The notes under the pieces: generated by a model
The model's input: only the letters and a program-made list of their open reading frames with translations
What the model was told of the DNA's origin: nothing
The model's database searches: none
Program-made: the position numbers and the translations under genes
Assembly (NCBI RefSeq): GCF_034259325.1
Contig: NZ_JAXIVS010000004.1
Coordinates: 124,001 to 188,000, forward strand
DNA from: Hyalangium ruber
Lineage (GTDB): Bacteria; Myxococcota; Myxococcia; Myxococcales; Myxococcaceae
Direction: 5' to 3'
Length of the DNA stretch: 64,000 nt
In this document: positions 1 through 64,000 of the stretch, one piece after another
Position numbering within the stretch: position 1 is the stretch's first letter
Layout of the letters: the number at the start of each line of letters is the position of its first letter

Positions 1-1
1 C

Positions 2-577
2 CCCGTCTTCACCGCTCTCTTCTCCGGTGCCCTGCTCGGAGAGTTTCCCCGGTCCATCCAGGCCCTGGGCATCGCCTGGGTGGTGCTCGGCGCCTTCCTG
101 CTCAACCTCGCCAAGGAGGACCTCGCCAGCCCCACGCACTTCCTGCGCGGCGTCACCCGGGAGCGCGGGTGCCTGCTGATGCTGGGCGCCGCCCTGGTCT
201 GGGCGCTCGGCTCCATCTTCGACAAGCGCGCCCTCGTCTACGCCTCGGTCCCCCTGCACGCGCTCGTGCAGTCGCTGGGCATCGCCCTGGCCATCCTCTT
301 CCTGCTGCTCCTGCGCCGGGATGTGGGCTCGCTGGGCAACGTGCGCCACTGCCGCGGCCTGTACGCCGTGGCCATCGTCGTCGCCTCGCTCGCCCAGGGA
401 CTCCAGCTCCTGGCCCTGCCGCTCGTCGTGGTGAGCCTCTACGAGGCCATCAAGCGCTGCATCGGCATGACCCTGGCCGTCATCAACGGCGCCCTGTTCT
501 TCGGCGAGCCGGTCACCCCTCGCAAGCTCCTGTCCATCGCCCTGATGGGCACCGGAGTGGTGTTCATCCTCGCCTGA
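2..577 (+). CDS. DMT/EamA-family membrane transporter, 3-prime part
   Basis: The frame is open from the left edge, so the 5-prime end is missing; about 191 residues are visible. They form hydrophobic helices separated by short charged loops, ending with the pattern typical of the second EamA repeat: a small-residue-rich helix, then FFGEP, a short loop with RKL, and a final helix (about 530-575) that closes at the stop codon. The family exports metabolites or takes up small polar compounds in the inner membrane; no substrate can be inferred. The amidase gene follows 94 bases later on the same strand. The family call is fairly secure and the function is unknown. Confidence 0.75.
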   Translation, partial: PVFTALFSGALLGEFPRSIQALGIAWVVLGAFLLNLAKEDLASPTHFLRGVTRERGCLLMLGAALVWALGSIFDKRALVYASVPLHALVQSLGIALAILFLLLLRRDVGSLGNVRHCRGLYAVAIVVASLAQGLQLLALPLVVVSLYEAIKRCIGMTLAVINGALFFGEPVTPRKLLSIALMGTGVVFILA

Positions 578-671
578 GCCAAGGGCCCGTCCGCGACGTA
601 GGAGGGCTTCCGAACAGAACCAGACCCACCAGGACACGAGAGTCCCCGGAAGCGCGCTCCAAAGGAGTAGA

Positions 672-2108
672 GTGCCCTCCATGGACGCCTTCGCCTCCCT
701 GGACGCCACTGCCCAGGCGGACCTGGTCCGCCGTAAGGAAGTCAAACCCCTGGAGCTCGTGGACGCGGCCATTGCCCGCATCGAGCGCCTCAACCCCCAG
801 CTCAACGCCGTCATCACCCACTGGTTCGACGAGGCCCGCGAGCTGGCCCGAGGCCCCCTGCCCCAGGGCCCCTTCACCGGCGTGCCCTTCCTCATCAAGG
901 ACCTCATCTCCGCCTACGCGGGCAAGCGCCTGGCCTCGGGCTCGCGCTTCTTCGCCGACCTCGTGGTGCCCCACGACAGCGAGCTGACCCAGCGCTACAA
1001 GCGCGCCGGCCTCGTCATCCTCGGCAAGACGAACCTGCCCGAGTTCGGCATCCTCCCCACCACCGAGCCCCAGCTCTTCGGCCCCACGCGCAACCCGTGG
1101 AACCGTGAGCACACCACCGGCGGCTCCAGCGGCGGCGCCGCGGCGGCCGTGGCCAGCGGCATGGTGCCCTTCGCCCATGGCGGCGATGGCGGCGGCTCCA
1201 TCCGCATCCCCGCCTCGTGCTGCGGCCTGTTCGGCTTCAAGCCCACCCGCGGCCGCATGCCCATGGGGCCGGACGTGGGCGACGTCATGCACGGCCTCGT
1301 CATCGAGCACGCCCTCACCCGCTCGGTGCGCGACAGCGCCGCCCTGCTGGATGCCACCGACGGCGCCGACGTGGGCGCTCCCTACGCGGCCCCGCACAAG
1401 GCCCGCCCCTGGGCCCAGGAGGCCGCCACCGCCCCAGGCAAGCTGCGCATCGCCTACACCACGCGCACCAACACCGGCACCCCCGTCCACCCCGAGTGCC
1501 TCCAGGCCATCGAGGACGCCGTGAAGCTCCTCACGGAGCTGGGCCACACCGTGGTGGACACCAGCCTCGAGGTCCCCGAGGAGGAGATGCTGGCGCAGAC
1601 CTTCATGACCATCTGGTCCAGCGGCGCGGTGCTCGCCATCGACAAGATGGCGGCCCTCACCGGGCGCACCCCCACCCCGGAGCACTTCGAGCCGCTGACG
1701 TGGGCCCTCTACGAGATGGGCCGGGGCCACAACATCTCCACCTACCTGCTGGCCTATGACGCACTGCAACGTTACGCCCGCGCCTTCGCCTCCAAGTTCA
1801 CCGACGTGGACGTCTGGCTGCTGCCCACGCTCGCCGAGCCGCCCGTGCCGCTGGGCACCTTCGACGCCCCGCCGGACGAGCCCATGATGCCCCTGTTCCG
1901 GGCCGCCGCCTTCACCCCCTTCACCCCGCTGGCCAACCTCACCGGTAACCCGGCCATGTCCGTGCCCTTCCATTGGACTCCCGAGGGCCTGCCGGTAGGA
2001 ATCCAGTTCGTCGGCCGCTTCGGGGACGAGGCCACCCTCTTCCGGCTGGCTGCCCAGTTGGAGGCCGCTCGTCCCTGGGCCCAGCGCCGTCCGCCGCTTT
2101 TCGGATGA
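672..2108 (+). CDS. Amidase signature family hydrolase
   Basis: 478 residues, a normal length for the amidase signature (AS) family, which hydrolyses amide bonds with a Ser-cisSer-Lys triad. The triad can be placed: Lys76 in FLIKDL, Ser152 in the GGSSGG loop and Ser176 in [12 protein letters not shown]. The 24-residue gap between the two serines is the family spacing. No signal peptide is visible, so it is probably cytoplasmic. It does not sit in a gatCAB cluster, so a catabolic or detoxifying amidase is more likely than GatA. AAAGGAG at 661-667 lies 4 bases before the GTG at 672 and 13 before an in-frame ATG at 681, so either could be the start. Confidence 0.88.
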
Positions 2109-2202
2109 GTCTGAACTTCCTGACCGTTTCCTGGCGGTTGACCGGATCGCTCTTTTTTTCGCTGCTGACGAACTCCCTCGGTCGCTCTAGAAGACACCCT
2201 CT

Positions 2203-3240
2203 ATGAAAGTCGCCGTTCTCACCGGCGGGGGCGATTGCCCCGGCCTCAATGCGGTCATCCGCGCCGTGGTTCGCCGTGCCAGTGAGCACGGCTTCGAGAT
2301 GATGGGCCTGCGCGACGGCTGGAAGGGCCTCCTGGAGGACAACCACTTCCGCCTCACCCGGGAGACCACCTCCGGCATCCTCCACCGCGGTGGCACCATC
2401 CTGGGCACCTCGCGCGTCAACCCCTTCAAGGTCGAGGGCGGCCTGGAGAAGGTGAAGCGCTCGATGGAGCGCAACGGCATCCACGCCGTCATCGCCATCG
2501 GCGGCGAGGGCACCCTGTCGGCCGCCTCGCGCATGTCCCAGGAAGGGCTGCGCATCGTCGGCGTGCCGAAGACGATCGACAACGACCTGAACGCCACCGA
2601 CTTCACCTTCGGCTTCGACACGGCCGTCACCATCGCCACCGACGCCATCGACCGGCTGCACTCCACCGCCGAGTCGCACAAGCGCGTCATCGTCTGCGAG
2701 GTGATGGGGCGGCACGTGGGGTGGATCGCCACCTACGCGGGCATCGCCGGTGGCGCGGACGTCATCCTCGTGCCGGAGATCCCCGCGGACCTGGGCAATG
2801 TGGCCGAGCACATCCAGCGCCGGCACGCCTCGGGGCGCTCCTTCTCCATCGTGGTGGTGGCCGAGGGAACGCGCGTGAAGGTGGCGCCGGACCAGAGCGA
2901 GCAGCTCATCACCTCGGGCGCGCTGGACGAGGCCGGCCGGCCCCGCCTGGGCGGCGTGGGCAGCATCGTGGCGCATGAGATCGAGCGGCGCACGGGCTTC
3001 GAGACGCGCGTGTCGGTGCTGGGCCACATCCAGCGCGGCGGCGTGCCCACGGCGCATGACCGGGTGCTGGCCACGCGCTACGGCATCCACGCGTGCGACA
3101 TGGTGGCGCGCGGCGAGTTCGGGAAGATGGCGGCGCTGCGGGGCAACGACATCGTCAGCGTGGACCTGTCGCTGGCCACCAAGGAGCTCAAGCGCGTGCC
3201 CGAGGAGTTCTTCAAGATCGCCCAGGTGTTCTTCGGCTAG
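2203..3240 (+). CDS. pfkA: 6-phosphofructokinase (group III type)
   Basis: 345 residues. Phosphorylates fructose 6-phosphate in glycolysis in the cytoplasm. Visible motifs are the N-terminal GGGDCPGLNAVIR phosphate loop, GGEGTL (101-105), PKTIDND (122-128, catalytic Asp126) and MGRHVGW (168-174). The phosphoryl donor is set by two positions: Gly103, at the site equivalent to E. coli Gly104, favours ATP, while Lys123 in PKTIDND is the residue typical of pyrophosphate-dependent enzymes. This Gly/Lys combination occurs in the group III actinobacterial and myxobacterial ATP enzymes. In Myxococcus xanthus the pfk gene lies beside the kinase gene pkn4; here the next gene is xdhC, 27 bases away, so that linkage is absent. 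Confidence 0.9.
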   Translation: MKVAVLTGGGDCPGLNAVIRAVVRRASEHGFEMMGLRDGWKGLLEDNHFRLTRETTSGILHRGGTILGTSRVNPFKVEGGLEKVKRSMERNGIHAVIAIGGEGTLSAASRMSQEGLRIVGVPKTIDNDLNATDFTFGFDTAVTIATDAIDRLHSTAESHKRVIVCEVMGRHVGWIATYAGIAGGADVILVPEIPADLGNVAEHIQRRHASGRSFSIVVVAEGTRVKVAPDQSEQLITSGALDEAGRPRLGGVGSIVAHEIERRTGFETRVSVLGHIQRGGVPTAHDRVLATRYGIHACDMVARGEFGKMAALRGNDIVSVDLSLATKELKRVPEEFFKIAQVFFG

Positions 3241-3267
3241 GCGGGCGCGCTAGGCTCGGCCTTCCGG

Positions 3268-4038
3268 ATGGACCTCTACGCGGAGATCGCCGCCCTCGTC
3301 GCCGAGGGCAGGCCGTTCGTCCTCGCCACCGTCATCGAGAGCGCGGGCAGCACGCCGCAGAAGCCCGGCTCGAAGATGGTGGTGCTGGGGGACGGCTCCC
3401 TGCGCGGCACGGTGGGCGGCGGCGCCATCGAGCAGCAGATCATCGAGGCCGCGCTCGCGCTGCTGGGCGCGCCGGAGCAGACGCGCGTCATCGAGACGCA
3501 CCTCACCCATGAGCTGGGCATGTGCTGTGGCGGGCGCATGAAGGTGTTCCTCGAGAAGCACGGAGCGCCCGCGCGGCTCACCGTGTTCGGCGCGGGGCAC
3601 GTGGCCAAGGCGCTGGCCGCCCTGGCGCACCGCGTGGGCTTCCGCGTCACCGTGGTGGACGGGCGCGCCGAGTGGGCCACCGCCGAGCGCTTCCCGGGCT
3701 GCGAGGTGCTTCTGAAGGACCCGGCGGACCATGCCCGGGCGCTCGAAGGTACCGCGCAGGACTACTTCTGCGTCACCACGCACGACCACCCGCTGGACCA
3801 GGCCGTGGTGGAGGCGCTGCTGAACAAGCCCTCCGCGTACCTGGGGGTGATTGGCAGCCGGCGCAAGGCGGAGCGCTTCCGCATGCGGCTGAAGGCGGCC
3901 GGGGCGGAGGAGGCGGCGCTGGACCGCGTCCACTCGCCCATGGGACTGCCCATTGGCGCGCTCACGCCCGAGGAGATCGCCGTCTCCATCGTCGCGGAGC
4001 TCGTCCAGGTGCGCCGCAGCTCGATACCGCGCAGGTGA
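3268..4038 (+). CDS. xdhC: XdhC/CoxI family molybdoenzyme maturation protein
   Basis: 256 residues. XdhC-type proteins bind molybdenum cofactor, promote its sulfuration and insert it into xanthine dehydrogenase-type enzymes. The N-terminal XdhC_CoxI domain is seen in ATVIESAGSTPQKPGSKM, the GTVGGGAIE loop and the CCGGRM motif; the C-terminal half has a Rossmann-like start (LTVFGAGHVAKAL) and ends in the region GVIGSRRKA and GLPIGA that is typical of the family. The client molybdoenzyme is not in this window. It ends 9 bases before the convergent nrfA stop. The start ATG has only a weak ribosome site, so translation may be coupled to pfkA. Confidence 0.85.
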   Translation: MDLYAEIAALVAEGRPFVLATVIESAGSTPQKPGSKMVVLGDGSLRGTVGGGAIEQQIIEAALALLGAPEQTRVIETHLTHELGMCCGGRMKVFLEKHGAPARLTVFGAGHVAKALAALAHRVGFRVTVVDGRAEWATAERFPGCEVLLKDPADHARALEGTAQDYFCVTTHDHPLDQAVVEALLNKPSAYLGVIGSRRKAERFRMRLKAAGAEEAALDRVHSPMGLPIGALTPEEIAVSIVAELVQVRRSSIPRR

Positions 4039-4047
4039 GCCGCCCGC

Positions 4048-5523
4048 TCAGGGGGCTTTGGGCTGCGCCGGGACGGGGTGCGCATCCCCCGCGCTCGGCG
4101 GCGACTGGCCGGGAATCCGCGGCTGGAACTTCGGATCCCTCAGGAGGATCTGCCCCTGGCGGGAGAGGTTCGCCGACTCGGCCAGGATTCGCGCGGCCTC
4201 CTGCGGCGCGTGGAAGCCCATCGAGTTCTCCGCCTCGATGAAGTCCAGCATGAACTGCGCCCGCCGCTGCAGCGCGTGGACCGGCGCCAGCTCCGCGTCC
4301 GTCCGGCCCGCCGTGCGCGCCGCCTTCACGTCGTCGATGAGGCCCACCAACGCGTCCATCGCCTGGTTGCGCAGGTTGAAGGTGCGCTCCTGGATCGTCT
4401 CCACCCGCGCGCGCAGCTCCTCCTCGGGGAAGTGGTGGCACGTCTGGCACGCCCGCTGGATGTTCAGCAGGGGGCTGCGCACGTGGTGGTCGCTGATCTT
4501 CTGCGCCCCCACCCGCTGGTACGGCATGTGGCAGTCGGCGCACGCCACGCCCGAGCGCGCGTGGATGCCCTGGTTCCACAGCTCGAACTCCGGGTGCTGC
4601 GCCTTGAGCACCGGCGCCCCCGTCTCCGCGTGCGTCCAGTCCTTGTGCCCGTTCTCCTCGTAGTAGGCCAGGATGTTCTCGATCTTCAGCCCCTTGTCCC
4701 ACGGGTACGTCAGGCGCTTCTCCTTGCCCTGGAAGTAGTACTCGTCGTGGCACTGGCCGCACACGTAGCTGCGCATCTCCTGCCGCGTGGCCTGCGTGTT
4801 CACGTCGTAGTTCGCGACACCCTGCGCCTTCTTCAGCCGCGCCATGCCCTCCATGAACGCGGGCCGCGTCACCCGAAGCTGCAGCGTCTGCGAGTCGTGG
4901 CAGTCGATGCACGCCACCGGGTGCTCCACCCGCTTGCGCGCCTCGAAGTAGGGCATCGCGTTCACCTTCTCGAAGCCCTTGATGATGTCGCCCTCTCCCA
5001 GCTTCTTGTAGGTGGTGTACATCGACGCGTGGCAGTTGAGGCAGGTGCCCGGCTGCTGCGTCACCTGCTGGCGCTCGGTGAAGGTCTGGTCCGACAGCAT
5101 GTGCGCGTGGCCACGCTCCTCCCGGAAGTCCTTCGAGAACGCGTAGCCGGCCCACATCGACTTCAGCCGGGGGTCCTCCTCCAGCCGGCTCTGCGCCGTC
5201 ACCGAGCGCGGGTCCGCCTGCGTGGGCGTGCGCGGCACCGCCTCGCTGCCGCCGTAGCGCGTGCGCACCTGGTCCACCGTGCGCTTGTAGCCGTCGTACT
5301 GCAGCGGGAAGTTCTTGCCCCACACCTCCGGGTCCACGGTGTCGTCGGTCAACTCCACCACCCGGAAGAAGGGGTTACGCCCCTCCTGCTTGCGCTCGGA
5401 GATGTTGAGGGCCAGCGCCACCGCCGCCCCGGCGGCCAGCGCGGACACCACCCCCACGCCCACCAGCAGCATCAGCCGGCCACGGCGGGGAGCCTTCGAG
5501 TCGGAGGGAGATTCAGGGGACAC
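4048..5523 (-). CDS. nrfA: Cytochrome c nitrite reductase NrfA, all-CxxCH type
   Basis: 491 residues from the GTG at 5523, which has GAGG about 7 bases upstream; an upstream in-frame ATG at 5598 would overlap nrfH and lacks such a site. NrfA reduces nitrite to ammonium in the periplasm with six electrons from NrfH. The N-terminus has a basic stretch and one hydrophobic helix (uncleaved anchor or signal). Five haem motifs follow: CLNCH, CIDCH, CGQCH, CADCH and CQTCH. The first is the position of the catalytic haem, which in the classic enzyme is CxxCK; here it is CxxCH, as in the variant known from Campylobacter and others. The order of motifs and the length (about 480-500) match the family. 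Confidence 0.9.
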   Translation of the reverse strand: MSPESPSDSKAPRRGRLMLLVGVGVVSALAAGAAVALALNISERKQEGRNPFFRVVELTDDTVDPEVWGKNFPLQYDGYKRTVDQVRTRYGGSEAVPRTPTQADPRSVTAQSRLEEDPRLKSMWAGYAFSKDFREERGHAHMLSDQTFTERQQVTQQPGTCLNCHASMYTTYKKLGEGDIIKGFEKVNAMPYFEARKRVEHPVACIDCHDSQTLQLRVTRPAFMEGMARLKKAQGVANYDVNTQATRQEMRSYVCGQCHDEYYFQGKEKRLTYPWDKGLKIENILAYYEENGHKDWTHAETGAPVLKAQHPEFELWNQGIHARSGVACADCHMPYQRVGAQKISDHHVRSPLLNIQRACQTCHHFPEEELRARVETIQERTFNLRNQAMDALVGLIDDVKAARTAGRTDAELAPVHALQRRAQFMLDFIEAENSMGFHAPQEAARILAESANLSRQGQILLRDPKFQPRIPGQSPPSAGDAHPVPAQPKAP

Positions 5524-5542
5524 AGTCGTTACCTCGGAGCGT

Positions 5543-6052
5543 TCATTCTTCGGGGTGACCCACCGAGCGGTGGCAGCGGATGCAGGACACGGAAGCATCG
5601 CCCGCGTGGGCGGAGACAGCGGCGGAGTCCGAGGCCTGCTCGACCCGGGGAGCCGGATCGATGGCCTGGACGATCTCCTGGTGGCAGTAGCGGCACTGGC
5701 CCTCCGTCACCGCACGGTTGCGGGGGGTGATGCGAATGGGCTCGGGGAAGTCGCCCGTGGTGAAGGCCACCGAGTGGTGCCACCCATTGAGCGCCTTGGT
5801 GGCGTACTTGTTCAGGAAGTCCTTGGGCGCATGGCAGTCGTTGCAGACCGCCACCGTGTGGTGGCTCGCCTTCTGCCAGCCCCCGTACTGCTCGTTCATG
5901 ATGTGACAGTTGGCGCATGCCGCCGGGTCATCCGTCAGATAGGCGGCGCCCCGGGCATAGATGAAAGTGAAGCCCGCAATACCCACGGCAGTACCCAAAA
6001 GGGTACTGAGGACCAGGGTGGCGGCGACGCCTCGGGTGATGGCACGGGCCAT
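5543..6052 (-). CDS. nrfH: Cytochrome c nitrite reductase small subunit NrfH
   Basis: 169 residues. A membrane-anchored NapC/NirT-type tetrahaem cytochrome that passes electrons from menaquinol to NrfA. The sequence has one N-terminal membrane helix (about 8-32) and four CxxCH motifs: CANCH (46-50), CNDCH, CRYCH and CIRCH. CANCHIMNEQYGGW near the anchor is characteristic, with a nearby methionine that serves as haem ligand in NrfH. It lies 19 bases upstream of nrfA on the same strand, so the two form an operon transcribed away from the sugar-binding lipoprotein gene. The shared upstream region is about 110 bases. Confidence 0.92.
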   Translation of the reverse strand: MARAITRGVAATLVLSTLLGTAVGIAGFTFIYARGAAYLTDDPAACANCHIMNEQYGGWQKASHHTVAVCNDCHAPKDFLNKYATKALNGWHHSVAFTTGDFPEPIRITPRNRAVTEGQCRYCHQEIVQAIDPAPRVEQASDSAAVSAHAGDASVSCIRCHRSVGHPEE

Positions 6053-6165
6053 AAGGTGGGTGGGTTGGCAGGTTGGCGATGCCCACCTGTCGCGTCAAGC
6101 CTCACGAGGGCTACACTCTCACGTCCCTGAAGCGCCTGTTCCCTCTCCGCGCGAAAGAGACACCC

Positions 6166-7158
6166 GTGCACTTCCTGCGACTCCTATGGGTGCTGGCCCT
6201 GCCCTTGAGCCTGATGGCGTGCAGTGACTCCCACAAACCCTCCGTTCAAGGTGTGGTTGCCCCCGTGGAGGCCCCCCGCGCCAAACCGGACGAGGCGCCC
6301 GCCGCCAAGCGGGTCGCACTGGTGATGAAGACCCTCACCAACCCCTTCTTCATCGAGATGGAGAAGGGAGCCCGGCGCGCGCAGAAGGCGCTGGGCATCG
6401 AGCTGCTCGTCAAGACGGCCTCCCAGGAGACCTCGATCGAGCAGCAGATCCAAATCGTCGAGGAGCTGGTCCGGATGAAGGTCGATGCCATCGTCATCTC
6501 CCCGGGTGACTCCTTGCGCCTGGTACCCGCGCTCAAGACCGCGCGCGAGGCGGGCATTTCCATCGTCAACATCGACAACCGGCTGGACCCCGAGGCCATG
6601 CGCAAGCAGGGGCTGGGCGAGGTCCCCTTCATCAGCGTGGACAACGAGAAGGCCGCGTACGAGTCGGCCCGCTTCGTCGCCCAGTCCGTCAAGAAGCCCG
6701 TCCAGGCCGCCATCCTCGAGGGCATCCGCAGCGCGGACAACGCCCGCCAGCGCAAGGCCGGGGCCGAGCGCGCCTTCGCGGAGAACCCCCTCATCCGCGT
6801 CGTCGCCTCGGAGACGGCGAACTGGAAGATCGACGAGGGCCATGACGTGACCCGCAAGCTCTTCGCCACCCACCCGGAGATCAGCCTGCTGTTCTGCGCC
6901 AACGACATGATGGCCCTGGGCGCCCTCAAGTACCTTCAGGAGTCGGGCCGCTCGGGGGTGAAGGTCGCCGCCTATGACGCCCTCGAGGAGGCCCAGGAGG
7001 CCGTCAAGGCGGGGAGGCTGGCGGCTACCGTCGATCAACAGGCCGCCGAACAGGGCTACCAGGGTGTCCTCGCCGCCATTCGCCTGCTCCAGGGAGAGGC
7101 CGTCCCCGGAGTCGTGCTCGTCGAGACGCGCCTCGTGACCGCCGACAGCCTGAAATAG
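6166..7158 (+). CDS. Periplasmic sugar-binding lipoprotein (RbsB-like, Peripla_BP_4)
   Basis: 330 residues from the GTG at 6166. That start gives a clean lipoprotein signal (hydrophobic run ending LMACS); the frame stays open upstream to an ATG at 6073, which would bury the signal. The mature part has the type I binding-protein pattern: LVMKTLTNPFFIEMEKG at the start, then VDAIVISPGDS, NIDNRLD, and FCANDMMALGA near the C-terminus, as in ribose- and galactose-binding proteins. No permease or ATPase gene is nearby. Only 8 bases separate it from the hybrid histidine kinase gene, so it probably delivers a ligand signal to that kinase rather than feeding an importer. Confidence 0.85.
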   Translation: MHFLRLLWVLALPLSLMACSDSHKPSVQGVVAPVEAPRAKPDEAPAAKRVALVMKTLTNPFFIEMEKGARRAQKALGIELLVKTASQETSIEQQIQIVEELVRMKVDAIVISPGDSLRLVPALKTAREAGISIVNIDNRLDPEAMRKQGLGEVPFISVDNEKAAYESARFVAQSVKKPVQAAILEGIRSADNARQRKAGAERAFAENPLIRVVASETANWKIDEGHDVTRKLFATHPEISLLFCANDMMALGALKYLQESGRSGVKVAAYDALEEAQEAVKAGRLAATVDQQAAEQGYQGVLAAIRLLQGEAVPGVVLVETRLVTADSLK

Positions 7159-7166
7159 GCCGCCCC

Positions 7167-9866
7167 GTGCCGATCCGCTCCTCCATCACCATCAAGCTGA
7201 TCGGCTACCTGCTGGCCGTCAGCGTCGCGCCGCTGCTGGTCTTCGGCGTCGTCACCTATGACGTCGCGCGCGGCACCATCGTCAGCCTCGCCAGCGACTA
7301 CAACGCGCGCCTGCTGGACAACCAACGCGACTACCTGCTGCTCCAGTCCGAGCAGGTGGCCAGCCTCGCCACCAACATCGCCGGCGTCGAGGACATCAGC
7401 ACCGCGCTGGCCGCCGCGGAGGCCGGAGACAGCTACTCCGCCTTGGCCACCCAGGCCCGGGTGGGCTACATCCTGAGCGGCTACAGCAGCCTCAAGGGGC
7501 TGGTCTCCATCGACCTGTTCACGCCCCAAGGCCGCCACTTCCACGTCGGCGACACCCTGGACACCTCCGCCGTCCAGACCGAGCTGTGGGAGCGGCTCTA
7601 CCGCGACACCCTCGCCTCCCCGCGGTCCATCGTCTGGCATGGCGTGGAGGACAACGTCAACGCCACCTCCGACCACCGCAAGGTGCTCGTCGCCACCCGG
7701 CTGCTCAGGCGTGTCGTGCCCGAACAGCCAGAGCCCGAGCCGGTGGGCATCGTCGTCATCAACTCCTCGACCGACTCGCTGCACGAGCACTTCCGACGCC
7801 TCGATGTGGGCGCTGACGGCTACCTCATGGTCACCGACAGCCAGGGGCGCCTGCTCTTCCATCCCGACAAGCAGCTCATCGGCCAGCCCCTGCTGCCCGA
7901 GTTCCGCGCGCTGCTGAGCGGGGAGAAGGGCACGGTGGCGCTGCAGCTCGGCGGAGAGGATGTCCTGCTCAACCACCTGCGCGTGGCCGAGATGAACTGG
8001 CACGTCATCAGCGTCCTGCCCCAGGCCAGCCTCACGGCCCCCATGTCCCGCATTGGCGGCACCGGCCTGGTCGTGCTGCTGGCCTGCTTCGTCGTCATCG
8101 GCCTGGTGGCCGTGCGCTACTCCCGGCGCGTGGTGGGGCCCATCCGCGCCATCTCCGAGGGCTTCCGCCACATCCAGCAGGACCGGCTCGAAGATGTCCA
8201 CCCGCTGCCACCCTCCGCCAGCCAGGACGAGATCGGCAAGATGGTGGCCTGGTTCAACGCCTCCCTGGAGAACCTCAACGCCCGCAGGCGCTCGGAGGAG
8301 GAGCTGCGTCAGGCCAAGGAGTCCGCCGAGCAGGCCAACCGCTCCAAGAGCGAGTTCCTGGCCAACATGAGCCATGAGATTCGCACGCCGATGAACGCCA
8401 TCCTCGGCATGACGCAGCTCGCGCTCGAGGCCGAGTCCCTGGCGCAACGGCGCGACTTCATCTTCAAGGCCAGCCGCTCGGCCCAGTCCCTGCTCGGCAT
8501 CCTCAACGACATCCTCGACTTCTCGAAGATCGAAGCCGGCAGGCTCGAGCTCGAGCGCGTGCCGGTGTCGCTGGAGGAGCTCTTCTCGGAGCTCTCCGAC
8601 ACCTTCTCCAGCACCGCCCAGGACAAGGGGCTCGCGCTGCGCTTCGAGGGGGCACCCTGTCTGCCCACCGAACTCCGCGGCGATCCGCTGCGGCTGCGGC
8701 AGGTACTCCAGAACCTGATCGGCAATGCCCTCAAGTTCACCAGCGCGGGCGAAGTCGTGGTCCGCGTGGAGAAGCTGTCCGAGGAGGCCCACGGCGTGGG
8801 GTGCAGGTTCTCCGTGCGCGATACCGGCATTGGAATCACCGCGCAGCAGCTGCCCCGGCTCTTCCAGTCCTTCTTCCAGGCCGACAGCTCGGTGACGCGC
8901 AAGTACGGCGGCACCGGCCTGGGCCTCGCCATCAGCAAGCGCCTCGTCGAGCTGATGGGCGGACAGATTGGCGTCGACAGCGAGTACGGCCAGGGCAGCT
9001 GCTTCTGGTTCCAGCTACCGCTCGCCAAGGCCCTGCCCGGCGAGGAGCGGGCCGAGCCGAGGGTGCCTCCCGCGCACCTGCGGGGCGCTCGGCTCCTCCT
9101 GGTCGAGGACAACCGCCTGAACCAGGAGGTGGCGATCCACTTCCTGCGCAGGGCGGGGGTGGGCGTGGACGTGGCCACCCAGGGGGCCGAGGCCCTCGAG
9201 CGCCTGGCCCGAGGCGCGTACGACGCGGTCCTGATGGATTGCCACATGCCGCTCATGGACGGCTACGAGGCCACCCGGCGCATCCGCGCCATGCCCGGCC
9301 TCTCGGAGCTGCCCATCATCGCCATGACGGCCAATGCCCTGGAAGGCGATCGCGAGCGCAGCCTGGCGGCGGGCATGAACGACCACCTCAGCAAGCCCAT
9401 CGACGCCCAGAAGCTCTACCAGACGCTGGGGCGGTGGCTCGCGCAGCGCTCCAGGCAGGAGGCCAGCCCCCGTGTCCCCTCCGACGTGGGCGACTCCCGC
9501 AAGCTGGAGCAGCCCGATCCCCGGCACGTGAACATGGAGGGCGCGCTCCTCAACCTGGATGGGGACGTCGGCCTGTATCGCAAGGTGGCGGAGCTGTTCC
9601 TCGGCGAGGCCCCGAACTACCTGGAGCAGCTCCGGGTCGCGAGCACCCGAGGGGACTCGGAAGCCGCCATCCGCGCCGTCCATAACTTGAAGAGCCTGGC
9701 CGCCAGCGTGGGCGCCCACTCGCTCCGGGACCACGCGCGAGCGCTGGAGTCCGCCGCGAAGGCAGCGGAGGCGCCCGGGCTCGTGGGCGTCTCTCCCGCC
9801 TTCGAGCAGGAGCTGGCGCGGGTGCTGGCGACGCTCCAGGGCTTCCTCGGCGCTCGCTCCGAGTAG
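7167..9866 (+). CDS. Hybrid sensor histidine kinase (sensor-HAMP-HisKA-HATPase-REC-Hpt)
   Basis: 899 residues. Order: TM helix (about 10-30), a large periplasmic domain resembling a dCache sensor (about 31-290), a second TM helix (about 295-315), HAMP, a short coil, HisKA with NMSHEIRTPMN (phospho-acceptor His403), HATPase_c (N box QNLIGNALKF, G boxes DTGIGI and GGTGLGLAIS), a receiver (LLLVEDNRLNQE, acceptor Asp691 in LMDCHMP, KP near its end) and a C-terminal Hpt domain with AVHNLKSLA (His839). It therefore holds a full phosphorelay in one chain, ending at a histidine that should pass phosphate to an unlinked response regulator. It forms an operon with the binding protein just upstream, which is the likely ligand receptor, as in TorT-TorS or ChvE-VirA. 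Confidence 0.9.
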   Translation: MPIRSSITIKLIGYLLAVSVAPLLVFGVVTYDVARGTIVSLASDYNARLLDNQRDYLLLQSEQVASLATNIAGVEDISTALAAAEAGDSYSALATQARVGYILSGYSSLKGLVSIDLFTPQGRHFHVGDTLDTSAVQTELWERLYRDTLASPRSIVWHGVEDNVNATSDHRKVLVATRLLRRVVPEQPEPEPVGIVVINSSTDSLHEHFRRLDVGADGYLMVTDSQGRLLFHPDKQLIGQPLLPEFRALLSGEKGTVALQLGGEDVLLNHLRVAEMNWHVISVLPQASLTAPMSRIGGTGLVVLLACFVVIGLVAVRYSRRVVGPIRAISEGFRHIQQDRLEDVHPLPPSASQDEIGKMVAWFNASLENLNARRRSEEELRQAKESAEQANRSKSEFLANMSHEIRTPMNAILGMTQLALEAESLAQRRDFIFKASRSAQSLLGILNDILDFSKIEAGRLELERVPVSLEELFSELSDTFSSTAQDKGLALRFEGAPCLPTELRGDPLRLRQVLQNLIGNALKFTSAGEVVVRVEKLSEEAHGVGCRFSVRDTGIGITAQQLPRLFQSFFQADSSVTRKYGGTGLGLAISKRLVELMGGQIGVDSEYGQGSCFWFQLPLAKALPGEERAEPRVPPAHLRGARLLLVEDNRLNQEVAIHFLRRAGVGVDVATQGAEALERLARGAYDAVLMDCHMPLMDGYEATRRIRAMPGLSELPIIAMTANALEGDRERSLAAGMNDHLSKPIDAQKLYQTLGRWLAQRSRQEASPRVPSDVGDSRKLEQPDPRHVNMEGALLNLDGDVGLYRKVAELFLGEAPNYLEQLRVASTRGDSEAAIRAVHNLKSLAASVGAHSLRDHARALESAAKAAEAPGLVGVSPAFEQELARVLATLQGFLGARSE

Positions 9867-9913
9867 CGGCCGCGGCACCTCCCCGGTGAGCCAGGGAGGC
9901 GCCGCGCGCCGGG

Positions 9914-11737
9914 TTACTGCTGGGACGGCTCGTCGTGGTCCGCCACGTCCTCCGCGCTGTCGGCGGGCGGCAGCTTCCGCTCGAAGCGCAGACCCGCGGG
10001 AGCGTGCGCCGGGTCATCCACCGGGCCCGGCGCCGTCTCCATCGACGCGGCCGACACCGGGTCCACCGCCGAGGCCGTCGGCAGCGTCTTGGTCAGCGTG
10101 AGGCTGTCCTTCACCACGCCGCTGGGATTGATGAACTTCGCGACCAGCGTGCCCCCGTTCACGTCCACGTCCAGGTAGCCCACGTCGGTGTTGTTGCGGT
10201 ACGCCGTCCAGCTCGGCTGCGCGATGGGGAAGGTGCGCAGGGCCGCGCCGCCGCTGCCCACCACGATATAGGGAATGCCCTTCGTGCCCGAGGGCGCCAC
10301 GGCATCCCCCTTCATCGCCTTGGAGCGCTCGTAGTTGTGGTCATGCCCCGTGAGCACCAGGTCCACGCCGTACTGCTCCAGGAGGGGGCCGAACTCGCGC
10401 CGCATCGTCAACTGCGAGCCGTGCGCGCCGCTGGACCAGGGCGGGTGATGGAAGAAGACCACCTTCCAGGGCCGGGTGGTGGCGGCCAGGTCCTGGGCCA
10501 GCCACGTCTTCTGCGGCGCCACCTTGCAGATGTCCAGCGTGCCCAGCACGGCGCAGGTGGAGTCCAGCGCCACGAAGTGGACCGGACCCCAGTCGAACGA
10601 ATAGTAGCGCTCGGTCTTCGCCGGGTTGTTCGTCGGCAGGTAGAAGTTGTCCAGGTAGGGCTGACCGTAGCTCGTCACGTACTCGTGGTTGCCCAGGCTG
10701 GGGAAGATCGGCGTCTGGCGCAGCAGCGGCGCCATGGGGGTGAACATCCGGTCCTGGAACTCCTGCTCGGTTCCCGAGGAGTAGGCGTTGTCGCCCAACG
10801 CGAGCACGAAGTCCCCCGCCTTGCCCGGCTGCGAGAGCAGCTTCAGCACCTGCGCCTGCGTCGAGCCGCCCGTGCCGAAGTCTCCCATCGCCGTGAAGTG
10901 GACGTTCTTCGTGGTGGGGGCGCTCGCCGTGCGGAACTGCCGCACGCCCGTCACCGAGCCGCACGCCTCCACCACGTAGCTGTACGTCTGCCCCGGCAGC
11001 AGGTTGTCCAGCTTCACCGCGTGCCGCCAGCCCGCCGCCGTGGCCGTCGCCGTGCGGGACACGTCCGAGCCCGGCCCGAAGCGCACCAGGGGCGTACACG
11101 ACACGCCGCTGCGGAACGCCACGATGGCGCTCGTGGTGCCCACGCTCTGCAGGTACGGCAGGCGCGGCAGCGCCGGCCCCGAGTCCGCCGGCGTCGGAAC
11201 GCCGCACGCCCGCGCCTCGGTGATGGAGGCCCAGGTATTCACCGTGTTGCCGTTGACGGTGACTCGCACGTAGCGCGCCCGCCGCTCCGGGGTGAACGCG
11301 TACGTCTGCGCCTCCTTCGTCAGCGCGCTGTCACCCGCATACGCCTGGGTGAAGGTGGCGCCGTCCTCCGAGGTGGAGATGACGAAGTGGTTCTGGCGCG
11401 TGTTGCCCTCGTGCCACGCCACCGCCGCGCCCTTGAGCGTCTGCGCGGCGCCCAGGTCCATCTGGAGCCATGCACCCACGCCCGGACCGCTCCAGCGCGT
11501 CAACAGGTTGTCGTCCTGCGAATTGGCCGCCACGCTGCCGGCCCCATCGTCTCCGCTCGCGCGGGTCGTCGCCGTCGCCAACGGGGTGCAGCCGGTGACG
11601 GTGAGCGGCCCCGCGGCTTCCTGGATTTCCTCCTGGGGAGTGGGTTCGACGGGAGGCACCTCCGCGGAAGGCATCTCGCACGCCGAGGTGAGCAGCACTG
11701 CCATCAAGCCAGTCGCTATGAAGAAGGATTTGCGCAT
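9914..11737 (-). CDS. Secreted metallophosphoesterase lipoprotein with discoidin domain
   Basis: 607 residues from the ATG at 11737, chosen because it begins a lipoprotein signal (lipobox LLTSAC). After a Pro/Glu-rich linker comes a discoidin-like F5/8 type C domain (about residues 60-180; LQMDLGAAQTLKG and RYVRVTVNG), then a fibronectin-like domain as at the front of purple acid phosphatases (LPRLPYLQSVGTTSAIVAF), then the catalytic calcineurin-like domain with GDFGTGG, GDNAYSSG, GNHEY, HHPP and GHDHNYERS supplying the dinuclear metal ligands. It probably releases phosphate from organic esters outside the cytoplasm, with the discoidin domain binding a sugar or surface. The final part has no recognisable anchor. 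It lies downstream of the M43 protease gene on the same strand. Confidence 0.85.
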   Translation of the reverse strand: MRKSFFIATGLMAVLLTSACEMPSAEVPPVEPTPQEEIQEAAGPLTVTGCTPLATATTRASGDDGAGSVAANSQDDNLLTRWSGPGVGAWLQMDLGAAQTLKGAAVAWHEGNTRQNHFVISTSEDGATFTQAYAGDSALTKEAQTYAFTPERRARYVRVTVNGNTVNTWASITEARACGVPTPADSGPALPRLPYLQSVGTTSAIVAFRSGVSCTPLVRFGPGSDVSRTATATAAGWRHAVKLDNLLPGQTYSYVVEACGSVTGVRQFRTASAPTTKNVHFTAMGDFGTGGSTQAQVLKLLSQPGKAGDFVLALGDNAYSSGTEQEFQDRMFTPMAPLLRQTPIFPSLGNHEYVTSYGQPYLDNFYLPTNNPAKTERYYSFDWGPVHFVALDSTCAVLGTLDICKVAPQKTWLAQDLAATTRPWKVVFFHHPPWSSGAHGSQLTMRREFGPLLEQYGVDLVLTGHDHNYERSKAMKGDAVAPSGTKGIPYIVVGSGGAALRTFPIAQPSWTAYRNNTDVGYLDVDVNGGTLVAKFINPSGVVKDSLTLTKTLPTASAVDPVSAASMETAPGPVDDPAHAPAGLRFERKLPPADSAEDVADHDEPSQQ

Positions 11738-11851
11738 CGCGGCGCGGCAAACCTTGTTCGCGTTCCAACAATTTCCCCGGAGACCTGATGGCCCGTCCCT
11801 CTGCCAGGGCTGCACCCGAGTGGCCGAGCGGCGGACTGCCCGCAACGAGAG

Positions 11852-11880
11852 ACGCCGAGGTGCTTGGAGCACCCCGGCGT
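11852..11880 (-). terminator. Hairpin after the M43 protease gene
   Basis: An inverted repeat with arms ACGCC-GA-GGTGCT and AGCACC-CC-GGCGT around a 3-base loop, lying 33 bases past the stop of the minus-strand protease gene. On the minus strand it is followed by CTCTCGTT, a weak pyrimidine run. It is a plausible intrinsic terminator separating the protease gene from the phosphoesterase gene. Confidence 0.5.
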
Positions 11881-11912
11881 CGGGACCTACGCGTGTGGAC
11901 TTGGGGCGCGGC

Positions 11913-12800
11913 TTACTTGCCCGCGCGGTACGACGTCCACATGCCGTCCATGCGGGTGATCTGCCCCGCGCTGAACTGGTTCATGCAGCTGTCGTCGGTG
12001 TAGTCCATGAAGTTCTTGATGGGGTCCAGACCGGCAATGGTGGCGCAGGTGTCGCGGCCGGTGGGGCAACCGAAGGCCGCGGACTTCTCGGCCGGGGTGT
12101 CGCTCACGCCGTCGCCACCCGAGGCCTGCTTGGCGCAGCCGCCCTGGAACGTGTGGTACAGGCCCAGCCAGTGACCGACCTCGTGGGTGGCCGTGTCGCC
12201 CTCGTTGTACGGGACCGCGCTGCCGCCGGGCAGCGAGGTGTTGAGGATGACCACGCCGTCATCCTTCGGCCTGGAGGCGTAGCTGGAGGGGAAGGTCGCC
12301 CAGCCCAGCAGGCCGCCGCCCGGGCTGTTGAAGTACATGTTCAGGTCGTCCGCGGTGCCCTTGCGCAGCGCGGTCTTCATCGCCGTCTCGGCCGCGGTGC
12401 CCGGGCCCGCGGTGTACCAGCTGGAGTTGCTGGTGCGGTCCGTGGAGACCAGGCTGAACTTGAACGGCGTGCCCGCGTAGGCGTTGTTCAGCACGGTGAT
12501 CTGGTTGGCGATCATCTGGTCGGAGATGGCGCCCGCCGTGCCGTTGGTAATCACATGCACGTAGACCGGAATGGTCACCGAGCCCACGCCCAGCGCCTGC
12601 GCGCTGCGAAGCTGGGACAGCGTCGCCTCGACCTCGGCCTGCTGCGCCTCGCTCAGATCCGCCGTCTGACAGCGTCCCCCGGCCTGAGCCTCCGGAGCGG
12701 GAGCCGGCTCGGCCTCCTTGCTCTCAGGGGCCGTACAGCCCACGAAGGCAAACAGCGCACCCGCCACCACACCGCTCTTCCAGTTGAAACGACGCGTCAT
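11913..12800 (-). CDS. Pappalysin-like M43 zinc metalloprotease, lipoprotein
   Basis: 295 residues. The signal ends in a lipobox-like FVGC (Cys22), so it is probably a secreted lipoprotein. The zinc site is [11 protein letters not shown] (His206, Glu207, His210, His216), the extended HExxHxxGxxH of metzincins. A Met-turn follows in [15 protein letters not shown], with the typical M43 spacing and the closing phrase about sampling a metal-rich tail (TRMDGMW). Cysteines around the zinc site suggest disulfides. Family members such as ulilysin and cytophagalysins digest external protein, which fits a predatory lifestyle. RNase R is divergently transcribed from the other side of a 127-base AT-rich gap. 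Confidence 0.9.
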
Positions 12801-12927
12801 TCCCGACTCCTAAGGAAACAGGGGGGGTCAAGGAATAATGGAAATGAGTAGGATAGGTCAACGCGCATTCTCATATATTTGGAATTTTCTACTCTCACAG
12901 TTATCTGGCTGGTAGGGTCTCGCGAGT
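12801..12927. promoter_or_regulatory. AT-rich divergent promoter region
   Basis: Gap between the divergent M43 protease and RNase R genes. It is conspicuously AT-rich for this genome, with TCATATATTTGG at about 12871-12882 and a run of seven G at 12820-12826. Promoters for both genes should lie here; no operator could be defined. Confidence 0.4.
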
Positions 12928-14844
12928 ATGTCTCAGCCCGCTTCCTCCCTAGGCGCTTCCTCCTCCCCACGTCCTGCGACCGGCCGGGTGGATGTCCATC
13001 CGCGAGGCTTCGGCTTTCTGGTGGTTCAGCCCCCGCCTTCCGGGGAAGTCCTGTCGGCCTTCATCCCTCCGCCGGAGCTGGCCTCGTTCCTGGCCGATGA
13101 CGTGGTGACGGCCACGGTGAGCCAGGGCGCGGACGGCCGGTGGTCGGCCAGCGGGCTGTCGCTGCTCCAGCGCCCGCGCCAGGAGGTCTACGGCGAGGTG
13201 GTGCTGCGCAAGGGCGCCACCTACCTGCGCATCGACCGGGAGGTGGCCAGCTCTGACTGGCCGCTGGAGCCGGGCGGCGTGGAGGTGCAGCACGGGGACG
13301 CCGTGGTGGCGCGCGTGGCCGAGGGCAAGGTGGTGCTCACGCGCAAGCTGGAGCCCGGCGCGGACCGCTCCATCGAGCGCGTCATCGCCCGCCATGGCCT
13401 GCACCGGGACTTCCCCGCCGAGGTCCTCGAGGCGGCGCGCTCGGCGCGGGCCCTGCCCCATGAGACGGGCGCGCGGAGGGACTTGCGCGCGGTGCCCACC
13501 GTCACGGTGGATGCGCCCTCCACGCGTGACATCGACGACGCCATCTCCGTGCTGCCGGCGGGGGCGGACGGGGCGCTGCGCCTGCTGGTGTCCATCGCGG
13601 ACGTGGCGCAGTTCGTCACCGAGGGCTCGGCGCTGGACGCGGCGGCGCGCGAGCGGGCCACCAGCGTGTACCTGGCGGGCCACGTGCTGCCCATGCTCCC
13701 CGAGGAGCTCTCCGCGCACTGGCTGAGCCTGGTGCCGAGCGAGGAGCGGCTGTGCCTCACGGTGGAGCTGCGCATCGACCCCGAGGGGCGCGTCACCGCG
13801 GCGGACGTGTACGAGAGCATCATCCGCTCCTGGGCGCGGCTGAACTATGACGAGGTGGCCGACTTCCTGGACAAGGGCATGGTGTCGGCGCCCATGGAGC
13901 CGGTGCGCGACGTCATGCCGTGGTTCCGCGCGGCCGCGGCGCGGCTGGAGGTGGCGCGGGCGGGGCGCGGCGGCATCGAGATGGCCCGCGAGGAAGCCCG
14001 CTTCACCTTCGACACCGAGACGGGCCAGGTGTCCGGCATCCAGAACGTGCGGCCCACCTCCGCGCACAAGATGATCGAGCGCTTCATGGTGGCCGCCAAC
14101 GAGGCCATCGGAGAGTGGATGCTGGCCCGCGGCCTGCCGGGCCTGTTCCGCGTGCAGGACGAGCCGGATCCGCTGCGAGTAGCGGACCTGGCGGCGTTCG
14201 CGCACCACTCCGGCTTCGCGGCGGGCTTCGGCGGCCGGCTCACCCCGCTGGCGCTGGGGGCGTTCGATCGGCAGATCTCCGGATGTACCGCGGAGCCCGC
14301 CCTGCGCTCGGTGCTGCGGCGCTCGCTGGGCTCGGCGCGCTACACGGGGGTGCCTTCTGGACACTTCGGGTTGGCGGCGCGCTGGTACCTGCACTTCACC
14401 TCGCCCATCCGCCGGTACGCGGACCTGGTCGTACACCGCACGCTCAAGAAGTACCTGCGTGGCCACCGCGACTTCCTCAACCCCGACCCTGCCGTGGAGC
14501 AGCTCGCCACCCACATCAACACGCGCGCCCGCGCCGCCTCGCGCGCCGAGCAGGACCGCCACCGCGTGCTGGAGGCGCGGCTGATGGCCTCTCACGTGGG
14601 CAAGGTCTACGCCGCCCGCATCACCCGCGTGAAGCCCTTCGGCCTGCTGGTGCAGTTGGACGATTTGCTGGTCGAGGGCGTGGTGCCCACCGACTCGCTC
14701 AAGGGCGGCCCCTTCCAGCCCGACGCGCGAGAGACGTCCCTGGTGGGCCCCAAGCGCACCTTCACCATCGGCATGATGATCCAGCTGAAGGTGGTCTCCA
14801 CCGACGAAGTGCTCGGCCGTATCGAGTTCTCAATCGTCGAGTAG
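12928..14844 (+). CDS. rnr: RNB-family exoribonuclease (RNase R/II type)
   Basis: 638 residues, shorter than E. coli RNase R (about 810) and close to RNase II. Degrades RNA from the 3-prime end in the cytoplasm. The N-terminus carries a cold-shock-like domain (VDVHPRGFGFLV). The RNB active site is VDAPSTRDIDDAI, where Asp195, Asp201, Asp203 and Asp204 match the spacing of the four catalytic aspartates of RNase II. The RNB domain continues to about residue 535 (HFTSPIRRYADLVVHR). A C-terminal S1 domain follows (about 555-638; GKVYAARITRVKPFG). The lysine-rich tail of enterobacterial RNase R is absent. Confidence 0.9.
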   Translation: MSQPASSLGASSSPRPATGRVDVHPRGFGFLVVQPPPSGEVLSAFIPPPELASFLADDVVTATVSQGADGRWSASGLSLLQRPRQEVYGEVVLRKGATYLRIDREVASSDWPLEPGGVEVQHGDAVVARVAEGKVVLTRKLEPGADRSIERVIARHGLHRDFPAEVLEAARSARALPHETGARRDLRAVPTVTVDAPSTRDIDDAISVLPAGADGALRLLVSIADVAQFVTEGSALDAAARERATSVYLAGHVLPMLPEELSAHWLSLVPSEERLCLTVELRIDPEGRVTAADVYESIIRSWARLNYDEVADFLDKGMVSAPMEPVRDVMPWFRAAAARLEVARAGRGGIEMAREEARFTFDTETGQVSGIQNVRPTSAHKMIERFMVAANEAIGEWMLARGLPGLFRVQDEPDPLRVADLAAFAHHSGFAAGFGGRLTPLALGAFDRQISGCTAEPALRSVLRRSLGSARYTGVPSGHFGLAARWYLHFTSPIRRYADLVVHRTLKKYLRGHRDFLNPDPAVEQLATHINTRARAASRAEQDRHRVLEARLMASHVGKVYAARITRVKPFGLLVQLDDLLVEGVVPTDSLKGGPFQPDARETSLVGPKRTFTIGMMIQLKVVSTDEVLGRIEFSIVE

Positions 14845-14851
14845 GACCCTC

Positions 14852-14875
14852 GGGCGGGCCAACACAAGCCTGCCC
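14852..14875 (+). terminator. Hairpin after the RNase R gene
   Basis: GGGCGGGC and GCCTGCCC form an 8-bp stem (one G-U pair) with an 8-base loop, 7 bases after the stop codon. No T-run follows, so it may be a weak terminator or RNA-stabilising hairpin. Confidence 0.4.
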
Positions 14876-14888
14876 TGGAGGATGAAGC

Positions 14889-14905
14889 CACTTCCGCCGC
14901 GTAAC
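14889..14905 (+). promoter_or_regulatory. Upstream element shared by the two kinase modules (copy 1)
   Basis: CACTTCCGCCGCGTAAC, which closely matches CACTTCCGCGCGCGTTAC at 20872-20889 ahead of module 2. It is followed by ACTTATCTAGGAATACT, a possible -10 area. The distance to the kinase start is 185 bases here but 63 in module 2, which argues for caution. Confidence 0.3.
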
Positions 14906-15073
14906 TTCGGACTTATCTAGGAATACTGCCTGTCCCCGAGTTCGCGGGGGACGCGGGTGGTTGGTGGCGAGCGTGGTGGGCTCGGAGAACCTCGGGGGGG
15001 TCCGAGGGGTCTCGACGCGCTCATCCAAGGACCCCGGTTCGTCCTCGCAGTCCAAGAAAACGAAACCGGAACC

Positions 15074-18085
<3,012 letters not shown>

Positions 18086-18086
18086 C

Positions 18087-19106
18087 ATGGAAAAGACCCG
18101 GACGGATGTCTTGCGTGTCCTTGTCCTCTTGATGGTGGCCTGGGTGGCGACCCCGGCTTTCTCTCAGCCGAGCACGGAGCTGGACGCTGGAAAGCAACCT
18201 CCATGGGCTCGCGATGTCCCGCGCGAGAGGCAGCTGCGCGCCGAGGCGCTGCTCCAGCAAGCCAATGCTCACTGGTTGGACTCCCGCTTCGTGGCGGCCG
18301 AGGCCAAGTACCGCGAAGCGCTGGGCCTCTGGGACCACCCCGTCACCCATTTCAACCTCTCGCAGATCCTCGCCACGCAGGGCCGGCACCTCGAGCTGCA
18401 CAAGCACATCACCCAGGCCATGCGCTTCGGTGACGCCCCTCTTGGAAAAGAGAAGTTCAGTCGAGCCCAGTTCCTCAAGACGGTCGCCGAGCAGCAGTTG
18501 GGCCGCGTGGAGATCTCCTGCGACGTCTCCGACGCCTCGGTGTGGGTGGGAGAGAAGCGACTGCTCCAGTGTCCGGGCAAAGTCGAGGAGCTCATGCTCC
18601 CTGGTACCTACACCCTCAGCACGCGAAGGAAGGGCTACCCGGACAACGACAGGACACGCGCCCTGCTCGCCGGAAAGACGGTCTCCCTCCACATCACTCA
18701 GCTCTACGACGAGGAGGACTTCCACGTTCAACAAGGCCGGTGGCCCACCTGGAAGCCCTGGAGCGTCGTGGGCGCGGGCGTGCTCATGGCGGGAGGAGGT
18801 GGGCTGCTTCACCTTCAGGCGCGCAACAACTACCGGGCTTTCGACCAACGGGCCAGTCGATGTGGCCCGGAGGGATGTGACGCGGATCCCACGCTCGCCG
18901 GGAAGATCCGACGCGGCGACAACTTCCAGAAGCTCGCCATCGGCTCGTATGCCCTGGCCGGCGCCACCGCTGTCACCGGCGCGGTCCTCGTCCTCCTCAA
19001 TCGGGAGAAGGCCGTCCTTCGCACTCCCGACGAACTCGATGGCGTGAACGTCTCGCTCACTGTCGGCAAGGCCGAGAGTGGCTTCCTGGCTACCTGGCGC
19101 TTCTGA
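18087..19106 (+). CDS. Secreted TPR/PEGA-like protein with two C-terminal TM segments (module 1)
   Basis: 339 residues from the ATG at 18087, 1 base after the kinase stop, with GGGG 7 bases upstream; translation is probably coupled. A signal peptide (about 1-27, ending PAFSQ) is followed by a TPR-like helical repeat (about 50-130; KYREALGLWDHPVTHFNLSQ) and a small beta domain of PEGA type (about 140-190; VEISCDVSDASVWVGEKRLL and MLPGTYTLSTRRKGY). Two hydrophobic segments follow (about 228-245 and 285-310). The layout suggests a periplasmic sensor or scaffold held in the inner membrane. It is the counterpart of 24062-25072, which has the same order of parts and the same final RF residues. Confidence 0.7.
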   Translation: MEKTRTDVLRVLVLLMVAWVATPAFSQPSTELDAGKQPPWARDVPRERQLRAEALLQQANAHWLDSRFVAAEAKYREALGLWDHPVTHFNLSQILATQGRHLELHKHITQAMRFGDAPLGKEKFSRAQFLKTVAEQQLGRVEISCDVSDASVWVGEKRLLQCPGKVEELMLPGTYTLSTRRKGYPDNDRTRALLAGKTVSLHITQLYDEEDFHVQQGRWPTWKPWSVVGAGVLMAGGGGLLHLQARNNYRAFDQRASRCGPEGCDADPTLAGKIRRGDNFQKLAIGSYALAGATAVTGAVLVLLNREKAVLRTPDELDGVNVSLTVGKAESGFLATWRF

Positions 19107-19115
19107 GGTCCCCCC

Positions 19116-20756
19116 ATGAACCATGAAACCGCGTGTGTGAAGCGGCACCCGTCCTCCCTGGTGCTGCTCCTGGTCGTGCTTGGCTCGTCGCTCCTGGCCT
19201 GCTTCGAGCCCAGTGGAGCTGTCTGCCCGCGCTCGGGCCGCATCTGCGCCGTGGCGTGCGCCGCCAACGGCGAGGTGTGCATCTCGGACTCGTGCGGAGA
19301 CGGCGTCGTCCAGGCCGATAAAGGCGAGATCTGCGACGACGGCAACCTCGACTCCGACGACGCCTGTAGCAGTACCTGCAAGTCGGACGAGACCTGCGGC
19401 AACGGCGTCACGGACCGGTACAAGGGCGAGGCCTGCGATGACGGCAACCAGATCGACGGAGATGGGTGCAGCGCGGACTGCCGCTCCGGAGAGACCTGCG
19501 GCAACGGCTTCCTGGACTCGAGCGAGCAGTGTGACGACGGCAACACGAGCAGCGATGACGACTGCCTCAGCAACTGCTTGGTGGCTCTCTGCGGAGATGG
19601 TTTCGTCAACCTCAGGGGCTCGAGAAGAGAAGCGTGTGACTACGGTGACTCATCGACTGCTTGTAACCTCAATTGCACGCTCCCACGCTGCGGCGATGGC
19701 GTCGTGACCGCCAGCGCGGGCGAAGAATGTGACAACGGCACCCAGGAAAACTCCGCCACGTGCGACGTGGACTGCACCACTCCCTATTGTGGAGACGGGC
19801 GCATCAACCCCGCCCGTGGAGAGGATTGCGACGATGGCAATCCGAGCGACAGCGGCGCCTGCCTCAGCACCTGCAAGGTAGCGCGATGCGGAGATGGCTA
19901 CGTCAACGCTGCATCCGAAGCCTGCGACGATGGAAATAACACCACGGAAACCCAGTGTCCTTACGGCGTTCAGTCCTGCAGCAATTTCTGCAACGCGGAC
20001 TGCACGGCGCAACTGCCGCTCCGCGGGCCCTATTGCGGCGACAACAACCATGACCCTGGAGAGGCTTGCGACGATGGCAACAACGTCACCGAAAGACGGT
20101 GTCCTCCGGGTACCCTGGAGTGCCAACTCTGCAATGCAGACTGCTCGCAGCGCCTGAATCTCCAAGGCTCCGTCTGTGGCAATCGCATCGTGGAGGATGG
20201 AGAAGCTTGCGACGATGGCAACGCCGATTCTTGTGGTTCATGCAACGCGACTTGCACAGAAGCACGGAATCCGACCCACGCCCAGGGCCACATCCTCGCT
20301 ATCGGCCCAGGCGGCCTGCATGATGGGGAAACCTTCTCCATCAGTGATGGGCTTCATCCGCCTGTTATTTTCGAGTTCGACAAAGACGGCAGCACATTTT
20401 CCGGGCATACGCCCGTAGACCTCTCTGGACTCGCGACCTACTTGGGCGTGGCGGATCGCATCATTGAAGCCATTGATACCCTCAATGGTTCACCCGATGA
20501 TCCATCGGAAGAAGCCTCCCTCGCCATCTCCGCGGAGAGAGAGAGAAACAGCCCCAAGGTACTCCTTGAGCATCTCCACCCCGGTGGTTTCGGTAACCAA
20601 CGCATCACGGAGTCCGTCGTGAACTCCATCTTCGACATCAAAGGGATGTCCGGGGGAATGCCGAACGACTGCCCGGAAAACATGGGGTGCAAGCAGGATG
20701 CGGACTGCGCGTTGGGGTTCGTGTGTGGCTCGAACTACCGGTGCAAGGACGACTGA
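19116..20756 (+). CDS. Cys-rich DUF4215 repeat lipoprotein (module 1)
   Basis: 546 residues. GAGG lies 7 bases before the ATG. The signal ends in the lipobox SSLLAC, so the protein is lipid-anchored. About nine copies of a roughly 30-40 residue repeat follow, each built as CG(D/N)G-x-D/N-x(n)-E-x-CDDGN-x(n)-C-x(2-3)-C, the DUF4215 or myxobacterial disulfide-rich repeat. After the repeats comes a domain of about 110 residues beginning [13 protein letters not shown] and including VIFEFDKDG, then a short Cys motif (MGCKQDADC). The architecture is an extended disulfide-rich stalk with a terminal domain on the cell surface. Codon use in the last third (from about 19900) is clearly less GC-rich than in the neighbours. 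Confidence 0.85.
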
Positions 20757-20772
20757 CCATCCACACTCCGAG

Positions 20773-20811
20773 GAGAGGGCCTGCCAGGTCGCTTGCTACC
20801 CAGGCTCTCTC
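20773..20811 (+). terminator. Hairpin between the two kinase modules
   Basis: GAGAGGGCCTG (20773-20783) and CAGGCTCTCTC (20801-20811) form an 11-bp stem with one G-U pair and a 17-base loop, 17 bases after the stop of the module 1 lipoprotein gene. A short AATTTT follows about 14 bases later. Likely the end of the first operon. Confidence 0.45.
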
Positions 20812-20871
20812 CCTCTCCCTTCGGAATTTTAGCCGGGTCGTTCCCTTGCAGATCCAATGATGGCCGGGTGA

Positions 20872-20902
20872 CACTTCCGCGCGCGTTACCGTGTATCGGT
20901 AA
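20872..20902 (+). promoter_or_regulatory. Shared upstream element plus inverted repeat before module 2
   Basis: CACTTCCGCGCGCGTTAC (20872-20889) resembles 14889-14905 ahead of module 1. Overlapping it is a perfect inverted repeat TTACCG-TGTAT-CGGTAA (20886-20902), ending 32 bases before the kinase start, in the position of a regulator site or of the promoter itself. The inverted repeat is not present upstream of module 1. Confidence 0.35.
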
Positions 20903-20934
20903 GCGACTGCCTCGGAAGGGATGTCACCGGAGCC

Positions 20935-24048
<3,114 letters not shown>

Positions 24049-24061
24049 AGGGGACCCGAGG

Positions 24062-25072
24062 ATGGTGAAGAGCAGGACCACGAGAGGCCTCTGGGCGGTG
24101 GCGCTGACGCTGGCGCTGTGGACCGCCCCCTCGGCCGCGCAGCAGGGCCCCGCGAGCGAGGAGCGCGCCTGGGCCAAGGGCGTTCCGCCCGAGTCACAGA
24201 AGCGCGCGCTGGAGCTGTTCCGGCAGGGCAACACCCTGCTCAAGGAGTCCGTCTTCGTGCGCGCCGTCGAGAAGTACCGCGAGGCGATCGCGCTGTGGGA
24301 CCACCCCGCCATCCACTACAACCTCGCGCTGGCGCTCCTGAACCTGGACCAGCCCGTCGAGGTGCATGAGCACCTAGTGGCCTCCCTGCGCTACGGCGCC
24401 GCGCCCCTGGACTCCGAGAAGTTCGAGAACGCCAAGGCCTACAAGACGCTCATCGAGAAGCAGCTGTCCCGCGTGGACCTCAGCTGTGACACGCCCGGCG
24501 CCTCCGTCACCCTGGATGGACAGGTGCTCTTCGTCGGCCCCGGCCGCTACCAGGGCATGGTGCGCCCCGGTCAGCACACCCTGGTGGCCACCAAGGCGGG
24601 CTACGTGCCCACCGACATGAGCCGCACCCTGCTGCCCGGCGAGGCGGTGAAGCTCGAGCTGAAGGTGTACACCGCCGAGGAGCTCACCCGGTACCGCCGC
24701 CAGTGGTCCGCGTGGAAGCCCTGGGCGGTGCTCGGCGCCGGAGTGGCCCTGGCCGCGGGCGGCAGCGTGCTCCACATGCAGGCCCGCGACAGCTACCGCG
24801 AGTTCGACGTCGGCATCCTCAGCTGCGGCGGCTGCGTGCCCGAGCCGGCGCTCGCCGACAAGCGCTCCCGGGGTGACTCCCTGCAGAAGGTGGCCTTCGG
24901 CACCTACGCCGTGGGCGGTGCCGCGCTCGTCACCGGCGCGGTGCTCGTCTATGTCAACCGTGAGCAGTCCTACCGCATCACCCCCGGCGAGGCTTCGAAA
25001 GATCAGGAAGTGAGCGTCGCGCCCCTGCTCGGTAAGGGCGAGGGCGGCATGCTGGCGACCTTCCGCTTCTGA
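24062..25072 (+). CDS. Secreted TPR/PEGA-like protein with two C-terminal TM segments (module 2)
   Basis: 336 residues, 13 bases after the kinase stop, with GAGG just before the ATG. Same plan as 18087-19106: signal peptide (ending PSAAQ), TPR-like repeats (KYREAIALWDHPAIHYNLAL), a PEGA-like beta domain (VDLSCDTPGASVTLDGQVLF and VRPGQHTLVATKAGY), then two hydrophobic segments (AVLGAGVALAAGGSVL and TYAVGGAALVTGAVLV) separated by a loop with a paired-Cys motif CGGC. The shared phrase WDHPAIHYNLA/WDHPVTHFNLS marks the two as paralogues. It probably works as the inner-membrane or periplasmic partner of the kinase and the surface lipoprotein. Confidence 0.7.
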   Translation: MVKSRTTRGLWAVALTLALWTAPSAAQQGPASEERAWAKGVPPESQKRALELFRQGNTLLKESVFVRAVEKYREAIALWDHPAIHYNLALALLNLDQPVEVHEHLVASLRYGAAPLDSEKFENAKAYKTLIEKQLSRVDLSCDTPGASVTLDGQVLFVGPGRYQGMVRPGQHTLVATKAGYVPTDMSRTLLPGEAVKLELKVYTAEELTRYRRQWSAWKPWAVLGAGVALAAGGSVLHMQARDSYREFDVGILSCGGCVPEPALADKRSRGDSLQKVAFGTYAVGGAALVTGAVLVYVNREQSYRITPGEASKDQEVSVAPLLGKGEGGMLATFRF

Positions 25073-25078
25073 GGTGTT

Positions 25079-28183
<3,105 letters not shown>

Positions 28184-28215
28184 GCCCCGACCCGGGGCCC
28201 GTAGAGGTGGCGAGC

Positions 28216-28234
28216 CGCGGAGAGTGCCTCCGCG
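28216..28234. terminator. Hairpin between convergent genes
   Basis: CGCGGAG-AGTGC-CTCCGCG, a perfect 7-bp stem extendable by GAG/CTC across one bulge, in the 78-base gap between the convergent DUF4215 and CxxCH lipoprotein genes. A smaller hairpin GCCCCG-ACC-CGGGGC (28184-28198) starts right after the plus-strand stop. A two-way terminator is likely. Confidence 0.4.
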
Positions 28235-28261
28235 CTCAGCTCACCTCCCAGGCCCCGCGAA

Positions 28262-29626
28262 CTACTCGACCTCGAGCGCGCCCGCGAGGATCCAGGTCTG
28301 GATGCTCTCGAGCTGGTCCGGCGGCAGCGTGCGGGTGCCGTCCAGCGGATCCACCGGCATGCGGCTGCCGACGATGCTGCCGTCGCCCGCGAGCTTGAGC
28401 CACAGGTAGCTCTGCTCCAGCCGACCCGGATCCACCAGCTTGAGGTTCGGGCTCTGCACCGAGGCGGCCCGCAAGCGCTGATAGGCATCCGAGGCGGTCA
28501 GGTCCAGGCCCATCTGCGCGTTGGAGCCACCGTGGCAGCCGCCACAGTTCGACTGGAGGATGGGCCACACGCGCTCACGCCACGTCACCCCCGCGCCCAC
28601 CACGTTCAGCGCCTGCGGGTTGGCGGAGTACGAGCACCCCGCGTAGTCGATGGAGGACGAGAGGTTCCACTCGTTGGCGTTGGGGTCCAGGCCCTCGATG
28701 AAGCACATCAGCGCCAGCATGTCCGGCACCGACAGCGGCTGGTTGGCCAGCGGCATGCGCGAGCCTGGAATCCGCTCGCCCTGCATGTGCCCGCGCACGC
28801 GCGCCACCAGGTAGCTCTCCTCGGGCTTGCCCGGGTTGAGCAGCGGCGTGGACTTGCCCTCGCGCGCCCCGAAGGTGCCGTTGCGGTTCTGGTCTCCCTC
28901 GATGATGCCGATCGCCTGCAACGCCTCCACCGAGTCCCGCTGGTAGTCGCGCACCTCGCCGAACAGGTGCCGGCCGTCACCCAGCACCCACCAGCGCGTG
29001 TTGTAGTTGGCGACCGACAGCGTCTCCACGTTGTCCTGCGCGTTGATGAAGTTGCGCAGGAAGTTGGCCGTGCCCCAGTGCGCCCGGCCCTTGTCCAGCG
29101 GCACCGGGTCTCTCAGGTACAGGTGCAGGCCGGCGGCATCCGAGGGCGGCACCTCGTCGTCCTCGTATTCCACGTACGCGCCGAGGACGACCTCGTACCA
29201 GCCGATCTCTATCTCCCGAAAGGACTGCTCCTTGAGCTTGAAGCGATCCCCGAGCCGCTCGCACCGGTCATACACGGAGGCGTACGTGCCGGGCTGCAAG
29301 TTGCAGGGCGCGTTGATGGAGGCCGTGAAGGTGCCCGCGGTGTGCAGGTCCGGGTACTCCTTCTGGTTGTGGCACACGCCGTTGGTGGGGCCACAGGTGC
29401 GCAGCACCACCTTGCGCTGCAGGTCCAGGCCGGTGGGCAGGCGCGTCTGCGCCTCCAGCACCAGCGGGTCCGAGCCCGTGTACGGCGCCACCGTCGCCGG
29501 AGCGCCCGACGAGGGCCGCTGCGGCTCGAAGGGGATGGTGCCAGTCGTGCCCTCGTAGTCCTTCGAGGAGTCGCACCCCGACAGGAGCGCGACGGCGACC
29601 ACAGAGGCGAGCGTAGAGCGCATCAT
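28262..29626 (-). CDS. Lipoprotein with a CxxCH cytochrome-like motif
   Basis: 454 residues from the ATG at 29626, which overlaps the DUF1501 stop codon in an ATGA, so the two are translationally coupled. The signal ends in lipobox LLSGC. Near the C-terminus, ILQSNCGGCHGGSNA followed by GLDL and a closing region with RMPVDP and WILAGA resemble the planctomycete cytochrome c (PSCyt1) domain found beside DUF1549/DUF1501 genes. A further cysteine group (CGPTNGVCHN, about residue 80) is not a standard haem motif. Whether haem is attached is not clear, since only one standard CxxCH is present. The central region has no family I can name. Confidence 0.6.
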   Translation of the reverse strand: MMRSTLASVVAVALLSGCDSSKDYEGTTGTIPFEPQRPSSGAPATVAPYTGSDPLVLEAQTRLPTGLDLQRKVVLRTCGPTNGVCHNQKEYPDLHTAGTFTASINAPCNLQPGTYASVYDRCERLGDRFKLKEQSFREIEIGWYEVVLGAYVEYEDDEVPPSDAAGLHLYLRDPVPLDKGRAHWGTANFLRNFINAQDNVETLSVANYNTRWWVLGDGRHLFGEVRDYQRDSVEALQAIGIIEGDQNRNGTFGAREGKSTPLLNPGKPEESYLVARVRGHMQGERIPGSRMPLANQPLSVPDMLALMCFIEGLDPNANEWNLSSSIDYAGCSYSANPQALNVVGAGVTWRERVWPILQSNCGGCHGGSNAQMGLDLTASDAYQRLRAASVQSPNLKLVDPGRLEQSYLWLKLAGDGSIVGSRMPVDPLDGTRTLPPDQLESIQTWILAGALEVE

Positions 29627-31032
29627 GTGAAGATGTCCTGGATGGGGTTGTCGGCGGGGAAGACCGTGCTGTGGTCGGCGCCCAGCAGGTCCAGCATCGT
29701 CTTGAGCACCGAGCGGTAGGAGTACACCTGGCCCGTGCCCTTGAGGTCCGAGGAGCGCACCCCGCCCAGCATCTTGCCGCCCTTGCCCAGCGCGGAGATG
29801 ACGCCGCCCATCATCGGCATGGACATCCACCGTGTGGCGAAGTCGCTGGAGTGGTCGCTGCCGTTGGCGGAGTTGAACCGGTTGCCGTTGCCAGTCCGGC
29901 CGAACTCGCTGCCCATCACCACCAGCGTCTTGTCCCAGTAGGAGCCGCCCTTGGGGTGCTGCATGCGCTTGAGCGCCGCGCGCAGGCCGCTCAGCAGGCG
30001 GTTGGCCTGGTCGATCTCCGCCGACAGGCCCTCCTCCTCGTTGGAGTGGAAGTCGTAGAAGCCCTGGTTGAGGAAGACGGCCGGGCAGCCGAAGTGGAAC
30101 AGGCGCAGGGCGAGCGCGACGTTGCGGCCCACCCCGTCATCTCCAAACATGGACACCAGGTCCCGGTTGCTGATGCCGTCCGCCTCGTCGGGGGAGTTGG
30201 CGTTCACCCGAAGGAGGGGGTCACGGAAGATGCGGCCGTAGGCGCGCGTGGCCTCGCGCGTCTGCTGGTAGGCCTCCACGCTGTTGCGCAGCGCCGGGTG
30301 CAGCCGGTCTCGCAGGCGCATGTCCTGCTTGCCCGCGAGGGTGGTGGCCCACTCCGGCAGGTTCGAGTCCGGGTCGAAGCCGAACCGCTCGAAGCCGCCG
30401 CCGTCCAGCACCGGGGGCCGATAGCCCGCGTAGATGCCGGCGCCCAGCGTCATGCCCGCCTCGCCCAGACTGAAGGCCGGCAGCACCGTCCTGCCCTGGG
30501 CCGCCTCCTGCGCCACCTTCTCCCGCATGCCGTAGTTGAGGAAGGTCAGGAAGCTGGTGGTGCCACCCACGTAGCCGGTGAGGAAGCGCTCCAGCCCCGT
30601 GCCGTGGTTGCCGTCGGCGCGCGCGGAGAAGGGCTCGTGGTCCACGCACGGCAGCACGCAGATCTCATTGGTGAAGGCCGTCACCTTCTCCATGCCCAGG
30701 TCGACCCGGGCCGTGCCCTCCTCGCCCTCCAGCCAGCTGGCGCGCCCTATCAGCTCGCCCACGCCCCACTCCGTGCCCGGAGCGCGCTCGGACGAGCGGC
30801 CGAAGGGGTTGAACTCCTCGGCCACGTCCGCGTTGAAGGCGGTGGTGAAGCGGAAGCCGCCTCCCAGGCGGATGTAGATGAGGTGCTCCACACTGCCTCG
30901 CGGAGACGTCTGCGCGTAGGCGGTGCGCGGCAACCACAGGGTCGGGAAGCCCAGGGCGGCGGCACCCGCCCCCAGTCCCTTGAGCAACCCGCGGCGACCC
31001 AGCTTGTATGGCTTCTTCGTGTCGTCGGACAT
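29623..31032 (-). CDS. DUF1501 family protein with Tat signal
   Basis: 469 residues from the ATG at 31032, which has GGAG about 10 bases upstream and begins a twin-arginine signal (GRRGLLKGLGAGAAALG). The body matches DUF1501, a sulfatase-like alkaline-phosphatase-fold family of unknown activity: IYIRLGGGFRF near the start, GNHGTG in the middle, and TLVVMGSEFGRTGNGN followed by GSDHSS near the C-terminus. It is exported folded, which suggests a metal or cofactor. It lies between the DUF1549-like gene (19 bases upstream) and the CxxCH lipoprotein (4-base overlap). In planctomycetes the same families are adjacent, so the set is probably a functional unit. Confidence 0.82.
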   Translation of the reverse strand: MSDDTKKPYKLGRRGLLKGLGAGAAALGFPTLWLPRTAYAQTSPRGSVEHLIYIRLGGGFRFTTAFNADVAEEFNPFGRSSERAPGTEWGVGELIGRASWLEGEEGTARVDLGMEKVTAFTNEICVLPCVDHEPFSARADGNHGTGLERFLTGYVGGTTSFLTFLNYGMREKVAQEAAQGRTVLPAFSLGEAGMTLGAGIYAGYRPPVLDGGGFERFGFDPDSNLPEWATTLAGKQDMRLRDRLHPALRNSVEAYQQTREATRAYGRIFRDPLLRVNANSPDEADGISNRDLVSMFGDDGVGRNVALALRLFHFGCPAVFLNQGFYDFHSNEEEGLSAEIDQANRLLSGLRAALKRMQHPKGGSYWDKTLVVMGSEFGRTGNGNRFNSANGSDHSSDFATRWMSMPMMGGVISALGKGGKMLGGVRSSDLKGTGQVYSYRSVLKTMLDLLGADHSTVFPADNPIQDIFT

Positions 31033-31051
31033 GGCCCGTGACTCCGTGGAC

Positions 31052-32851
31052 TCAGTAGAAGAGACGCTCGGCGCCCGACAGCAGCGCGAAGCACAGGGGG
31101 CGGGCGAACTCCTCGGCGCCGCACCGGTCAACGGCGCACTTGGCGCCAGCTTCCCGCACGTCGGTCAGCTCCTCGCTCGTGGGCGAGCGTCCCAGCAGCA
31201 CGCGGTACTGGTGCGAGCCGATCTGCGTGGCCAGCTCCGGCGTCAACACGCGGGCGGCCTCCACCCCCTCGGGCAACAACCGCTCGATGGGAGCGCCGTT
31301 GGCCTTCGGGTCCAGCGTGGGGTTGCAGAGGTCGCCCACGAAGGCCAGCTGCGTGCCGGTGGTGAGGATGCTCACCACGCGGAAGCGCCCACCCACGATG
31401 TTCTCCGGGCAGCCGCCCAGGGTGCGCGCCAGGTCCGCGTAGTCCTCTTCGATTTGCCCCTCGGCGTCGATCTTCCAGCGCGAGTTCTGCAGCACCCGGT
31501 AGGCCGCGACGCTGCCCGAGCGCAGCAGGTTCTCCGGCTGGCTGATGCGGTGGTCACACGTGGACATGGTGTAGCCGGTGTTGCGCATCATCGAGTCGAT
31601 CCACACCTCGGCCTCCATCTGCTTCAGCGGCCCGTAGGCCCACCGGTACGAGGTGGTGGTGTTGCCCTCGGTGGACTGGAGGTAGGCGGCGGAGGTGAGC
31701 ACCGCGTAATGCACGGAGCGGAGGTCGCCCTGGTGGTCCAGCAGCCAGCGCACCAGCTCGGCACGCACCTCGGGCACCTTCGCCGACAAGTCGTAGCCCA
31801 GGTACTGGTCCAGCACGTCATCCACCGCGCGCTCCCAGAAGGCCAGCTCGGTGGACAGCACGCGCCCCGGCGTCTGCATCAGCGCCCACTCGTCCGGCGT
31901 GAGCAGGCCGTTCCACAGTGTCAGCTCGTTGATCTGCCGGTCCATGACCGAGCGCAGGTCCGGGGTGAGCACCAGCTCGTTGTAGCCCCAGAGCACGCTG
32001 GTGCATTCGCCCTTCTTCACCTGATCCACCTCGCTGCCGTCCTCGGTGAGGCAGCGGAAGCGCACGTAGGCGTCCGGCATGCGCATGGCCATCTGCGGGT
32101 GGTCGTAGTAGCCCGAGTGCCACAGCCGGTAGAGCCGGGACATGTCCGCGCGCTCGTGCTCGAAGGGCGGCCGGCCCAGGAAGAGGCGGAAGAGCGCCTC
32201 CACCTTGTCGCCGGGGTCCGCGTGGCGGCGGGTGAGCACCGGGTGCGCGCTCACCACGGCGGCGAACTGGTCATACGGCACCTTGCCGCGGAAGAGCTTC
32301 TCCACCAGCAGGTCCATGTCGTAGATGGCCTGAATGTTCACCACTTCGTTGCTGTAGAGGTACTTGTCGGCGGCGCGGCGCTGGTTGACGAAGATGAAGT
32401 CGCTGCTGGCCATCAGCTGCTTCACCGTCTCGCCCCAGTTGCCCGTGCAGGTGGCCTCGGCCTCCTCGGCGGTGGGCACGCGCCCGGCCACATCCACGAA
32501 GAGCCGGCGGCAGGCCTCGGCGTGCTGAACGGGGCGGTGCGACAGGCCCACGCCCCACAGGCTGCGGCACAGGCCGCGGTTGACGGGGTTCCGCAGGTTG
32601 GCCGCGTCGCAGTACGCCACACAGGCCCCATCACAGTCCGGGGGCCGCGAGTCGTCGGGCGGCGGCACGTCGCGCGCCGCGGGCAGCGGGTCCTGGCCGC
32701 CGGCGAACTCGCCCGAGGTGATCGGCTCGCCATTGCCCACCATGCTGCCGGGGCCTACAGCCAGCTTCTCTGGGTTGAAGCCTGAGTCGCGCGTGCAGCC
32801 GACCAGCAACGCGACACAGGCGAGGAAGACCCGCGTGAGGGGACGGTTCAT
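31052..32851 (-). CDS. DUF1549-like lipoprotein
   Basis: 599 residues with lipobox LLVGC. CRRLFVDVAGRVPTAEEAEA is close to the hallmark of DUF1549 (a domain usually found with DUF1553 and cytochrome-like domains), and a second, similar phrase (QYRVLLGRSPTSEELTDV) occurs near the C-terminus, suggesting two related segments. Many cysteines suggest disulfides in the periplasm. GGGAG lies 6 bases before the ATG. It is the gene just upstream of the DUF1501 gene and 30 bases downstream of the barrel protein gene. The biochemical role is unknown; the family call rests on the short signature alone. Confidence 0.55.
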   Translation of the reverse strand: MNRPLTRVFLACVALLVGCTRDSGFNPEKLAVGPGSMVGNGEPITSGEFAGGQDPLPAARDVPPPDDSRPPDCDGACVAYCDAANLRNPVNRGLCRSLWGVGLSHRPVQHAEACRRLFVDVAGRVPTAEEAEATCTGNWGETVKQLMASSDFIFVNQRRAADKYLYSNEVVNIQAIYDMDLLVEKLFRGKVPYDQFAAVVSAHPVLTRRHADPGDKVEALFRLFLGRPPFEHERADMSRLYRLWHSGYYDHPQMAMRMPDAYVRFRCLTEDGSEVDQVKKGECTSVLWGYNELVLTPDLRSVMDRQINELTLWNGLLTPDEWALMQTPGRVLSTELAFWERAVDDVLDQYLGYDLSAKVPEVRAELVRWLLDHQGDLRSVHYAVLTSAAYLQSTEGNTTTSYRWAYGPLKQMEAEVWIDSMMRNTGYTMSTCDHRISQPENLLRSGSVAAYRVLQNSRWKIDAEGQIEEDYADLARTLGGCPENIVGGRFRVVSILTTGTQLAFVGDLCNPTLDPKANGAPIERLLPEGVEAARVLTPELATQIGSHQYRVLLGRSPTSEELTDVREAGAKCAVDRCGAEEFARPLCFALLSGAERLFY

Positions 32852-32881
32852 CCACGACTCCCGTGGTGAGGGGTGGTGCCC

Positions 32882-33967
32882 TTACAGGGCGAACTCAATA
32901 CCGAGGGTGAGGCCCAGGCGCAGGCCAAAAGTGCTCCAGTCCTTGTTGAACTGGAGCCCATCGATTTCCTGGCTCGTGGAGAAGAGGAAGAGCTTCTCGA
33001 GCTGCGCGCCCAAGTCGGCGCGCAAGAGGATGCGCTCGCTCATCTGCCGACGCGCTCCCAGCGACAGCCCCAGCAGCCAGCCCACGCGCGGCACGTTCCA
33101 CACGTCCACGCCCTGGTCCTGCAGCCGGTGGATCTCATCACTGAGCTGGCGGCCGGGGACGAGCAGCGACAGGCCACCGCGGATGCCGAACATGGCCTCC
33201 ATCTTCTGCGCCACGGGCAGGCCGTATTCGCCGGAGATGAACGCCTGGTTGAGCAGGCCGAAGCCGAACGTCCGGTCTCCGCCCGCGCCGTAGTTGCCGA
33301 ACAGGCGCACGCCGCCGCCGATGCGCGCGTTGTCGCTGGCGATGGGCGCCGGCACGCTGAGCGAGAGCGTGGCCGACAGGAAGCTGCCGCTGCTGTAGTC
33401 GAAAGACTCGTCCAGGCGCGAGGCGTTGATGGCCTGCTCGCCAGTCATCGTGGATCTCTCGGCGAAGAGGTCGAACCCCACGCCGATCCGCATCTTCGCC
33501 ACCGAGGGCGGCGCGGAGGCAGGAGGCGTGGGCATGGGCCGATCAAGCGCGGAGGGCGCGGCGGAGGGACGCGCGGGAGCGGACTTCGCGGGGGCAGGGG
33601 CGGTCTTGCGCGCCAGCACGGTCGGCGCGGCGGCGGGCGGCTCGGCGGAGGCCTTCGCGGGCGAGACCGGCTCGTCAACGGCCTTCGCGGCGGGGGACGG
33701 CGTGGGCGCGGGCGGCTCGGCGGCGACCTTCTCGGGCGCGGAGGCCGACTCGGACGAAGCCTGCTCGGCAGCGGCCTTCTCAGCGGCGGCCTTCGCGGCA
33801 GCGGCCTTCGCGGCGGCGGCCTTCGAAGGAGCCTTCCGCGCGGGAGCCTTCCGCGCGGAGGCGGAACGGGCGGTGGCGGGGCGCGCGGAGGCAACACCCG
33901 CCGACAGCGCGAGCGTCACGAGAAGGAGCGCCTTCCAGGGAACACGAACAACGAGCAGAGAGCGCAT
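32882..33967 (-). CDS. Outer-membrane beta-barrel protein with Ala/Lys/Pro-rich linker
   Basis: 361 residues. A signal peptide (ending VASA) is followed by about 130 residues of low-complexity sequence, first KAAAAKAAAEKAAAEQ-type, then Ala/Pro-rich. From about residue 155 the sequence shows alternating hydrophobic and polar strands (MRIGVGFDLFAERS, ARIGGGVRLFGNYG, RVGWLLGLSLGARRQ) and ends in GLRLGLTLGIEFAL, an aromatic-poor but barrel-like last strand. The linker could cross the periplasm or bind peptidoglycan. It is the first gene of a possible four-gene minus-strand operon with the DUF1549/DUF1501 set. No named family. Confidence 0.55.
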   Translation of the reverse strand: MRSLLVVRVPWKALLLVTLALSAGVASARPATARSASARKAPARKAPSKAAAAKAAAAKAAAEKAAAEQASSESASAPEKVAAEPPAPTPSPAAKAVDEPVSPAKASAEPPAAAPTVLARKTAPAPAKSAPARPSAAPSALDRPMPTPPASAPPSVAKMRIGVGFDLFAERSTMTGEQAINASRLDESFDYSSGSFLSATLSLSVPAPIASDNARIGGGVRLFGNYGAGGDRTFGFGLLNQAFISGEYGLPVAQKMEAMFGIRGGLSLLVPGRQLSDEIHRLQDQGVDVWNVPRVGWLLGLSLGARRQMSERILLRADLGAQLEKLFLFSTSQEIDGLQFNKDWSTFGLRLGLTLGIEFAL

Positions 33968-34125
33968 GCGGGCACGCAGGAAGTGGGTTGGCCGACAGAT
34001 GCTAGACCAGTTCTCCCACGGCCTGCTGCCTGCCTGCTCGCCTGTTCGCGGAGGGCATAAAACTTCCGCTGTGACGGAGCAACGCCCGGTGAAGAGGCCA
34101 CTCCAACCAGGTGTGAAAGGTGGAC

Positions 34126-34920
34126 TCAGGTGGGCGTGCGTTCGGGCTCAGCGAGCGCGGCCACGGGCTCGGCGGACTGGTCCACCGCTGCAAGCAGGGT
34201 GGCGAGCGGCACGGGGGGAATGTGGAGCAGCCGCGCCACGGCCCACGTGGACACCTCGCCGACATACCAAAAGGCCACGCCCGCCACCGCGACGGCGGGG
34301 AGCCAGTAGCGCACGCTGCCACCGAGGATGACGGCGGCGACGATGGCGATCGTCGCGGGGATGAGCACCGTCCACCGGAGGCGCCGGCTCTGCATGCCGC
34401 GGATGAAGGACAGGACCATGGAGCGCGAAGCGAGCGCGAGCTGCATGCGCATGGCGTCGTGCGGAGGAATGGTGGAGCTCCGCGCCTTGACGACGGCCTC
34501 CACGCGCTCGGCATGTCGACGCCACAGCCCCTCGGGCGAGGCCCCGGAGATCTCCATCACGTAGGCCGCCTCGGGGTGATGGAGACGCGCGCGCGCGAAC
34601 AGGCGCGCCCGACCGCTGTAGGTGCTCGAGGTGTCGATGATGGTGCCGTCGTGGAGCAGCGTGCGCAGCTCGGCGCGAGGCCGCTTCTGCTGGTCGTGCT
34701 CCAGGGTGAGGAAGGCGCGGCTGTCGGGGCTGCGCCACACCTCGTGTACGTAGCCCGGAGCCGAGCCCATCCGGTAGAAGCCGACGGACCGGAACCCGAG
34801 CGCTTCGAAGGCCGGGGCGAGCTCGGGCACGGCGAGGGCTCGCCGTGCATCTTCCTCTCCGCTCACGTCCCGGACTTCGAAGATGTCGCGCAGGATCGCG
34901 ACGTACGGCGAGTCATTCAT
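34126..34920 (-). CDS. Conserved-looking membrane protein of unknown function
   Basis: 264 residues from the ATG at 34920, where TGGAG precedes the start closely; the frame is open to an ATG at 35022, but that would run into the end of the neighbouring gene. An N-terminal soluble part of about 180 residues contains VGFYRMGSAPGYVHEVWRSP and GTIIDTSSTYSGRARLFAR. Two adjacent TM helices follow (about 188-232) and a short tail. There is no signal peptide, so the soluble part is probably cytoplasmic. It lies 46 bases downstream of the barrel gene at 34967. I do not recognise the family. Confidence 0.55.
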   Translation of the reverse strand: MNDSPYVAILRDIFEVRDVSGEEDARRALAVPELAPAFEALGFRSVGFYRMGSAPGYVHEVWRSPDSRAFLTLEHDQQKRPRAELRTLLHDGTIIDTSSTYSGRARLFARARLHHPEAAYVMEISGASPEGLWRRHAERVEAVVKARSSTIPPHDAMRMQLALASRSMVLSFIRGMQSRRLRWTVLIPATIAIVAAVILGGSVRYWLPAVAVAGVAFWYVGEVSTWAVARLLHIPPVPLATLLAAVDQSAEPVAALAEPERTPT

Positions 34921-34966
34921 GGCTCCATTTAAGGAGCAACGCCCCGCTGGAAGCGAGCCCCCTTGC

Positions 34967-35530
34967 CTAGAAGTATCCGCCGACCACGGTGCTGATGTGG
35001 AGCTGGGCCAGGGTGCCGTCACCCAGCTGCGTCACCAGCCCCGGGCCTCCGCCCACGAAGAAGTGCGGCGCCAGGTGGACGAGGAAGGGCGCGGAGAGCT
35101 CGATCTCCAGGTACGTCCGGTCGCCCGCCCCCGAGTGGGCCACGCCCAGCCCGAGCTTGGGCCACACGGACACCTTCTCGTTCAGCCAGATGTTGTAGCC
35201 ACCGCGCACGCGCAGGCCGAGCGAGACGTCGTCGTCTCCATCGGTGATGGTGGTGGCCAGCAACACGGAGCCGCCCAGCGAGAGGTTCTCCTTGAGGAAG
35301 TAGTCCACGGAGGGCTTGAGGGAGATGGAGAACCCATCTCCCGGCCCCTCGACGCTGGTGTAGGCCATGGTGCCATAGAGGTCCGAGGTGATGGCGATCT
35401 GCCCCATGCCACCGAAATTGCCCGAGCCCTGAGTCCCGAGGGTGTCTGCCTCCTGAGCACGCGCCTCCAGCGAAAGCACGAGTCCCGCCCCGAGGGCCAG
35501 GGCCTGCCACTGCATCCGGTTCCACTTCAT
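34967..35530 (-). CDS. Small outer-membrane barrel protein
   Basis: 187 residues from the ATG at 35530, with an excellent AAGGAG 8 bases upstream. A signal peptide (ending EARAQ) precedes a run of short amphipathic strands: YGTMAYTSVEG, GFSISLKPSVDYFLKENLSL, VSLGLRVRGGYNIWL, YLEIELSAPFLVHLAPHFFV and the last strand LHISTVVGGYF, ending in aromatic Phe as expected for recognition by the barrel assembly machinery. The size suggests 8 strands, as in OmpA/OmpX-like or lipid A-modifying barrels. No catalytic motif is visible, so a structural or porin-like role is the default. Confidence 0.65.
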   Translation of the reverse strand: MKWNRMQWQALALGAGLVLSLEARAQEADTLGTQGSGNFGGMGQIAITSDLYGTMAYTSVEGPGDGFSISLKPSVDYFLKENLSLGGSVLLATTITDGDDDVSLGLRVRGGYNIWLNEKVSVWPKLGLGVAHSGAGDRTYLEIELSAPFLVHLAPHFFVGGGPGLVTQLGDGTLAQLHISTVVGGYF

Positions 35531-35676
35531 CACAGGCACTCCTTGATTGAGCATGTGTCCGGGCCAGGCCCCCGGATCGCGGGTGCGTTGTAGCCAAACT
35601 CCGCCTGAGTGCGAGCGATTTTCCACGTGGCCCCGGGGAACTGCCTCAAACGCAGCAGTGGCATAGACTCGCGTCC

Positions 35677-36612
35677 ATGGAGCGACTGCCCTCCGCCAAC
35701 TGCCCCCGCTGTGGCGCCCCGCGTACACCGACCCCCGAGTGTCCGCACTGTGGCGTCTACTACGCCAAGGCCGAGGCCCGCGTCGCGCAGCCAGCCCTGG
35801 CCCTGGCCCCGGAGGAGCCCCCTGCCCCCCTCGCTCCCGCGCCCGCCGAGCGCCTGACCTGGAACGAGGACGCGGAGGACGCGCGGCGAGAGCTGATGAT
35901 TCGCGTGTTCGCCGTGCCCGCCGCGCTGCTGCTCACCTGGGCGCTCCACAACACCGGCATGGGCCACAGCCTGCTGCGGATCTTCCTCTCCATGTGGATC
36001 CACGAGTTGGGGCACGCCGTCACCGCGTGGCTCACCGGCTTCACCGCCTTCCCGGGCCCCTGGGCCACCTCCATCGCGGAGGTGCGCTCTCCCTCCTTCT
36101 CGGTGCTGCTGGCGCTGGGCTTTGGCGCCCTGGTGTACCGAGGCTGGAGAATCAACCACCGCCCCACCCTCATCGCGGGCATCGTGCTGCTGTGTCTGCA
36201 GGCCGTGGGCACCCTGTTCGTGCGCTCTGGCATGGCGCGCTCGTTCATCAGCTTCGGCGGGGACGGCGGCTGCCTCGTCCTGGGCACCCTGCTGATGACG
36301 ACCCTCTACGCCGGCAAGAACAGCTCCCTGCACCGGGGGTGGACGCGCTGGGGCCTGCTCGTCATCGGCGCCGCTTCCTTCACCGACGCCTTCACGACGT
36401 GGAGGAACGCGCGCACCGACTATGGCTCCATCCCCTTCGGCCGCATCGAGGGCGTGGGCTTGAGTGACCCGACCAAGCTCGTCGACTGGTTCGGCTGGAG
36501 TGTGGACTCGATCATCTCCCGCTACGTGAACCTGGGGTGGGCCTGTCTCGCGGTGCTTGGAATGGTCTACGTGCTGGGCGTGTTGCGCGCCCGCGCGGCC
36601 CTCCGCGCATGA
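35677..36612 (+). CDS. Zinc-ribbon membrane protein with HELGH motif (M50-like protease candidate)
   Basis: 311 residues. An N-terminal double Cys zinc ribbon (CPRCG at 9-13, CPHCG at 22-26) is followed by a Pro/Ala-rich linker and about six TM helices. The second helix ends WIHELGHAVTAWLTG, the HExxH site of site-2-type (M50) intramembrane proteases, which cut single-pass anti-sigma factors or precursors. The usual third-ligand motif (LDG or NxxPxxxxDG) is not evident, though GGDGG and DPTKLVDW are candidates. No PDZ domain is present. The ribbon should be cytoplasmic. The neighbouring SDR gene starts 38 bases after the stop. Could also be a non-proteolytic relative. Confidence 0.6.
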   Translation: MERLPSANCPRCGAPRTPTPECPHCGVYYAKAEARVAQPALALAPEEPPAPLAPAPAERLTWNEDAEDARRELMIRVFAVPAALLLTWALHNTGMGHSLLRIFLSMWIHELGHAVTAWLTGFTAFPGPWATSIAEVRSPSFSVLLALGFGALVYRGWRINHRPTLIAGIVLLCLQAVGTLFVRSGMARSFISFGGDGGCLVLGTLLMTTLYAGKNSSLHRGWTRWGLLVIGAASFTDAFTTWRNARTDYGSIPFGRIEGVGLSDPTKLVDWFGWSVDSIISRYVNLGWACLAVLGMVYVLGVLRARAALRA

Positions 36613-36650
36613 AACATGGGTCCAGGCGGACCCTTTCCCGTGAGTCCTCC

Positions 36651-37796
36651 ATGTGTACTTCCCGCAGGCACTTCCTGCAGTACTCGCTGAGCGCGGCCTC
36701 TCTGTTGGCGCTGGGTCCCCAGGCCCTGGCGGGCCCCGCGAAGAACAAGAAGAAGATCCTCGTCCTCGGAGGCACCGGCTTCCTGGGCCCGGCCTTCGTC
36801 ACCGCCGCGCAGGCCCGTGGGCACACGCTGACGCTCTTCAACCGCGGTAAGACGCGGCCCGACTGGTTCCCCGAGACGGAGAAGCTGCGCGGGGACCGGG
36901 ACCCCAAGAAGGACGAGGGCCTCAAGGCCCTGGAGGGCCGCAAGTTCGACGCCGTGCTCGACACCTCGGGCTACTACCCGCGCATGGTGCAGGCCTCCGC
37001 GGAGCTGCTGGCACCCCACGTCCAGCAGTACATCTACATCTCCAGCATCTCCGCCTACGCCAGCGACCAGACGCCGCGTGAGGACGAGAGCGCTCCCACC
37101 GCGAAGCTGGCGGACCCCACGGTGGAGACGATGGGCACCAACTACGAGAACTTCGGCGGGCTGAAGCGGCTGTGCGAGGAGGCCGCGGAGAAGGCCCTGC
37201 CGGGCCGCGTCGCCAACATCCGCCCGGGCTACATCGTCGGCCCGCTGGATGGCTCGGACCGCTTCACCTACTGGCCAGTGCGCTTCGACAAGGGCGGGCA
37301 GATGCTCGCACCGGGCACTCCGGAGGACCCCATCCAGGTCATCGATGTGCGGGACCTGGCCGAGTGGCTGGTGAAGGTGGTGGAGGACAACACCACCGGC
37401 ATCTTCAACGCCACGGGCCCGGAGAAGCCGTGGAACATGGGCGGGGTGCTGGCCACGTGCAAGAAGGTGACGGGCAAGGACACGAAGCTCACCTGGGTGC
37501 CCGCGGAATTCCTGGCGAAGCACGGGGAGAGCGGGGACGGGAGCATCCCCATCTGGATGCCGCCCACGGGCAAGACGGCGGGCGCGCACCTGCGCTCCAA
37601 CGCCAAGGCGGTGAAGGCGGGGCTGAAGTTCCGCCCCACCTCCGTCACCGTGAAGGACACGCTCAAGTACTTCAAGGAGCTGCCCGAGGAGCGCCGCAAC
37701 AAGCCGCGCGCCGGGCTCACGCCGGAGCGGGAGGCGGAGCTGCTGGCGCTCTGGGCGAAAGAGCAGCCCGAGGCGACGAAGAAGAAAGGTCCGTAA
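36651..37796 (+). CDS. NAD-dependent epimerase/dehydratase (SDR) with Tat signal
   Basis: 381 residues. The ATG at 36651 gives a compact Tat signal (SRRHFLQYSLSAASLLALG, ending ALAGPA); the ATG at 36609 overlaps the previous stop and would add 14 residues before it. The mature protein starts with the Rossmann motif ILVLGGTGFLG and continues as an atypical extended SDR (DTSGYYPRM, YIYISSISAY, NIRPGYIVGPLD). The SISAY/YENFGGLK pair places a Tyr and Lys about where the SDR active site lies. Twin-arginine export suits a protein that binds its dinucleotide before export. Substrate unknown; close families act on nucleotide sugars or RNA (CSP41-like). Confidence 0.8.
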   Translation: MCTSRRHFLQYSLSAASLLALGPQALAGPAKNKKKILVLGGTGFLGPAFVTAAQARGHTLTLFNRGKTRPDWFPETEKLRGDRDPKKDEGLKALEGRKFDAVLDTSGYYPRMVQASAELLAPHVQQYIYISSISAYASDQTPREDESAPTAKLADPTVETMGTNYENFGGLKRLCEEAAEKALPGRVANIRPGYIVGPLDGSDRFTYWPVRFDKGGQMLAPGTPEDPIQVIDVRDLAEWLVKVVEDNTTGIFNATGPEKPWNMGGVLATCKKVTGKDTKLTWVPAEFLAKHGESGDGSIPIWMPPTGKTAGAHLRSNAKAVKAGLKFRPTSVTVKDTLKYFKELPEERRNKPRAGLTPEREAELLALWAKEQPEATKKKGP

Positions 37797-37875
37797 AGGG
37801 CACTATCGCGGATCCATCCAACCCTCCTCGGGGCAAGTCTCCACGGTGCTGAGCGGGACGGAGGAACGAGCGCAG

Positions 37876-38466
37876 ATGCGTTACGGGCAGCTATGGGTTG
37901 CGCTGGTGGCGGTGCTGGGCGTCACGAACACGGGGTGCGGCATCATCGGCTGGGGCATCTCCGGCAAGTCCGAGCTGCAGAGCTACACCCTGTCCCGGAC
38001 CCAGGAGGTGGAGGTGAGCTCCATCCCCATGGGAGCCACCATCTACGTGGATGGCGCGGAGGCGGGAGTGACGCCCAAGTCCATCCTCGCCCCGGTGACG
38101 CAGGTCCGTCACATTCGCCAGCAGAGCGTGGTACCCGGCCTCATCGGGCTGGGGCTGGACATCCTGGGCCTGGGGGCGGGCACCGCTGCCTGCCTCGAAG
38201 CAGACTCCTCCGGGTGCCTCGTGGCCAGCACCGGCATCGGCGTGGGAATCATCCTGGTGGGCACCTATCTGGTCTTCGGGCGCTCCACGAGCGAGGACAC
38301 GCTGGACGTGATGCCCACGGTCATCGACATCACCTTGAACCACCCCGATTTCCAGGAGCAGACGCGCCGCATCCGCGTCCCGGATCTCACCGAGGTGGAG
38401 TTCAAGCTGAAGCCCGTGCCGACTCAGCAGCCCACCTCGCCCGACGCGCCGACCCTCGGTCCTTGA
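37876..38466 (+). CDS. PEGA-domain lipoprotein
   Basis: 196 residues from the ATG at 37876, with GGAGG about 10 bases upstream. A signal ending in NTGCG (lipobox-like) is followed by a PEGA domain: VEVSSIPMGATIYVDGAEAG, then TPKSILAP. A glycine-rich hydrophobic double segment (about 92-140; GLIGLGLDILGLGAG and GIGVGIILVGTYLV) follows, and the C-terminus is a Pro/Thr-rich tail. PEGA domains sit on surface or periplasmic proteins and are common in myxobacteria. No partner is obvious; the next gene is convergent, 18 bases away. Confidence 0.65.
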   Translation: MRYGQLWVALVAVLGVTNTGCGIIGWGISGKSELQSYTLSRTQEVEVSSIPMGATIYVDGAEAGVTPKSILAPVTQVRHIRQQSVVPGLIGLGLDILGLGAGTAACLEADSSGCLVASTGIGVGIILVGTYLVFGRSTSEDTLDVMPTVIDITLNHPDFQEQTRRIRVPDLTEVEFKLKPVPTQQPTSPDAPTLGP

Positions 38467-38484
38467 GCGCGGCCGCGGAGCGCC

Positions 38485-38982
38485 TCAGGCGCTGGAGGAG
38501 GCGCGCTTGCGCGCCGGGCGCGCCCGGGCCAGCGTCACCTCGGCGGAGGGAGCCTCCTCCGTGCGCACGGGCTGCGCCTCCACCACCACCGCGCCATCCG
38601 GCGTCACCGGCGGCCCCAGCGTCACCACCAGCAGCCGGTATGCCTCCTCCAACCGCCGGTACAACGCGGTGAAGGTCTGCTGCACCGTGCTGGGCATGTC
38701 CTCGGTGTAGGTGAAGTACCAGCGCATCTCGTCCAGACGCTCGTGGAAGGCATGCACCACCGCCTGCTCCCGCTCCGGCAGATGCACCAGGTCGTGGAAC
38801 GTGGCGCTGTTGAAGCGCGTGGTGATGGTGCTGAGCATCGGCTCGCGGCTGCGCAGGCGCGAGAAGAGCGTGAACATCTCGTCCCGCCGCGCGGCCAGCC
38901 GCCGCATGATGAGCGCGGCGTCCAGGGCGATCAGGTTGCGCACACGCGCGGGCGTCTCATCCGGCTGCTTGCGACGAGCCAT
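38485..38982 (-). CDS. Small helical protein of unknown function
   Basis: 165 residues, no signal peptide. The middle is predicted to be mostly helical (DAALIMRRLAARRDEMFTLF and EREQAVVHAFHERLDEMRWY), and the C-terminal 30 residues are an Ala/Arg-rich basic tail (RARPARKRASSSA), which might bind nucleic acid. The start has TAGGGGC just before the ATG. I do not recognise the family. It is downstream of the double-thioredoxin gene with a 63-base gap, on the same strand. Confidence 0.55.
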   Translation of the reverse strand: MARRKQPDETPARVRNLIALDAALIMRRLAARRDEMFTLFSRLRSREPMLSTITTRFNSATFHDLVHLPEREQAVVHAFHERLDEMRWYFTYTEDMPSTVQQTFTALYRRLEEAYRLLVVTLGPPVTPDGAVVVEAQPVRTEEAPSAEVTLARARPARKRASSSA

Positions 38983-39045
38983 GCGCCCCTACCCTACTAC
39001 GAAACCCGGGAGCCGATTGAACCGGCCCCCGGGCCTACCGCGCTG

Positions 39046-40392
39046 CTACGGCGTCGCCGCGGCCACGCCCGCGCGGCGCAGCTCCTCGTCGATCATCTTG
39101 CGGAACACCTCGATGGGCTTGGCGCCGGTGATCTTCCGGCCGTTCACGAAGAAGGTCGGCGTGCCCGCCGCGCCAATCTGCGTGCCCTGCGCGGAGTCCG
39201 CGGCGATCTGCGCCTCGAACTTGTTCGAGTCCATCGCCGCCTTGTACTTCGCCATGTCCAGGCCCAGCTCCTGCGCGTAGCGATCCAGCGAGGCGCGGTC
39301 CAGCGACATCTGGTTGGCGAAGAGCCGGTCATGGAACTCCCAGAACTTGCCCTGCTCGTGCGCCGCCAGCGAAGCGGCCGCCGCCGGGCGCGCGTTCTCG
39401 TGGTTGGCCAGCGGCTGGTGCTTGAAGGCCACGCGCAGCTTGCCCTTGTACTCGTCCTCGAGCTGGCGAACCGTGACGGCCGCGCGCGAGCAGAACGGGC
39501 ACTGGAAGTCCGAGAAGGCCACCAGCGTCACCGGCGCGTCCGCCGCGCCCTTCACCGGCGCCGTGCCCAGATCCACCTTCACCGCCGGAGCCTCCGGAGG
39601 CGCCCGCGTCGTCGCACCCTGCGCGGTGATGGAGGCGTACAGCTCCGAGGGCTTCACGCCCTCCTTCACCAGGGCCTGCGCCTGCGCCAGCTCCGCGTCG
39701 ATGACGGCCTTGAACACCTCGATGGGCTGCGCCCCCGAGAAGAAGCGGCCGTTGACGAAGAAGGACGGCGTGCCACCGGCGCTGAAACCCATCGCCATCG
39801 CCTGGTCGGCGTCCACCGCCTGCGCCAGCTTCGGGTTCTCCATCGACTTCTTGAAGCGCTTGAGGTCCAGGCCCACTTCCTTCGCGTACGTCTCCAGGCT
39901 GGCGTCATCCAGCGCCTTCTGATTGGCGAAGAGCTTGTCGTGGTACTCCCAGAACTTGCCCTGCTCGTGCGCCGCCATGGCCGCGATGGCCGCCGGCTTG
40001 GCGCGCGGGTGGAAGGGCAGCGGGTTGTGCTTGATGACCACGCGCAGCTTGTCGCCGTAGTCCTCCTCGAGCTGCTTCACCGTGGCGCTGGCCCGGGCGC
40101 AGAACGGGCACTGGAAGTCGGTGAACTCCACCATCGTCACCAGCGCGTCCGCCTTGCCCCGCGACGGCGAGTTGTCCACCGGCACCTTGAAGACCGTGGA
40201 CGGGATGGTGATCTGCTGCTGCTGGGGCTGCGCCTGCTGCGCCGCGGGCGCGGCGGCGGGCGCGGGAGCAGCGGCGATCTGCGCGCTCGCGGCCTTGGCC
40301 GAGTCGGTCGGGGTCTTCGCGCCCCACACCGTGTATCCGACGAGCGCTCCCACCAGCAGGCCCAGTACGAGGCCCACGACACCTGTCTTCAT
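39046..40392 (-). CDS. Membrane-anchored double DsbA-like thioredoxin
   Basis: 448 residues from the ATG at 40392, with GGAG 8 bases upstream. One N-terminal TM anchor (about 4-24) and an Ala/Pro/Gln-rich linker lead to two tandem Thioredoxin_4 (DsbA/DsbG) domains. Each has the phrase FSDFQCPFC or FTDFQCPFC (Cys95/Cys98 and Cys298/Cys301), the segment KHNPLPFHPRAKPAA or KHQPLANHENARPAA, AAHEQGKFWE, and the cis-Pro region GTPSFFVNGR or GTPTFFVNGR. Both domains look active. The likely role is disulfide formation or repair of periplasmic proteins. Such tandem fusions arise by internal duplication; the substrates may include the many Cys-rich exported proteins encoded in this window. Confidence 0.85.
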   Translation of the reverse strand: MKTGVVGLVLGLLVGALVGYTVWGAKTPTDSAKAASAQIAAAPAPAAAPAAQQAQPQQQQITIPSTVFKVPVDNSPSRGKADALVTMVEFTDFQCPFCARASATVKQLEEDYGDKLRVVIKHNPLPFHPRAKPAAIAAMAAHEQGKFWEYHDKLFANQKALDDASLETYAKEVGLDLKRFKKSMENPKLAQAVDADQAMAMGFSAGGTPSFFVNGRFFSGAQPIEVFKAVIDAELAQAQALVKEGVKPSELYASITAQGATTRAPPEAPAVKVDLGTAPVKGAADAPVTLVAFSDFQCPFCSRAAVTVRQLEDEYKGKLRVAFKHQPLANHENARPAAAASLAAHEQGKFWEFHDRLFANQMSLDRASLDRYAQELGLDMAKYKAAMDSNKFEAQIAADSAQGTQIGAAGTPTFFVNGRKITGAKPIEVFRKMIDEELRRAGVAAATP

Positions 40393-40566
40393 CTCATTGA
40401 CTCCGTTGCGAACGAACGATTGAAAAGCCCGGACGCGCTCATGTCGCGCGAGCCCGGCAACTCTACGCGAGAGTGACACGAAAGGCCCCGGGGTTTCAGG
40501 TTTCCCTGAAAGAGCTCCGAGCGAGGAAGCGAGCCCCTTCCAGGTGGGAGGCTCCCCTTCACCGGA

Positions 40567-41634
40567 TCACCGCCGCCGAGCGAAGCGGCGCAAGAGGCCG
40601 GGGATGAGGAAGAGGATCAACAGCAGCCGGCCGATCTGCACGGAGAGCACGAGCGAGAGGCTGGCGTGCGTACCCAGGGCGATGGCGAGCACCGAGTCGG
40701 CCCCGCCGGGAGAGGTGGCGAAGTAGGTGGTGAGCAGGTCCACGCCGCCCACGGTGGCCCAGGCCCAGGCCAGCATCACGCACCCTCCCACCAGGGCCAC
40801 GGCGGCCCCCACGGCGGCCAAGGCATGGCGGCGCAGCTCGCGCACCGCGGCCACGTCGAACTGGCTGCCCACCCGCACGCCCAGCCCCCACATGGCCAGC
40901 GGCAGCAGTCCCGGCGGCAACGCGCCCACCGGAATGTCCAGGGCGGTGAGCGGCACGCCGAGCAGCATCGGCCCCAGGAAGACGCCCGCGGGCAGCTTGA
41001 AGCGCAGCCCCAGCCACCCACCGACGACCACGACGAGAATCGTCACGCCCCAGGCCAGCAGCGGCGAAGGACTGCCCGGCAGCGCCGCCGCGGTGGCCAC
41101 CTGCGTGTTGGGCACGTCTCCGGCCCACCGCCCCACCACGCCGGCGACGATGATGACGACGATCAGGCGCACGTACTGGAAGAGCGTCACCAGGCGGGAG
41201 TCGGCGCCCATCTCCTCGCTCAGGGCGATCATCGCCGGGGCGCCGCCGGGCATCAGCCCCAGCGTGGTGGTGCGGACCTCCAAGCCGCTCAGCCGGGAGA
41301 AGACGAGCGCCACGAGCTGGGCCACGACCACCACGCCCACCACGTTGATGAGCGCCACGCCCCAGTGCGCGGCGAGCGCGGACCAGGCCGAGGCCGGGAA
41401 GGCACTACAGAGGGCGGCGCCCAGCAGCGCCGAGGAGCCCAGCTGGAGCGACGCCGGCAGGGAGATGCGCGCCGAGAACCCGACGGTCCCCACGAGCGCC
41501 ACCAGCATCCCCCCGAGCAGCGCCCCGGCTGGCAGGTGGAACACCTCCGCCAGGGCCGCCGCGAGCAGCGAGGCTCCGGTGACGGCCCACACGCGGGCGC
41601 GCGAGGGAGGCGCGGTGCCGGAGTCGGTGTCCAT
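40567..41634 (-). CDS. AbrB-duplication family membrane protein
   Basis: 355 residues with about ten hydrophobic helices in two related halves (each begins with a Gly/Ala-rich pair such as LPAGALLGGMLVAL and LPAGVFLGPMLLG). The hallmark loop GLMPGGAPAMIALSEEMGAD followed by LFQYVRL is typical of the family named after membrane AbrB domains, also annotated as ammonia monooxygenase-like. The family is an inner-membrane protein of unknown transport role and is unrelated to the AbrB DNA-binding regulator. It ends with a basic RRFARRR tail. It is probably cotranscribed with the kinase gene 33 bases downstream. Confidence 0.8.
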   Translation of the reverse strand: MDTDSGTAPPSRARVWAVTGASLLAAALAEVFHLPAGALLGGMLVALVGTVGFSARISLPASLQLGSSALLGAALCSAFPASAWSALAAHWGVALINVVGVVVVAQLVALVFSRLSGLEVRTTTLGLMPGGAPAMIALSEEMGADSRLVTLFQYVRLIVVIIVAGVVGRWAGDVPNTQVATAAALPGSPSPLLAWGVTILVVVVGGWLGLRFKLPAGVFLGPMLLGVPLTALDIPVGALPPGLLPLAMWGLGVRVGSQFDVAAVRELRRHALAAVGAAVALVGGCVMLAWAWATVGGVDLLTTYFATSPGGADSVLAIALGTHASLSLVLSVQIGRLLLILFLIPGLLRRFARRR

Positions 41635-41667
41635 GAAGGCCCTTTTCCCTCCAGGGCGGGCGCGGCG

Positions 41668-42891
<1,224 letters not shown>

Positions 42892-43030
42892 GGCCGTGCT
42901 CCATAACAGGCACCGCGCGCTCCCGCACACTTACCCGCCAGGGGTGCGCCCGGCTGCTGGGAAGGTGCGCTATGACCCTTCCCACAACCCCGGGCCGGCG
43001 ATGAGACGGAGTACAGCAGTGCGAGGAGCG

Positions 43031-44470
43031 ATGAATCGACGATGGGTCGCCGGGTATCTGGCGTTGGCCGTGGGCCTGCATGCATCGGGAGCGGTGGCCC
43101 AGGAGTCGCCCCCTCCCGAATCCTCTCCCCCCGCCGAGGCCGCCCCTTCTGGCTTCCAGCCGGCGCCAACGCCCGAGCCGGAGCGGATGGTGGTGGGCGA
43201 AGTCGTGGTGCTGGGCGCGGAGAAGACGCGGCCCGAGACGGTGCAGGCCTACTCGCGGCTGGGCGCGGGTGACACCATCACCTCCGAGGAGCTCACCCGG
43301 GTGGAGCGGCGGCTGATCGCCACCGGCCTCTTCCAGGAGGCGAAGGCCCACACCAGCCCGCTGGGGGACGGCCGGGTGCAGGTGGTGCTCACCGTGCAGG
43401 ACAAGGCCTCGTGGGTGGTGGCGCCCACCTTCTCCTTCTCGCGCGCGAACATCGGCGGCGGCTTGCTGTACGCGGAGAGCAACCTGTGGGGCCGCGGCAA
43501 GAAGTTCGCGGCCGCCGCCCAGGTGAGCACCGCCGAGAGCGGCCTCTTCGTGGGCTTCCTGGATCCGAACCTCTTCGGCTGGCCTCCGCTGCGCTTCAGC
43601 GCCGAGGGCCAGGTGCGCAGCGACCGGGTGGAGGAGTTCCAGCCGGGCCCCAGCCAGGAGGACCCCGAGGTGGCGCGCCGCACGCGGCTCAACTCCGCCT
43701 CCATCGCCGCGGAGCTGTCGGCGATGCTCTTCGAGCGGGTGCGCGTGGGGGCCAAGTACCGGCTGATGGCCATCGACGCCTACTCGCCCAGCGACGACAT
43801 GCCGGTGACGGAGCCCGCCTTCGAGCCGGGCTCCATCCAGAAGGACGCCTCGCTGCGGCTGATGGTGGGCGTGGACACGCGACAGAACCTGCACGCGGTG
43901 ATGGAGGGCCTGAACCTCGAGGGCTCGCTGGAGTGGTCCGACCCGGGCGTGTGGAGCGACTTCCGCTACAAGCGCTTCGGGCTGCTGTACCGGCACGGCC
44001 TGCGCTTCTTCGAGGAGCACAACCTCATCCTGCGCGCCGAGGCGGTGACGGGCACGGACCTGCCCTTCCACCAGGAGTTCGTGGCGGGAGGCAACTCGCT
44101 GCGCGGCTTCCTGTACCGGCAGTTCCGCGGCGACACGCGGCTGTCCCTCACCGCCGAGTACCACTTCCCCCTCTTCACCGTCCGCTCGCTCGCCTTCCGC
44201 GGGGTGGGCTTCTCGGACACGGGGATGCTCATGTGGCGTGAGCTCCCCGAGGACCGGCGGCTGCTGGACGTGAACGGGCGCGTGGTGCGCGGCTACCTGC
44301 CCGAGGCCAAGGGGGGACTGGACGGCGCCACCGTGGCCCAGGGCGTGGGCGTGGGCTTGCGCCTGTACCTGCGCAGCGTGGTGTTGCCGCTGGTCGGCGT
44401 GGACGTCGCCTATGGCGTCAACTCGGGCGAGTTCCGCTTCTATCTCGTGGCAGGCGTCACCCCGGGATGA
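43031..44470 (+). CDS. Omp85/BamA-family outer-membrane protein
   Basis: 479 residues from the ATG at 43031, where GAGGAGCG precedes the start; an ATG at 43001 lacks a ribosome site. A signal peptide (ending AVAQE) and a Pro-rich linker lead to one POTRA domain (about 55-130; VGEVVVLGAEKTRPETV, TSEELTRVERRLIATGLFQEA, VQVVLTVQDK), then a surface-antigen barrel (TFSFSRANIGGGLLYAE, NLWGRGKKF). The key loop motif appears as GGNSLRGFLYRQFRG (an RGF variant of VRGY/F). The single POTRA separates it from BamA (five) and TamA (three); it may insert or secrete a particular partner. Confidence 0.82.
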   Translation: MNRRWVAGYLALAVGLHASGAVAQESPPPESSPPAEAAPSGFQPAPTPEPERMVVGEVVVLGAEKTRPETVQAYSRLGAGDTITSEELTRVERRLIATGLFQEAKAHTSPLGDGRVQVVLTVQDKASWVVAPTFSFSRANIGGGLLYAESNLWGRGKKFAAAAQVSTAESGLFVGFLDPNLFGWPPLRFSAEGQVRSDRVEEFQPGPSQEDPEVARRTRLNSASIAAELSAMLFERVRVGAKYRLMAIDAYSPSDDMPVTEPAFEPGSIQKDASLRLMVGVDTRQNLHAVMEGLNLEGSLEWSDPGVWSDFRYKRFGLLYRHGLRFFEEHNLILRAEAVTGTDLPFHQEFVAGGNSLRGFLYRQFRGDTRLSLTAEYHFPLFTVRSLAFRGVGFSDTGMLMWRELPEDRRLLDVNGRVVRGYLPEAKGGLDGATVAQGVGVGLRLYLRSVVLPLVGVDVAYGVNSGEFRFYLVAGVTPG

Positions 44471-44487
44471 TGTAAATCCTCTTTACA
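44471..44487. promoter_or_regulatory. Inverted repeat 1 upstream of the subtilase gene
   Basis: TGTAAA-TCCTC-TTTACA, directly abutting the stop codon of the Omp85 gene. The low-GC arms suggest a regulator site rather than a terminator. First of four inverted repeats in 134 bases. Confidence 0.4.
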
Positions 44488-44511
44488 CAATCATCCCAAA
44501 GTGGAGCGCTC

Positions 44512-44568
44512 GTGTCTCAGTTTGCCTGCCGGAATCGAGACACCCAGGGGGTCTACACAACCCCCTGG
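44512..44568 (+). promoter_or_regulatory. Two contiguous perfect stems in the subtilase leader
   Basis: GTGTCTC (44512-44518) pairs with GAGACAC (44537-44543), and with no gap the next stem CCAGGGGGT (44544-44552) pairs with ACCCCCTGG (44560-44568) over a 7-base loop. The second is strong enough to be a terminator of the Omp85 gene, but no T-run follows. Two back-to-back stems look like a structured RNA element. Confidence 0.45.
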
Positions 44569-44586
44569 ATTCACTGGGAGTTCAAT

Positions 44587-44604
44587 AAGTTTCATCCCAA
44601 ACTT
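44587..44604. promoter_or_regulatory. Inverted repeat 4 upstream of the subtilase gene
   Basis: AAGTTT-CATCCC-AAACTT in an AT-rich patch about 135 bases before the start. The sequence TCATCCCAAA within it also occurs at 44491-44500, a 10-base direct repeat 101 bases apart. Confidence 0.35.
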
Positions 44605-44739
44605 TAACGTGTTGTTCCAAGGGTTGGGGGGCTCCCATCAATGACAAAGAAAACAGCGAATCCCCCCTTGTCGGCAAAACATACTTCGCGTACGGTACCG
44701 CCCGCCTCACCCAATCCCCCGACGAGGAAGGAAGTCTCC

Positions 44740-45918
44740 GTGCGTTCTTCTATGCGTAACGTGCTGTTCCTTGGTTCCGTGCTGTCCCTGGCTGCTTGTG
44801 GCGAAGGTGCGAAGGACTCGGTGGTTCAGCCCGAGGAGATTGGCCAGACGGGCGCGCCCCTGAAGCAGGCCGACCCGAGCCTGCGCATCGAGGGCTCCTA
44901 CATCATCAAGATGAAGGACGGCGTGCAGACGCGCGGCATCTCCGCGTTCGCGAACATCGCCAAGACGCACGAGTACTCCATCATCAACGGCTTCGCCGCC
45001 AAGCTGACGCCTGAGCAGCTCAAGGCCGTACGCGCGAACCCGAACGTGGAATATGTCGAGGAGGACGCGGCGGTGTACTCCACCGCGACCCAGTCGGGCG
45101 CCACCTGGGGCATCGACCGCATCGACCAGCGCGCTCGCCCGCTGAGCGGCACCTACACCTACACCTCCACCGGCTCGGGCGTGACGGTGTACGTCATCGA
45201 CACGGGCATCCTCACCAGCCACAGCCAGTTCGGCGGTCGCGCCGCGGTGGCGTATGACGCGCTGGGCGGCAACGGCCAGGACTGCAACGGCCACGGCACG
45301 CACGTGGCGGGCACGGTGGGCGGCTCCACCTACGGCGTGGCCAAGGGCGTGGCCCTGCGCGCCGTGCGCGTGCTGGACTGCAACGGCTCGGGCTCCAACG
45401 CGGGCGTCATCGCCGGCATGGACTGGGTGCGCGTCAACCACGTGGCCAAGTCGGTGGCCAACATGAGCCTGGGCGGCGGCTACTCCGCCACGGTGAACAC
45501 CGCGGCGACCAACCTGGTCAACTCGGGCGTGTTCCTCGCGGTGGCCGCGGGCAACAGCAACGCTGACGCCTGCAGCTTCTCGCCGGCCAGCGCCTCGGGC
45601 ACCTGCACCGTCGGCGCCACCACCAACACCGACGCGCGCGCCACCTACTCCAACTACGGCGGCTGCGTGGACATCTACGGCCCGGGCTCCAGCATCACCT
45701 CGGCCTGGTACACCACCACCTCGGCCACCAACACCATCAGCGGCACCTCGATGGCTTCTCCGCACGTCGCGGGCGTGGGCGCTCTCTACAAGGCCACCTA
45801 CGGCGACGCGGCCGCCTCCACCATCATCAGCTGGCTGAAGACCAACTCCACCGCGAACGTGGTGACGGGCAACCCCTCGGGCACGCCCAACCAGCTGCTC
45901 TACAAGGCCGCCCTGTAA
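44740..45918 (+). CDS. Subtilisin-like serine protease, lipoprotein (S8, proteinase K type)
   Basis: 392 residues from the GTG at 44740, which has AGGAAGGAAG at a good distance and starts a lipoprotein signal (SLAAC). An ATG at 44641 would add 33 residues before the signal. An Inhibitor_I9-like propeptide follows (about 45-115; [28 protein letters not shown]), and then the protease with catalytic Asp154 (VIDTG), His185 (NGHGTH) and Ser337 (GTSMASPH). The phrase [11 protein letters not shown] is typical of proteinase K/aqualysin relatives. It has no extra C-terminal domain. Likely a secreted predatory or nutrient-releasing protease. The leader contains four inverted repeats. Confidence 0.92.
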
Positions 45919-45949
45919 TCTCCGCGCGAGCGTGAGTTGAGTTCCCTCC

Positions 45950-45978
45950 GGGGGTCGTGGCTTCGAGCCGCGGCCCCC
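45950..45978 (+). terminator. Intrinsic terminator of the subtilase gene
   Basis: A 13-bp stem (two G-U pairs) with a 3-base loop, beginning GGGGGTCGTGGCT and closing AGCCGCGGCCCCC, followed by GGTCTCTTTTC. It lies 32 bases after the stop codon. Confidence 0.65.
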
Positions 45979-45994
45979 GGTCTCTTTTCAGGGG

Positions 45995-46018
45995 TCCGGG
46001 GCCGGTGAAGGCCCCGGA
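45995..46018 (-). terminator. Hairpin at the end of the TPR lipoprotein gene
   Basis: TCCGGGGCC-GGTGAA-GGCCCCGGA, a perfect 9-bp stem located 14 bases past the stop of the minus-strand gene. No T-run follows on either strand. Confidence 0.45.
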
Positions 46019-46032
46019 CAACAGCACCCGCC

Positions 46033-46842
46033 TCAGGGAGGCAGGGTGAGGGTGAGCGCTTCCTTGGCCCCGTTCACCGTGCTCGGCAGCCACTGGGGGT
46101 CATCCACCAGCGACTGGAGCAGCACCCGGGCCTCGGCGTCCTTGCCGCGGCGGCGCATGAGGGTGGCCTTGTAGAGCATCAGCTCGCCTTTGCTCTCGAT
46201 GTCCGGCTTGAGCGACAGCGCCTTCTCCAGGCGGCGCTCCTGCTCGTCGAGCCCCTCGCCGTAGGAGATGAGCTCGCGCCAGGCGGGGTAGAAGTTCGGC
46301 GCGGAGCGGGTCAGCGCCTCGAGCTTCTTGCGCATCTCCTCCGGGTCCGGGGAGCGCATGGCCTCGATGAACTTGAGGAACGTGCCCTTGGGTATCCGGC
46401 CCGACTTCTCACGGCGCAGGCACTCGATGACGCGCTTGGTGTCGGAGAAGCCCTGGGGGGCCAGCTTGTCCACCTGCTCGTAGATCTGGAGCGCCTTGGC
46501 GCTCTCCCCCATCAGCAGGTGGGTGAGGGCCGTGTCGTAGAGGGGCAGCGGCCATTCGGGGGCCAGCTCCCGCGCCTGCTGGAAGTGCTTGAGCGCCTCC
46601 TGGAAGTTGCCGGACTCGCCGCTCTGTCGCCCCTGGGCGTGGAGCTGCACCGCCTTGTCGAAGGCAGTGGGCTCCTTCGGGGGCGGCGGAGGCAGCGGCA
46701 AGGTCAGCTTGGAGGGAGCTGCCTCGGGCGAGGGCTGCGCGGGCGTGGGCGCGGGGGCGGCCACGGGCGGTGGGGGCTTGTCCTCGCGGGAACAGCCTCC
46801 AAGGAGGGTGGTGGCAAGGGAGAGAGCGAAGAAGCGACGCAT
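46033..46842 (-). CDS. TPR-repeat lipoprotein
   Basis: 269 residues. The signal ends in lipobox LLGGC. A Pro-rich spacer (about 25-60) is followed by TPR-like helix pairs (KAVQLHAQGRQSGESGNFQE, ALKHFQQARELAPEWPLPLY, ALTHLLMGESAKALQIYEQV) and, towards the C-terminus, further helical repeats (DEQERRLEKALSLKPDIES, RRGKDAEARVLLQSLVDD). Such lipoproteins act as scaffolds in the periplasm or at the outer membrane. No partner is evident: the next gene upstream (nickel-type permease) is 64 bases away on the same strand but in a different functional class. Confidence 0.7.
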   Translation of the reverse strand: MRRFFALSLATTLLGGCSREDKPPPPVAAPAPTPAQPSPEAAPSKLTLPLPPPPPKEPTAFDKAVQLHAQGRQSGESGNFQEALKHFQQARELAPEWPLPLYDTALTHLLMGESAKALQIYEQVDKLAPQGFSDTKRVIECLRREKSGRIPKGTFLKFIEAMRSPDPEEMRKKLEALTRSAPNFYPAWRELISYGEGLDEQERRLEKALSLKPDIESKGELMLYKATLMRRRGKDAEARVLLQSLVDDPQWLPSTVNGAKEALTLTLPP

Positions 46843-46906
46843 GGTGAGGGCATCCTCTGTGCGCGCGTCATCTTAGTTGGCCCCGCTCGGTGAGCGCGAG
46901 AGGCTC

Positions 46907-47500
46907 TCAGACGCTGCTGACCACCCACCCGCAGCCGAGCACCACGGAGAGTGCGGAGGCCATCTTCGGAACGTACGTCCCGAAGGCCGCGGGCATCCGG
47001 CGCGCCCGGGAGAGAGCGGCGATGGCGGCGGTGAGCCCCGCCATGGCCAGGGTGCTGCCCACGGCGAAGCCTCCGAGGTAGAGGGCGCGGTAGGCGGCGG
47101 TTCCCGAGACGACAGCGGGGAGGAGCAGCAGCAGCGCCGCGGCGCCAGTGACGCCATGAACGAGGCCCACCGCGAGCACGCCGCGCACAGGCGCCGGGTG
47201 CTCCGGCTCGGCGAGCGCGCGCCGCCTCAAGCCCCATGCCCCCATCACCAGCAGCGCGAGCCCCGCCACGCGCTCGGCCCAGCGGTCCACGCCTTCCAGG
47301 TGGACGACGGAGAGCGCCAGCATGAGCACCGCGGCCGCGGCGAGGGTGCCGAGGCCATGCCCCAGGCCCCAGATCAGCCCCACGCGCCAAGCCCCTCGGC
47401 GGCGGCCCACCGAGAGCGGCGCGAGACTGAGCAGGTGATCCGGGCCGGAGAGCGCGTGCAACGCACCCGAGCCAATCGCGGTCAGAACGGCGAACCCCAT
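46907..47500 (-). CDS. UreH/RcnA-like nickel-cobalt permease family protein
   Basis: 197 residues from the ATG at 47500, which has AAGGAGG 8 bases upstream; the ATG at 47533 lies before that site. Six hydrophobic helices. The first has ALHALSGPDHLLSL, the histidine/PDH signature of UreH-type and RcnA-type proteins related to nickel/cobalt transporters, and a second His-containing segment (GLIWGLGHGLGT) and third (AVGLVHGVTGAA) follow, with conserved histidines in helices as expected for metal passage. The direction of transport cannot be read from the sequence. No urease or hydrogenase genes are in the window. A 19-bp palindrome lies about 80 bases upstream. Confidence 0.75.
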   Translation of the reverse strand: MGFAVLTAIGSGALHALSGPDHLLSLAPLSVGRRRGAWRVGLIWGLGHGLGTLAAAAVLMLALSVVHLEGVDRWAERVAGLALLVMGAWGLRRRALAEPEHPAPVRGVLAVGLVHGVTGAAALLLLLPAVVSGTAAYRALYLGGFAVGSTLAMAGLTAAIAALSRARRMPAAFGTYVPKMASALSVVLGCGWVVSSV

Positions 47501-47581
47501 GACCGAAGCCTCCTTCCAATAGGACAGCTGCAAGAATGGCTTCGGCCCTAGATAGGGGCCATGACATGTTTTAGATGACGG

Positions 47582-47600
47582 TGATAGCTCTGAGCTATCA
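47582..47600. promoter_or_regulatory. Perfect 19-bp palindrome upstream of the nickel-type permease
   Basis: TGATAGCTC-T-GAGCTATCA. It begins 82 bases before the permease start and ends 8 bases past the stop of the upstream gene. No T-run follows on the minus strand, so a dimeric-regulator site is as likely as a terminator. Confidence 0.45.
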
Positions 47601-47608
47601 GGCTGGAA

Positions 47609-48538
47609 TCACAGCGCGTCCTGCTCGACCCAGCCCTCGTTGCCCTGGTCGTCGCGCACCTTCGCGTAGTTGTCCTTCTTCTCGAGCACCCGCAGGGCCG
47701 CGCCGGGCTTGAGGGACTGGGTCGTCACCTCGGAGGCAGGCACGGGCCCAGCGCTCGGGGCCGGGGCCGACTGCAGCGTCACCTCACGCCTGGTCTTGTT
47801 GTTGTAGAGCGAGTCCAAGCGCGCGCGGTCCGCCGCCTTCTCGCTCACCACGTTCTGGGAGAGCTGCTCGAAGGCCCTGCCCGCCTGCGCCACCCCACCC
47901 CGCTGGCCTGGTTGGCTGAAGAAGTGCCCCGTCACGTGGATGACGGCACCGTCCTGGTAGCGAAAGCGCACGCCCAGCACGCCCGTGCCGTAGCGCTTCT
48001 TCACCTCCTCGGACTCCATCAGCACCTCCACCTTGTGCGGATCCAGCACCTTGAAGAGATAACCGCCGCCGGCCAGCTGCCAGCGCTGCGAGGACTGATC
48101 TCCCAGGTGCTTGAGCAGCCCCCGCGCCTTCTCGTCGCCGCGAAGCTGCAGCGGGAAGTCCTGCTCCTGGGTGGTGGTGCCATTGAAGGCGATGGTGTTG
48201 GGGAAGGTGGGCTCCAGCAGCTCCTTCACCGTGTGGTCCGTGGTGTAGAGGAACCCGCCCGCCGCCACGAAGCGCCGCACCCGCTCGCGCGAGGCCTGGG
48301 ACGTCTCTCCCCGGCAGTTCACCATCAGCACCTGGCGGCTGTGCAGCGGCAGCTCGGGCAGATCCCCGGGACTCACCACCACGTAGGACACGCCGGCCTT
48401 TCGGAGCACCTGGTCCATGTGGTCCGCCGAGCCCGAGACGACCACGACCGAGGCCTCACGCACCTGCTCGGGCGAAGGCCCGGCAAAGGCCGAGGTGGCC
48501 CCCAGCAACACGACGAGAGAGAGGAGGAAGGAGCGCAT
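47609..48538 (-). CDS. Secreted protein with C-terminal SH3-like domain
   Basis: 309 residues with a signal peptide (ending AFAG). The N-terminal 200 residues resemble a glutamine-amidotransferase-like or DUF4159-like fold: LMVNCRGETSQASRERVRRF, AAGGFLYTTDHTVKELLEP, VIHVTGHFFSQPG. The C-terminal 50 residues match a bacterial SH3 domain (LKPGAALRVLEKKDNYAKV, GNEGWVEQDAL), which commonly binds peptidoglycan. A DUF4159-like protein with a wall-binding domain is my best reading; the first part is tentative. The neighbouring gene at 48593 is on the same strand, 54 bases upstream. Confidence 0.6.
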   Translation of the reverse strand: MRSFLLSLVVLLGATSAFAGPSPEQVREASVVVVSGSADHMDQVLRKAGVSYVVVSPGDLPELPLHSRQVLMVNCRGETSQASRERVRRFVAAGGFLYTTDHTVKELLEPTFPNTIAFNGTTTQEQDFPLQLRGDEKARGLLKHLGDQSSQRWQLAGGGYLFKVLDPHKVEVLMESEEVKKRYGTGVLGVRFRYQDGAVIHVTGHFFSQPGQRGGVAQAGRAFEQLSQNVVSEKAADRARLDSLYNNKTRREVTLQSAPAPSAGPVPASEVTTQSLKPGAALRVLEKKDNYAKVRDDQGNEGWVEQDAL

Positions 48539-48592
48539 GGGGGCCTGGAACGCGCCGGGCCCCGAAAGGTTTTTCCCGGGATTTGACGGGGC

Positions 48593-49555
48593 TCAGCGCT
48601 TCTTCGGGCGCTTCCTGGCGTCGAGATCCAGGCCCTCAGCGGGGTGGCGCGCGTCCTCATAGCGGCTCAGCAGGCCCTGGATGCGCTTGCGCAGCGCGCC
48701 CTGGGTGCGGGGCAGCAGTTCCTCCAACGAGCCCTTCACCAGGTGCTCATTGCCGGAGAAGTACGAGGCGTCCTCGAAGAGATCCATCGCCGAGCCATCC
48801 CCGAGCTCCGCCAGGTGGTACGCGGCCAGCAGGCGCAGCAGGTACATGGGCTCAAGGCTGCGGGCGAAGGCGAGCAGGGCCTTGCGGTCCCCGGCCTTCT
48901 TGTAGGCCTCAAGCTTGCTGGACTCCCGCTGGTAGCCCTCTGGCTGGCTGGTGGAGACGTCGTTGTCCACGCGCGTAATGAAGGCGCGCAGGCCCTTGTT
49001 CTTCACGCCCTCGGGCCGCGCCTGGGCCACCAGGGGGACGAGCTTTTCCCATAGCGGCGGAGTAATCCTCGCCAGGTAGTAGAGCTCGTACTCCTCGCCG
49101 GGCTCCAGGCTCCGTGCCGCCTCCATGAGGAGGACCTCGGGTGGACGCTCGGCGCGCCGGGCCGCGGCCTCCAGCGAGGCGAGGACGACGCCCAGGCCAC
49201 AGCCACGATCCTGGGGCAACACGTTCGTGCGGCCCCTGGTCTCCTCCCACTGGGCACAGCGGCGCCGGAGCTGCTTCCACCCCGCCAGGGTGTCCACCGA
49301 GGCCAGCGCCACGGCCGCCTCCCGCGCACGGGGGTGGTCCGTCGACTCGAGCGCGCCGAAGGCCTCGACATAGGCGGCGTCCACCCCCTTCGTCAGCCGG
49401 GCCGCCAGCGCGTCCGAGGCAGGAGTGCGCCTCTTCTCGAACTCGGAGGCATCCTCCTTCAGCTCGCCATGGAGCTGGCGCGGGGCGAGCGCCTCAGGGG
49501 AAGCGTCCGGGACGGCGGTGACGAGCAGCGCCAGGAGCGGGGCCAGGGTCGGCAT
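48593..49555 (-). CDS. Secreted helical protein of unknown function
   Basis: 320 residues with a probable signal peptide (about 1-17). The rest is predicted to be largely alpha-helical, with repeated helix pairs such as AFGALESTDHPRAREAAVAL and LAFARSLEPMYLLRLLAAYH that hint at HEAT-like repeats. Two or three cysteines near residues 100-120 (RRCAQWEE, DRGCGLG) could form a disulfide. The C-terminus is basic (DARKRPKKR). I do not recognise the family. Divergent from the sirtuin gene over 91 bases. Confidence 0.55.
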   Translation of the reverse strand: MPTLAPLLALLVTAVPDASPEALAPRQLHGELKEDASEFEKRRTPASDALAARLTKGVDAAYVEAFGALESTDHPRAREAAVALASVDTLAGWKQLRRRCAQWEETRGRTNVLPQDRGCGLGVVLASLEAAARRAERPPEVLLMEAARSLEPGEEYELYYLARITPPLWEKLVPLVAQARPEGVKNKGLRAFITRVDNDVSTSQPEGYQRESSKLEAYKKAGDRKALLAFARSLEPMYLLRLLAAYHLAELGDGSAMDLFEDASYFSGNEHLVKGSLEELLPRTQGALRKRIQGLLSRYEDARHPAEGLDLDARKRPKKR

Positions 49556-49646
49556 GCCCCCATCTTACGCGGGAGGGCGCCCCCCCGCGGGAGGCGGCTC
49601 CAGTAAGCTCGCCCACGTCGCTTCACCGAGTAGTCAGGAGGTCAGT

Positions 49647-50480
49647 ATGTCGCAGCAGGAACTCCGCCGCGCCGCCGAAGTGCTCCGCTCGGCCGAGGGG
49701 CTCCTCATCGGCGCCGGAGCAGGCATGGGCGTCGACTCCGGCCTGCCCGACTTTCGCGGCAACGAGGGCTTCTGGCGCGCCTACCCCGCCTACGCGAAGC
49801 TCGGCCTGGACTTCGCCTCCATGGCCAACCCCCTCTGGTTCAAGAAGGATCCCGAGTTCGCCTGGGGCTTCTACGGCCACCGCCTCGGGCTCTACCGCGC
49901 CACCCATCCCCACCCGGGCTTCGAGCTGCTGCGCACCTGGGGCGCACGCATGCCGCAAGGGGCCTTCGTCTTCACCTCCAACGTGGACGGCCAGTTCCAG
50001 AAGGTGGGCTTTCCCGACGAGCGCGTCGCCGAAGTGCATGGCTCCATCCACTTCGTGCAGTGCCTGGGCAACTGCCAGGAGCTCGCCCCCGCCACGCCCT
50101 ACACGGTGGAGGTGGATCCGGAGACGTTCCGTGCTCGGCCGCCGCTGCCCTCCTGTCCGCGCTGCGGCGCGCTCGTGCGGCCCAACATCCTCATGTTCGG
50201 AGACGGAAGCTGGGACTCCTCGCGCACCGAGGCCCAGGAGCAGCGACTGGTGGAGTGGCTCGACACGGTGCCCAGCGGCAAGCTGGCCGTCGTGGAGTGC
50301 GGCGCGGGCACGGCCATCCCCTCGGTGCGGCGCTTCTGCGAGCGCGCCGCGCGTCTCAAGGGAGGCACGTTGATTCGCATCAACGTGCGCGAGCCCGAAG
50401 TGCCTTCGGGCGGCATCAGCCTTCCCCTGCGGGCCCTGGAGGCCCTGCGGGGGATCGACGAAGAGCTCGGACAGGCGTGA
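49647..50480 (+). CDS. Sir2-family NAD-dependent protein deacylase
   Basis: 277 residues from the ATG at 49647, with CAGGAGG 5 bases upstream. Removes acyl groups from lysines using NAD. NAD-binding motif GAGAGMGVDSGLPDFRG (22-38), where MGVDSGLPDFR replaces the usual SxxSGIPDFR; TSNVDGQ (110-116; TQNID in most sirtuins); catalytic His131 in EVHGS; and a zinc site from Cys139, Cys143 (CLGNC) and Cys170, Cys173 (CPRC). The Met and Ser-to-Asn substitutions in core motifs place it in a divergent sirtuin class, so weak deacetylase activity or another acyl preference is possible. It stops 1 base before the convergent EPS gene. Confidence 0.85.
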   Translation: MSQQELRRAAEVLRSAEGLLIGAGAGMGVDSGLPDFRGNEGFWRAYPAYAKLGLDFASMANPLWFKKDPEFAWGFYGHRLGLYRATHPHPGFELLRTWGARMPQGAFVFTSNVDGQFQKVGFPDERVAEVHGSIHFVQCLGNCQELAPATPYTVEVDPETFRARPPLPSCPRCGALVRPNILMFGDGSWDSSRTEAQEQRLVEWLDTVPSGKLAVVECGAGTAIPSVRRFCERAARLKGGTLIRINVREPEVPSGGISLPLRALEALRGIDEELGQA

Positions 50481-50481
50481 G

Positions 50482-51990
50482 CTAGCTGGCGCCGCGCCCC
50501 GTCACCACGACGGGCACCGTCTTGAGGATGAGGCTCAAGTCGGTCAGCAGGGTCCAGTTATCGATGTACTGCATGTCCAGGTACATCCACTCCTCGAAGG
50601 AGATCTGGTTGCGCCCAGACACCTGCCAGATGCAGGTGAGCCCCGGCCGCACCGACAGCCGGCGGCGCTGCCACGCCGCGTACTTCTCCACTTCCTTCGG
50701 CAGCGGCGGGCGCGGGCCCACCACGCTCATCTCACCGCGCAGCACGTTGAGCAGCTGCGGCAGCTCGTCGATGGAGTACTTGCGGATGAAGCGCCCGATA
50801 GGGGTGATTCGCGGGTCGTTCTTGATCTTGAAGACCGGGCCGGTCTGCTCGTTCATCGCCTCCAGCTTGGCCTTCAGCTCCTCGGCGTTGACCACCATGG
50901 AGCGGAACTTGAGCATGTTGAAGGTCTTGCCGTGCAGGCCCACCCGCTGCTGCTTGAAGAAGATGGGGCCGCGCGAGGTGGCCTTGATGATCAGCGCCAC
51001 CGTCACCAGCAACGGCGAGAGCGCCAGCAGCGCGGCGGCCGAGGCGATGATGTCGAACAGGCGCTTGATGGCCATCTGATGCGGCGCCGGCGCGTGGGTG
51101 ACGAAGTGCAGGTAGCCATCGGCCACCGCGTGGCTGTCCTCGGGGCGCGCCCGGTCCATGCGGAAGGGGTGCGCCGGCAGGGCGAACGGAATACCGAAGC
51201 GCTCGCACAGCTTGATGGCGCCCTGCATCTCCTGGCCGTGCTTCTGCACGTTGCCGGAGATGTAGACGATGTCCACGGGCACCTGGCAGAGCACCTCCTC
51301 CAGCCGCTCGACCTTGCCCAGCACCGGCCCCGGCACGGCCGACAGGGTCTGCTCGTTGGAGAAGGCCAGGTAGCCGGTGACACGGCGACGGCCCCGCGTC
51401 AGCAGATCCTCGCCGGTGAGCCGCCCCATGGCGCCCACGCCGAGGATGAGCGCCTCGTCCAACGGCTCCTCGCGCACCGCCAGCCGCCGGAACACCACCT
51501 GCCGCAGGCCCACCACGCTCAGCCACAGCAGCAGCGGGAAGAAGCTCAGCGCCACCACCGGCATGCCACCGGCGATCAGCAACCGCTCCAGGTAGAGCAC
51601 GCCCGTAATCGACACCACCGTGATGGACACCAGCGCCAGATCATCCAGCGGCGCGCGGTCCGAGAAGCGCGGGTCATAGAGGCACAGCGCCGTGCCCACC
51701 AGCAGCCAGCCCAGGCCCGCCACGCCCAACAGCAGCCACAGGTCCAGGTTGCCCAGCTGGAGCGAGTGCCCCATCAGCAGCGTGGAGCCCACCAGCGAGG
51801 CCACCACCAACAGCAGATCCACCAGCAGGTTCAGCCGCGCCGCGAAGCCCGGCGCCAGCCGCCCGCGCACCGGCTTCGGCGAGGGAGCCGGCAGGGGCAT
51901 TCCCTTCATCTCCGGGGAGGAGCCGGGCGCGCCGGAGGCCGCTCCCGTCGTGGGCTGGGTGTCTGCCTGTACGAGCTGAGGGGACTGCAT
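50482..51990 (-). CDS. Polyprenyl-phosphate sugar-1-phosphate transferase (EPS priming)
   Basis: 502 residues, with GGGAGGT 4 bases before the ATG. Starts exopolysaccharide repeat units by moving a sugar-1-phosphate onto undecaprenyl phosphate. Four or five N-terminal TM helices (about 45-180), a CoA-binding-like cytoplasmic domain (ALILGVGAMGRLTGEDLL), a further TM or re-entrant helix (DIIASAAALLALSPLLVTVA), then the bacterial sugar transferase domain: GPIFFKQQRVG, FKFRSM-type motif (MLKFRSMVVNAE), DELPQLLNVLRGEMSVVGPRP, GLTCIWQVSGRN and DMQYIDNWTLLTDLSLILKT. This is the ExoE/WbaP-type class used for EPS or spore coat in myxobacteria. No glycosyltransferase cluster is adjacent. The 220-base upstream region holds inverted repeats. 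Confidence 0.9.
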   Translation of the reverse strand: MQSPQLVQADTQPTTGAASGAPGSSPEMKGMPLPAPSPKPVRGRLAPGFAARLNLLVDLLLVVASLVGSTLLMGHSLQLGNLDLWLLLGVAGLGWLLVGTALCLYDPRFSDRAPLDDLALVSITVVSITGVLYLERLLIAGGMPVVALSFFPLLLWLSVVGLRQVVFRRLAVREEPLDEALILGVGAMGRLTGEDLLTRGRRRVTGYLAFSNEQTLSAVPGPVLGKVERLEEVLCQVPVDIVYISGNVQKHGQEMQGAIKLCERFGIPFALPAHPFRMDRARPEDSHAVADGYLHFVTHAPAPHQMAIKRLFDIIASAAALLALSPLLVTVALIIKATSRGPIFFKQQRVGLHGKTFNMLKFRSMVVNAEELKAKLEAMNEQTGPVFKIKNDPRITPIGRFIRKYSIDELPQLLNVLRGEMSVVGPRPPLPKEVEKYAAWQRRRLSVRPGLTCIWQVSGRNQISFEEWMYLDMQYIDNWTLLTDLSLILKTVPVVVTGRGAS

Positions 51991-52049
51991 GTCGACCTCC
52001 CGGTGCCGGGTGCTTGCCGCAGCCTACGGCCCCGATCTGATAGAGAGAG

Positions 52050-52130
52050 AGTGACACGGGAAAAAAGCAGTGTCACTGGCTCTCTCGGAGTCGGACTATA
52101 CCGACATCCGTGTCTATTCCCACCGAATAG
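52050..52130. promoter_or_regulatory. Inverted repeats upstream of the EPS priming transferase
   Basis: AGTGACAC (52050-52057) and GTGTCACT (52070-52077) form a perfect 8-bp pair around a 12-base A-rich spacer, extended by flanking GAGAG and CTCTC. A second pair, CTATTC-CCACC-GAATAG, lies at 52114-52130. The area is AT-rich by local standards and sits 60-140 bases before the minus-strand start, where a promoter is expected. Confidence 0.4.
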
Positions 52131-52213
52131 CCGGAATTTCGTGTTGTACTTACCTGTAGCAGCGGGTCGCTCATGACCTGATCAATGCCGATGGGCCCGG
52201 GGTTCCACGCGCG

Positions 52214-53413
52214 ATGACGACCGCCCCGACGGATCCGGATCACCTGTCGCTGCGCGAGGCGATCCGCCAGGCGCTGGGGCAGGACACTCCCGATGAGGTG
52301 CTGGGAGGAGCGGTGGAGGCCCACACCGGGCGCGTGGCGTGGATCCAACAGCGGATCAGCGAGCCTCAGGGCCAGTACATGCCGGTGGACATCGACCTAC
52401 ATGTCGCTGGCGGCGGGCTCGCGCACACCTCGATGGCGGTGCCCACCTACAACCCCTACTTCGGCTGCAAGGTCGAGTTCGCGCGCTGGTGGGACGAGGC
52501 GCTGATCATCCTCTATAGCGAGAAGCACCTGACGCTCGTGGCGAGAATGGATCCGCCCTACGAGGCGCTGGAGTTGGTGCAGCTCCATTGGCCGTGGGCC
52601 GTGGTCGGCGACACTGTGTACTTCGTCTCGAGGCGCCCTGGACTGCTCGAAGGCAGGCTGCTGCCGTCCCTGGCGCCTGCCCTTCCGCTGCCGATGCCAC
52701 GGGCCTCGAATCTCCGGGCACTCGAGCCGCGCGACTCTGGGATGCTGGCGCTCGTGGAGCATCCTCCCTACGTGCCCGCGGAGGACGCCGCCGCTTTTCG
52801 CGCCAGGGCCGAGGCCGCGCGCACCGCCGCACGCCTCCTCCCCTTGCCACCTCCCGAAGCCCGCGCGCTCGTACTGGAGGCCCCGGAGAACGCGTGGGCG
52901 CGGTTGGAGGCGCTGCTTGAACCGACAGTGCCTCCGCCGTTCGGCGTGGACATCCTGGTGGGCTCGCTCGCCTCCCACTTCTGGAGAGACCCGGCATCGC
53001 GCGGGAGGAGCTACAACGCCGTCGCCAAGCGGGTCTGGAACACCCCTGAGTATCTGGCGGTGTACTGGTACCTGTACCTGGTGGCGGAGCGCCGCGCGGA
53101 GGAGGCTCACGCGTGGCTGGGCTGGCTGGATCAACTCGCGGCGCCCGAGGACGGGGAGCAAGAACCCTGGTTGCGCGACCTGACGGGCGCCGAGCTCGTG
53201 GCGAGGACTGCGCTGGCCTACATACGACTTCGTGCGGCGACGCTCGCGGAGGCGTGCCGCACGGGGAAGCTACCCGAGGGAGAGTCCTGCTTCCTCTTCA
53301 ACAGCCCTGATCGAATCGAGCCGTTCATGCGGGACACCCACTTCCCCCAGGGCTTCCGCGAGGCGCTGTGGCGCGTGGCCGCGCGGAAGCCGAAGTCCCT
53401 GTCCGAACGTTAG
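52214..53413 (+). CDS. Protein of unknown function (399 residues)
   Basis: 399 residues with no signal peptide or membrane segment, so probably cytoplasmic. The N-terminal half is rich in beta-like stretches with aromatic residues (VDIDLHVAGGGLAHTSMAVP, YNPYFGCKVEFARWWDEAL, LIILYSEKHLTLVARM); the C-terminal half is helical (EYLAVYWYLYLVAERRAEEA, TALAYIRLRAATLAEACRTG). I do not recognise the family. The start has only GGGG upstream. The stop codon overlaps the stop of the convergent gene at 53410 by 4 bases. Confidence 0.6.
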   Translation: MTTAPTDPDHLSLREAIRQALGQDTPDEVLGGAVEAHTGRVAWIQQRISEPQGQYMPVDIDLHVAGGGLAHTSMAVPTYNPYFGCKVEFARWWDEALIILYSEKHLTLVARMDPPYEALELVQLHWPWAVVGDTVYFVSRRPGLLEGRLLPSLAPALPLPMPRASNLRALEPRDSGMLALVEHPPYVPAEDAAAFRARAEAARTAARLLPLPPPEARALVLEAPENAWARLEALLEPTVPPPFGVDILVGSLASHFWRDPASRGRSYNAVAKRVWNTPEYLAVYWYLYLVAERRAEEAHAWLGWLDQLAAPEDGEQEPWLRDLTGAELVARTALAYIRLRAATLAEACRTGKLPEGESCFLFNSPDRIEPFMRDTHFPQGFREALWRVAARKPKSLSER

Positions 53414-54774
53414 AGGGGCGCGGACGGGATGGGCTCGGGCATACCGCGGGGCCGGGTGTAACCGAACCGCGTGCGGATGACCGCGCCGAAGGCCACCAGG
53501 GTGGCCAGCCCCATCACCACCGCGCCCACCACGGGGATGGCGCCCACCGCCAGCAACACGAACAGGCCGAGCGCGAGCACCGCCGCCTGCGTCTTGCGCC
53601 CGCGCAAGACTGGCACCCTCAGGCCAATCTCACTGGCCAGCACCGCCAGCCCCAGCGCCGCAGCCACCGGCGCCACCAGCCAGAGCGCCACCACCACCGG
53701 GATGCCCACGACCGTGATGGCCAGCACCGCCGTGATGGGGATCATCGCCAGCAGCCCCAGCAGCCCCGTGAGCCCGCTCTTGACCGGCTGACGCTGGATC
53801 TCCGCCGCCAGCTCCTTCATGCGCGCGGGGAAGAAGAGCTGCCCCAGGAAGCCCAGCCCGAAGAGCGCGGCGAACTGCAGCAGGAAGGCCGGAATGCCGC
53901 CTCCGCTGGACCGCTCCGTGTGCTCCTCGACGGTGGCTGCATTCTGGAGCTCCTTCTTGAGGCCGTCCTTCACCTCGCTGGCCACCAGTACGCCGATGTT
54001 CGCTCCTCCGAAGGACTCGGTGCTCCCCTCCACCCAGGTGCCATCCTCGCGGATGACCATGCCCCCGATGGCCGAGACATCCCCCTGGATGGCTGCCCCC
54101 TCGTGGAGGATGACGTTGCCGCCAAAGGCGTGCGCATCGCCCTCCACCACGCCGTAGATGTCCAGGTTGCCGCCGAAGGCCACCGCGTCCTCCTCCACGT
54201 GGCCCTTCACCAGCAGGTTGCCGCCGAAGACGACCGCATTGTCCACGGACTCGCCCTGCTTCACCTCCAGCGACTGACCGCGCGCCACCGCGTCCCGGTC
54301 GCCCTTGGCGCGGCGCTTGTGCACCTCCTGACGGACGCGCTCTTGAATCTCCCGGGTGTCGAGCTCATCGGCGGAGATGGAGGGCGGGGGCGGGGGCAGC
54401 GGAGGAGGAGGCAGCGCCGCCAGCTTCTCGGCCGCCGCCAGGGGCCGCAGCGTGAAGATGGAGCCGTCCTGGTCCAGCCGCAGCGAGTAGGTACGGGCCA
54501 GCGTGCGCAGGGCCTGCTCGGCGGTGACGTCCTGCAAGTGGACCTCGACGGCGGTGTCCAGCTCGCCCGTGGCCACCACGTTGAGGCCCCCTTCCTCGGC
54601 GATGTGCTTGAGCGCGTCCCGGAGCGTGCCCCGGAAGCTCACGTCCAGGGGCTTCGCGGGCGTCGCGGCGGTCGCCGGGGCCTCGGCCGCGGGGGGGAGG
54701 GGCGTCTCCTGGGCGAGGGCGACGGGCGCGCCGAGCAGGAGGGAGGGCAGCAGGAGGCGAGAGGCGAGCTTCAT
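53410..54774 (-). CDS. STN plus polymer-forming-repeat membrane protein
   Basis: 454 residues from the ATG at 54774. A signal peptide (ending ALAQE) and a secretin/TonB short N-terminal (STN) domain (about 28-95; DVSFRGTLRDALKHIAEEGG, ATGELDTAVEVHLQDV, LARTYSLRLDQDGSI) are followed by a Pro-rich stretch, then bactofilin-like beta-helix turns: AVVFGGNLLVKGHVEEDAV, AFGGNLDIYGVVEGDA, AFGGNVILHEGAAIQGDV, SAIGGMVIREDGTWVEG. Next come four or five TM helices (about 285-440). The combination would place a beta-helical stack outside the inner membrane. Functional role unknown; the parts are individually clear, and related proteins exist as polymer-forming cytoskeletal families. Confidence 0.7.
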   Translation of the reverse strand: MKLASRLLLPSLLLGAPVALAQETPLPPAAEAPATAATPAKPLDVSFRGTLRDALKHIAEEGGLNVVATGELDTAVEVHLQDVTAEQALRTLARTYSLRLDQDGSIFTLRPLAAAEKLAALPPPPLPPPPPSISADELDTREIQERVRQEVHKRRAKGDRDAVARGQSLEVKQGESVDNAVVFGGNLLVKGHVEEDAVAFGGNLDIYGVVEGDAHAFGGNVILHEGAAIQGDVSAIGGMVIREDGTWVEGSTESFGGANIGVLVASEVKDGLKKELQNAATVEEHTERSSGGGIPAFLLQFAALFGLGFLGQLFFPARMKELAAEIQRQPVKSGLTGLLGLLAMIPITAVLAITVVGIPVVVALWLVAPVAAALGLAVLASEIGLRVPVLRGRKTQAAVLALGLFVLLAVGAIPVVGAVVMGLATLVAFGAVIRTRFGYTRPRGMPEPIPSAPL

Positions 54775-54901
54775 GAGGGCACCCGGCAGAGCAGGAGGGT
54801 TCTTGCCCTCGTCTACGGGGCCGGTGTGCCGCGATTGCCTGCCTGGAGATTTTCGCTCCGTCCGACGCTGCTTGGACGCCCTCCTGCTAGGGTTTCCCGC
54901 C

Positions 54902-55690
54902 ATGCCGGCACCCACCACGGGCTTCTGGGGTACCAACACCTCGACGGTGGACTGGTGCGAGACGAACTACGAGCACCTGTACTCCGTCGCCGAGCTGTTC
55001 AACTCGGTCTCCAGCCTGGCCATGGTGCTGGCGGGCATCCTCGGCATCGCGCTCCACCGGAAGGTGCTGGAGCGGCGGTTCATGCTCGCCTTCGCCCTGG
55101 TGTCGGTGGTCGGCCTGGGCAGCATCGCCTTCCACGCGACGCTCCTGTTCCAGATGCAGATGATGGACGAGCTGCCGATGCTCTACCTCGCCATCGTGAT
55201 GGTCTACATCCTGGTGGAGAACCGCCCCGAGCGACGGTTCGGCCCCTGGTTCCCGCTGGCGCTGCTGGGCTACGCGGTGCTCTCCACCTACCTGTCGGCG
55301 TTCACTCGGGGGCGCCTCCAGTTCTTCCTGTTCCAGGCGAGCTTCGCGTCGCTAGAGCTCTTCGCCCTGGCGCGCGTCTACCTCATCCACCACCGCAGCC
55401 AGGACGTGAAGGGCCGGCGCATCTTCCAGGCCGGCATGGCCGCCTACGCGCTCGCCCTCGCGGTGTGGCTGAGCGACATCCACTTCTGTTCCACGCTCAA
55501 CCAGACGCTCCCCTCGCTGGGCATTCCCAATCCGCAGCTCCACGCGTGGTGGCACGTGCTGGTGTCCTGTGGGTTCTACGCGCTGCTGATGGTCATCGCC
55601 CACGACCGGATGAAGACGTTGGGCCAGGCGCCCCAGCTGCACTTCGCCGCCCGGGTGCTCCCGTTCGTGCGGGGCACAACGCCTCGATAG
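54902..55690 (+). CDS. Bacterial alkaline ceramidase (ACER/PHCa family)
   Basis: 262 residues, seven TM helices, a normal length for the family (about 260-275). Hydrolyses ceramide to sphingoid base and fatty acid in a membrane. The N-terminus GFWGTNTSTVDWCETNYEH is the family hallmark. Relative to human ACER3, all known site residues are present with constant spacing: calcium site Asp17, Trp18, Glu20, Asn22, Glu31; zinc and catalysis Ser74, His78, Asp89, His214, His218 (in FHATL, MDELPM and HAWWH). ACER3 numbering is Asp19 to Glu33, Ser77, His81, Asp92, His217, His221. The gene is divergent from the STN protein. Bacterial members are known, and myxobacteria make sphingolipids, so activity is plausible. 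Confidence 0.88.
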   Translation: MPAPTTGFWGTNTSTVDWCETNYEHLYSVAELFNSVSSLAMVLAGILGIALHRKVLERRFMLAFALVSVVGLGSIAFHATLLFQMQMMDELPMLYLAIVMVYILVENRPERRFGPWFPLALLGYAVLSTYLSAFTRGRLQFFLFQASFASLELFALARVYLIHHRSQDVKGRRIFQAGMAAYALALAVWLSDIHFCSTLNQTLPSLGIPNPQLHAWWHVLVSCGFYALLMVIAHDRMKTLGQAPQLHFAARVLPFVRGTTPR

Positions 55691-55697
55691 GGCGCAC

Positions 55698-56261
55698 CTA
55701 CACACCCGTGAACTTCGGGCCCGCGGCGCCCATGCGTGTCAACGCGCTCTTGATGTCACCCGAGACGATGAGCGTGCCCTCCCACCCCCAAGGGCGAAAC
55801 ACCTTGGCGTCCCCCACTCTCTCCTGGTCGATGCGCATATCGCGTACGTCCCGGTACCGACCGACCTTCTCAGGCACTCCATCTTCATGCGTCCAGAGTC
55901 GAATTCTGGATGCCTTCTCATCAATGCATCGGACACAGCGTGTCGCCACGAGGATGAGGTACTGATCCGGCTGGCCCTCGATGTCCACTGGGATGAGCTG
56001 GACATCCTGGGGAGCCAGTTCCGTGAAGAGGGACGCCACCTTGACGTGAACAACTGGAATCTTCAGTCCCGCCTCAGCGAAGTCGAGAGGCCTGCCCGCG
56101 TGCTCGACGCGTATCTTCAAGCGCCCCTCGATCCGCAGCGCCCGCCCCTCGGTAAACTGCCAGTCGTCTACCTCGCGTCCCTGCCCATCCGTAGGAGTCG
56201 CAAGATGCCAGCGGCGTGGGACATAAACGTCGTCGTACAGCTTGAAGAAGTGCTGGGGCAT
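55698..56261 (-). CDS. Imm11-type immunity protein
   Basis: 187 residues, soluble, no signal. The N-terminus FFKLYDDVYVPRRWHLATP followed by DDWQFTEGRALRIEG is the pattern of the Imm11 family (DUF1629-related), which in myxobacteria neutralises toxins of polymorphic or Sit-type systems, generally encoded directly upstream. Here only a short toxin-like C-terminal remnant precedes it (56270-56362), so it appears orphaned. Family assignment is by remembered pattern rather than by search. Its GC content is lower than that of neighbouring genes, with AT-ending codons (such as ATA and GTT), as for accessory toxin loci. Confidence 0.6.
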   Translation of the reverse strand: MPQHFFKLYDDVYVPRRWHLATPTDGQGREVDDWQFTEGRALRIEGRLKIRVEHAGRPLDFAEAGLKIPVVHVKVASLFTELAPQDVQLIPVDIEGQPDQYLILVATRCVRCIDEKASRIRLWTHEDGVPEKVGRYRDVRDMRIDQERVGDAKVFRPWGWEGTLIVSGDIKSALTRMGAAGPKFTGV

Positions 56262-56269
56262 AGGAGCCT

Positions 56270-56362
56270 CTACCGGGACTTGCTCCGGGTGACGAGTCGG
56301 TTCAGCTCGGTGCCGGGTTCCGTGATCTCCCTGGCGAGGTCATCGAGTTCACGTGTCAGCAC
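56270..56362 (-). pseudogene. C-terminal remnant of a toxin-like gene
   Basis: Directly upstream of the immunity gene on the same strand, the frame ending at a TAG (56270-56272) encodes VLTRELDDLAREITEPG and then TELNRLVTRSKSR. This ends in a natural-looking C-terminus 8 bases before the immunity start, as expected for the cognate toxin, but the coding signal breaks near 56360, where it runs into an unrelated fragment on the other strand. I infer loss of most of the gene. Confidence 0.4.
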
Positions 56363-56475
56363 CCTCCGAGTTCTTCACCTCCGAGGAGCGCGACGGAATG
56401 CTGAGCTCGGACATGGAGAAGGGCCTCGGCCAGAGTTACGTCGCGCTCGACCGACTGCTCGCCACGTTGGGCTGA
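56353..56475 (+). pseudogene. C-terminal remnant of an SRPBCC/AHSA1-like gene
   Basis: A short frame with no start codon, ending at TGA 56473-56475, encodes SEFFTSEERDGMLSSDMEKG and then LGQSYVALDRLLATLG. That is the usual C-terminus of SRPBCC (AHSA1-type START) proteins, including the RDGM and MEKG phrases. The N-terminal 100 residues are missing. Together with the toxin remnant it shows that this spot has been rearranged. Confidence 0.4.
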
Positions 56476-56600
56476 GGAAGCGGAGCCCGCCCAGGGAGAC
56501 GAACGCTTTCACTCCCGGAGTCTCCGCACCCGCTCTCCGGGCAACATCCCTTCCGCTTGGCAAGAAGATCCTTCGAGGCGCCGCGCGCCGATGCCATCCT
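56476..56600. other. Non-coding gap before the trifunctional kinase
   Basis: Between the SRPBCC remnant and the kinase gene. It contains no clear hairpin with T-run and no credible frame. The promoter of the kinase gene should lie here or within the remnants; I could not place it. Confidence 0.3.
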
Positions 56601-56620
56601 GATGTTGAATGTTCAACATC
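56601..56620. promoter_or_regulatory. Perfect palindrome centred on the start codon of the trifunctional kinase
   Basis: GATGTTGAA-TG-TTCAACATC: 9-bp arms around 2 central bases, with the ATG at 56609-56611. The site could be a dimeric-regulator operator, or it could act in the RNA by folding the start codon and hindering initiation; a 2-base loop is too tight for a full hairpin, so an RNA stem would open to about 7 bp. Confidence 0.5.
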
Positions 56621-59600
56621 TCCGGATACACGCTTCGCGGCGCCATCAAGTCGACCGGAACGAATCTGCTGTTCCACGCGGTGCGAGACGCGGATGGCCT
56701 GCCCCTCATCCTGAAGACACCCATCGCCGCCTCCCCGGGCCCTCGGGAGCGAGAGCGCTACCGCCGCGAGTTCGGCCTCCTGCAACGGCTCCGAGACGTG
56801 CGCGGTGTCACCCGCGTCCATGCGTGCGAGCAGATCCACGACCGACCGGTGCTCCTCCTGGAGGAGGTGGCCGGCGAGTCGCTGGCTGACCTCACCGGCA
56901 AGCCGTTCGAGGTGGTGCGCGCCCTCGAGCTGACCCTCTCCGTGGCCGCGACGCTCGCGGAGCTCCACCGCCGCGGCGTCATCCACAAGGACATCAAGCC
57001 CTCCAACATCATCGTCACGCCCGCCGGAGAGCCGCGCCTCATCGACTTCGGCAGCGCCAGCCTCCAGCTCGTCGAGCACGTGGACGCCACCCAGGCCTCC
57101 CTCATCGAAGGCACGCTGGCCTACATGTCTCCGGAGCAGACCGGGCGCATGAACCGCGCGGTGGACTACCGCACGGACCTGTACTCCCTGGGGATTACGC
57201 TCTACGAGCTGCTCACGGGCAGCCGCCCCTTCCACGGGCGCGACGCGCTCGAGTGGTTCCATGCCCACATGGCCCAGGCGCCGCAGCCCCCGCACGAGCG
57301 GGTGAGGGAGCTGCCGCCCGTCCTGTCCGCCATCGTGCTCAAGCTGATGGCCAAGGTGGCCGAGGAGCGCTACCAGAGCGCCGAGGGACTCCAGGCGGAC
57401 CTCGAGCGCTGCCTGGAGGGCCTGAGCCGAGGGGTGCGCGAGGACTTCACCCCGGGCCTGCATGACGTGCCCTCGCGCTTCCAGCTCCCTCAGCGGCTCT
57501 ATGGTCGCGACGCCCACGCCAAGGCTCTGCTCCAGGGCTTCGAGCGCGTCGCCCAGGGCAGCCGGCCCGAGCTCATCCTGGTGCGCGGCTACTCCGGCAT
57601 CGGCAAGTCCGCGGTGGTTCACGAGCTGCACAAGCCCGTGGTGCGCCAGCGCGGCTTCTTCCTCCAGGGCAAGTTCGAACCGTTCCAGCAGGACATCCCC
57701 TACTCCACCCTGGCGCAGGCCATTCGCGGGCTGACGCAGCAGTTGCTCTCGGGCACCGACGAGGAGCTGGCGCGGTGGCGCGAGCACCTGCACGAGGCGT
57801 GGGAGGGCCAGGGCCAGGTCCTCGTGGACGTGGTGCCGCAGCTCGAGCTCATCGCCGGCAAGCAGCCGCCCGCTCCGGAGCTGTCGCCCGCCGAGGCCCA
57901 GCAGCGCTTCAACCGGACCTTCCGCAGGTTCCTGGGGGTGTTCGCCACCCCCGAGCACCCGCTGGTGGTGTTCCTGGATGATCTCCAGTGGGCGGACCTG
58001 GCCAGCCTCCAGCTCCTCCAGCACCTGCTCACCCACCCGGAGACACCGCCCGTCCTGCTGCTCGGGGCCTACCGCGACACCGAGGTGGGCCCCTCCCACC
58101 CGCTGGCGATGACCCTCGAGGAGCTGCACAAGGTCGGCGCCAGGCTGACGGACCTGCGGCTCGAGCCGCTGAGCCTGGGGGATGTCCGGCAGCTCGTCGC
58201 CGACACGCTCCCCGGCGCGGGCATGGAGGTCATCGAGCCGCTCTCCGTGCTGGCCCAGGAGAAGACCGGGGGCAACCCCTTCTTCCTGCTGCAGTTCCTG
58301 CTCACGCTCAACCAGGACGGCCTGCTGGTGCGCACCCCCGAGGGCAGGTGGCTCTGGGATGCCGAGGGCGTCCGAGCCAAGGGCTACTCCGACAACGTCG
58401 TGGACTTCATGGTGGGCAAGCTGCACCAGCTCCCCTCCCGGACGCAGCACCTGCTGCGGCTGGCGGCGTGCGTGGGCAACAGCTTCCCCCTGCGAATCCT
58501 CCACCTCATCTCCGACCTGGATGAGGCGCTCGAGGTGGAACATGGCCTCGAGTCCGCGCTCCAAGAGGGCCTGCTGGCGAGCTCGGGGCCGGAGCAGTAC
58601 CGCTTCCTCCATGACCGCATCCAACAGGCGGCCTACGCCCTCCTTTCCCAGGAAGAGCACAAGGCCGTCCACCTGCGCATCGGCCGCTTGTTGCTACAGA
58701 GCCTGTCGCCCGAGGAGCTCCAGGAGCACCTCTTCGACGTGGTGAGCCAGCTCAACGCCGGGGCAGGGCTGCTCACCGAGCTCCCGGAGCTCCATCAGGC
58801 CGCGCGCCTCAACGCCGAGGCGGGAGCGCGGGCCCAGGCCTCGACCGCGTTCCGCTCCGCGTCAAACTACCTCGCCATGGCCTTCCAGCTCCTCCCCGGA
58901 GACCCCTGGGAGGCGGACCCCGCGCTGGCCTTCAAGGTCCGGCTGGAGCAGGCCCGCTGCGAGTTCATGAGCGGCAATGCCTCCGAGGCGCGCCGGTTGG
59001 TGGAGGAGCTCCGGCCCCGGCCGCGCACCCGGATGGAGACGGCGGCCCTGTACCGGCTGAAGAATGATCTCCTCATCGGCGCCGGAGAGATTCAAGCCGC
59101 GCTCGACAGCCTGCTGGAGGGCCTCGCGCTGATGGGCATGGCGATGCCACCGCACCCTTCGTGGGAAGAGGTGGCGGCGGCCAACGCGGAGGTGTGGTCG
59201 CTCCTGGGAGACCGTCCCATCGCGAGCCTCGTCGACCTGCCTCGAATGACGGACCCGGACATGGAGGCGGTGATGAGCATGCTGGCCGCCTTGTACGCGC
59301 CCGCGTTCTTGACGGACCTCAACCTGCTCATCCTCCACCTCTGCAAGCTGGTCTCCTTCAGCTTGCGCCATGGCAACACGGCCGCCTCCGTTCCCGGCTA
59401 CTCCTCATACGGGCTGGTGCTGGGGCCTGCCTTCAAGCGCTACCGGGAGGGCCATGCCTTCGGCCAGCTCGCCCTGGCGCTCGTCGAACGTCCCGAGCTG
59501 GCCTCCCTGCGCGCGGTGGCGTTCTATGGGATGGAGACGATCAGCTATTGGACCCAGCCCCTCTCCGTCTCCCTGGAGCTCATCCGCAAGGCCTTCCATC

Positions 59601-61888
59601 ACGCCATCCAGGCCAGTGACTTCCAGATCGCCGGCTACTGCTGCAACCACATCCTCACGGACCGCCTCGCCCTGGGGCACGAGCTGGAGGAGGTGTACCA
59701 GGAGTCCGTCGCACGCCTGGACTTCGCGCGCAAAGCCGGCTTCCTGGACGTGCGGGACATCGTCCACTTCACCCAGCGCCATGTGCAGCAGCTCCGGGGC
59801 TTCACCCCCTCGTTCCACTCCATGAGCGGTGAGGACTTCACCGAGGAGGACTTCGAGGCCACGCTGACCCCCGCGCGCATGGTCATCATGCGGTGCTGGT
59901 ACTGGGTCATCAAGATGCAGTCGCGCTTCATGTGCGGCGCGTACGAGGAGGCGCGGGAGGCGGGAGAGAAGGCCGCCGCGCTGATCTGGTCCTCGATGGG
60001 CCATATCCAGCTCGTGGACTTCCACCTCTACCGCGCGCTCACCCTGGCGGCGTGCCTGCGTGAGCGCCCCTCCGTGGAACAGGGGCCTCACCTGGAGGCC
60101 ATCCAACAGCACCAGCGACAGCTCGCGGAGTGGGCGAGCTACTGCCCGGAGAACTTCCGCGCGCCCGAGCGCATGGTGTTCGCGGAGCTGGCCCGCCTCT
60201 CGGGCCGCGAGGCCGAGGCGCTGCGTGCCTACGAAGAGGCGCTCCATGCGGCGCGGGAGCACGGCTTCATCCAGCACGCGGCCCTCGCGAGCGAGCTGGG
60301 CGCCCGCTTCTGGTTCGAGCGGAAGGTACACACCCTCGGAGACGCCTACGCGCGCAAGGCCCGGGAGGCCTACGTGCGCTGGGGAGCCTGGGGGAAGCTG
60401 CGGCACCTGGACGACCAGTGGCCGCACCTGGCCTCCACCGTGCCCGCCGAAGAGACCCTCACGGACACGGACTCCACGCAGATCGACGCGCTCACCGTGG
60501 TGAAGGCCCAGCAGGCCATCTCCGGGGAGATCGTCCTCGAGCGGCTGGCGGACACGCTGCTGAAGGTGGCCATCGAGAACGCGGGGGCCCAGCGCGGCGC
60601 CCTGCTGCTGCCGCACGGCGGCAAGCTCTCGGTGGTGGCGATGCAGGGGCTCGGGCCGGAGAGTTCCTCCAGTGGCTCGCGGGAGGAGAACCTGCCGTGG
60701 AACCTCATCACCTACGTGCGGCGCACGCGGGAGCACGTGCTCATCGGTGATGCCTCCCTGCCCCACCCGTTCTCCTCGGATGCGTGGCTGGCTCGCGGCG
60801 GAGCGCGCTCGGTGCTCTGCCTGCCGCTGCTGCGCCAGGAGGAGTTCCGTGGGGTGCTGTACCTGGAGAACAGCCTGGCCACCAACGCCTTCACGCGGGC
60901 GCGCAGCACCCTGCTCGGGCACCTGGCCTCGCAGGCGGCCATCTCCATCGAGAACGCGCGGCTGTATGCCGATGTGCAGCGCGCGGAGGGTGCCCTGCGC
61001 CGCGCCAATGACGAGCTGGAGAAGCGGGTGGAGGAGCGCACCCGGGAGCTCAAGCAGGCCCAGGCCCAGCTGGTGGACACCGCGCGCTCGGCGGGCATGG
61101 CCGAGGTGGCCGCCAACGTGCTCCACAACGTGGGTAACGTGCTGACCAGCGCCGTCATCAACGTCCAGACGCTGAGCCAGACGGTGGGTAGCTCTCGCGT
61201 GGGGCGGGTGAAGCAGGTCTCCTCGATGCTCGAGGCGAACCAGAACGCCCTGGCTGACTTCCTCACGCGAGATGGGCGAGGGGTCCGGCTGCCGCAGTAT
61301 CTGGCGGGGCTCGCCGACGAGCTGCTGCGGGAGCATTCGACGCTGCAGGAGGGCCTGGAGGCGATGAGCAAACACATCGAGCACATCCGGGCGATCGTCC
61401 AGGTGCAGCAGAACTACGCCCGGAACACGCTCGTGACGGAGGAGTGCGAGCTGCTGCACCTCGTCGAGGACGCCTTGAGCATCCAGATGCCGGCGCTCAA
61501 GCGCCACGGCATCGACGTCATCCGGGGCATGTCCGCCAACGCCCGGCTCCGGGTGGACAAGCACAAGGTGCTGCAGATCCTGATCAACCTCCTGAGCAAC
61601 GCCAAGAACGCGATGAACTCGCTGCCCAGCGGCGCGCGCACGCTGCACATCGAGGTCACCACGGAGGCCACCGTGGCGCGCGTGCAGGTGGTGGACAACG
61701 GCATGGGTATCGCACCGGAGCTGCACGAGCGGCTCTTCTCCCAGGGCTTCACCACGCGCGAAGGGGGACACGGCCTGGGCCTGCACTCCAGCGCACTGGC
61801 GGCGCGGATGCTGGGAGGGAGACTCACACTGGAGAGCGAAGGGCCGGGCAAGGGCGCCACGGCGACGCTGGAGCTGCCCCTGGCATAG
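56609..61888 (+). CDS. Trifunctional Ser/Thr kinase - AAA ATPase - histidine kinase
   Basis: 1759 residues. An N-terminal Ser/Thr kinase-like domain (about 1-270) has an atypical glycine loop but keeps a Lys in LILKTP, HKDIKPSN (126-133, HKD in place of HRD), DFG and YMSPEQTGRMN. An AAA_16-type ATPase follows (about 290-620) with Walker A GYSGIGKS (327-334) and Walker B VVFLDDLQWADL. Then about 650 residues of helical TPR-like solenoid, a GAF domain (about 1300-1450; ARSVLCLPLLRQEEFRGVLY), a coiled coil and a histidine kinase with phospho-acceptor His1506 in NVLHNVGN and G boxes DNGMGI and GGHGLGLHSSAL. No TM helix is seen, so it is cytoplasmic. The degenerate loop means kinase activity may be weak. 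Confidence 0.9.
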   Translation: MFNISGYTLRGAIKSTGTNLLFHAVRDADGLPLILKTPIAASPGPRERERYRREFGLLQRLRDVRGVTRVHACEQIHDRPVLLLEEVAGESLADLTGKPFEVVRALELTLSVAATLAELHRRGVIHKDIKPSNIIVTPAGEPRLIDFGSASLQLVEHVDATQASLIEGTLAYMSPEQTGRMNRAVDYRTDLYSLGITLYELLTGSRPFHGRDALEWFHAHMAQAPQPPHERVRELPPVLSAIVLKLMAKVAEERYQSAEGLQADLERCLEGLSRGVREDFTPGLHDVPSRFQLPQRLYGRDAHAKALLQGFERVAQGSRPELILVRGYSGIGKSAVVHELHKPVVRQRGFFLQGKFEPFQQDIPYSTLAQAIRGLTQQLLSGTDEELARWREHLHEAWEGQGQVLVDVVPQLELIAGKQPPAPELSPAEAQQRFNRTFRRFLGVFATPEHPLVVFLDDLQWADLASLQLLQHLLTHPETPPVLLLGAYRDTEVGPSHPLAMTLEELHKVGARLTDLRLEPLSLGDVRQLVADTLPGAGMEVIEPLSVLAQEKTGGNPFFLLQFLLTLNQDGLLVRTPEGRWLWDAEGVRAKGYSDNVVDFMVGKLHQLPSRTQHLLRLAACVGNSFPLRILHLISDLDEALEVEHGLESALQEGLLASSGPEQYRFLHDRIQQAAYALLSQEEHKAVHLRIGRLLLQSLSPEELQEHLFDVVSQLNAGAGLLTELPELHQAARLNAEAGARAQASTAFRSASNYLAMAFQLLPGDPWEADPALAFKVRLEQARCEFMSGNASEARRLVEELRPRPRTRMETAALYRLKNDLLIGAGEIQAALDSLLEGLALMGMAMPPHPSWEEVAAANAEVWSLLGDRPIASLVDLPRMTDPDMEAVMSMLAALYAPAFLTDLNLLILHLCKLVSFSLRHGNTAASVPGYSSYGLVLGPAFKRYREGHAFGQLALALVERPELASLRAVAFYGMETISYWTQPLSVSLELIRKAFHHAIQASDFQIAGYCCNHILTDRLALGHELEEVYQESVARLDFARKAGFLDVRDIVHFTQRHVQQLRGFTPSFHSMSGEDFTEEDFEATLTPARMVIMRCWYWVIKMQSRFMCGAYEEAREAGEKAAALIWSSMGHIQLVDFHLYRALTLAACLRERPSVEQGPHLEAIQQHQRQLAEWASYCPENFRAPERMVFAELARLSGREAEALRAYEEALHAAREHGFIQHAALASELGARFWFERKVHTLGDAYARKAREAYVRWGAWGKLRHLDDQWPHLASTVPAEETLTDTDSTQIDALTVVKAQQAISGEIVLERLADTLLKVAIENAGAQRGALLLPHGGKLSVVAMQGLGPESSSSGSREENLPWNLITYVRRTREHVLIGDASLPHPFSSDAWLARGGARSVLCLPLLRQEEFRGVLYLENSLATNAFTRARSTLLGHLASQAAISIENARLYADVQRAEGALRRANDELEKRVEERTRELKQAQAQLVDTARSAGMAEVAANVLHNVGNVLTSAVINVQTLSQTVGSSRVGRVKQVSSMLEANQNALADFLTRDGRGVRLPQYLAGLADELLREHSTLQEGLEAMSKHIEHIRAIVQVQQNYARNTLVTEECELLHLVEDALSIQMPALKRHGIDVIRGMSANARLRVDKHKVLQILINLLSNAKNAMNSLPSGARTLHIEVTTEATVARVQVVDNGMGIAPELHERLFSQGFTTREGGHGLGLHSSALAARMLGGRLTLESEGPGKGATATLELPLA

Positions 61889-62056
61889 CGTGCTTCGCGC
61901 GAGAACCCGCTCCTGCCCTCGGGCATCGGGGTGTGGCTGAAGGAGCAGAAAGTCGACATTTCCCGACCTGCCCAGCGCACGTGCTGCCTGTGACATGAAC
62001 ACGTTACAATGTCTCGTGGGCATCGAAACACGCCAGGCCCAGAGGCGGAGTTCACG

Positions 62057-63031
62057 TTGAGGACTACCCAGATACCTGAGCTCTATTGCCCGTTTCCCTC
62101 GTTGATCAGCCCGCACGTCGAAGCCGTCCAGCACCAGGTCAATCAATGGATGCAGGCTCGGCGCTACTTCCAGACCAAGGCCTCGTTCGAACGCTTCAAC
62201 GCGGCCAAGTTCGCCTGGTTGACGGGGCGCGTTCATCCGGACGCCAGCTTCGAATCCATCCTCATCGTCGCCACCTACATGAGCTGGCTGTTCATGGTGG
62301 ATGACCTCTATGACGAAGCCGCGCTCGGCCGAGACCCGGAGCGCCTGAAGGCCCAGCACCACGAGCTGATCGATCGCATGAAGCACCCGCGTCCCCTGCG
62401 CGGGGGAGAGAGCCCCGTAGTCGTAGGCCTGGCCGACATCTGGGAGCGGATGCTCCTGCGCGCCGCGCCCGGCTGGACCGAGCGCTTCATCCAGACCTTC
62501 GAGGGCTACGCCTACGCCTGCGTGTGGGAGGCGGAGAACCGCGTCAACAACCGGGTCCCCCCCCTGGCGGAGTACATGGAGTTCCGGCGCCACACGTCCG
62601 CGCTCTACGTCTTCTTCTCCCTCATCGAGTTCGTCGAACACATGACGCTGACCCCGGAGCTCATCCCCCACGTCCACGAGCTGGAGGTGCGCGCCGACGA
62701 TGGCGTCTCCTGGGTCAACGACATGCTCTCGCTCGAGAAAGAAGCGCGGGCCGGAGACGTCCACAACCTCGTCATCGTCCTACAGCACGAGCGCGGGCTG
62801 AGCGTCCAGGAGGCCATGGACCAGGCCGCGCGCCTCTTCAACACCCGGATGCGGGAATACGTCGAGATCGAGCAGCGCATGCCCTCCTTCGGCGTCGAAA
62901 CCGATGTGCTGCTCCAGCGCTACCTCAGGGGCCTGCGCTGCTGGGTCCGCGGCAACCTCGACTGGTCCTATGAGTCGGGGCGCTATGAGCGCGCGCTGTC
63001 CCCGCCCGCGTTGATCCGGGCCGCTTCATGA
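62057..63031 (+). CDS. Class I terpene synthase
   Basis: 324 residues from a TTG at 62057, preferred because AGGCGGAG lies 6 bases upstream and because related enzymes start just before the ELYCPFP motif; the ATG at 62009 adds 16 residues but has no ribosome site. Converts prenyl diphosphates to cyclic terpenes. Metal-binding motifs are DDLYDE (82-87, the DDxxxD box) and NDMLSLEKE (221-229, a perfect NSE triad), with FRRHT (176-180) as the diphosphate sensor. The N-terminus CPFPSLISPHVE is typical of bacterial sesquiterpene cyclases. Product not predictable. No P450 or prenyltransferase gene lies beside it. The 3-prime end overlaps the convergent histidine kinase gene by 6 bases. Confidence 0.88.
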   Translation: MRTTQIPELYCPFPSLISPHVEAVQHQVNQWMQARRYFQTKASFERFNAAKFAWLTGRVHPDASFESILIVATYMSWLFMVDDLYDEAALGRDPERLKAQHHELIDRMKHPRPLRGGESPVVVGLADIWERMLLRAAPGWTERFIQTFEGYAYACVWEAENRVNNRVPPLAEYMEFRRHTSALYVFFSLIEFVEHMTLTPELIPHVHELEVRADDGVSWVNDMLSLEKEARAGDVHNLVIVLQHERGLSVQEAMDQAARLFNTRMREYVEIEQRMPSFGVETDVLLQRYLRGLRCWVRGNLDWSYESGRYERALSPPALIRAAS

Positions 63032-64000
63032 CTCCATGGCCTGCACCGCGGCCTTCACCCCCACGGGGGGCAGCTCGAGGGTGAACGTGGCGCCCTGGCC
63101 CGGCCCCGGGCTGTGACAGGACAGACGCCCCCGCATCTCCAGCGCCGCCAGGGAGCTGGTGTGCAGGCCGAAGCCGTGGCCCTTCTTCTTGGTGGTGAAG
63201 CCCTGGGTGAACATGTGCTTCACGTTCTCCGGCGCGATGCCGATGCCGTTGTCCGCCACCTGCAACAGCAGGGCGTTCCCCTCGGGCGCGCGACGCACGC
63301 TGATGCGCAGGCTCTTGTCCTTGGCCTCGCTGGAGATCAACGCATCGCGCGCGTTGCTCAGCAGGTTGACGAGGATCTGCAGCAGCCGGTGCCTGTCGAC
63401 CAGCAGGGGCGGGAGCGTGGCGTAGTCCCGCTCGATGCGGATGCCCAGGCGCTCGAAGGAGACGGCGTGCAAGCGCAGCGCCTCATCGATGAGCTGGGGC
63501 ACCGACACCTCCTCCAAGGCCCCGGCGATGCGCGCGTGCTTCTGCTGCATGCTGACGATGGACTTGATGTGGTCCACGCTGTCGCTGAGCGACTTCATCT
63601 CCTTGAGCAGGACGTCGCGCTCGTGGTGGAGGTGCTCCGCCAGCGTCGAGATGTATTCGGGCAGCAGCTTTCCTTGAGGGTCCTGCGTGAGGAACGCGCT
63701 GAGGTCCGTGGAGCGCCCCCGGAGCATGGAGGAGATCTTCGCCAGGCCCGCGATACGGGACTGACGCAGCCGATCGATGACCAGGGTGGTGGAGACGTTG
63801 ACCGAGTTGAGGGTGTTGCCCACGTTGTGGAGCACGCCCGTGGCGATCTCCGCCATGCCGGCCTGGCGGGAGACATCCACCAGGGTGCGGTACACCTCTC
63901 CCAGCCGCAGCTCGGCCTGCTTCCGGGCCGTGATGTTGCGCGCGAACACCGTCACGCCGGTGATACGGCCCTCCGTGCCCCGCACGGGGTTGACGCTGAT
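63026..64000 (-). CDS. Sensor histidine kinase, C-terminal part (runs off the window)
   Basis: About 324 residues are visible and the frame is open at the right edge, so the N-terminus is missing. First visible is the end of a PAS-type domain (GRITGVTVFARNITARKQAE), then an unusual dimerisation helix with phospho-acceptor His in GVLHNVGNTLNSV (HisKA variant), then HATPase_c with NLLSNARDAL, DNGIGI and KKKGHGFGLHTSSL. The C-terminus lacks a receiver domain. The VLHNVGN box and the G box GHGFGLH closely match the kinase part of the trifunctional gene at 56609-61888, so the two kinases flanking the terpene synthase belong to one subfamily. Confidence 0.85.
   Translation of the reverse strand: MSVNPVRGTEGRITGVTVFARNITARKQAELRLGEVYRTLVDVSRQAGMAEIATGVLHNVGNTLNSVNVSTTLVIDRLRQSRIAGLAKISSMLRGRSTDLSAFLTQDPQGKLLPEYISTLAEHLHHERDVLLKEMKSLSDSVDHIKSIVSMQQKHARIAGALEEVSVPQLIDEALRLHAVSFERLGIRIERDYATLPPLLVDRHRLLQILVNLLSNARDALISSEAKDKSLRISVRRAPEGNALLLQVADNGIGIAPENVKHMFTQGFTTKKKGHGFGLHTSSLAALEMRGRLSCHSPGPGQGATFTLELPPVGVKAAVQAMES

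Follow-up and report, generated by a model that had tools for sequence, protein, structure and literature searches.

A true alkaline ceramidase very probably exists in some bacteria, judging from a gene of the myxobacterium Hyalangium ruber whose predicted product combines the fold of human ACER3 with its calcium, zinc and disulfide sites. We put the probability at roughly three in four that this product is an ACER-group alkaline ceramidase integral to the membrane, likely serving the turnover or remodelling of the cell's own ceramide. Enzymes of this kind have been described from animals, plants and fungi, and the membership of bacterial proteins in the calcium-bearing core of the group appears to be undescribed in the literature searched. 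A 2011 survey of the CREST proteins listed alkaline ceramidases only from eukaryotes and placed the bacterial relatives in separate, untested "hypothetical" groups (PMC3146951); NCBI names such bacterial proteins only "ceramidase domain-containing protein", and no study of a bacterial alkaline ceramidase was found in the literature searched, a scope that lies mostly outside subscription papers. The myxococcal ceramidase of PMC3131387 is ASAH2, which is of the neutral type, and is not the ACER-like enzyme. Our analysis sets apart from the CREST hypothetical groups a class of bacterial proteins in which the eukaryotic calcium-zinc module is complete. It also offers, for the disputed topology and calcium control of the ACER enzymes, a model of bacterial origin that is likely to be easier to express.

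Identification of an ACER-class gene

The window, a stretch of 64,000 nucleotides from the H. ruber genome, contains a 262-aa open frame with an ATG start at 54902-55690 (+), exactly as the initial annotation had described it (Table 1). A longer version beginning at an in-frame GTG at 54503 was rejected, since the alignment of the relatives begins around the ATG instead. The Pfam Ceramidase family PF05875 matches residues 11-245 with 206 bits (E 6.8e-61; curated cut-off 32.5) and human ACER3 (6g7o) is the sole sequence match in the whole PDB (E 1.4e-31), values that exclude a chance resemblance; the identity to human ACER3 is 30% over 225 residues. PF05875 is the only family that Pfam finds in the protein, the neutral ceramidase domain PF04734 being absent. 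The window has 69% GC and the gene a GC3 of 0.95, so that by its native-like codon use the gene reads as native or long-settled; a promoter and terminator scan at the gene detected nothing.

The AlphaFold model of the protein, for which the input alignment consisted of the window and the fetched loci only, has a pLDDT of 94.6 and a pTM of 0.90. Foldseek ranks 6g7o first (E 1.6e-11), as the sole match below 0.001, and VIA-align superimposes the model on ACER3 6g7o with Z 29.1 and 2.3 A over 234 residues, compared with Z up to 17.6 for SIDT proteins and about 14 for adiponectin receptors. These CREST proteins (AdipoR and SIDT1/2) have the same fold and the same H3-S-D zinc site but lie further away, at Z 13-18 rather than 29 and at 10-15% identity.

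Table 1. Positions in the window of the ACER-class gene, its aligned sites and its divergent neighbour.
Feature	Position	Strand	Basis or remark
Divergent neighbour, STN-like domain, outside the system	53410..54939	-	Not seen next to other ACER genes
Gene of the alkaline-ceramidase class; 262 aa with seven transmembrane helices	54902..55690	+	PF05875 E 6.8e-61; ACER3 E 1.4e-31; model Z 29.1 to 6g7o
Calcium loop D17-W18-C19-E20-T21-N22, including the first disulfide cysteine, C19	54950..54967	+	Aligned to ACER3 D19-N24
E31, calcium ligand linking to the zinc site (ACER3 E33)	54992..54994	+	Alignment; E in 35/35 class-1 proteins
SxxxH motif, S74 and zinc ligand H78	55121..55135	+	ACER3 S77/H81
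D89, catalytic acid/base	55166..55168	+	ACER3 D92
TM3 tunnel L96, A97, M100 (ACER3 S99, C100, F103), polar contacts lost	55187..55201	+	Alignment
TM5 tunnel F148 (ACER3 Y149), E152 (ACER3 V153)	55343..55357	+	F 33/35, E 33/35 in class 1
C196, partner of C19 in an ACER3-type disulfide	55487..55489	+	Aligned to ACER3 C196
HxxxH with zinc ligands H214 and H218; carbonyl contact W217 (ACER3 W220)	55541..55555	+	Alignment

Calcium, zinc and disulfide sites

In an alignment of bacterial PF05875 domains with human ACER3, residues D17, W18, E20, N22 and E31 fall in the calcium columns (D19, W20, E22, N24 and E33 of ACER3), H78, H214 and H218 in the zinc columns (H81, H217 and H221), and S74 and D89 in the catalytic columns (S77 and D92); these calcium, zinc and catalytic roles are the ones given to the aligned residues by the ACER3 structure paper (PMC6303388). 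All ten residues that the initial annotation had named are thus found in ACER3 site columns, and the matching spacing that it claimed holds overall, with a one-residue shift, the offset to ACER3 numbering changing from -2 in the N-terminal loop to -3 at S77 and beyond. The AEF motif around the ACER3 glutamate reads AEL here, with E31 kept and F replaced by L. By mutagenesis E22, N24 and E33 matter in ACER3, E33 being the leukodystrophy residue (PMC6303388), and mutation of the ACER3 zinc site abolishes activity or, for S77A, lowers it ~600-fold (PMC9436119).

A further pair of residues, which was missing from that initial list, is also present: C19 and C196 align with C21 and C196, the disulfide pair of ACER3 (PMC6303388). 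Human ACER3 and the bacterial protein therefore have in common the seven-helix fold, the H3-S-D zinc site, the D-W-E-N-E calcium site, the disulfide cysteines and the W220 contact; they differ in the charge pattern and in the acyl tunnel, as described below.

Two classes of bacterial PF05875 proteins

One scan of the genome collection extended as far as close Myxococcaceae relatives, so that the protein may also occur in other phyla. The bacterial relatives examined fall into two classes. Class 1 comprises 35 bacterial proteins, all from Myxococcota, that have all twelve sites, and DWCExN is present in every one of them. Class 2 comprises 25 other Myxococcota PF05875 proteins, in every one of which the H3-S-D site and the two cysteines are retained but the full calcium set is lacking (0/25); at the D19 position 22/25 have K, C, S or A, and N24 is kept in a single protein (1/25). 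Since the catalytic site is retained in these 25 proteins without the full calcium set, the latter is not merely carried along with the fold. The H. ruber genome itself has a second PF05875 copy (G000:C1:237851-238468; L002, L078:7944-8699) with 19% identity, in which the catalytic site and the cysteines are kept and KWCETE replaces the calcium loop; this paralogue provides a natural comparison without the calcium site in the same genome. A 285-aa frame with no Pfam family overlaps the gene of this paralogue by 4 bp. More broadly, the other bacterial PF05875 proteins share with the 262-aa protein the Pfam family, the catalytic site, both cysteines and the charge bias, but they differ in having about 20% identity and an incomplete calcium set (KWCETE, CFCExQ and similar), and most are in genomes without serine palmitoyltransferase (SPT); they are probably the CREST hypothetical groups 1/2.

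A phylogeny of the family with eukaryotic ACERs had been proposed as a check. In our tree, in which human ACER3 is the only eukaryotic sequence, ACER3 lies on the class-1 side of a 100/100 branch separating it from class 2; with that one eukaryotic sequence, placing ACER3 inside or beside bacterial class 1 gives AU p 0.32-0.43. Both placements relative to class 1 are compatible with the data. Two class-1 proteins from other Myxococcota families (L051 from G124 and L052 from G128) group with human ACER3 in this tree.

Outside Myxococcaceae the ACER class is found in G035, G132 (a fragment), G189, G124 and G128 only. The assemblies of G035 and G132 are drafts, and the copy in G035 nests within Myxococcaceae; transfer or contamination is therefore possible for these. 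Relatives of the 262-aa protein were found on none of the plasmids, phages or viral contigs, which leaves carriage on mobile elements unsupported and supplied the tree with no sequence from a eukaryotic virus. Plasmid-borne PF05875 genes do occur in Hymenobacter (L088) and Leptospira (L089); they are nearer to the class-2 paralogue, and their neighbours are genes for heavy-metal efflux and regulators, or TonB/HmuY-type iron uptake genes.

Membrane orientation

Positively charged residues are distributed very unevenly over the predicted loops of the 262-aa protein, with a K+R count of 2 on the calcium/zinc face and 14 on the opposite face. The class-1 means are 2.7 on the site face and 13.9 opposite, and all 60 bacterial proteins of classes 1 and 2 are biased the same way. 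By the positive-inside rule, loops rich in K and R mark the cytoplasmic face of a membrane protein. We therefore read the sparsely charged face of the H. ruber protein, with 2 K+R against 14, as periplasmic: the charge pattern suggests that the calcium and zinc sites face the periplasm, a location that would suit both a disulfide and a calcium site.

The topology of the ACER enzymes is itself disputed, and here the predicted placement of the site face outside differs from that proposed for human ACER3, of which the N-terminus was found to be cytoplasmic by TR-FRET (PMC6303388). On the strength of that result the bacterial protein could be a ceramidase with its active face in the cytoplasm, regulated by cytoplasmic calcium; we consider this quite unlikely, since the K+R bias of 14 versus 2, uniform across the 60/60 bacterial proteins, opposes it and the cytosolic C-terminus of ACER2 (PMC3146951) fits a periplasmic site face. 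The catalytic residues of ACERs have also been placed on the luminal side (PMC9436119).

The acyl tunnel and the probable substrate

In ACER3 a polar ring of S99, C100, Y149 and S228 surrounds the C18:1 double bond of a docked ceramide, and the Y149A mutation reduces activity (PMC6303388). These four residues are L, A, F and F in the H. ruber protein and in most class-1 proteins, and the position of V153 in TM5 is a conserved glutamate in class 1 (E152 here); the carbonyl contact W220 is kept as W217. Y149, V153 and S228 are as in human ACER3 in 2/35 class-1 proteins, which from the alignment blocks appear to be L051 and L052. The tunnel is thus hydrophobic where that of ACER3 is polar, which suggests saturated or branched substrates, and we infer that unsaturated acyl chains are not what the Myxococcaceae enzyme is adapted to. 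For this reason C18:1 ceramide, which had been put forward as an assay substrate alongside iso-branched ceramides, is a doubtful choice.

Co-occurrence with sphingolipid synthesis

The description of the host as sphingolipid-making is borne out by an SPT in the H. ruber genome (L082; E 7e-121 to solved SPTs), which is consistent with the myxobacterial SPT subgroup (PMC9386255). The genome also encodes two full-length neutral ceramidases (L084 and L085, at G000:C2:236879-238303 and G000:C6:46254-47675), the N-termini of which, judged by eye, resemble lipoprotein signals (LATGC and LGACG). Neutral ceramidases are, as had rightly been stated at the outset, the enzymes usually credited with ceramide hydrolysis in bacteria; but two of them are present here as well, so the ACER-like enzyme is an addition to them. 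By reaction the neutral ceramidases (PF04734) are likewise zinc-dependent ceramide amidases; they differ in their unrelated soluble fold and, here, in their apparent lipoprotein signal peptides.

Among 96 Myxococcaceae genomes, with an SPT orthologue defined by 75% identity or more, the ACER class is present in 31/71 genomes with the orthologue and in 0/25 without it (p 1e-5 by genome and 0.006 by genus, from counts that ignore kinship). The class-2 protein shows the reverse, being found in 6/71 SPT-bearing and 18/25 SPT-less genomes, counts that again ignore kinship; its occurrence mostly in SPT-less genomes suggests a substrate other than self-made ceramide. Outside Myxococcaceae the co-occurrence is weak, G189 being the only ACER-class genome with a clear SPT relative. 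Absence of the ACER class from 40/71 SPT-bearing Myxococcaceae shows that it is not needed for sphingolipid life.

Proposed mechanism and alternative explanations

We infer the activity, calcium dependence, orientation, substrate and role of the ACER-like enzyme as follows. H78, H214 and H218 would hold a zinc ion, with its water placed by S74 and D89, and the zinc-bound water would attack the amide bond of a ceramide accommodated in the tunnel within the membrane, splitting it into a sphingoid base and a fatty acid. Calcium would be bound by the DWCExN loop and E31 and would prop the zinc site through W18 and E31, and a C19-C196 disulfide would fasten the calcium loop to helix 6; the site face would lie in the oxidising, calcium-exposed periplasm. 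The enzyme probably acts on the cell's own ceramide in addition to the neutral ceramidases, and its role would be the turnover or remodelling of non-glycosylated (dihydro)ceramide; sphingoid-base release is accordingly predicted to belong to myxobacterial lipid physiology. A more specific version, which we offer tentatively and regard as doubtful when all its parts are taken together, is a periplasm-facing, calcium-dependent alkaline ceramidase for saturated or iso-branched dihydroceramides that forms one clade with the eukaryotic ACERs, the module having been born in bacteria or transferred between domains.

The assignment to the alkaline ceramidase group, as initially proposed, is well supported by the sites, the predicted fold, the phylogeny and the comparison with the paralogue. 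What speaks against the alkaline ceramidase reading is the set of altered tunnel residues, the lack of a nearby sphingolipid gene or conserved context, the two neutral ceramidases already in the genome and the weakness of the SPT co-occurrence outside Myxococcaceae. Three other explanations have to be weighed against it. The protein could share the fold but be a zinc-dependent amidase or esterase that acts on another acylated lipid of the myxobacterial envelope and not on ceramide, as would fit a tunnel that diverges from that of ACER3 and has a buried, conserved glutamate in TM5, ester-acting CREST relatives such as Per1 (PMC3146951), and the 40 SPT-bearing Myxococcaceae genomes that lack the gene; we judge this unlikely, given that the full ACER calcium set and W217 are kept and that within Myxococcaceae only SPT-bearing genomes have the class. 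The same confinement to genomes with their own SPT argues against a ceramidase directed at prey or eukaryotic lipids, an idea raised in the initial annotation and one that a patchy distribution and unrelated gene contexts, resembling those of an accessory gene of predators, might seem to favour. With the protein embedded in the membrane and lacking a secretion signal, this idea is unsupported, and the two neutral ceramidases with apparent lipoprotein signals would suit the task better; we regard it as very improbable. Finally, bacterial members of CREST often carry the name hemolysin III (PMC3146951), and a non-enzymatic or pore-forming protein of that type is conceivable in principle, but the catalytic site is complete, a Pfam/NCBIfam search of the 262-aa protein at E 0.01 gave no match to the hemolysin III / PAQR family, and ACER3 is the best structural match by a wide margin, which makes this explanation exceedingly improbable.

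Genomic neighbourhood

No sphingolipid gene was found near the ACER-like gene, and around ACER genes no conserved gene context is shared beyond close relatives, a pattern that favours repeated relocation or loss over an operon. The divergent neighbour, as called, overlaps the start of the ACER-like gene; its true start is likely near 54777, giving an intergenic gap of ~120 bp. Elsewhere in the window are an Imm11-family protein at 55698-56261 (-), with no evident toxin gene immediately adjoining, a Terpene synthase family 2 protein at 62009-63031 (+), and, at 56609-61888 (+), a 1759-aa fusion of a Ser/Thr kinase, an AAA ATPase, a GAF domain and a histidine kinase.
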